NCBI GenBank assembly: GCA_009780995.1
Contig: WQYY01000005.1
Coordinates: 1-32,059 of the forward strand
Length of the DNA: 32,059 nucleotides
Origin: Desulfuromonadales bacterium
GTDB taxonomy: Bacteria; Desulfobacterota; Desulfuromonadia; Geobacterales; DSM-12255
Direction: 5' to 3'
Under the pieces are notes generated by a model. The model saw only the letters and a list, made by a program, of their open reading frames with translations. It ran no database searches and had not been told where the DNA came from. This document shows positions 1-32,059 of the stretch, piece after piece (position 1 is the stretch's first letter; each line of letters starts with the position of its first letter). The translations under genes and the position numbers were made by a program.

Positions 1-631
1 CGGCAATTAGCCTTCCTTCAGATACCAACGATCCATTAACAACAGCGCGTCTTAAACGGCGGTTATCTTGCCATGCAATACCGGAAACTGTAATGCCAGC
101 AGGAACAGATGCAGTCACTTGTGGCGCTGGTTTCTCAGGCTGTTTGACATGAGCTGGTTTTGGATGCGGAGCCGGTTGTGCCGCACTGTGGATAACCTTT
201 GTAACAGTGAGTTTAGAAGTTCGTTGCGTTGGTGACTGGGATTGTGCAGGCGGAATAACTTTCACAACAGTAAGTTTAGAAGTCTGTTGCGGCGGTGCAG
301 GAGATTGTACCGGTGGCGCTGTAGATTGAACAGGAGCAGCTTGAGGTTGCGGAGGCCTAATAGCAGGAGCTGCCTGTTGGCTCAGGTTTGTTGCAAGAGG
401 TTGCTGCCTAATAGCTTTATGTTTCTTTGAGACAGACAACAAAAGCCATAGTACAGCGATTATAAGGATCAGAACAACTATGCCAATAGCTATAAATATT
501 CCTTTATTATTGGAACTCTTTCTTGCGTTCCCTCTGTATCTGAGAACGTCAGGTCTTATATCGGCTTTGTCCTGGTTTTTCTTTGCTTTTTCCTGCTCCA
601 TTTTTCGTAATGCGTCAAGGATAAGGCTCAT
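1..631 (-). CDS. gspB: GspB-like type II secretion assembly protein (3' end cut by window edge)
   Basis: The frame opens with MSLILDALRKMEQEKAKK, the hallmark N-terminus of GspB/PulB-type proteins that work with GspA/ExeA in building the secretin channel. Domain order: cytoplasmic basic head (about 1-43), one membrane segment (about 44-66), then a Pro/Gln/Ala-rich periplasmic linker. The linker holds two near-copies of a TSKLTVxKVI unit. A C-terminal domain begins with PAGITVSGIAWQDNRRLRRA, matching the GspB C-terminal fold. The frame is open to base 1, so the end of that domain is missing. It lies 89 bp downstream of the ExeA-type ATPase on the same strand, the usual partner order. Seen: N-terminal motif, membrane segment, C-terminal motif. 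Inferred: a role in secretin assembly or a related pilus/secretion machine. Confidence 0.82.
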   Translation of the reverse strand, partial: MSLILDALRKMEQEKAKKNQDKADIRPDVLRYRGNARKSSNNKGIFIAIGIVVLILIIAVLWLLLSVSKKHKAIRQQPLATNLSQQAAPAIRPPQPQAAPVQSTAPPVQSPAPPQQTSKLTVVKVIPPAQSQSPTQRTSKLTVTKVIHSAAQPAPHPKPAHVKQPEKPAPQVTASVPAGITVSGIAWQDNRRLRRAVVNGSLVSEGRLIA

Positions 632-720
632 TATCTTCTCTCAAATTATAGTGATTTATCTATAAACTTTTAAAATAATAATAAAAATTATTATTACGAA
701 TATAGCTGAAACGGCAAAAA
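632..720 (-). other. A/T-rich spacer between exeA-like gene and gspB with small inverted repeat
   Basis: This 89-bp gap holds a perfect 9-bp A/T-only inverted repeat (674-682 with 687-695, 4-nt loop) and a purine-rich GAGAGAAG ribosome-binding site just before the gspB start. The hairpin is too weak to call a terminator, so co-transcription of the two genes is the simpler reading. Confidence 0.4.
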
Positions 721-1581
721 TTACATGCTCTTTTTTTTAAAAAGTTTTTTTAAAAAGCTGTATTTACCTTCCTCTTTTGTAATATCTTTTATAGCAGATT
801 TCGCCATTTTGGGGGTCACATCCATACTTTCCTCTGTAAAAGCCGTAAGTAACAGCCTGTCGCATAGGCCATTTATAAGCCGTGGTAGCCCTCCGGAGTA
901 TTTATATATTTTCCTTACAGCATTGGGTAAAAAGACTACAGGTTCACGGCCATCAGCAGCTACTTTTATTCTATGACGAATATAGGCGTGGACATCATTT
1001 TCTTCCATAGGATTAAGATGATACCTAACTGTAATACGCTGCTTAAGCTGTCTTAAATTTTGTTTTTCAAGAAGTTTTTTGAGCTCAGGCTGTCCTACAA
1101 GAACTATTTGAATCAGTTTTTCCCTTTCAGTTTCAAGATTTGAAATAAGTCGTACCTGCTCAAGTACTCCCGGGCGCAGGTTTTGCGCCTCATCAATTAC
1201 AAGAACGACAGTTCTTTCCTTGCTGTTCTCAGCGAGAAGAAAATTGTTCAGTTGTTCATGAAGTTTACGAGTACTATTACTTGTATAAGGGAGCCCAAAT
1301 TCTCGGTTTATCTCCTGTAGAAGCCCTAATGCCGTAAGAGTTGGGTTAAAAATAAGGGCAGTGCTGTGGGTTTTAGAATCAAACTGTTTAAGGAGAGTCC
1401 TTATAATAGTCGTTTTCCCTGTTCCAACTTCACCGGTAAGCTCTATAAAGCCGGTTTTGGCGTCAATAGCGTAGAGGAGGTGGGCAAAAGCTTCCTGATG
1501 TTGAGCGCTTAAAAAAAGGAATTCCGGATTTGGCGTGAGGGTAAAAGGTTGTTCGCGAAAACCGAAATATTGGAGATACAT
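721..1581 (-). CDS. ExeA/GspA-type AAA ATPase, secretion/pilus assembly
   Basis: 286 aa. The N-terminus (YFGFREQPFTLTPNPEFLF) is the signature of the ExeA/GspA/MshM ATPase family. Walker A is G50-EVGTGKT (50-57), Walker B is VVLVIDEAQ (125-133), a sensor-1-like strand is IVLVGQPEL (159-167), and a GGLPRLIN arginine motif lies near 230. The protein ends in a Lys/Phe-rich tail (KKLFKKK) with no obvious periplasmic peptidoglycan-binding domain, so it is shorter than Aeromonas ExeA and closer to MshM or exosortase-locus ATPases. It is followed by a gspB-like gene, which supports a role in assembling a secretin or pilus across the envelope. A candidate promoter lies at 1621-1649. The exact subfamily is uncertain. 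Confidence 0.85.
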   Translation of the reverse strand: MYLQYFGFREQPFTLTPNPEFLFLSAQHQEAFAHLLYAIDAKTGFIELTGEVGTGKTTIIRTLLKQFDSKTHSTALIFNPTLTALGLLQEINREFGLPYTSNSTRKLHEQLNNFLLAENSKERTVVLVIDEAQNLRPGVLEQVRLISNLETEREKLIQIVLVGQPELKKLLEKQNLRQLKQRITVRYHLNPMEENDVHAYIRHRIKVAADGREPVVFLPNAVRKIYKYSGGLPRLINGLCDRLLLTAFTEESMDVTPKMAKSAIKDITKEEGKYSFLKKLFKKKSM

Positions 1582-1620
1582 AAACTGTTTCCTTATTTAA
1601 CCGGTTTTATTGTACTGTTA

Positions 1621-1649
1621 AACTTACAATTCAGTTTACGACAGGTCAA
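1621..1649 (-). promoter_or_regulatory. Candidate sigma-70 promoter for the ExeA-like gene
   Basis: On the minus strand TTGACC (1649-1644) is followed after exactly 17 bp by TAAGTT (1626-1621), about 40 bp upstream of the start codon. The -35 is good and the -10 weak. Confidence 0.4.
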
Positions 1650-1726
1650 GTATAATCATACTAACTGTTTTTATGATAATTTCTGTATATAATCAAGCTT
1701 TGTAATACTCTTATGTTAAATTCAAG

Positions 1727-1755
1727 TTGACTATATTCAGATGCACGTTTAAAAA
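1727..1755 (+). promoter_or_regulatory. Candidate sigma-70 promoter for pcrA
   Basis: TTGACT (1727-1732) and TAAAAA (1750-1755) are separated by 17 bp and would start transcription about 25 nt before the pcrA start codon. The rest of the 1582-1787 gap is A/T-rich without other recognisable signals. Confidence 0.4.
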
Positions 1756-1787
1756 ATATAGATTAATTCCCTTTGTGAAAGGGTGCA

Positions 1788-4037
1788 ATGGTAAAAAATC
1801 CGATGGATCTTCTTAAAGATTTAAATCCTCCACAAAAAATAGCAGTACAGCATGGTGAAGGGCCTCTCCTTGTCCTGGCCGGTGCAGGATCAGGAAAAAC
1901 AAGGGTGATCGTTCACAGAATCGCATGGCTCATAAAAGAGTGTGGCGTATACCCTGGGAATATTCTTGCTGTAACTTTCACGAATAAGGCAGCAGGAGAA
2001 ATGCGGGAGAGAGTTTCTGAACTTCTCGGAGGCGGAAGTATCCCTCTTATAGCTACGTTTCACGCCACATGCGTGAGAATTCTAAGACAGGAAATAGAGC
2101 GTCTTGGGTTTGAACGAAACTTTGCTATATATGATGAAAGAGAGAGCGAGCGTTTACTGAAAGAAATTCTGGTTGAACAAAATGTAGATGAGAAAAAGAG
2201 CCCTGTAAGAGCTTTTGCTGCGGCTATAGACGATTGTAAAAATGCGGGTTGCTTTCCTGAACATCTCTCAACAAATGACCCGATGGCAGAGAGGCTGGCA
2301 AGAGTCTACACTGCGTATCAGGACAGGCTTAAAAAGTGCAATGCCCTTGATTTCGGTGATCTGCTTATTATGACAGTTCGCCTTTTTCAGGAATTTCCTG
2401 ATGTCCTTGCCTATTTCCGCCAGAAATGGCAATGGCTTTTAGTAGATGAATATCAAGATACAAACCCTGTGCAATACCATTTCATAAGACTTCTGGCAGG
2501 TGAGAAGAGAAATCTCTGCGTTGTAGGTGATGACGATCAATCCATATACCGTTGGCGCGGCGCTGATATACGAAATATTCTGGATTTTGAGCGGGACTTT
2601 CCCGGAGTAAACGTAGTAAAACTTGAGCAGAATTACAGGTCAACAGGGAATATACTGGACGCCGCTGGAGCAGTTGTTGCGAAAAATGTAGGAAGGAAGA
2701 AAAAAACTCTCTGGACTGAAAACCCTGCCGGCGATAAGATAGTCTACCGCCGCCTTGAAGACGACCGTGCAGAAGCGCGTTTTGTATGTCGGGAGATAGA
2801 AAAGTATGTAGGAAACGGCAAAGATCTAGGAAGTGTAGCGCTGTTTTACCGTACTAATGCCCAATCACGTTCCTTTGAAGACGCCCTTGTATCGGCAGGC
2901 ATTCCATACCGTATGATAGGGGGAATGCGTTTTTATGAGCGTATGGAGATAAGAGATGTGCTGGCATACTTAAAACTTATTGATAACCCGGCAGATGAAA
3001 TGGCTGCAAAGCGCATCATTAATGTGCCGACGCGCGGCATTGGCCATGCCACTGTCGATCGTATTACAGAAATTGCAAATACGAATAAGATTACATTCCT
3101 ACAGGCTCTTGGTGTCGCTTCTGAAGGGACATATCTCGGTGCAGGCCCAAAAGCTAAAGTTGCCGCTTTTGTTCAGATGATAAACGCACTTAAAAAACTT
3201 TCAGAAGAGCTCCCTTTGGCAGAATTCACTTCAGAGCTCCTTGAAGAAACCGGATATAGTCGGAAGCTACGAGAAGAACGGACAGAAGAGGCAGCAGACC
3301 GTCTTGCAAACCTTGATGAGCTTCTGGTAGCTATGGAAGAATTTGATAAATCAGGTGAAGAGAATAGCCTGTCGGCATTTTTAGAGCAGGTTGCCCTTGT
3401 ATCAGACCTGGAGCGGGGAAATGAGAAACGGGAATCCGCTACTCTTATGACTCTCCATGCAGCAAAAGGGCTTGAATTCCCTCTGGTTTTCATAGTCGGT
3501 ATGGAAGAGAAACTCTTCCCTCATGTAAGGGCTTTAGAAGACAGAGATCAGATGGAAGAAGAGCGGCGGCTTTGTTATGTGGGAATGACTAGGGCGAAAG
3601 AAAAACTTTTTATTACAAACGCACGCAGAAGGCGGATTTTTGGTCAGGATCAATATAACCTCCCTTCAAGATTTATATCTGACATACCGGATGATAAAAT
3701 AAATGTCGAAGATGTCCAGCTGGAAAATAGATTTAGTTCCTCTCTCACTGTAGGAAAGACCGCATATAACGGGAATAAAGCCAGTTATGGCCATAACCTT
3801 GCGTCAGTCTTTGTTGATTCAGAGATTTCATCTTTAGCGGATTCGAATGAAGTTGAGATAATTCCTGAGGATACTGGTGATATCTGCCTCGGAATGAAGG
3901 TTCGTCACGCTAAATTCGGTTTAGGTACTGTGCGACGTATTGAAGGGTATGGAGACTCTCAGAAAGTCATAGTCTGGTTTAGCTCTGTGGGGCCTAAAAA
4001 GCTGTTAGTCCGTTTTGCAGGGCTGGAGAGAGCTTAA
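1788..4037 (+). CDS. pcrA: ATP-dependent 3'-5' DNA helicase PcrA/UvrD
   Basis: 749 aa, the usual length for PcrA. SF1A motifs appear in order: Q-motif LNPPQKIAV (12-20), Walker A AGAGSGKT (31-38), motif Ia VTFTNKAAGEM, motif II VDEYQD (219-224), motif III GDDDQSIYRWRGA (247-259), motif V LMTLHAAKGLEF, and motif VI RRLCYVGMTRAKE. The C-terminus (VRHAKFGLGTV ... FAGLERA) is the Tudor-like domain that PcrA uses to contact RNA polymerase. The protein unwinds DNA in nucleotide excision and mismatch repair and removes stalled complexes. The first ATG follows an AAAGGG ribosome-binding site; a second ATG five codons on is possible. uvrC, a repair partner, lies about 4 kb downstream. The gene appears intact. 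Confidence 0.96.
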   Translation: MVKNPMDLLKDLNPPQKIAVQHGEGPLLVLAGAGSGKTRVIVHRIAWLIKECGVYPGNILAVTFTNKAAGEMRERVSELLGGGSIPLIATFHATCVRILRQEIERLGFERNFAIYDERESERLLKEILVEQNVDEKKSPVRAFAAAIDDCKNAGCFPEHLSTNDPMAERLARVYTAYQDRLKKCNALDFGDLLIMTVRLFQEFPDVLAYFRQKWQWLLVDEYQDTNPVQYHFIRLLAGEKRNLCVVGDDDQSIYRWRGADIRNILDFERDFPGVNVVKLEQNYRSTGNILDAAGAVVAKNVGRKKKTLWTENPAGDKIVYRRLEDDRAEARFVCREIEKYVGNGKDLGSVALFYRTNAQSRSFEDALVSAGIPYRMIGGMRFYERMEIRDVLAYLKLIDNPADEMAAKRIINVPTRGIGHATVDRITEIANTNKITFLQALGVASEGTYLGAGPKAKVAAFVQMINALKKLSEELPLAEFTSELLEETGYSRKLREERTEEAADRLANLDELLVAMEEFDKSGEENSLSAFLEQVALVSDLERGNEKRESATLMTLHAAKGLEFPLVFIVGMEEKLFPHVRALEDRDQMEEERRLCYVGMTRAKEKLFITNARRRRIFGQDQYNLPSRFISDIPDDKINVEDVQLENRFSSSLTVGKTAYNGNKASYGHNLASVFVDSEISSLADSNEVEIIPEDTGDICLGMKVRHAKFGLGTVRRIEGYGDSQKVIVWFSSVGPKKLLVRFAGLERA

Positions 4038-4040
4038 TAC

Positions 4041-4141
4041 TGCAGTGTGAAGAGTGAAGTGTAGAGTGTGGAATTATAATCAACTCCACTCTTCACACTC
4101 CAAACTCCACACTATTTCAGATATGGTAAAAAGCTGAAGTC
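4041..4141. repeat. Inverted degenerate-heptamer repeat, copy 1 of a dispersed element
   Basis: The gap after pcrA holds two arms in inverted orientation. GTGTGAAGAGTG (4045-4056) pairs perfectly with CACTCTTCACAC (4087-4098). Each arm is built of loose 7-bp units: AGTGTGA, AGAGTGA, AGTGTAG, AGTGTGG on the left and CACTCTT, CACACTC, CAAACTC, CACACTA on the right. Bases 4082-4141 recur at 10077-10136 with 4 mismatches in 60. The hairpin could act as a terminator for pcrA, but it lacks a T-run. Confidence 0.8.
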
Positions 4142-4205
4142 ATATAACTATAGCTAAACCTAGATAGAATGAGTATATATATAAAGAAATGTTTCAGGAG
4201 CAAAT

Positions 4206-4493
4206 ATGAAAATCACAAAAGACCAGATAAAACAAGTCGCGACTCTTGCCAGGCTGGAGCTTAGCGAACAGGAAATAACAACCTTTACAAATCAGATGGA
4301 TTCAATACTTGCATATGTAGATAAACTGAGTGAATTGGACGTTTCAGGAATAACCCCTACCTCTCATGCCGTTCCTTTGGAAAACAGATTTCGTGAAGAT
4401 GTTGTAACACCTTCTATAGGAGTTGAAAATGCCCTTGCAAACGCGCCGGATAAAGTAGATGGTTTTTTCCGCGTGCCTAAAGTAATAGAGTAA
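4206..4493 (+). CDS. gatC: Asp-tRNA(Asn)/Glu-tRNA(Gln) amidotransferase subunit C
   Basis: 95 aa, the normal GatC length. The N-terminus [19 protein letters not shown] is the conserved GatC helix, and the tail has the [10 protein letters not shown] motif that threads between GatA and GatB. GatC is a non-catalytic belt that stabilises the GatA-GatB heterodimer. It starts after a strong AGGAG site at 4197-4201. gatA follows 38 bp later in the same direction. I see no convincing promoter in the 168-bp gap before it. Confidence 0.96.
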
Positions 4494-4531
4494 ACAACGT
4501 ACCGTATATAATCAAACCGGAGAGACATTCA

Positions 4532-5989
4532 ATGGAGCTTTTTGAACTTACAATAAAAGAACTGCATGAAAAACTTAAAAATAGAGATATCTCCTCTGTA
4601 GAGGTCACAAAATCTTACCTTGAGAGAATTGCCGCTACAGATGACAAAATTAACGCTTTTGTAGCTGTTACAGAAAAAGAAGCTCTTCGGGCAGCAGAAG
4701 ACGCTGATAAAAAAATAGCGGCTGGGAATATGGATATCCTTACAGGAATTCCTGTTGCACTTAAAGACATTTTCCTGACAAAAGGGATAAGGACTACCTG
4801 TTCTTCAAAGATGCTGGAGAACTTTATTCCGCCATATAACGCAACAGCTTGGGAAAAACTGGAAAAGAAAGGGGCTATCCTCACAGGAAAGCTTAATATG
4901 GACGAATTCGCAATGGGGTCATCATGTGAAACTAGCGCATTCGGCCCGACAAAAAATCCATGGAATCTTAATTGCGTTCCTGGCGGCTCCTCAGGAGGGT
5001 CAGCAGCAGCAGTCGCGGCACAGCAGACAGTAGCAACACTTGGGACAGATACAGGGGGGTCAATCCGGCAGCCTGCCTCTCTATGTGGCTGTATCGGCTT
5101 GAAACCAACATATGGCAGGGTTTCAAGATATGGAGTTATTGCTTTCGCGTCATCACTTGATCAGGTGGGACCTATGGCAAACTCTGTGGAAGACTGCGCT
5201 ATAATCCTGGGAATTGTCGCGGGATTCGACCAGAAAGATTCCACAAGTGTTGACATTCCCGTACCTGATTATGAAAAAAGCCTTGTTAAAGATATGAAAG
5301 GCGTAAAAATAGGGCTTCCCAAAGAGTACTTCATAGACGGCCTTGATTCTGCTGTTCAGAAAGCCATGAATGAAGCCATAGCTGTCTATAAAGGGCTCGG
5401 AGCAGAATTTAAAGAAGTTTCCCTGCCACATACAGATTATGCGGCAGCAACCTATTATTTGATAGCAACTGCAGAAGCCAGCTCTAACCTTGCCCGTTAT
5501 GACGGGGTAAGATTTAGTCACAGAAGCGGTGAGGCAGAGAGCTTAACGGAAATGTACTGTAAGAGCCGTGCAGAAGGATTTGGAGAAGAAGTTAAAAGAC
5601 GCATAATGCTTGGCACATATGCCCTCTCTTCCGGTTATTACGACGCTTACTACCTTAAAGCGCAGAAAGTCCGCACCCTTATAATGCAGGATTTCATAAA
5701 AAACTTTGAAAATGTAGATATACTCCTCACCCCTGTAACCCCGACCCCGGCATTTAAAATAGGTGAGAAAAGTAATGACCCTTTACAGATGTACCTTTCA
5801 GATATATTTACAATACCTGTAAACCTTGCTGGGACCTGCGGCATATCAGTACCGGCAGGATTAAGCCGCGACGGTCTTCCAATAGGCCTTCAACTCATCG
5901 GCAAACCATTTGGGGAAGAGAGTATTATCAGAGGGGCATATGCTTTTGAGCAGGCTACTGAGTGGCACAAGGGGAGAGCGAGATTATGA
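4532..5989 (+). CDS. gatA: Asp-tRNA(Asn)/Glu-tRNA(Gln) amidotransferase subunit A
   Basis: 485 aa amidase-signature protein. The Ser-cisSer-Lys triad is visible as K78 (VALKDIF), S153 ([10 protein letters not shown]) and S177 ([10 protein letters not shown]). The enzyme releases ammonia from glutamine and passes it to GatB for transamidation of mischarged tRNA in the cytoplasm. An AGAGA-type ribosome-binding site precedes the ATG. The stop overlaps the gatB start as ATGA (5986-5989), so translation is probably coupled. Confidence 0.97.
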
Positions 5990-7425
5990 AATACCAACCG
6001 ATAATCGGCCTTGAAGTTCACGTACAACTAAAAACCGACACAAAAATATTTTGTGGCTGTTCAACACGCTTCGGCGCGACCCCAAACTCACAAACATGCC
6101 CTGTATGTCTTGGATTTCCAGGGGCTTTACCTGTACTTAACAAAAAAGTAGTAGAATTTGCCATTAAAGCAGGACTGGCAACTAACTGTAAAATAGCAAA
6201 GCGATCTATATTTGCCCGTAAAAACTACTTCTACCCTGACCTTCCAAAAGGCTACCAGATAAGCCAATATGAACTCCCGATATGCGAACATGGCCACCTT
6301 TCTGTTACAGGGGAGTGGGGAGAAAAAAAGATAGGGATAACCCGTATTCATATGGAAGAAGACGCCGGAAAGCTGGTACACAGTGATATTCCCGGACTGG
6401 GAAGCAACTCAGGAGTGGACTTGAACCGGGCATGTACCCCCCTTCTTGAAGTAGTATCAGAACCTGACATAAGATCGGCGGACGAAGCCGTAGCCTACCT
6501 TAAAAAGCTCCACCAGATTGTAGTCTACCTTGGTATATGCGACGGGAACATGGAAGAAGGAAGTTTCCGCTGCGATGCGAACGTTTCTGTAATGCCTGTA
6601 AGCTCGGATAAATTTGGCACAAGAACGGAAACAAAAAACGTAAACTCCTTCAGATTCGTAAAACAGGCCATAGAATATGAAATAGAGCGGCAGATAGACC
6701 TTATTGAAGAAGGTGGAAAAGTAGTTCAGGAAACCCGCCTGTTTGATCCTGACTCAGGAACGACAAGATCAATGCGTGGCAAAGAAGACGCCCATGACTA
6801 CAGATATTTCCCAGATCCGGACCTGGTTCCTCTTGTAATATCCGATAACTGGATAGAAGAAAGCCGTATTTCAATGCCGGAGCTTCCAGAAACAAAACTT
6901 AAACGTTATCAAACTGAACTTGGCCTTACAGAATACGATTCAGAAGTCCTTACTGCAACCAGAGAACTGGCTGAATACTTTGAATCGGTAATATCAGAAG
7001 GAGCTCAGGCAAAAACAGCAGCTAACTGGGTTATGGGAGAAGTTACAAGAGGGCTTAACGAATCCGGCCTTGAAATAACAGAATCACCTGTAACGCCAAA
7101 ACAGCTTGCAGAGCTTATCTCACTTATTGATAAAGGGACAATATCAGGCAAAATAGCAAAAACAGTCTTTGACATCATGTGGCAAAAGGGTGGAGAGCCG
7201 GCAAAAATCGTGGAAGAGCAAGGGCTTGTCCAGGTATCTGATACAGGAGCCATAGAAAAGATAATAGATGAAATAATGTCTGGCAATATGGGGCAGGTTG
7301 AAGAGTACCGCGCGGGGAAAGAGAAGGTATTCGGCTTCTTCGTAGGGCAGGTAATGCGGGTATCAAAAGGTAAGGCAAATCCCGCTGTTGTGAACGACCT
7401 CCTCCTTAAAAAACTGAAAGTATAA
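5986..7425 (+). CDS. gatB: Asp-tRNA(Asn)/Glu-tRNA(Gln) amidotransferase subunit B
   Basis: 479 aa from the ATG at 5986. I preferred this over an in-frame GTG at 5962 because it begins with the conserved [15 protein letters not shown], overlaps the gatA stop by 4 bp, and has an AGGGGAG site upstream. The cradle domain has a zinc site CxC (C23, C25) and CxxC (C38, C41). The centre carries the kinase-like ATP site region with MEEDAGKL and EVVSEPD motifs, and the C-terminus is the YqeY-like tail domain that grips tRNA. It activates Glu- or Asp-tRNA with ATP and amidates it. Length and motifs are normal. Confidence 0.97.
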
Positions 7426-7426
7426 C

Positions 7427-7912
7427 ATGAGAGCCCCCTGGTGGAAAAACACCTGCGGTGAACTGTATGTAATCGGCCAGTTTATTCTGTTTATCATTAT
7501 TGCATTTGGAAAACGTTCTTTAAGTATACTCCCTGTATGGAGCCCTCTATGGCAAAAAGCGGCAACTATACTCGGAGCTGTTCTCATGGTTACAGGCGCA
7601 ATCTTCCTTTTTGCCGGAGCCTTTAACCTCGGACGAAACATTACCCCTTTCATATGCCCAAAAGGAGCGGCTGTTCTCTTGAAAAAGGGGGCATACCGCT
7701 TTGTACGGCACCCCATCTATAGCGGTATACTTCAAATCTCCTTTGGCTGGGCTTTTTTGGTTCACGGTTGGCTAACCCTTTTTTACACCCTCTGTCTATT
7801 GGTGCTTTTTGATATGAAAATAAAGAAGGAAGAAAAGGCACTCCGTTTAACCTTTCCTGGATATGAGTTGTATGCAAAAAAAGTTAGAAAGCTGATACCT
7901 TTTATTTACTGA
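7427..7912 (+). CDS. Isoprenylcysteine carboxyl methyltransferase-like membrane protein
   Basis: 161 aa integral membrane protein with about four hydrophobic stretches. The signature GAYRFVRHPIYSGIL (about residues 88-102) and the later FPGYELYAKKV are conserved in the ICMT/PEMT-like family, where they form the S-adenosylmethionine site in the membrane. Bacterial members methylate diverse or unknown substrates, so the true substrate cannot be named. The ATG lies one base after the gatB stop, so it is very likely co-transcribed with gatCAB, though I know of no functional link. A strong bidirectional terminator follows. Confidence 0.75.
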   Translation: MRAPWWKNTCGELYVIGQFILFIIIAFGKRSLSILPVWSPLWQKAATILGAVLMVTGAIFLFAGAFNLGRNITPFICPKGAAVLLKKGAYRFVRHPIYSGILQISFGWAFLVHGWLTLFYTLCLLVLFDMKIKKEEKALRLTFPGYELYAKKVRKLIPFIY

Positions 7913-7944
7913 TAACTGTGTATACTTCCAAAAGCTGAGGTCAT

Positions 7945-7977
7945 AAAAAAGGCCGGGCAATTTTTGCCTGGCCTTTT
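7945..7977. terminator. Bidirectional rho-independent terminator
   Basis: A perfect 10-bp GC-rich stem (7951-7960 with 7964-7973, TTT loop, one G-T pair) is flanked by A6 on the left and T4 on the right. It serves both the gatCAB transcript and the convergent tRNA-Asn transcript. Confidence 0.9.
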
Positions 7978-7987
7978 CCAATTTTTA

Positions 7988-8063
7988 TGGCTCCCCAGCG
8001 CGGACTCGAACCACGGACATGGTGGTTAACAGCCACCCGCTCTACCGACTGAGCTACTGGGGA
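7988..8063 (-). tRNA. tRNA-Asn (GTT)
   Basis: A 76-nt cloverleaf. The 5' acceptor arm TCCCCAG pairs with CTGGGGA, followed by discriminator G and an encoded CCA. The D arm is AGCTCAGTCGGTAGAGC. The anticodon stem GGTGG/CCACC encloses CTGTTAA, giving anticodon GTT. The T arm contains GGTTCGAGTCC. It lies 75 bp from the gatCAB operon, whose enzyme can amidate Asp on tRNA-Asn, but on the opposite strand. Confidence 0.97.
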
Positions 8064-8074
8064 ATGAGCATTAT

Positions 8075-8103
8075 TCTTTACCACCCGGCCATAAACATGT
8101 CAA
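8075..8103 (-). promoter_or_regulatory. Sigma-70 promoter of tRNA-Asn
   Basis: On the minus strand a perfect TTGACA (8103-8098), a 17-bp spacer and TAAAGA (8080-8075) lie about 12 bp before the mature tRNA 5' end. Confidence 0.75.
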
Positions 8104-8167
8104 GGAAAAATTCCTGTTATTGAATTTCAGCTTTGAAGAATCGGATCAGGCTATTATACTGCATAAT

Positions 8168-9991
8168 ATGTTAACCGCTGACGCTATAAAATATTTCCCA
8201 ACCTCACCAGGTGTTTATCTGATGAAGGACGGCTCCGATAAAATCCTTTATGTGGGTAAAGCAATAAATCTGAAAAAACGTGTAAGTTCCTACTTTTCAA
8301 AATCCAAAGATTCCAGATATCAGATACGCTTCCTTATGAACAGGGTAATAAAGATTGACTGGATTGTTACAGATACTGAAAAAGAAGCCCTGATACTGGA
8401 AAACAACCTTATAAAGGAACATAAACCACGATATAACCTGGATCTTCGTGATGACAAAACCTATTTCTCAATCCGCCTTAACCCTGCTGAAGAGTTCCCA
8501 CGGCTGACAATAATACGAAAGCCTGTAAAAGACGGAGCGCGGTATTTCGGCCCGTACTCTTCCGCTCAGGCAGCGCGGGACGTGCTTAAGGAGCTTTACA
8601 GAATATTTCCGTTAATACATTACCCGATAGAATCGTGCAGACGCAAAAACCGCCCCTGCCTCTATTACCAGATGAAACAGTGCTCCGCCCCATGTTTTAA
8701 TAAAATAACTCAAAAGGAATATGCTGTTCTCGCAGATGGAGCGGGCATGTTTCTCTCAGGCAAAAACAGCGAAATTGTAAAAGTCTACAGAGAGAAAATG
8801 GCAACGGCAGCACAACGAGAGGCTTATGAAGAAGCAAGCCGTTACAGAGACCTCATAAAAGCCATTGAAAAGACGGTGGAAAAGCAAAAGGTAGCTAATG
8901 TTGGCGGTAACAGCGATGTAATTGGCCTTATCCGCAGCGGCGACAACCTCCAGATAGGAATTCTGTTCATAAGAAACGGACTTCTTATGGGAAACAAAAA
9001 TTACTTCTTCTCATGGGAGCTTGATGATAATGAAGGGCTCTTTGCGTTTCTCAACAGCTACTATAACCAGGATGTAATAATACCTGAAGAGATACTGATC
9101 CCCCGCTCTCTCGAAGAAACAAAAGCCCTTGCTGAAATTTTATCAGAAAAACATGGGCGAAAAGTATTGATTTTCAAGCCACAACGGGGAGAGAAGCTTA
9201 AGCTTCTCAATCTTGCAGAAAAAAATGCTGAGAATGCCCTTAAAGAGCGCCTTAAAGCAGAGGAAGAAAGTGAGACATTGCTACAAGAGCTTAAAGATAA
9301 ACTTCATCTGTCGAAAATACCCAAGAGAATTGAATGTTACGATATATCAAATTTGCATGGGAGCTCTGCTGTCGGTAGCCAGGTTACATTTATAGACGGC
9401 AAGCCCTGTAAAGGAGCTTACAGACGGTACAGGATAAAGACAATAGACCAGTCTGATGATTTTGGTATGCTGGAAGAAGTCTTTTCTCGTCGCTTTAAAG
9501 AGGGAAACAGTAAGGAAGAATACCCTGATCTGATAATTGTTGACGGTGGAATAGGACAATTAAATGCTCTTATCAATGTCATTAATAATCTGAATATCGC
9601 CGGTATAGACCTTGCCGGCCTCGCCAAAAGCCGTGTAGAGAGAGACGCAAAAGGGATTGATGTTATAAAGAGTGATGAAAGGGTATTCCTACCCGGTAGG
9701 AAAAATCCAGTAGTATTAAAGCAAAATTCCCCGCATCTTCTGCTGCTGGCAAGAATAAGGGACGAAGCTCACCGTTTCGCGATCACATATCACAGGTCCC
9801 TCAGAAATGAAAAAACATTGAGGTCTGTACTTGACGGGATAAAAGAGATAGGAGCAGCAAGGCGAAAAGCTTTACTTCAAAAGTTCGGGAGCGTAAATAG
9901 CCTGAAACGGGCAGATATAGATAATATTGCTTCAATCAAGGGAATAACAGCGGAAATTGCAGAAAAAATCAAAAAGGCTCTGGAGATGTAG
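8168..9991 (+). CDS. uvrC: Excinuclease ABC subunit C
   Basis: 607 aa from the ATG at 8168. An in-frame TTG at 8120 would add 16 residues that do not look like UvrC. Domains: GIY-YIG nuclease (GVY 15-17, YVG 28-30, with Y28, R38 and E78) for the 3' incision; a four-cysteine cluster in CRRKNRPCLYYQMKQCSAPC that in UvrC holds an Fe-S cluster; a UVR helix pair (EAYEEASRYRDLIKAI) for UvrB contact; an RNase H-like domain (ECYDISNLHG, LIIVDGG) for the 5' incision; and a C-terminal helix-hairpin-helix pair. Neither start has an ideal Shine-Dalgarno site. The TAG stop lies inside a GTAG-headed palindromic repeat (9988-10010), so the very C-terminus may have been shaped by repeat insertion. Confidence 0.95.
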   Translation: MLTADAIKYFPTSPGVYLMKDGSDKILYVGKAINLKKRVSSYFSKSKDSRYQIRFLMNRVIKIDWIVTDTEKEALILENNLIKEHKPRYNLDLRDDKTYFSIRLNPAEEFPRLTIIRKPVKDGARYFGPYSSAQAARDVLKELYRIFPLIHYPIESCRRKNRPCLYYQMKQCSAPCFNKITQKEYAVLADGAGMFLSGKNSEIVKVYREKMATAAQREAYEEASRYRDLIKAIEKTVEKQKVANVGGNSDVIGLIRSGDNLQIGILFIRNGLLMGNKNYFFSWELDDNEGLFAFLNSYYNQDVIIPEEILIPRSLEETKALAEILSEKHGRKVLIFKPQRGEKLKLLNLAEKNAENALKERLKAEEESETLLQELKDKLHLSKIPKRIECYDISNLHGSSAVGSQVTFIDGKPCKGAYRRYRIKTIDQSDDFGMLEEVFSRRFKEGNSKEEYPDLIIVDGGIGQLNALINVINNLNIAGIDLAGLAKSRVERDAKGIDVIKSDERVFLPGRKNPVVLKQNSPHLLLLARIRDEAHRFAITYHRSLRNEKTLRSVLDGIKEIGAARRKALLQKFGSVNSLKRADIDNIASIKGITAEIAEKIKKALEM

Positions 9992-10010
9992 GGGCGCACA
10001 GTGTGCACCC
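9988..10010 (+). repeat. REP-like GTAG palindrome overlapping the uvrC stop
   Basis: GTAG (9988-9991) is followed by an imperfect palindrome: 9992-10000 pairs with 10002-10010 with one mismatch around a single central base. The layout matches REP elements mobilised by RAYT (TnpA-REP) transposases, which carry GTAG at the foot of the hairpin. Related units lie at 14712-14767 and 14884-14909. Confidence 0.65.
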
Positions 10011-10048
10011 GAACCACCCCGCCCTTCGGGCACCCCTCCATAGAGGGG
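10011..10048. repeat. Two short GC-rich hairpins after uvrC
   Basis: GCCCTTCGGGC (10021-10031) and CCCCTC-CATA-GAGGGG (10033-10048) form two adjacent small hairpins between the convergent uvrC and MATE genes. No long T-run follows, so a terminator role is possible but unproven. Bases 10049-10076 hold nothing recognisable. Confidence 0.5.
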
Positions 10049-10076
10049 AATTTACAACCCTTTATTTGGCGGATTT

Positions 10077-10136
10077 AACTCCACTCTTCACACTCCAAAC
10101 TCCACACTATTTCAGATATGACCAAAAGCCGAAGTC
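10077..10136. repeat. Degenerate-heptamer repeat, copy 2
   Basis: These 60 bp match 4082-4141 at 56 positions, including the CACTCTT-CACACTC-CAAACTC-CACACTA run and the terminal AAAAGCCGAAGTC. The inverted left arm seen at 4045-4056 is absent here. The copy ends 4 bp before the MATE stop codon. Confidence 0.8.
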
Positions 10137-10140
10137 GCCA

Positions 10141-11505
10141 CTAAAGCGTGATTCCGTGCAACTCCCTCTTATGATACCTCCACGCAAAAGCTCCCGCCCT
10201 AACATACCAATCGACAACAAACGCTCCCCATACGGCATAAAGAGATAAATGAAGCAGACCAGCAGCGATCCACGCAAGAAAAATCCTTACGCCCCACATA
10301 CTACCCAGAGTGCAAAGGAAAACATAAAAAGTATCTCCTGTCCCTCTCAAACTCCCTGCATAGACGAAAGCCATAGCAAGAGGAATCTGTGCTAAAGCCA
10401 CAAGCCTCAAAAAAACAGAAGCCTTCGCTATAACATCTTGATCTGAAGTGAAAAGGCTTGACAGAGGGCCAGGGAAGAAAAGAAATATACACGCCATTAA
10501 TCCCATCACCACAACAGCGATCCGCAACGCCTCCTTGTTTCCAATTCTTGCACGATTATATTTCTTAGCTCCTAAGGCCTGCCCCATAAGGGCAGTAGAG
10601 GCAATTCCTACGCCGGCGCCTTGCACAAAGGAAAGAGATTCCAGAGAAACTCCAACCTGATGAGCGGCATAGGCCACAGTGCCATAGCCTAAAACAAATT
10701 TCGCGAAAAGAATCTGCCCTGATTGCTGAGCGACACGCTCAAGAGCCACTGGATAACCGACTATCCAGACTTTTTTCCATAATCCAGTATCAGGTATTCC
10801 AAAATTAATATAATGATGGCGGATAGCGTAAAATAAGAGATAAGAGAACCCTATAGCCTCTGAAATATTTATGGCATATCCCGCACCCTTCACATACATG
10901 GGAGAAAAGCCGAGTTTTCCGTAAATCAGCGGTATAGCTATAATAACATGCAGAATATTAACCAGAAGTATAGCATTCATGGGAGTACGGGTGTTCCCCC
11001 GCCCCTGCATAATGGCAGAGAGTATGTTAAGGCCTGTAGTGAAAACAAGATATGTAAAAACCAGCTTGATATACCCGCTGGCGTAGGCCATGACGTCAGC
11101 CCGTGCACCCATAATCCTTCCCAGTTTATCACCAAAAGTGACGCCGACGAGACTCACAATCAAGGTCATTGCAGCACATGTAAGAATTGCGACAAAAGCT
11201 GCCTTTCTTGCCTCCTCCGCCTTTCCCGCACCCCAGAGGTGAGCAATAACTACCGTAGCGCCTGTAGCAAGCCCCCAAAAGACTGTCATAGCCACAAAAA
11301 TCATAAGCTGGCCAAGACCTACGGCAGCTATTGCAGCGGCACTGACTCCACCAACAAGAAAAATGTCAACAATAGAGACCAACCGCTGAAAAAGGGAGGA
11401 CAAAAGCACCGGAACAGAGAGATTCACAACATTACGTCTTAAAGAAACAGGCTTGCTGGGGTCTCCCGCAATGTAGTAATAAAATTTTTTAAAAGAATGC
11501 TTCAA
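10141..11505 (-). CDS. MATE-family multidrug/cation efflux protein
   Basis: 454 aa with about twelve hydrophobic segments. The start region VVNLSVPVLLSSLFQRLVSI and VDIFLVGGVSAAAIAAVGLG is the conserved first-helix signature of NorM/DinF-type MATE exporters. The second half repeats it (YPVALERVAQQSGQILFAKF ... GVGIASTALMGQALGAKK). It should export drugs or metabolites across the inner membrane using Na+ or H+; the substrate is unknown. The only plausible start is TTG at 11505-11503. There is no ATG between the upstream stop and the first helix, and no strong Shine-Dalgarno site, so expression may be low. The gene is convergent with uvrC and divergent from tadA. Confidence 0.88.
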   Translation of the reverse strand: MKHSFKKFYYYIAGDPSKPVSLRRNVVNLSVPVLLSSLFQRLVSIVDIFLVGGVSAAAIAAVGLGQLMIFVAMTVFWGLATGATVVIAHLWGAGKAEEARKAAFVAILTCAAMTLIVSLVGVTFGDKLGRIMGARADVMAYASGYIKLVFTYLVFTTGLNILSAIMQGRGNTRTPMNAILLVNILHVIIAIPLIYGKLGFSPMYVKGAGYAINISEAIGFSYLLFYAIRHHYINFGIPDTGLWKKVWIVGYPVALERVAQQSGQILFAKFVLGYGTVAYAAHQVGVSLESLSFVQGAGVGIASTALMGQALGAKKYNRARIGNKEALRIAVVVMGLMACIFLFFPGPLSSLFTSDQDVIAKASVFLRLVALAQIPLAMAFVYAGSLRGTGDTFYVFLCTLGSMWGVRIFLAWIAAGLLHLSLYAVWGAFVVDWYVRAGAFAWRYHKRELHGITL

Positions 11506-11601
11506 AAGATTAACTGCTTTCTTTCTGCCTTAAAAGAAATGTTGACTGCGCGTTTATACATACTACATCAAGCTACTAAAAGAAACAGCTTCAAATCTTA
11601 T

Positions 11602-11631
11602 TTAACAAACTACTAAATACCGTGGTATAAA
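11602..11631 (+). promoter_or_regulatory. Candidate promoter of tadA, giving a very short leader
   Basis: TTAACA (11602-11607), an 18-bp spacer and TATAAA (11626-11631) would start transcription within a few bases of the tadA ATG at 11641. No Shine-Dalgarno sequence precedes that ATG. Confidence 0.5.
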
Positions 11632-11640
11632 AGCTTCATT

Positions 11641-12108
11641 ATGAAAGATGATAATTACTGGATGAAAAAAGCTATAAAAGAAGCTGAAAAGGCAAGGCTC
11701 AAAGATGAAGTACCTATAGGTGCGATATTGGTAAAAGATAGAAAAGTCATCGGCCGCGGGTTTAACCTGCGAGAGTCAAAGAATGATCCTACAGCCCATG
11801 CGGAGATAGCAGCTATACGCCAATCTGCCAGGAAACTAAATGCCTGGCGGCTTACAGGTACAACCCTTTATGTGACGCTGGAACCATGCCCGATGTGCAT
11901 GGGAGCTATATTACTTTCCCGTATAGAGCGGGTTGTTTTCGGATGTTATGACCCTAAAGGTGGCGCAGCAGGTTCTCTCTACGATCTTTCACAGGATAAA
12001 AGATTCAACCATCAGGTAGAAGTCACAAGCAGAGTGATGGAGGAAGAGTGCAGCAAAATGTTAAGCAGTTTTTTTAAGGAACTGAGAGGCAAGAAGAAGT
12101 TAGTATAA
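11641..12108 (+). CDS. tadA: tRNA-specific adenosine deaminase TadA
   Basis: 155 aa cytidine/deoxycytidylate deaminase-fold protein. The zinc site is HAE (H53, E55 as proton shuttle) and PCPMC (C83, C86), and the N-terminus YWMKKAIKEAEKA is typical of TadA. It converts A34 to inosine in tRNA-Arg(ACG), letting one tRNA read CGU, CGC and CGA codons. The start fits the family, but no ribosome-binding site is visible and a good promoter ends 9 bp upstream, so the mRNA may be leaderless. hemB follows 110 bp later, probably from its own promoter. Confidence 0.95.
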   Translation: MKDDNYWMKKAIKEAEKARLKDEVPIGAILVKDRKVIGRGFNLRESKNDPTAHAEIAAIRQSARKLNAWRLTGTTLYVTLEPCPMCMGAILLSRIERVVFGCYDPKGGAAGSLYDLSQDKRFNHQVEVTSRVMEEECSKMLSSFFKELRGKKKLV

Positions 12109-12113
12109 AATTT

Positions 12114-12143
12114 TTTACAATTAAACAAAGATTGTTGTACTAT
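12114..12143 (+). promoter_or_regulatory. Candidate promoter for hemB-hemG
   Basis: TTTACA (12114-12119), an 18-bp spacer and TACTAT (12138-12143) lie about 75 bp before the hemB start. The match is moderate. Confidence 0.35.
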
Positions 12144-12218
12144 TCTGGAAATTCAGAAATGATTTTTCACTAACAAAACTAAAATTTGAATCGCAATTTA
12201 TCCTAAAGGAGCTCAATT

Positions 12219-13208
12219 ATGTTTTACCCAACATTCCGCGCACGACGCATAAGAGGCAATGAAACTTTCCGTCGTATGGTAAAAGAGACGACCTTATCCG
12301 TTACTGATCTTATTTATCCCATGTTTTCAGCTTTTGGCAAAGGGATTAAGAAAGAGATAGGCTCTATGCCTGGAATTTACCAGCAATCTATTGAAAACGT
12401 TCTTGAAGAGGCTCAGGAAGTTTTTGAGCTTGGCGTTCCAGCCGTTATCCTGTTTGGTATACCTGAAGTGAAAGATGCTATAGGTAGCGACGCTTACGCA
12501 GAGCATGGGATTATTCAGGAGACTATAAGAGCTTTAAAGAAAGAAATACCTGGATTGGCTGTTATAACAGACGTCTGTATGTGCGAGTATACAGACCACG
12601 GACACTGCGGAATCATAAAAGATGGAGATGTTGATAATGACGCGACCCTTGAGCTGCTTGCAAGGGAATCTCTATCCCATGTTCAGGCAGGAGCGGATAT
12701 GGTAGCCCCTTCGGATATGATGGATGGTCGTGTTGCGGCTATTCGTGAGACTCTCGACAATAACGGTTTCAGCAAAATACCTATAATGAGTTACGCCGCA
12801 AAATATGCTTCAGGCTATTATGGCCCGTTTAGAGAGGCAGCTGAATCTACGCCACAGTTTGGTGACCGCCGTTCATACCAGATGGACCCTGCAAACCGCC
12901 TTGAAGCTGTGCGGGAAGCAAGAATGGACGTAGAGGAAGGGGCTGATATCCTTATGGTTAAGCCCGGGCTCCCCTATCTTGACATTCTCAGAGAGCTTCG
13001 TGAGGAATTTGACCTTCCAATGGCTGTTTACAACGTTTCCGGTGAATACAGCATGATAAAGGCAGCCGGCCTTAAAGGGTGGATTGACGAAGATCGGGTT
13101 GTTATGGAAACTATGATCTCTTTTAAACGGGCCGGCGCAGACCTTATACTGACATATCATGCTAAAGACGTAGCAAGAATGCTTAAGGCCGGAAATGTTA
13201 TTTATTGA
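12219..13208 (+). CDS. hemB: Delta-aminolevulinic acid dehydratase (porphobilinogen synthase)
   Basis: 329 aa TIM-barrel enzyme that joins two 5-aminolevulinate molecules into porphobilinogen. The two Schiff-base lysines are K195 (SYAAKYAS) and K248 (ILMVKPG). The metal loop [14 protein letters not shown] supplies C120, C122 and C130, so this is the zinc-dependent type and not the Asp-rich magnesium type. A strong AAAGGAG site precedes the ATG. hemG begins 36 bp downstream on the same strand, giving two tetrapyrrole steps in one unit. Confidence 0.97.
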
Positions 13209-13244
13209 TACGTTCAGCAGGGACGGTTTACGGGAGACTTTAGC

Positions 13245-14648
13245 ATGAAAAGAGCAGTTATTGTGGGGGGTGGGCTTTCAGGATTGTCAACAGCGTGGCT
13301 CCTCCGTGAAAAGGCCAGAAACGCGGGAATAGACCTTGAAATAACCCTTATTGAGAAAGAAACCCGGACAGGGGGCAAGATATGGAGTATCAAGGAAGAT
13401 GGCTATATCTGCGAATGGGGGCCAAACGGCTTTCTTGACAATAAGCCGCAAACCCTTGATCTCTGCCGCGATCTTAAGGCTGATGATAAGCTGCTCAGAA
13501 GTAACGATAACGCCAGAAAACGGTTTATTTTCTCGGACGGCATACTGAACCAACTCCCTGAAAACGCTTCTTCTTTTTTGAAAAGCTCTCTTATTTCATG
13601 GCCGGGTAAATTACGCCTGTCTATGGAACCTTTTATTTCAAAATACAACAGCGCGGAAGATGAAACCTTAGCGGATTTCGGCAGGAGAAGGCTTGGTAAA
13701 GAAGCTCTCAATAAGCTTATAGCCCCCATGGTTTCAGGCATTTTCGCGGGAGATCCTGAGACTATGTCTCTTAAATCTTGCTTCCCGAGGATTGCCGAAC
13801 TTGAATCAGAGTATGGCGGCCTGATCAAGGCAATGATAAAGCTGGCGAAAAAGAAGAAGCAAGAAATTGCAGAAGGGAAAGCTGTTGCCAGTGCTGCCGG
13901 CCCAGGAGGGGTACTTACATCTTTCAAAAACGGCATACAGACTCTTACAGATATTTTAACGGAAGAGCTAGGGTCTATAGTCATAAGGAGCGGCGCTGAA
14001 GTGCAAAAAGTGGCAAAAGGAACTTCTCTGCCATGGCGGATCGTCACTTCAGGAAACGAAACTGAAGCGGATATAGTTATTCTCGCCACTCCCGCTTATG
14101 CATCTGCATCAATACTTAGCGAAACAGCCAATAAAATCAGTGCGATACTGAACCTTATTCCATACGCGAGTATGACAATAGCCTGTTTTGGCTATGAGCG
14201 CGGCAGAATAAAATATGACCTTAACGGTTTCGGGTATCTTGTCCCCAAACAGGAAGGGCTCTCAATCCTGGGTACTCTATGGGATTCCAGTATATTTGAA
14301 AACAGGGCGCCTGAAGGAATGGTTCTTTTAAGGAGCATGATGGGAGGAGCATGTTTCCCGGAATATATAAACTTCTCTGATGTCGAAGTTGAAACGCGGG
14401 TAAAAGCTGATCTTGAAAAGACAATGGGAATAGATGTTTCCCCTTCGTTTATCCGTATATACAGGCATAAAAAAGCTATCCCTCAATATACTGCAGGGCA
14501 TGGGAAAAGGCTTGAAGCTTTATATGAAGAGCTTACTGACACTCACGGGTTAATACTTACAGGAAACTCTTATAGAGGAATAGGTTTTAATGACTGTATT
14601 ATCGCTGCTCACAAAGCAGTAGATGAGGCAATTACTTGTTTAATATGA
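13245..14648 (+). CDS. hemG: Protoporphyrinogen oxidase, FAD-dependent HemY/HemG type
   Basis: 467 aa. The N-terminal FAD motif VGGGLSGLSTAWLL (from residue 7) is followed by a second dinucleotide strand TLIEKETRTGGKI and the substrate-side WGPNGF. The C-terminus has the FAD-closing GLILTGNSYRGIGFNDCI, characteristic of the family. It oxidises protoporphyrinogen IX or coproporphyrinogen III late in heme synthesis. Sequence alone does not decide between the classical and the coproporphyrin-dependent route. It is the oxygen-dependent-type flavoenzyme, not the short flavodoxin-like HemG of enterics, so hemY would be an equally fair symbol. It follows hemB directly, with a GGGAGA site before the ATG. 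Confidence 0.92.
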   Translation: MKRAVIVGGGLSGLSTAWLLREKARNAGIDLEITLIEKETRTGGKIWSIKEDGYICEWGPNGFLDNKPQTLDLCRDLKADDKLLRSNDNARKRFIFSDGILNQLPENASSFLKSSLISWPGKLRLSMEPFISKYNSAEDETLADFGRRRLGKEALNKLIAPMVSGIFAGDPETMSLKSCFPRIAELESEYGGLIKAMIKLAKKKKQEIAEGKAVASAAGPGGVLTSFKNGIQTLTDILTEELGSIVIRSGAEVQKVAKGTSLPWRIVTSGNETEADIVILATPAYASASILSETANKISAILNLIPYASMTIACFGYERGRIKYDLNGFGYLVPKQEGLSILGTLWDSSIFENRAPEGMVLLRSMMGGACFPEYINFSDVEVETRVKADLEKTMGIDVSPSFIRIYRHKKAIPQYTAGHGKRLEALYEELTDTHGLILTGNSYRGIGFNDCIIAAHKAVDEAITCLI

Positions 14649-14711
14649 CTTCGGCTTGACAGCTTTCGCTTTTCACACCTAACTGTATTGGCTGCGTTGC
14701 AGGCCGCTATC

Positions 14712-14767
14712 GTAGGGAATGCCCATTGGGCATTCCGAAAAGCCGGACGGCCAATGGCCGCCCCTAC
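14712..14767. repeat. Inverted pair of REP-like GTAG palindromes (BIME-like)
   Basis: On the plus strand GTAG (14712-14715) heads a perfect palindrome, 10-bp arms 14716-14725 and 14727-14736. On the minus strand GTAG (14767-14764) heads a second palindrome at 14763-14745 built on CGGCCA-T-TGGCCG. The two face each other, as in bacterial interspersed mosaic elements made by RAYT transposases. Confidence 0.7.
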
Positions 14768-14795
14768 ATAAAACCATGTGCCATGAGGCGAACTG

Positions 14796-14837
14796 AAAAC
14801 CTACAAGGTCAGGTGTAGACTGAGTTTACAGGTTTTT
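14796..14837. repeat. 42-nt hairpin repeat, copy 1
   Basis: AAAACCTA ... CTGAGTTTACAGGTTTTT forms a stem-loop with a T-tail and aligns without gaps to 24663-24704, which shares the outer arms but differs in the middle. It may work as a terminator for the hemB-hemG transcript. Confidence 0.6.
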
Positions 14838-14883
14838 GAAGTATAGAATGTAAGGGATACCGCCCTCGATGTTCCGATAACAC

Positions 14884-14909
14884 GGGCGACCGGGGACGGT
14901 CGCCCCTAC
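14884..14909 (-). repeat. REP-like GTAG palindrome immediately upstream of plsY
   Basis: On the minus strand GTAG (14909-14906) is followed by a perfect 8-bp stem (14905-14898 with 14891-14884) around a 6-nt loop. It ends 7 bp before the plsY ATG, where a ribosome-binding site would normally sit. Confidence 0.7.
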
Positions 14910-14916
14910 TGGGATT

Positions 14917-15504
14917 ATGATGAATAACGAACTAATTCTTTTTATAATTGCCTACCTAATAGGCTCAATCCCTACCGGGCTTCTTCTGGGGAAATACGCA
15001 GGCGTTGACATACGCAAAAGCGGCAGCGGCAACATCGGCGCTACAAACGCCTACAGAACCCTTGGCCGAAAGATTGGGGTAATAACTCTTATTTGTGACT
15101 GTCTTAAAGGGCTTATTCCGGTTCTGATAGCCAGATTTATCGGCTTTAATGACACATGGATGGCTCTGATAGGACTTGCTGCCCTTATCGGCCATATATT
15201 CTCTATTTTCCTCGCTTTTAAAGGGGGTAAAGGTGTGGCAACAGCACTTGGCGCTTTTTTGGGAATATCGCCACTGGCAGTTTTATGCGCCTTAGCTATT
15301 TTTGCGATTGTTGTATGGAAGTGGAGATATATTTCTCTGGGATCAATAATAGCAGCTATTGCTATGCCATTGTTAGTTGCTTTTATTGACAAAAGCTCTG
15401 AAACTACCTGTATAACGCTGTTAATGGCCGCTTTGGTCGTATGGAGGCACAAAGATAACATAACACGCCTTCGCCGTGGCAGTGAAACCAAATTTAAAGC
15501 CTGA
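14917..15504 (+). CDS. plsY: Acyl-phosphate:glycerol-3-phosphate acyltransferase PlsY
   Basis: 195 aa inner-membrane enzyme with about five membrane helices. The three conserved PlsY loops are present: GSIPTGLLLGK near 16-26, SGSGNIGATNAYRTLG near 35-50, and FKGGKGVATALGAFLGI near 101-117. It moves the acyl group from acyl-phosphate to sn-1 of glycerol-3-phosphate, the first step of phospholipid synthesis. Two adjacent ATG codons (14917, 14920) are possible starts. The upstream region is occupied by a REP-like hairpin, so no clear Shine-Dalgarno or promoter is seen. The last 50 residues are well conserved, with no sign of truncation. Confidence 0.95.
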   Translation: MMNNELILFIIAYLIGSIPTGLLLGKYAGVDIRKSGSGNIGATNAYRTLGRKIGVITLICDCLKGLIPVLIARFIGFNDTWMALIGLAALIGHIFSIFLAFKGGKGVATALGAFLGISPLAVLCALAIFAIVVWKWRYISLGSIIAAIAMPLLVAFIDKSSETTCITLLMAALVVWRHKDNITRLRRGSETKFKA

Positions 15505-15652
15505 TCTCATTGTATACCAAAGCTCATTGCATTTATCCGTAAGGTACGTTATAAAGTTTTCGGGCATAATGTAAGTCTCAAAGGTAGAGCGGAGGGTCAT
15601 GTTAAATGGTCGTCGTGTTGTACGGTTCGATTCCATGCCATTATGCCCGCCG

Positions 15653-16156
15653 CTATAAACGTCCTTCAAGAACTCTGTATCGCTTCCCTTCCTGTATATC
15701 TTCAATATTAACCAGGCTGGCGCTCCTTATTGAATTACTAATACTGTTTTTGACTCTATAGTTTAGTGCAACAATCACTTTTCCTATTTTGCCCCCTGTT
15801 TTAACATCAAAACCACATGAGGCTTCTTTACGGTATTGTAGCGGTTGGAGCACAGCAAGATCTTGTTCTGTCCGTACATCAAAAACGTATAAGAGTTTTT
15901 TACCATGGTTATCCCAAACAACTGCTTTACTTTCGTGCATTAACCTCGGGAAATTTTTTGCCAGCTCCAAGGGGAGAATGTTTTCGACAGGGCGCCGGCT
16001 CCCTATGCGTTGCAGATGAAACCAATCAGAATCTGTTATTGTAACTGCTGTTGTTTTGGGCCATACATCAAGCATTTCCAGTTGAGTTACAAGGTGTTGT
16101 GAAAAGTAGTCAACTGTAATTACTGATCCTGTTGTTTTATATTTTTCTGTTTGCAT
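15653..16156 (-). CDS. Uncharacterised 167-aa protein, possible phage-type BECR-fold nuclease
   Basis: I do not firmly recognise this gene. The start is taken as ATG at 16156; a GTG lies one codon upstream. Readable features: DSDWFHLQRIGSRRP, a central LPRELAKNFPRL-like helix (here LPLELAKNFPRLMHES), then strands KLLYVFDV and KIGKVIVALNYRVKN. That spacing resembles the barnase/EndoU/colicin-RelE-like (BECR) domains found in phage-derived genes, but this is inference from pattern only. It stands alone between plsY and tRNA-Phe, with A/T-rich flanks. The 148 bp between it and plsY hold no gene I can support. It could be a prophage remnant or a toxin relic beside the tRNA. Confidence 0.5.
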   Translation of the reverse strand: MQTEKYKTTGSVITVDYFSQHLVTQLEMLDVWPKTTAVTITDSDWFHLQRIGSRRPVENILPLELAKNFPRLMHESKAVVWDNHGKKLLYVFDVRTEQDLAVLQPLQYRKEASCGFDVKTGGKIGKVIVALNYRVKNSISNSIRSASLVNIEDIQEGKRYRVLEGRL

Positions 16157-16250
16157 CACTGATTAGCCTATCTTATTTCATATACAATTTGTCCAACCAT
16201 AGCATCTATCTACATTTCATAAACTGTCTATATGTAACAAAAACCCACAA

Positions 16251-16278
16251 AAAAAGCCTCTGTTTCCAGAGGCTTTTT
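16251..16278. terminator. Rho-independent terminator after tRNA-Phe
   Basis: A perfect 12-bp stem (16251-16262 with 16267-16278, TTTC loop) has five A on one side and five T on the other, so it can stop transcription in both directions. It lies 31 bp beyond the tRNA-Phe 3' end. Confidence 0.92.
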
Positions 16279-16308
16279 ACACCATGTCGGCCATGGCAAA
16301 ATATTTAG

Positions 16309-16384
<76 letters not shown>

Positions 16385-16395
16385 GGAAAGTGTTT

Positions 16396-16424
16396 TTTAT
16401 AGCTTCATTCAACTTTGATGTCAA
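16396..16424 (-). promoter_or_regulatory. Sigma-70 promoter of tRNA-Phe
   Basis: On the minus strand TTGACA (16424-16419), a 17-bp spacer and TATAAA (16401-16396) lie 12 bp before the mature tRNA. This is the best consensus promoter in the window. Confidence 0.88.
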
Positions 16425-16446
16425 CAGATTTTCACTCAGCCATACT

Positions 16447-17010
16447 CTATGCCCGTGAGATAAAACGCCCATCTCTTGTATCTACTTTAATTTTCTCTCC
16501 TGCCTCAAGATATGGCGGGACTTGAAGCCTCAGCCCTGTTTCAAGCAGAGCTTCTTTTGTTTGCGCCACTGCTGTCGCGTTCTTCATCACAGGCGGAGTT
16601 TCTGTTATTATAAGCTCTACAGTCATAGGCAGGTCTACATTCACCATCCTCCCCTGAAAAAGGCCAAGTTGTACCTCAGCTCCTTCAAGAAGAAATGGAG
16701 AGATAAGAGAAAAAGCCTCCTCTTCCATCTCAAACTGCTCATAAGTTTCAAGGTCCATAAAAACCCCTTTACTGCCATCTGCATATAAATACTGCCCTTT
16801 ATGACGCTCAAAATCGGCTTCATCAACTTTATCTCCAGAACGGAAAGTCTTTTCAAGTACCTGGCTTGTGAGAAGATTTCTGTATTTTGTTTTTACCATG
16901 GTATTAGCGCCACGGGCAGAAGGTGATTGCACAGTTACATCAAGTATAAGACATGGTGCACCATCCATTTGGAATATCAATCCCTTTTTAAAATCTGATG
17001 TTGTAAGCAT
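16447..17010 (-). CDS. yeiP: Elongation factor P-like protein, EfpL/YeiP subfamily
   Basis: 187 aa three-domain EF-P-fold protein. The loop that reaches the ribosomal P-site tRNA reads VQSPSARGANTMVK, with Arg33 at the tip. That matches E. coli YeiP/EfpL (IQSPTARGAATLYK) and not canonical EF-P, which has a lysine in PGKG. The C-terminal PPYLEAGEKIKVDTRDGRF also follows the YeiP pattern. The factor relieves ribosome stalling at polyproline and related motifs. Because the tip is Arg in the longer EfpL loop, neither lysylation by EpmA nor necessarily rhamnosylation by EarP is implied. The gene starts 15 bp after ppiA with an AAGGAG site, so the two form one unit. Confidence 0.88.
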   Translation of the reverse strand: MLTTSDFKKGLIFQMDGAPCLILDVTVQSPSARGANTMVKTKYRNLLTSQVLEKTFRSGDKVDEADFERHKGQYLYADGSKGVFMDLETYEQFEMEEEAFSLISPFLLEGAEVQLGLFQGRMVNVDLPMTVELIITETPPVMKNATAVAQTKEALLETGLRLQVPPYLEAGEKIKVDTRDGRFISRA

Positions 17011-17025
17011 TTACAGGCTTCTCCT

Positions 17026-17613
17026 TTATTTCAGCAAGGTTACTGACTCAATGACAATTGACACTTCAGGAACATTTTGAAACATACCATCGCTAGGCCT
17101 CTGTTTCGCGTTTACAATTTTATCGACTACGTCCATTCCGCTTATCACTTTTCCAAAAACAGCGTAGCCATATGAATCATCGGTATGATTCAGAAATTTA
17201 TTGTCAGCTACATTAATAAAAAACTGTGATGTGGCGGAATCAACAACCCCTGTTCTTGCCATTGCAACAGTTCCTCTGTCATTTCTAAGGCCGTTACCTG
17301 CTTCATTCTTTATGGGAGGGAAATCACCGGGCTTTGGTTGTAAATCAGAGGTCATTCCCCCACCCTGAGCCATGAATCCCGGAATGATCCTGTGAAATAT
17401 CGTCCCTTTGTAATAGCCACTTTCTACATATCTGATAAAGTTTTTTACTGAAATTGGAGCTTTGGCAGGGAAAAGTTCAATCTTTATTTTTCCCATGCTG
17501 GTATTCATAATAACAACAGGATTTTTAGCGATTTTCCCCTTTGATGGCGCTGCAAAAGCAGATGGGACAAAAATTAACATCATTGCCATAATACAAAAGA
17601 TACGTTTCAACAT
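17026..17613 (-). CDS. ppiA: Periplasmic cyclophilin-type peptidyl-prolyl isomerase
   Basis: 195 aa from the ATG at 17613, chosen because an AGGGGGT ribosome-binding site precedes it; the frame is open for 20 more codons upstream. Residues 1-21 (MLKRIFCIMAMMLIFVPSAFA) are a Sec signal peptide with an AFA cleavage site, so the enzyme is exported. The cyclophilin core is clear: FHRIIPGFMAQGG with the catalytic Arg, then GTVAMARTG, SQFFINVADN and YAVFGKVISGMDVVD. It catalyses cis-trans proline isomerisation during envelope protein folding. It pairs in an operon with an EF-P-like factor that helps polyproline translation, so both gene products act on proline peptides, though a shared purpose is inference. 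Confidence 0.9.
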   Translation of the reverse strand: MLKRIFCIMAMMLIFVPSAFAAPSKGKIAKNPVVIMNTSMGKIKIELFPAKAPISVKNFIRYVESGYYKGTIFHRIIPGFMAQGGGMTSDLQPKPGDFPPIKNEAGNGLRNDRGTVAMARTGVVDSATSQFFINVADNKFLNHTDDSYGYAVFGKVISGMDVVDKIVNAKQRPSDGMFQNVPEVSIVIESVTLLK

Positions 17614-17644
17614 TTCATTACCCCCTTTATTTATGGAACGAAAG

Positions 17645-17673
17645 ACTTTACGATAAAATGTGATTATGGTCAA
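17645..17673 (-). promoter_or_regulatory. Sigma-70 promoter for ppiA-yeiP
   Basis: On the minus strand TTGACC (17673-17668), a 17-bp spacer and TAAAGT (17650-17645) lie about 32 bp before the ppiA ATG, in the gap after tagI. Confidence 0.6.
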
Positions 17674-17715
17674 GGAGAGGCTTTAAATAAGCTGATAAGA
17701 AGCGATAAACTTGGA

Positions 17716-18294
17716 TTATTGTAGTTCCTTCCATCTGAAACAGTCTGTTGTATGGTCATTTACCATACCCACAGCCTGCATATAGGCGTAACAGATTTTA
17801 CTCCCCACAAAATTAAAACCCCGCTTCTTAAGATCCTTACTAAAAGCGTCAGATTGTAGTGTAAATGCAGGGATTTCGGAAATAGTCTTCCATGAATTCT
17901 GAATGGTATTACCATCTACAAACCGCCATTGATAAGTGTCAAAAGAACCAAATTCTTCCTGGACTTTCAGAAATGCTTTCGCGTTTGCAATAGCTGATTG
18001 AATTTTAAGCTTATTTCGGATAATTCCAGGGTTTGCAAGAAGCTCTGCTACTCTTTTTTCATCAAACCCTGCGACAATTTCGGGGTCAAACCCATCGAAA
18101 GCAGACCTATAAGCTTCCCTCTTTTTCAGAATTGTTATCCAGGAAAGTCCGGCTTGAGCCCCTTCCAAAATCAGAAACTCAAATAATTCTTTATCATCAT
18201 GAACAGGTACACCCCACTCAAAATCATGGTAGTTTTGGTAAAGAGAGTCATTTCCGCACCAAACGCACCGTTTTTTCTCTTTCCCGTCAGTCAT
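17716..18294 (-). CDS. tagI: DNA-3-methyladenine glycosylase I
   Basis: 192 aa, the standard TagI length. The zinc snap ligands are visible at C10, H23, H181 and C185. The base-pocket residues E44 (FLILEGAQAGLSW) and W52 match the E. coli enzyme at a constant offset of six. It removes 3-methyladenine from alkylated DNA, starting base excision repair. It begins 11 bp after pfkA on the same strand and is probably co-transcribed with it. No frameshift or missing key residue is seen. The usual symbol in E. coli is tag. Confidence 0.95.
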   Translation of the reverse strand: MTDGKEKKRCVWCGNDSLYQNYHDFEWGVPVHDDKELFEFLILEGAQAGLSWITILKKREAYRSAFDGFDPEIVAGFDEKRVAELLANPGIIRNKLKIQSAIANAKAFLKVQEEFGSFDTYQWRFVDGNTIQNSWKTISEIPAFTLQSDAFSKDLKKRGFNFVGSKICYAYMQAVGMVNDHTTDCFRWKELQ

Positions 18295-18305
18295 GAATAA
18301 CCCCG

Positions 18306-19364
18306 TTAATCATCCCCAAAAGAAATCCCCAGTAACCGCGCTTGATTCAAAACTTCGCAATCAATAGGAACGGTTTTAGATTTTCCCGCGACTTCATCTA
18401 AAGGAACCGAAACTATGGATTTACCTTGAAGCGCAACCATGCGTCCGAATTTCTTTTTTATAATAAGCTCTCCTGCTGCCGCGCCCAAACGTGAACAAAA
18501 TATACGGTCAGCTGGTGTAGGGTCTCCCCCTCTTTGAAAATGACCAGGCACTAAAAGCCTGACATCCTGCTCCAAATGTTCGGTTAACTCTTTCACAAGC
18601 CTGGAACCAGAGGTAGAACCTCCGTTCTTTCGTTCTTTTTTTGGGATCGCCGCCTCTTCCTTTGTAAGCGCGCCTTCCGCAATCGCAATAATGGAAAAAT
18701 TCCTACCCGATTTATTGCGTTTTTCAATGAGGCGCAATACACTCATTGTGTCATAAGGTATTTCCGGCAATAAAATCATCTCGGCTCCGCCGGCAATTCC
18801 CGCATACAGCGTTACCCAGCCTGCTTTATTCCCCATGAGCTCCACAACAAACACTCTGCCGTGAGAAGCAGCAGTGGAGTTAACGGCATCTAGAACTTCC
18901 GCAGCTTTTGACACAGCGCTGTCAAACCCAAAAGAATAGTCAGTCCCATATATGTCGTTATCAATAGTTTTTGGTAATGTCACGACATTAACACCATTTT
19001 GACTGAGCGCATGAGCGGTTTTGTGGGTACCGTTTCCGCCAAGAATGACCACTGCGTCAAACTTTTCCTTTTTGTAGTTGTTTATCATCATTGTCAGTTT
19101 ATCAGTGTTATCTTTGTTGAGGTCCCTCATTGTTTTAAAAGGCTGCCGCGAGGTCCCGAGAATTGTTCCGCCTTCTCTTAGAATGCCTGAAAATTCACGG
19201 AGCTCCATTTTACGCCATATCCCCTCAATCAATCCCCTATAACCATCCTGTATACCGTAAAGTTCTAAATCTGGAACAGCACCAAAAAGCGTTTTTGCAA
19301 CACCCCGCAAAGCCGCATTCAGTCCCTGACAGTCGCCACCACTTGTAAGCATCCCTATTTTCAT
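18306..19364 (-). CDS. pfkA: 6-phosphofructokinase, group III-like
   Basis: 352 aa PFK-fold kinase making fructose 1,6-bisphosphate. The phosphate donor loop is GGNGT (109-113): G112 matches G104 of E. coli PfkA, which favours ATP. The catalytic loop is PKTIDNDI with D135, and K132 replaces the Gly124 of E. coli, a residue typical of PPi-dependent enzymes. Gly plus Lys is the combination of the mixed group III, many of whose members use ATP. N111 replaces the Asp that contacts magnesium in E. coli. The substrate motif MGNKAGW and the longer length also fit group III. It lies 22 bp downstream of ppk. Confidence 0.9.
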   Translation of the reverse strand: MKIGMLTSGGDCQGLNAALRGVAKTLFGAVPDLELYGIQDGYRGLIEGIWRKMELREFSGILREGGTILGTSRQPFKTMRDLNKDNTDKLTMMINNYKKEKFDAVVILGGNGTHKTAHALSQNGVNVVTLPKTIDNDIYGTDYSFGFDSAVSKAAEVLDAVNSTAASHGRVFVVELMGNKAGWVTLYAGIAGGAEMILLPEIPYDTMSVLRLIEKRNKSGRNFSIIAIAEGALTKEEAAIPKKERKNGGSTSGSRLVKELTEHLEQDVRLLVPGHFQRGGDPTPADRIFCSRLGAAAGELIIKKKFGRMVALQGKSIVSVPLDEVAGKSKTVPIDCEVLNQARLLGISFGDD

Positions 19365-19386
19365 ATATAAGTTATCCTTTCTGAAA

Positions 19387-21393
19387 TCAGTTATTTTGTT
19401 GTAAAAGCTTCAATTGTGAATTTATCGGTTTGCCCGATTTTTCTACACGTCGATATTCAGAATCCGCTCCCAGTTCCCACGCGCAAACATTATCATGCCA
19501 CATCAGTTTCAGCACCTTGTATAAGCGGTTCTTCAACATAGGGTCTTCTACCGGGAAAACCACTTCCACCCGCCGATCCAGATTTCTTGGCATAAGGTCA
19601 GCACTGCCCAGGAAAACCTGCGGATCACCTGCATTTTCAAATACGAAAATTCTGGAATGTTCCAAAAAGCGGCCAACAATGCTACGCACACGAATATTCT
19701 CGCTTATACCTTCCACTCCAGGCATAAGACTGCATATTCCGCGGATAAGAAGCTGCACATTAACACCAGCTTCAGAAGCTTCATACAATTTATGAATAAT
19801 ATGACTGTCCAGAAGTGAATTATTTTTGAAACTGATCCCACAGGGAAGTCCGCTTCGGGCGTTTTGTATCTCCTGCTCAATTCGGTCTAAGAAAAATTTT
19901 TTCATATGTTCTGGTGCCACTACCAGCTTATTATATTGTGGCGGCATTGAAAAGCCCGTAAGATGATTAAATAACGCCGATGCATCCGCACCAAATGCCG
20001 GTCGGCATGTAAACATACCTATATCAGTATACAACCGGGCAGTCGTATCGTTATAATTGCCTGTGGAAAGATGAAGATACCGCCGTATCCCATCTTCTTC
20101 CCGCCGGACTACCAAGCTAACTTTACAGTGTGTCTTAAGGCCGGTTAAGCCATATATGACATTGCAACCTGCCCGTTCCAATCTAGTCGCCCACTGTATA
20201 TTATTTTCTTCATCAAATCTGGCCTTAAGTTCAACTAAAACAGTTACCTGCTTTCCCGCTTCCGCAGCTTGTTCCAATGCAGCTACAATTTTACTATGAC
20301 CGCTTACCCTGTAAAGGGTCTGTTTGATTGCCAATACGTCGGGATCGGCAGCAGCAGCTTTAATAAAAGCCACTACATGATCAAAGCTTTCATAGGGATG
20401 GTGAAGCATACGGTCGCGCTCCCGTATAAGGGCAAATATATCTTCAGAGCCTTCAAAGTCCTCTCCAAGCGCAGGTACAATTGGCGCAAGCCGCAAATTG
20501 TCGTAACCATCCAATGTTGTCATTTTCATGAGAGCAGCTAGGTCTAAAAGTCCCGGCAGCTCAAATATAAACTTCTTGGGTATACGGAGCATATCACGGA
20601 GGAATATTTTCATTTTTTCATCAAAGTCTACACTGAGCTCCAAACGTATTGGTCTGCCACGTTTGCGCTTTTTGATTGTGCGTTTCATTTCCTCAAGGAG
20701 ATTGTCTGTATCTTCATCTGCATCAAAATCTGCGCTGCGCGTAATACGAAAACAGCCATAAGCTATAATTCTGTATAAATCACAGATATCGTGAAGATAG
20801 TGTGTAATCAATTCTTCTAAAGGCAGAAAATGCCGGCCACTTTCAGACGGTAGTAAAATAAAACGCGGCAGAATAGACGGGACCTGTATAACAGCATAAA
20901 CGCTTTTCTTATCCTCATCTTGCATACGAACTCCGATATTCAGAGACAGATTGGCAAGAAATGGAAATGGTCTGCTGGGATCTATGGCCAAAGGGGTAAT
21001 TACCGGCAATATTTCGGCCTCAAAATACTTCCGAATGTAATTAAGCTGGAGTTCAGTTAAATCCTCAATTTTAAGAAAAGATATTCCTTTTCCATGCAGA
21101 TTTTTTAAGATTTCACTAAGACATGTAATCTGCCCAAGCTGAAATAAACTTGTACGCTCCAGTACTTTCTCAAGTTGTTCGTTGGAAGTGAGCCCTGAAT
21201 CATCAGGCGGACCATTTTTCTTACAGTCATTTAAGTAGGCAACCCGCACCATAAAAAACTCATCAAGGTTAGAAGCGGTAATCGCCAGAAATTTAAGCCG
21301 GTCAAGCTGCAGTATTTCTGGCCTTGCCGCTTCTGCTAAAACACGTTCGTTAAAGCTAAGCCAACTCAATTCCCTGTTTATAAACGGCATCAT
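19387..21393 (-). CDS. ppk: Polyphosphate kinase 1
   Basis: 668 aa PPK1. The N-terminus FINRELSWLSFNERVLAEA is the family signature. Both catalytic histidines are present: H422 in LKTHCK (E. coli H435, the phosphorylated one) and H441 in LHLSTGNYND (E. coli H454), at the same offset. It reversibly polymerises ATP gamma-phosphate into inorganic polyphosphate, often at the inner membrane. The start overlaps the ppx stop by 4 bp (TGA inside ATGATG), so synthesis and degradation genes are translationally coupled. Confidence 0.97.
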   Translation of the reverse strand: MMPFINRELSWLSFNERVLAEAARPEILQLDRLKFLAITASNLDEFFMVRVAYLNDCKKNGPPDDSGLTSNEQLEKVLERTSLFQLGQITCLSEILKNLHGKGISFLKIEDLTELQLNYIRKYFEAEILPVITPLAIDPSRPFPFLANLSLNIGVRMQDEDKKSVYAVIQVPSILPRFILLPSESGRHFLPLEELITHYLHDICDLYRIIAYGCFRITRSADFDADEDTDNLLEEMKRTIKKRKRGRPIRLELSVDFDEKMKIFLRDMLRIPKKFIFELPGLLDLAALMKMTTLDGYDNLRLAPIVPALGEDFEGSEDIFALIRERDRMLHHPYESFDHVVAFIKAAAADPDVLAIKQTLYRVSGHSKIVAALEQAAEAGKQVTVLVELKARFDEENNIQWATRLERAGCNVIYGLTGLKTHCKVSLVVRREEDGIRRYLHLSTGNYNDTTARLYTDIGMFTCRPAFGADASALFNHLTGFSMPPQYNKLVVAPEHMKKFFLDRIEQEIQNARSGLPCGISFKNNSLLDSHIIHKLYEASEAGVNVQLLIRGICSLMPGVEGISENIRVRSIVGRFLEHSRIFVFENAGDPQVFLGSADLMPRNLDRRVEVVFPVEDPMLKNRLYKVLKLMWHDNVCAWELGADSEYRRVEKSGKPINSQLKLLQQNN

Positions 21394-22940
21394 TTATTCT
21401 TCCCCTCTTGTTGGTAGATGTTGTTGATTTTAAGTTGGGGTGTTATGCCGAAAATCTCCTGAAATAACGAAGCACTTTCCCTAAATATCCATTGTTCGAG
21501 CGTAAAATCCTCCTGTATCTTAACTGAAATAGTCAAACTGTCATCTTCCAAAATCAGATCGTGTAACTTTGCTTTTTGCTTATGGGAACAATCCATATCA
21601 TTAGCTAAACGCAAAATCGCATGCATTTTAGCGGCAAATAGCACATCATCACTAGCCAAAGTCCCTTTATTTAAAGCGTTGCGAGTGACACCTAATAAAC
21701 TTTGCGGAGCAATAATATTAGCGGCTAATAAAGTTTCGCGCGAACAAAGCCCGTAAATATGCGCATCCTTCACCAAATTAAAAGCTGCCTCTTGAATGTC
21801 GCTAGAGTTAGTGTAATAACCGGATCCATGCAAAATGCAGGCGATATGCAGCAAAAGATTTTGCCTCTTGGAAAAACCAAACACCTTTCTTAATTTTTCA
21901 AATAGAGATAATGCAATGTCGGTTATATAACTGCAATGATTCATGTCACAGCGATAACGCACGGCAAGATCCAACGCTGAGATAACTGCTCCTGTCCTCA
22001 AATTTTCATCGTGGCCCTTACGCGCACCAGGCCTGAGAAGCAAGTTCATCATTGCGTCCGCAATACTTAATTGAACGCAAAACAGCTTTTTTACTTTTGT
22101 AAAACGTAAAAGTGCCGCTATCAAAGTGAGCATCGCGTATAAAATCCCACCCTGCTGAATATCTATATTATGTAATTTGCATATCCGTTCAATTGAAAGC
22201 AAACGGTATGATTCGTAAATATCCAAAAGAGTCTTGGCCGGTATACTTATCACTCCGTCTTCAAATTTGACCTTGCACAGCTTGTAAAGCGGTTGTAAAT
22301 CTCCGGCACCAAGTAAAATCCCATCTGCTTCCCATAAATCTTTTATACGGTTTTCTCGCATCAGAAACATATTTAGATACTCTTCTGCCATATAATCGGT
22401 GTGCTTAAAAACATCAGCCGCTTCTCGCAACATTTCGGATATCTTAAGAAACCCGGTTTGTATACTGTGAGTTAATGCTATTTTCCCGTTTTTTAGTAAC
22501 TCAAAATCGGTTGTGCCTGTCCCGCCGTAAACTAACAGCATTTTTTTAGTCAATGTGTAACCGCTGTTTTTCATCGCATTGATTATAAGCGCGCTCCCTT
22601 CAGCATCTTCAAGCACGTGCACTTCAAGTTTATTATGAGTTAAAATGTGATCTAAAACATATGCTCGGTTGGATGCTTCGCGCATAGCAGTTGAGGCAAT
22701 GGCATGCACAATCGTAACTCCGTACTCCTGAGCTTTTTTGCAAAACCCGCTTAGAATTGTCGAAAGAGAGCGAACAGTGTTAAAAGATATGTATCCTGTA
22801 GAAAATACCTCCTTACCAATCTGAGTGGGTTTCTCCAGCTTATCCAGTGTCATGACCATTTTCCCATCCCACTGCGAAATGTGCATTCGCACAACACTTG
22901 AACCAATATCAATAACAGCAGCTATCTTATATTTGTGCAT
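21390..22940 (-). CDS. ppx: Ppx/GppA-family exopolyphosphatase with C-terminal HD-like domain
   Basis: 516 aa. The N-terminal actin-like ATPase fold begins AAVIDIGSSVVRMHI, with AIASTAMREASN and VYGGTGTTDFEL following as the second and third phosphate-binding motifs. From about residue 310 a helical HD-like domain follows (RYRCDMNHCSYITDIA, LLHIACILHGSGYY). The phosphate loop reads GGTGTTDFE where many members have GGGSTE, a visible divergence. The enzyme hydrolyses terminal phosphates of polyphosphate, or pppGpp in GppA-type members. It is first in the minus-strand ppx-ppk-pfkA-tagI unit, with a GGGGAGA site and an extended -10 promoter. Confidence 0.85.
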   Translation of the reverse strand: MHKYKIAAVIDIGSSVVRMHISQWDGKMVMTLDKLEKPTQIGKEVFSTGYISFNTVRSLSTILSGFCKKAQEYGVTIVHAIASTAMREASNRAYVLDHILTHNKLEVHVLEDAEGSALIINAMKNSGYTLTKKMLLVYGGTGTTDFELLKNGKIALTHSIQTGFLKISEMLREAADVFKHTDYMAEEYLNMFLMRENRIKDLWEADGILLGAGDLQPLYKLCKVKFEDGVISIPAKTLLDIYESYRLLSIERICKLHNIDIQQGGILYAMLTLIAALLRFTKVKKLFCVQLSIADAMMNLLLRPGARKGHDENLRTGAVISALDLAVRYRCDMNHCSYITDIALSLFEKLRKVFGFSKRQNLLLHIACILHGSGYYTNSSDIQEAAFNLVKDAHIYGLCSRETLLAANIIAPQSLLGVTRNALNKGTLASDDVLFAAKMHAILRLANDMDCSHKQKAKLHDLILEDDSLTISVKIQEDFTLEQWIFRESASLFQEIFGITPQLKINNIYQQEGKNK

Positions 22941-22980
22941 AAACTTCTCTCCCCATTAAGCTACATACATTCATAAATTA

Positions 22981-22989
22981 ATTATACCA
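22981..22989 (-). promoter_or_regulatory. Extended -10 promoter for the ppx-ppk-pfkA operon
   Basis: TGG-TATAAT on the minus strand (22989-22981) is a perfect extended -10 element about 40 bp before the ppx start. No good -35 is present, as is common for extended -10 promoters. Confidence 0.55.
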
Positions 22990-23015
22990 CCAGATATATA
23001 TTAAATTTTACTTTT

Positions 23016-23096
23016 CATGAGCAACATTTATGTGTCAATTATGTAAAATTTAGCCGTCATAAATAACGTTTATATGTAGATTATGTAAAATTCGGC
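23016..23096. repeat. Imperfect tandem repeat in the ppx / HD-gene divergent region
   Basis: Two 39-bp units with a 42-bp period (23016-23054 and 23058-23096) share CAT...AAC.TTTAT.TGT...ATTATGTAAAATT..GC and differ at roughly ten positions. They sit between the divergent ppx and HD-domain genes, just upstream of the ppx promoter, so they could be paired binding sites. The rest of the 22941-23190 gap is plain A/T-rich sequence. Confidence 0.55.
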
Positions 23097-23190
23097 TTTT
23101 TGAAAAGAATTTTATCTACTTTTATATTTTCATGTAATAAAATATATCCATAATTTGTAAAAATAATACAAACATTGAGGTGCGATTATA

Positions 23191-23880
23191 ATGAGCCCGG
23201 AAAAATATCAAGACATTGCAGAATATGTACAGGCAGAACTAAATGCAAAAGATTGCCTGCATACATATCGGGTGCTGAATTATGCTCTGCAACTTATAGG
23301 AACAGAGGATAATGTAAACGTCGAAGTAGTCATTCTATCTGCTCTCCTGCATGATATCGGCCGTATAAAAAAATCAGCCAAAGACTCCAAAAACGTACCA
23401 AGCCACGCTCAGACAGGTAGCGAAAAAGCCTATGAGCTATTAATTGAAAAAGGATATCCGGAGGAAATTGCCAAGCAAGTTTCGGAATCTGTTCTAAGTC
23501 ATAGCAAAAACAGTAAGCCCAAGCCGCAAACCATTGAAGCTAAAATATTGTTCGATGCCGATAAGTTAGACATGACCGGGGCCATCGGAACTGCTCGCGC
23601 TATTCAATTAGCAGGGGCAACAGGTGTCCCGCTCTATCTGACAGATAAAGCGGGGTTCCCCATTAAAGAAGGAAAAAAGAAGGAAGCACCGTCACTGTTT
23701 AAAGATTACCAGCAAGAGCTAAAAAAAATGACTAAAGTTTTTCACACTGCTAAAGCGCAAAAAATTGCTATTAAACACCAAAAGACAATGGATTCTTACT
23801 TTGAGAAGCTTCATAAAGAGGTGGATAAAAACCATAAAAACGGAATGAAGCTACTCCATAAATATTGTAAAGAAGCATAA
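23191..23880 (+). CDS. HD-domain metal-dependent phosphohydrolase (YedJ-like)
   Basis: 229 aa. The HD metal site is H24 (CLHTYRVLNYA), H54-D55 (ALLHDIGRIKK) and a later DADKLD aspartate; VLSHS supplies a further histidine. This is the general HD phosphohydrolase superfamily, closest in motif order to YedJ-type proteins. The tail (about 165-229) is Lys-rich and helical. The substrate, probably a nucleotide or related phosphate ester, cannot be named. The gene has a GAGGTG ribosome-binding site and is divergent from the polyphosphate operon, which itself encodes a phosphatase with an HD-like domain. A functional link is possible but unproven. Confidence 0.82.
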   Translation: MSPEKYQDIAEYVQAELNAKDCLHTYRVLNYALQLIGTEDNVNVEVVILSALLHDIGRIKKSAKDSKNVPSHAQTGSEKAYELLIEKGYPEEIAKQVSESVLSHSKNSKPKPQTIEAKILFDADKLDMTGAIGTARAIQLAGATGVPLYLTDKAGFPIKEGKKKEAPSLFKDYQQELKKMTKVFHTAKAQKIAIKHQKTMDSYFEKLHKEVDKNHKNGMKLLHKYCKEA

Positions 23881-23956
23881 ACCTTCTATAGCCGCCAAAT
23901 TCTTACTATTAGCAAGGCTTTTAAGACATTATCTTATTTCATTTAAGTAATAAGAA

Positions 23957-24427
23957 TCACTTTCTGGCTTTGCCCGACATCTCATTTATGATTATCTTAA
24001 AAACCCTTGCTTTATCAATATCTGAATTAATATACTTCTCACCTTCTTTAATATATTGGCTGGAATATTTTGTAACAAACCCTCTTAAAGCGCACTTCTT
24101 TTCTAAAGCGAACACTTCCTCAGCTAAACCAGACACAATGACACTTTCATACTTTGTACTGAATTTTGCAGGGAGAATTTCAGTACCGCCTACAACACAA
24201 AAAGAAACTCTCTTATCAGACGTGATATTATCAACCTTGCGCCCCTCTATCGCAGAATGAAAGTAAAGAGCATTCCCTATGAGGCAGTAACTCAGAGGGA
24301 TACCATAAGGGAGCCCGTCAGGAGACAGAGTAGAGAGCACCCCGTATTCACCTCTAAGAAGTAAATCCATTGCAGCGTCATCACAGATGCCCCTATCTTT
24401 TCGGCGTAGTTCATGCCTCAATTTCAA
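23957..24427 (-). CDS. Pyridoxamine 5'-phosphate oxidase-fold flavin-binding protein (NimA-like)
   Basis: 156 aa split-barrel protein. The pattern starts LRRKDRGICDDAAMDLLLRG, then YGVLSTLSPDGLPYGIPLSY, LYFHSAIEGRKVDNI and KRVSFCVVGG. This is the arrangement of the NimA-type branch of the PNPOx-like family, whose members bind FMN or heme; some give 5-nitroimidazole resistance. The physiological substrate here is unknown. The start follows an AGAAGGGGG site. It converges with the HD gene across a 76-bp gap with no obvious terminator. Confidence 0.85.
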   Translation of the reverse strand: MKLRHELRRKDRGICDDAAMDLLLRGEYGVLSTLSPDGLPYGIPLSYCLIGNALYFHSAIEGRKVDNITSDKRVSFCVVGGTEILPAKFSTKYESVIVSGLAEEVFALEKKCALRGFVTKYSSQYIKEGEKYINSDIDKARVFKIIINEMSGKARK

Positions 24428-24485
24428 TACCCCCTTCTATATTGCAACATGCCCCGCTCCTTAAATACGCCAACTACAGGAACGC

Positions 24486-24513
24486 ATTATATACAAAATA
24501 TTCATAACAATAA
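24486..24513 (-). promoter_or_regulatory. Candidate promoter of the NimA-like gene
   Basis: A perfect TATAAT (24491-24486) has a weak TTATTG (24513-24508) 16 bp upstream on the minus strand, about 60 bp before the start codon. Confidence 0.4.
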
Positions 24514-24661
24514 ACCTATAGCTATAATCTGTATCTCAGTAAATCGGACTTTTTTCATTTTACATCCTGATTGTATTCTACCAGAAAGCTATATTTTTAA
24601 ATTGTCTCTTTGGGGGAAGTTTACGGGTAACTTGCGTTGGCAGCTGATTTTTAAATGCTTT

Positions 24662-24705
24662 AAAAACCTATGAGCTCAGTATATACCTGAGCTTACAGGT
24701 TTTTA
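24662..24705. terminator. Hairpin terminator after the zinc-finger gene (42-nt repeat, copy 2)
   Basis: AAAAACCT...AGGTTTTT arms enclose GAGCTCAG/CTGAGCTT, giving a long stem with A and T tails on the two sides. It lies 70 bp beyond the 24776 stop and matches 14796-14837 in its outer arms. It can stop transcription in both directions. Confidence 0.75.
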
Positions 24706-24775
24706 TGGTACATATCGGAACATTCAAAAGATTGCTAATTATATTATTGCTTCGCAGATGCTACAGAGAGTACAT

Positions 24776-25708
24776 TCACGCCCAATTTTGGGCATTTTGC
24801 AATATATTCATAAAAAATCTCGGATCTTTAAAGTAAAAACAGATTATATTATTCCTCGCGTAATCAGTAGAGATAACTATGGCATCACTATACGGATCGA
24901 TAGAAACTATTTTTTCGTGTTTGATACGTTTAGAAGCATCTCCGGTTGCATAGCCTCTGGTTGTGTAATATATATGCTTAGAAGTGATAGCCACTATCGC
25001 GCTGCCGAGAGGTACAATCGAAGTTTCGGAAACCCTTCGCCCTTCAAAGTCGCTGCCCCTCAGGTATAAGCCCTTAGCAATCCTGACTGAACCACCTATA
25101 GAGCTGCCAACAAACTTACTTGTAGTTTTAGGGATCGCAATCGGAATGTCAGTCCCTGCCCAAATCAGCAGTTCTGTCTTCTGAAAATTGAAAGGCAACC
25201 CATTTGTGCTAAATGATGGAGATTTGTTGCAGTTCAGCAGATTCCTTAACACTTCACCACTTAGCAACAAATTCCTAATGTTTGCAGGAATATCATCAGC
25301 TTGTATCTTGTACTGTCCTAACAGGGAAAAAATTTGCCGCTCTCTTTCCTCTGATAATAGCCCGTCGTCCATGTCTCTAACTGCTATTTCATTTGCGGCT
25401 TGGCAGACAATATCTTTGATATATAGATAAGAAAGCGCCAAAGGCCTAGATGCCTCTTGTATTTTAGAAAAAATTGCTTCGGTTGGTGTCTTTGAAAAGA
25501 CTTCACGCACGACCATATCTTTAATTTCGTTTATAGCGTTTGTTCTTTTGTCTTGAGCGCGTTTGTATAATGCGGTAAGACACCCAGGACAAATATCATC
25601 AGGCGCATCAATTCCTTTCCCCCGGGCGGTATTTATATCCGTTGCGCTTACTTTGGAAGAGCCGAAAATCAGTCCAAATCTTTTCCCGCATATTGCACAA
25701 TTCGCCAT
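24776..25708 (-). CDS. Zinc-ribbon protein with C-terminal PH-like domain, unknown function
   Basis: 310 aa, no signal peptide. The N-terminus has CAIC (C4, C7) and CPGC (C40, C43), a four-cysteine zinc finger separated by about 32 residues. The middle (50-165) is helical. The C-terminal 130 residues contain KFVGSSIGGSVRIAKGLYLRG (as GGSVRIAKGLYLR), an AITSKHIYY strand, then KIKHEKIVSIDPYSD-like motifs. This series recurs in many bacterial proteins of unknown role and resembles a bacterial pleckstrin-homology-like fold. It follows the membrane-protein gene by 30 bp and ends at a hairpin terminator. Position beside DISARM suggests an accessory or defence role, as inference only. Confidence 0.65.
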   Translation of the reverse strand: MANCAICGKRFGLIFGSSKVSATDINTARGKGIDAPDDICPGCLTALYKRAQDKRTNAINEIKDMVVREVFSKTPTEAIFSKIQEASRPLALSYLYIKDIVCQAANEIAVRDMDDGLLSEERERQIFSLLGQYKIQADDIPANIRNLLLSGEVLRNLLNCNKSPSFSTNGLPFNFQKTELLIWAGTDIPIAIPKTTSKFVGSSIGGSVRIAKGLYLRGSDFEGRRVSETSIVPLGSAIVAITSKHIYYTTRGYATGDASKRIKHEKIVSIDPYSDAIVISTDYARNNIICFYFKDPRFFMNILQNAQNWA

Positions 25709-25738
25709 TTTGACCTCAGTATTTTTGGGGCAGTGTAT

Positions 25739-26671
25739 TTATTTGCTGTTTAAATTTGCTTTATATTCTTCAATCACACTTTTCCTCAATTTTTTTGACA
25801 GACTTTCTATCTTTGCTTGAAGCTTAGGCATATCAATAGCATGTGTCATAAGGAATTTAGGATTGAATAAATCGCTTTCATTTGCTTGTATTTTTCTAAT
25901 TTGCTCTTTCATCTCTTCGTTGGACTTTTCCATATCTGCTATCGGAGATAATAGAAACCCTCTTTTTATCTCAAGAGATATTTCCCGGAGCTCTTGATTT
26001 ACAATTAATGAATTAAAATCAATAGCTGATTTGCAAAGATATCGATATCGCTCAACAATCTTTTCAGCTACTTTAATAATTTTGTCTGCATCTGCTGGAG
26101 TTCCTTCTGCTCCCATAGCATCAAGGAATTCCGCCTCGATTATATGATCACCCGATGATTCGAATGATTTGATCATTGTAATTATTTCCTTTGTTTTTGC
26201 CGACAGCCATTCAACAGTTTCTATGGCAACATCTCGCTTCAGGGTACTTAAAGCTTCCGGGATATTATCATTACACGCTCTTTTTAAATCTGCTGAATTT
26301 TTAATACCAGCATCAATAACTTCCGAAAATAAAATAGCTTCCCAACCTCTCTCATTTTTATCAATATTTTGTAATATCTGAGAGGGATCAATTATGGATT
26401 CTGTTTCTTCGATCGATTTTGCATCTTTATTAACCCATTGTTTATCCATATTCAAATCGGGTAACTCTTTTTCCAAGTCTTTATAGCTTTCTTTTTTTGT
26501 GGAAGATTTTTTAACGCCCTCTGTGAATTGCCAACTGACAAAAATTAAAAATATTACAAAGAAAAAAATAGGCAATATGATGTTTCTACTACCAAGCGAA
26601 GCCATAAAACAGGAAAACAATATTATAAAGCCCATACAGCCAAAACAAGAAGGCCCCGCTTTAGAACTCAT
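25739..26671 (-). CDS. Membrane-anchored helical protein, unknown function
   Basis: 310 aa; I do not recognise it. Two hydrophobic stretches lie at about 11-26 and 31-47 and form a hairpin or a long anchor. The remaining 260 residues are charged and helical, with coiled-coil-like runs near 235-265 and 280-305. A cysteine pair CFGC falls just before the first hydrophobic segment. It begins after a GGAG site and is first in a two-gene unit with the zinc-finger/PH-like protein. The pair is transcribed away from drmE, sharing a 256-bp intergenic region with it. Confidence 0.6.
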   Translation of the reverse strand: MSSKAGPSCFGCMGFIILFSCFMASLGSRNIILPIFFFVIFLIFVSWQFTEGVKKSSTKKESYKDLEKELPDLNMDKQWVNKDAKSIEETESIIDPSQILQNIDKNERGWEAILFSEVIDAGIKNSADLKRACNDNIPEALSTLKRDVAIETVEWLSAKTKEIITMIKSFESSGDHIIEAEFLDAMGAEGTPADADKIIKVAEKIVERYRYLCKSAIDFNSLIVNQELREISLEIKRGFLLSPIADMEKSNEEMKEQIRKIQANESDLFNPKFLMTHAIDMPKLQAKIESLSKKLRKSVIEEYKANLNSK

Positions 26672-26927
26672 TTTATTACTCCAATAAATAGGATTTTACA
26701 GTCCTACTATTTGCTTACACCTGAAAAGTTTTCCCGCATTTTAAGCTTGACAACTTATGAAAACAAGTCTTTTTGCACTACTGCGTCTTCAACCCGGATA
26801 TTATTTTACATTTGATAAATGGATTTACGTAACTGTCTAATTACGTGCTGCACAATCCCTGCCGTTATGTAGAGATAAAAGTTGCTGTATTTAAATTGGT
26901 AATTCCCATATAAATGAAGTAAGGTTA
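26672..26927. promoter_or_regulatory. Shared divergent control region between the two-gene cassette and DISARM
   Basis: The gap separates minus-strand and plus-strand accessory genes. It holds a palindrome TTACGTAA (26825-26832) and a second TTACGT (26841-26846) 16 bp later, a spacing that would put both on one face of the helix. No strong -35/-10 pair is seen for drmE; TATAAA at 26909-26914 is the best -10-like element. No integrase or att-like repeat is visible. Confidence 0.4.
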
Positions 26928-29225
26928 ATGTGGGTAATGTCTATGGCTCTCAACGAAAATTATTACAACAAACTTTTTGACAAATATTCTATCTCAAAAG
27001 ATTGCAACAGGGTCGTAGAACTTACGGCTGCTATGATATTGGGAGCTTACAATAACAAAAACGTCTATTTTAATTTCCCTAGAAGTTATGATTTAAAGGC
27101 AATTACAAACTTGCTATACGAGAATTTCTCGAAACAAATTTTTACAAGGTATGCAGACTTACTCGATTATTTTATTGGAGATAAGTTCAAAAGGAATAAT
27201 GAAAAGGGGATATATGTAATAACTGATATTGGGGATAAAAAATATTCTTTGAAAAAAGAAAATGATCCTTGGGAAACATTTAGACCCGATATTACATATG
27301 ATCGACTCACACGCGAATACACTCGGGTTAAACAAAGTGTGAAAAATAACACATTGTCAAAATTCGACTATTTTTTCAAAGATGCAAATAATTTTGAATT
27401 TTTGCCCACTAGTTTTTCTAAGAAACTCGTTTTAATCGCAAAGCAAACAATGTGGAACAATTTGACAAACAAAAATTGCATTCCTTCAACATATTTGCCC
27501 AACACACGAGACGGCGAACAAACAATAAAACGTTCCATTGAAGCATTAGAAGATTGTATCGCTTATGTGACCCCGAAATATGAAGTGTGTTATGAAGAAA
27601 TTTTGAAAAAGAATATTGCGGTTGATACAATTATTGTCTGTGATGCCGATTTAAATTCCATTTCTCAAATAGTACAAGATCAATCAAGATTTAACTTCAA
27701 ATTGATTGTGCTTTCAAATGAAAGTGGCATACAAAAATTTATTAATATTACACTTTGGAATTGGCAAAAAGAAGAAATTGAATTATTGGAACATACAAAT
27801 TGCAGTAAAGTAGAGATAGAATGTATTGAAGACGAAAAAATGGATAATCTCATTCAACATTTTGAAGAAAGTATGAGTTATGTATCTTCGCTTGAGCCAC
27901 CGATAAAACTCAAAAGTTACGGTTACTTTTTACGTTTAGCGTTGAATGCTTTACAAGAGGAACAATTTGATTATCTGTTCATGCGATTAAAAAACAATAA
28001 AGAGTTGGAACGAAATGAAGGTGGTTATGAAGATTTTGGTAACAAGAACCCAAAAGAAGCATTGAAAAATCTACTTCTATTCTTAAAAGAAAACAATCCA
28101 AAACAAAAAAAACTAAAAGACATGATTTTGCGCGTTGTAAAAAAAACTTTGATTGTTGCCGATAGAGAAGATATTGATTGTTTTAAAACAATAAGAAATA
28201 GTAATTGCAAAGTTATTACAAATTCAGAGCTAAAAAAATTACTCAAAAACGGAGAAACAGATATAAAAAATATTATGTTTTACTCCTTTAATGGTTCAAA
28301 GGATTTCAATTTTATTTACAATTTACAGAATAATGTAAAATTGGTTTTGCACAAACAGGAAAAAGAATTATATTGCAAGCAATTACAAATTTACACAAAG
28401 CAACTTGAAGAGGAATTAACAAGTGCAGACAGGGTTTCAGTTTGTGGCATAAAATACGAGCCAATAGCAACAGAAGAAATAAAAGTGAGTCCGACTTTGG
28501 AACAAATCATTGAACGACTTGACCAACGCTCAAATACTGCTTACGATGGCTATAAAACAGAGGGTGACAGTTTATTAGACGATTTGGAAGAAGAAATTAC
28601 GTACAAAATCACAATGTCAAACGGCGAAACTTGGAAAATACAAAGTAATGAAACCGTTTTTGACATAAAAGGAAACCTTATAAAATCTTACAGGTTAAAA
28701 GAAAATAGTAAAATTAGAATTTATCCAAAAGACCAATTAGCGGAAAATCTGCTTCAAATTGCCGTTGACGTAGAACCTGATAAATTCGGGAAAATTGATG
28801 AACACTCTAATTGTTGGAAGGATGTCTTGAAATCATTAGACATTCAGTACTCCAACAGAGAAACACTCTATCAAAAATTGAAAGAAAGCGGTTTGCGAGT
28901 TTCGCCAATGACTGTTAATTCATATTTTCGTGGGAACAGAAAATTTCCAATGTTCAACTTAGATTTGAAAGCAATTTTAAATTTGGCAAACAAAGAATAT
29001 TTGCTACCTGCAATCAAAAATTCTAAACGACTTTATAACAGCACAATGATTGCTTTGGGTCGTGGATTAAAACAAGAATTACAACAATTCTTGCAAGACA
29101 AAATAATTGGCGAAATTTTACAGAAGAAAGGATTTACGGCAGAAGCATTACAGCAATTCACAAATGAATTTATGCCATTATTAACAATCACAAAAATAGA
29201 AGAAATAATCGATGATGAACAATAG
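26928..29225 (+). CDS. drmE: DISARM class 2 protein DrmE
   Basis: 765 aa. The identification rests on overall pattern and above all on context: the next, overlapping gene is an unmistakable DrmA. DrmE is the marker of class 2 DISARM and its biochemical role is unknown. What can be seen: no signal peptide or membrane segment; a helical N-terminus; alternating strand-helix segments (TIIVCDAD near 235, FKLIVLSNE near 255, KTLIVADRE near 408) suggesting Rossmann-like halves; and a C-terminal part (from about 620) with a helix-turn-helix-like PMTVNSYFRGNRKF. Three in-frame ATGs compete (26928, 26937, 26943); only a modest AAGG lies upstream, best spaced for 26937. The gene is visibly A/T-richer than the core genes. 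Confidence 0.82.
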   Translation: MWVMSMALNENYYNKLFDKYSISKDCNRVVELTAAMILGAYNNKNVYFNFPRSYDLKAITNLLYENFSKQIFTRYADLLDYFIGDKFKRNNEKGIYVITDIGDKKYSLKKENDPWETFRPDITYDRLTREYTRVKQSVKNNTLSKFDYFFKDANNFEFLPTSFSKKLVLIAKQTMWNNLTNKNCIPSTYLPNTRDGEQTIKRSIEALEDCIAYVTPKYEVCYEEILKKNIAVDTIIVCDADLNSISQIVQDQSRFNFKLIVLSNESGIQKFINITLWNWQKEEIELLEHTNCSKVEIECIEDEKMDNLIQHFEESMSYVSSLEPPIKLKSYGYFLRLALNALQEEQFDYLFMRLKNNKELERNEGGYEDFGNKNPKEALKNLLLFLKENNPKQKKLKDMILRVVKKTLIVADREDIDCFKTIRNSNCKVITNSELKKLLKNGETDIKNIMFYSFNGSKDFNFIYNLQNNVKLVLHKQEKELYCKQLQIYTKQLEEELTSADRVSVCGIKYEPIATEEIKVSPTLEQIIERLDQRSNTAYDGYKTEGDSLLDDLEEEITYKITMSNGETWKIQSNETVFDIKGNLIKSYRLKENSKIRIYPKDQLAENLLQIAVDVEPDKFGKIDEHSNCWKDVLKSLDIQYSNRETLYQKLKESGLRVSPMTVNSYFRGNRKFPMFNLDLKAILNLANKEYLLPAIKNSKRLYNSTMIALGRGLKQELQQFLQDKIIGEILQKKGFTAEALQQFTNEFMPLLTITKIEEIIDDEQ

Positions 29226-32059
29226 AGAACAAGTAATTTCGAGAGTTCGGAAAGAACTGATTGGGCCGGATACTGATTTGTTTGAGTGCGAAGACAAGGT
29301 AAATTTTTCGGACGAAATTATTGCAGACAAACCGTTATTGCGATACTTCTCAGGAATATTGTACCCGAAACAAACCGCAATTGGCGATTTCGTAGAAGAT
29401 GATGATGAAAATGATGAAACTCCCGCCGAAGTCGCAGACGCAAACAATGATGCGAATGTAGAACCAGAAGAAATTGAAAAGACAGGCGAAGTTAAAGAAG
29501 ACAACAAAGACGTTCAATATTCCGCAAGTACATTTTTCCCTTCGCAATACGGAATTTCATTTGCAATTTCAAAAGATTGCCCAGAATTGAAAATCAAACT
29601 CTCCTTTGGCAATTACAAAAAAGCAAAGTCAAAAGAAATTTCAATTTTCTATTATGGTGATATTATCAACGCAGACAGCGGCAATAGTTTATTTGATGAG
29701 TTTGGATTACAACAATTTGTTGAATATGATACAGAAAACAAGCTGCTTACACTTCCTAAAGAACTCTCAAAAGAACAAAAGCAACAAAGAAGCAGTTGTT
29801 TCAATTCATTTGGCAAAGACCATCGAAATAGCGGATTATATAACATATTAAAAAAACTGTTTTTTAAAGACAAATACAAGCGATATGACAATAAAATAGA
29901 AGCAATTATTTCTATTAGCAAAATAAAGCAGGCAGAAAATCAGCATTATAAAATCTTACTGTCTGATATTGCAGGAGTGAATACGGAAAATTGGTGGAAA
30001 AGTAAAGAAGAATCTTTGAAAGATAAATTGTTGCTTCACATCAAATTGTACAACCAACCCGATAATAAATTTATTGTTAAAGTTTTCATTGAAAATACAC
30101 TATTGTTTCCACGCGCAAAATTTTCTACTGGCAAAGAAAGTCTAAATATGGCGTGTCTTTTTCAAACAGAAATTAAGATTGAAACACCATACTTATTGCA
30201 ATTTAATGATTATAAAAACAATCTGCACAAGTCTGACGAAGATAAAATGTTGGATTTTCTTTATCGTGAAAAACTATCATATGGATTAGGACATAACACC
30301 GCTTGCACTTGGGAAGATTGCGAAGATGATACTAAAAAACCAACTTGGATAAGTTCTACTTTTTTACCACAATTTAATGTGAAAAGCCAAAGCACTGATA
30401 TTAAAAATTTTGATAAAAAAAGTTTGGAAATAAAACAGTTATCTGGTTTCAATAAAGAAAAAAATACGATTACTTCAAATCTTAAAAAATTGTCTGCTAC
30501 TTATGCAGAGTGGATTTCTGCTGAAGAAAATGAAACAAAGAAATTAAATGATTCCGACAAGGTATTAGCAATAGAGAATATTGTAAAATGCAGAAAAATA
30601 CATACACGAATGCAAAAAGGTATTGAACTGTTAGAGCAGAACAACAATGCAATGCGTGCTTTTCAGTTGGCAAACACGGCAATTTATCTGCAAATGTTCC
30701 AACACCAGTGGCATTTTAGCGAACGAAAAGATGGCTTTGAGGCATATGAAAGAACCGACAGCCCACAATATACTTATAAGGAATACGAGACAAAAGAATA
30801 TCCCGATCCAAATAGAGTTCCGAGTTGGCGACCTTTCCAATTAGCATTTATTCTACAGTGCTTACCGTCTTTTTTTGATGAAAATTCAGAAGATAGGGAT
30901 TTAGTTGATTTGCTGTATTTCCCAACAGGTGGCGGTAAAACAGAAGCATATTTGGCATTATCTGCGTTCTTGATTTTTTGGCGGAGATTGCAATTTCCGG
31001 ATGATTATGGCGGTGTGAATATCATAATACGCTATACATTGAGATTACTTTCCGCACAACAGTTTGAACGTGCCACTAAACTGATTTTAGCCTGTGAATT
31101 TATTCGCAAAAATCACAAGGATCTAGGAAATGAACGAATTACTATCGGTTTTTGGGTGGGTGGTTCAACGATTCCAAATTCGATAAAAGATGCAAAAGAA
31201 AAACTTGCGAAAACGCAAGAACGACTAAATAACGATTGGTATTCTATAAATCCTTTCCAATTATCGAATTGTCAATGGTGCAATACAAAGATAATTAGCA
31301 GGCTGCAAGAAAACTCAAATGCAAATATTGGCCATAGAATTAACAGGCATAATCGTTTAAGCAGTTTTTGCTTAAATCCAAATTGTGAATATTCTGAAAC
31401 GAACAGCGAATTTCCAATAGTTGTAGTCGATGAAGACATTTACGAAAATCCGCCGACAATGCTGTTTGCAACAGTAGATAAATTTGCCCAACTGGCGTGG
31501 AAAGGCGAGGCAACAAGTTTATTCAATTCTCAAAATTCAAATGGTAACGACAATCGTAAACCCGAACTTATCATACAAGACGAGTTACATCTATTGAGTG
31601 GCCCGCTTGGTAGTTTAGTCGGGCTTTTTGAAAACGTGATTTTATCGCTATGCACAACCAAGATACAAAGGCCAAAAATCATAGTTTCAACAGCAACCGT
31701 TAAAAATGTTGAAGAACAGGTGAAAGGTTTGTATAGCCGACAAGTTCAGATTTTCCCGCAAAACGCCACCAATGCAGACGACACATTCTTTTCAAAAACT
31801 TTGCAGGAAAGTAACCGCCGTTATGTTGGAATTTTGCCAACAGGCAAAACGCAAACAATGACAACATTACGATTAAATGCGGCGTTACTTTTTGCTCGTT
31901 TGGAGTTGTGGAAAGACAGTGCAAATAAAACTGATGCAGACCAATTTTGGACGATTCTTTCCTATTTCAAGAGTTTGAAACATATAGGACGATTTTCTAA
32001 TAAAATAGTAGCAGAATTAAAACCTGAAATTAAACAGTTGCAAGTCCGTTATTTAATGA
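29212..32059 (+). CDS. drmA: DISARM helicase DrmA (3' end beyond window)
   Basis: The frame is open for 949 codons to the last base. The start ATG at 29212 (or 29215) lies inside the last codons of drmE, so the two overlap by up to 14 bp. The N-terminus (RVRKELIGPD, LLRYFSGILYPK, STFFPSQYGISFAI) matches DrmA. The SF2 helicase core has Walker A PTGGGKT (571-577), RYTLRLLSAQQFERA as motif Ia, a DEXH box DELH (790-793) and motif III STAT (826-829). A four-cysteine zinc site (C687, C690, C720, C725) interrupts the core. An acidic, low-complexity stretch (about 63-103) follows the N-terminal domain. DrmA loads on foreign DNA together with DrmB. The second RecA lobe and any C-terminal domain lie mostly outside. 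Confidence 0.92.
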   Translation, partial: MMNNREQVISRVRKELIGPDTDLFECEDKVNFSDEIIADKPLLRYFSGILYPKQTAIGDFVEDDDENDETPAEVADANNDANVEPEEIEKTGEVKEDNKDVQYSASTFFPSQYGISFAISKDCPELKIKLSFGNYKKAKSKEISIFYYGDIINADSGNSLFDEFGLQQFVEYDTENKLLTLPKELSKEQKQQRSSCFNSFGKDHRNSGLYNILKKLFFKDKYKRYDNKIEAIISISKIKQAENQHYKILLSDIAGVNTENWWKSKEESLKDKLLLHIKLYNQPDNKFIVKVFIENTLLFPRAKFSTGKESLNMACLFQTEIKIETPYLLQFNDYKNNLHKSDEDKMLDFLYREKLSYGLGHNTACTWEDCEDDTKKPTWISSTFLPQFNVKSQSTDIKNFDKKSLEIKQLSGFNKEKNTITSNLKKLSATYAEWISAEENETKKLNDSDKVLAIENIVKCRKIHTRMQKGIELLEQNNNAMRAFQLANTAIYLQMFQHQWHFSERKDGFEAYERTDSPQYTYKEYETKEYPDPNRVPSWRPFQLAFILQCLPSFFDENSEDRDLVDLLYFPTGGGKTEAYLALSAFLIFWRRLQFPDDYGGVNIIIRYTLRLLSAQQFERATKLILACEFIRKNHKDLGNERITIGFWVGGSTIPNSIKDAKEKLAKTQERLNNDWYSINPFQLSNCQWCNTKIISRLQENSNANIGHRINRHNRLSSFCLNPNCEYSETNSEFPIVVVDEDIYENPPTMLFATVDKFAQLAWKGEATSLFNSQNSNGNDNRKPELIIQDELHLLSGPLGSLVGLFENVILSLCTTKIQRPKIIVSTATVKNVEEQVKGLYSRQVQIFPQNATNADDTFFSKTLQESNRRYVGILPTGKTQTMTTLRLNAALLFARLELWKDSANKTDADQFWTILSYFKSLKHIGRFSNKIVAELKPEIKQLQVRYLM

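Follow-up and report, generated by a model that had tools for sequence, protein, structure and literature searches.

A drmE-drmA-drmB cassette of the DISARM type, lacking its own DNA methylase and DrmC, in a Desulfuromonadales bacterium

Whether methylation or the structure of DNA ends is the main cue by which DISARM spares the DNA of its host is an unsettled question, and so is the role of DrmE. Class 2 DISARM was reportedly described by Ofir et al. in 2018. In PADLOC, type II (class 2) is composed of DrmA, DrmB, DrmC, DrmE and DrmMII (PMC9252829). The sequence-only reading of the window (a stretch of 32,059 nucleotides, analysed as a whole) had interpreted two overlapping genes at its right end as the start of such a class 2 locus, with drmB, drmC and a C5-cytosine methylase gene to follow. 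This raises the question of whether the locus is a five-gene system of this kind or a form of DISARM with fewer components.

The locus and its continuation on a second contig

The window is identical with contig C5 (WQYY01000005.1), whose sequence ends at position 32059. As originally read, a drmE-like gene is followed at the window edge by drmA (Table 1), and the two open reading frames (ORFs) overlap by 14 nt. A search of the genome with a DrmA model located a second piece of drmA on the minus strand of contig C11, at the contig end, and the two pieces cover complementary parts of the profile (positions 2-888 on C5 and 908-1163 on C11). Read as its reverse complement, C11 begins with the last 9 bp of C5, in frame. 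When joined, DrmA has 1222 aa and could be aligned over its full length with the intact DrmA proteins of four Bacteroidota (54-56% identity), and the junction is gapless against these relatives, apart from ordinary loop variation. The overlap, together with this end-to-end alignment, makes the predicted adjacency of C5 and C11 well supported.

The drmB gene, sought within about 10 kb, is indeed present on C11; it encodes a protein of 620 aa and starts 3 nt past the rest of drmA. The 14-nt and 3-nt junctions imply that drmE, drmA and drmB form one operon. The next gene, approximately 160 bp beyond drmB, is ileS, followed by lspA, mfd and genes encoding peptidyl-prolyl isomerases (identified by eye); these occupy the region in which drmC and the C5-cytosine methylase gene had been expected.

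Table 1. Coordinates of the cassette features within the window
Feature	Position	Strand	Remarks
drmE-like gene	26928..29225	+	765 aa; single ORF
DrmE C-terminal region, approx. residues 620-748	28785..29171	+	shared with PF24957 DrmE_C via homologues
drmA, first 949 codons	29212..32059	+	open at contig end; rest at the C11 3' end, minus strand (L004 16198-17025)
DrmA acidic loop, residues 54-105	29371..29526	+	19 D/E of 52; 7S9V alignment
DrmA Walker A FPTGGGKT, residues 570-577	30919..30942	+	alignment
DrmA motif II DELH, residues 790-793	31579..31590	+	alignment
ATTTAATGA, 9-bp in-frame overlap of the C5 end with the start of the C11 reverse complement	32051..32059	+	

Just upstream of drmE, and divergent from the cassette, are two unannotated minus-strand genes (24776-25708 and 25739-26671), each encoding a protein of 310 aa, one with a Cys-rich N-terminus and the other with an N-terminal hydrophobic stretch; neither product had a family match above the cut-off in PADLOC, Pfam or NCBIfam. 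The minus strand also encodes a pyridoxamine 5'-phosphate oxidase-like protein (23957-24427), whose similarity to nitroimidazole reductases (NimABCDEF) is sub-threshold (93 bits vs the cut-off of 260).

The encoded proteins

The gene starting at position 29212 encodes DrmA according to both PADLOC (E = 1.6e-143) and NCBIfam, and was not assigned to an unrelated SF2 family. Its 949-aa fragment matched the NCBIfam model DISARM_DrmAS with E = 2.9e-199, and the joined protein matched Serratia DrmA (PDB 7S9V) with E = 1.2e-140. The NCBIfam score of DrmA is 899.5 bits, which is under the equivalog cut-off of 950. The helicase motifs (FPTGGGKT, DELH, STAT and QASSRVAR) are all intact in the alignment; helicase motifs had already been noticed in the letters. 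DrmB scored 349.5 bits with NF038324 (cut-off 240); its DUF1998/MZB zinc domain was detected by the MZB model above the cut-off, and the invariant cysteines are kept. Separate DrmA and DrmB proteins with helicase motifs place the locus within DISARM in the wide sense (the DrmAB core).

The 765-aa product of drmE, when used alone, had no match among the PADLOC, Pfam and NCBIfam models. Of 24 members of the family to which this protein belongs, 9 match the Pfam domain DrmE_C (PF24957), and a profile-profile comparison of an alignment of the protein and its four nearest relatives with independent DrmE proteins gave a probability of 95.6% (E = 1.2e-8, 532 columns). On the basis of these two results we assign the protein, by remote homology only, as a very divergent DrmE, and in this sense the name that the gene had been given was correct.

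No P-loop was found in this DrmE or in its close relatives, and a P-loop-like string occurs in only 3 of 54 members of the DrmE family, in two of them deep within the protein or towards its end. A Foldseek search with the full-length AlphaFold2 model of DrmE (pLDDT 82) returned mostly SF2 ATPases (LGP2, Mfd, Chd1, BLM) as the best PDB matches, the best with E = 4.4e-6, yet with a TM-score of only about 0.2; searched by itself, the N-terminal domain gave no significant match. For these reasons, DrmE was rejected as a clear SF2 helicase; that it may be a degenerate one is a reasonable guess from the model.

Residues 54-105 of DrmA lie opposite the trigger loop (residues 176-232) of Serratia DrmA 7S9V, in a weakly aligned region (11.5 bits). 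We considered the possibility that an extension of the trigger loop, or additional acidic residues in it, compensates for the missing methylase, and rejected it: relatives that carry a methylase have a loop of nearly the same length and acidity. The loop therefore does not represent an adaptation peculiar to the methylase-free clade.

Relatives, absent genes and origin of the cassette

Scanning of 84,980 genomes with a DrmA alignment yielded loci of which the best 80 were retained, their neighbouring genes being typed with models made from locally fetched seeds. A tree of 86 DrmA proteins places the DrmA studied here in a 15-member clade (SH-aLRT 98); the remaining 14 loci of this clade, from several phyla, all carry drmE-like, drmA and drmB genes. 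The hosts are mainly Bacteroidota, and also include Cloacimonetes (L046), Calditrichaeota (L052) and Candidatus Spongiihabitans (L060), which we take to be a gammaproteobacterium. C5-methylase, PLD/drmC and NERD helicase genes had no matches in the DNA examined at these 14 loci, four of which are on contigs shorter than 11 kb and one more of which extends only about 2.5 kb upstream. A C5-methylase gene is located nearby, within the fetched DNA, in 46 of 71 loci outside the clade (Fisher p = 4e-6 for the difference, uncorrected for relatedness). The drmE-drmA-drmB-only state requires 3 changes on the tree vs a mean of 14.1 after shuffling, and none of 500 shuffles gave so low a value. Adenine methylases in relatives were sought by motif only, and the one match (at L013) is HsdM of a type I system.

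Among the best 80 loci, the closest complete ones (L036-L039; hosts Ancylomarina euxinus, Alkalitalea saponilacus, [Flexibacter] sp. ATCC 35208 and a Chitinophagaceae MAG) group with our locus inside the clade (support 100), with 54-56% identity in DrmA and 55-60% in DrmB. They have the same gene content, and no methylase or PLD gene was found beside them, but drmE consists there of two ORFs (of about 300 and 490 aa; in L036, for example, with a 4-nt overlap). The split form is probably derived, since a single ORF, as found here, is the rule among more distant relatives. A partial drmA-drmB on a Methylococcaceae MAG contig of 4991 bp (L079) represents a different lineage and encodes the nearest DrmA found (64% identity over residues 679-1221 of our protein).

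The drmC gene (PLD nuclease) was not found at our locus, where ileS comes after drmB, and a C5-methylase gene was not found beside it on either C5 or C11. These negative results are not due to insensitive models, since the methylase and drmC/PLD models do find their targets in other DISARM loci. PF00145 (C5-methylase) had no match across the whole genome; because the assembly is 81.5% complete, absence elsewhere in the genome is not final, whereas absence from the locus is. As the other 14 loci of the clade also lack these genes, their absence looks like a property of the lineage.

The G+C content of drmE, drmA and drmB on both contigs is 31-35%, compared with 40-45% in most flanking genes, and no close copy of drmE, other than that in its own genome, occurred in the 147 relatives and the 395 genomes from the phylum that were searched. 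These features, together with the plasmid location of two members of the clade, fit horizontal acquisition of the cassette. In most close relatives ileS is adjoined by kup-like genes (identified by eye) rather than by the cassette, and the far flank is unconserved among them. The drmE product had no matches in phage records; no drmE-drmA-drmB-only locus was found among viral contigs, in which the DrmA relatives are at most 37% identical.

Proposed function and comparison with known systems

Our preferred reading, to which we give a probability of about 0.6, is that the locus is a complete, acquired drmE-drmA-drmB cassette of the DISARM type, from a DrmA lineage without its own DNA methylase or DrmC, which would spare self DNA on the basis of structure. 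As judged from sequence, it is most likely a methylation-independent variant of DISARM, with a putative anti-phage function. Phage and own DNA are probably told apart by means other than methylation, since the three-gene version lacks a methylase gene that would protect the host.

The main competing view is that drmE, drmA and drmB are only a local core, for which the host supplies methylation and a nuclease in trans (type I HsdM and PLD-family proteins), so that the system would still be a methylation-gated DISARM. An HsdM-type adenine methylase gene is present in the genome (contig C62), as are unlinked genes of PLD-family proteins (C21, C37 and C8), and recruitment of a host PLD nuclease was proposed by Bravo et al. 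(PMC9142583). We nevertheless regard this view as unlikely, given that class 2 systems are known to mark DNA with 5mC, for which the genome, at 81.5% completeness, yielded no methylase, and that cassettes carried by unrelated hosts and plasmids fit poorly with reliance on unlinked host genes. Still less probable is a decayed, non-functional remnant of class 2 DISARM that has lost drmC and drmMII: although two of the five genes in the PADLOC definition are missing, the three ORFs and catalytic motifs are all intact, and the other 14 members of the clade have an identical gene content.

There is very little room for a full class 2 system whose drmC and methylase genes lie in unassembled sequence. 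The incompleteness of the genome would allow it, but ileS directly past drmB and the two minus-strand genes upstream bound the cassette, and relatives on longer contigs also lack these genes. We give an equally slight chance to a helicase set of the MrfA/YprA type that serves DNA repair and not defence. DrmA and DrmB do belong to the YprA superfamily, in which MrfA acts in repair (PMC12458937). MrfAB/YprAB is characterized by a helicase-DUF1998 fusion and the MrfB exonuclease; here, the helicase and DUF1998 are in separate genes, as in the DISARM branch, an exonuclease gene is not adjacent, and drmE is present. Moreover, DISARM models score best, and the low G+C content, sparse distribution and plasmid carriage argue against a repair function.

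The preferred reading, a cassette relying on structure-based sparing of self DNA, can be related to the Serratia DrmAB structures (PDB 7S9V/7S9W), in which a loop restrains the complex until it is displaced by a 5'-overhang end (PMC9142583). In the same work, DrmC was described as dispensable and often missing, and discrimination via DNA structure was proposed (PMC9142583). By analogy, DrmA and DrmB would act as a ssDNA translocase, and the acidic loop would cover the DNA site until displaced by a 5'-overhang end, such as may occur on incoming or replicating phage DNA. ATP-driven loading and unwinding would then block phage replication, directly or via a recruited host nuclease, and DrmE, having no P-loop, would assist without catalysis, as an adaptor, clamp or sensor. 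The lack of a free 5' overhang, and not methylation, would protect self DNA. For a cassette devoid of methylase and nuclease genes, such structural discrimination is the simplest account.

Several facts count against this explanation: methylation lowers the ATPase activity of Serratia DrmAB (PMC9142583), the genome is 81.5% complete and encodes a type I adenine methylase, some relatives are on short contigs, the loop is ordinary, and the fold evidence for DrmE is weak. We advance only tentatively, with rather less than even confidence, the wider proposal of a stable DISARM subfamily of several phyla, without modification and nuclease genes, in which an ATP-driven DrmAB motor and a P-loop-less DrmE would distinguish self and non-self DNA solely by the structure of the ends. 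A natural three-gene version free of methylase and nuclease genes provides a minimal system in which both questions concerning DISARM, the cue that spares host DNA and the role of DrmE, can be tested directly.

DISARM, also without drmC, is already known. With class 2 the cassette shares drmE, drmA and drmB homologues in a single operon and a helicase separate from DUF1998; it differs in lacking drmC and drmMII, in a DrmE beyond the reach of existing models and in a DrmA score under the equivalog cut-off. The class 2 assignment originally made therefore stands for drmE, drmA and drmB, but not for drmC and the 5-methylcytosine methylase, which are missing here and, in the DNA examined, throughout the clade. 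The cassette is of the DISARM type with a class 2 flavour, outside the PADLOC definition of class 2, and cassettes of this kind would escape a rule demanding all five genes. Class 1 loci carry drmD and drmMI where this cassette has drmE. Serratia DrmA is homologous across the helicase core, with an acidic loop at the trigger-loop position, but with 1325 aa it exceeds our protein in length, and a methylase gene is part of its operon. ARMADA, BRIGADE and TALON (PMC12458937) are likewise defence systems with YprA-family helicases, but our cassette contains none of the components that these carry: a BrxHII-like helicase with a PglX-like methylase, a 7-deazaguanine cluster or a NERD nuclease.

A gene encoding a NERD-nuclease/UvrD-like helicase recurs as an accessory in DISARM-type loci that do not belong to our clade. 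It is placed between drmE and drmA in L015, L033, L034, L035, L058, L059, L064, L065, L067, L069, L070, L081, L082, L088, L092, L097 and L102, and after drmB in L045, L047 and L050; in these loci it may serve as a nuclease in place of DrmC.

McrBC is not located beside our locus, in contrast to the McrBC-associated "DISARM-like" cassette of Bell et al. 2024 (PMC11090510). McrC-like genes (recognized by eye, without a model) are found downstream of two cassettes of the clade, in L046 (21470-22726) and L049 (18222-19637), and perhaps correspond to the association outlined there.
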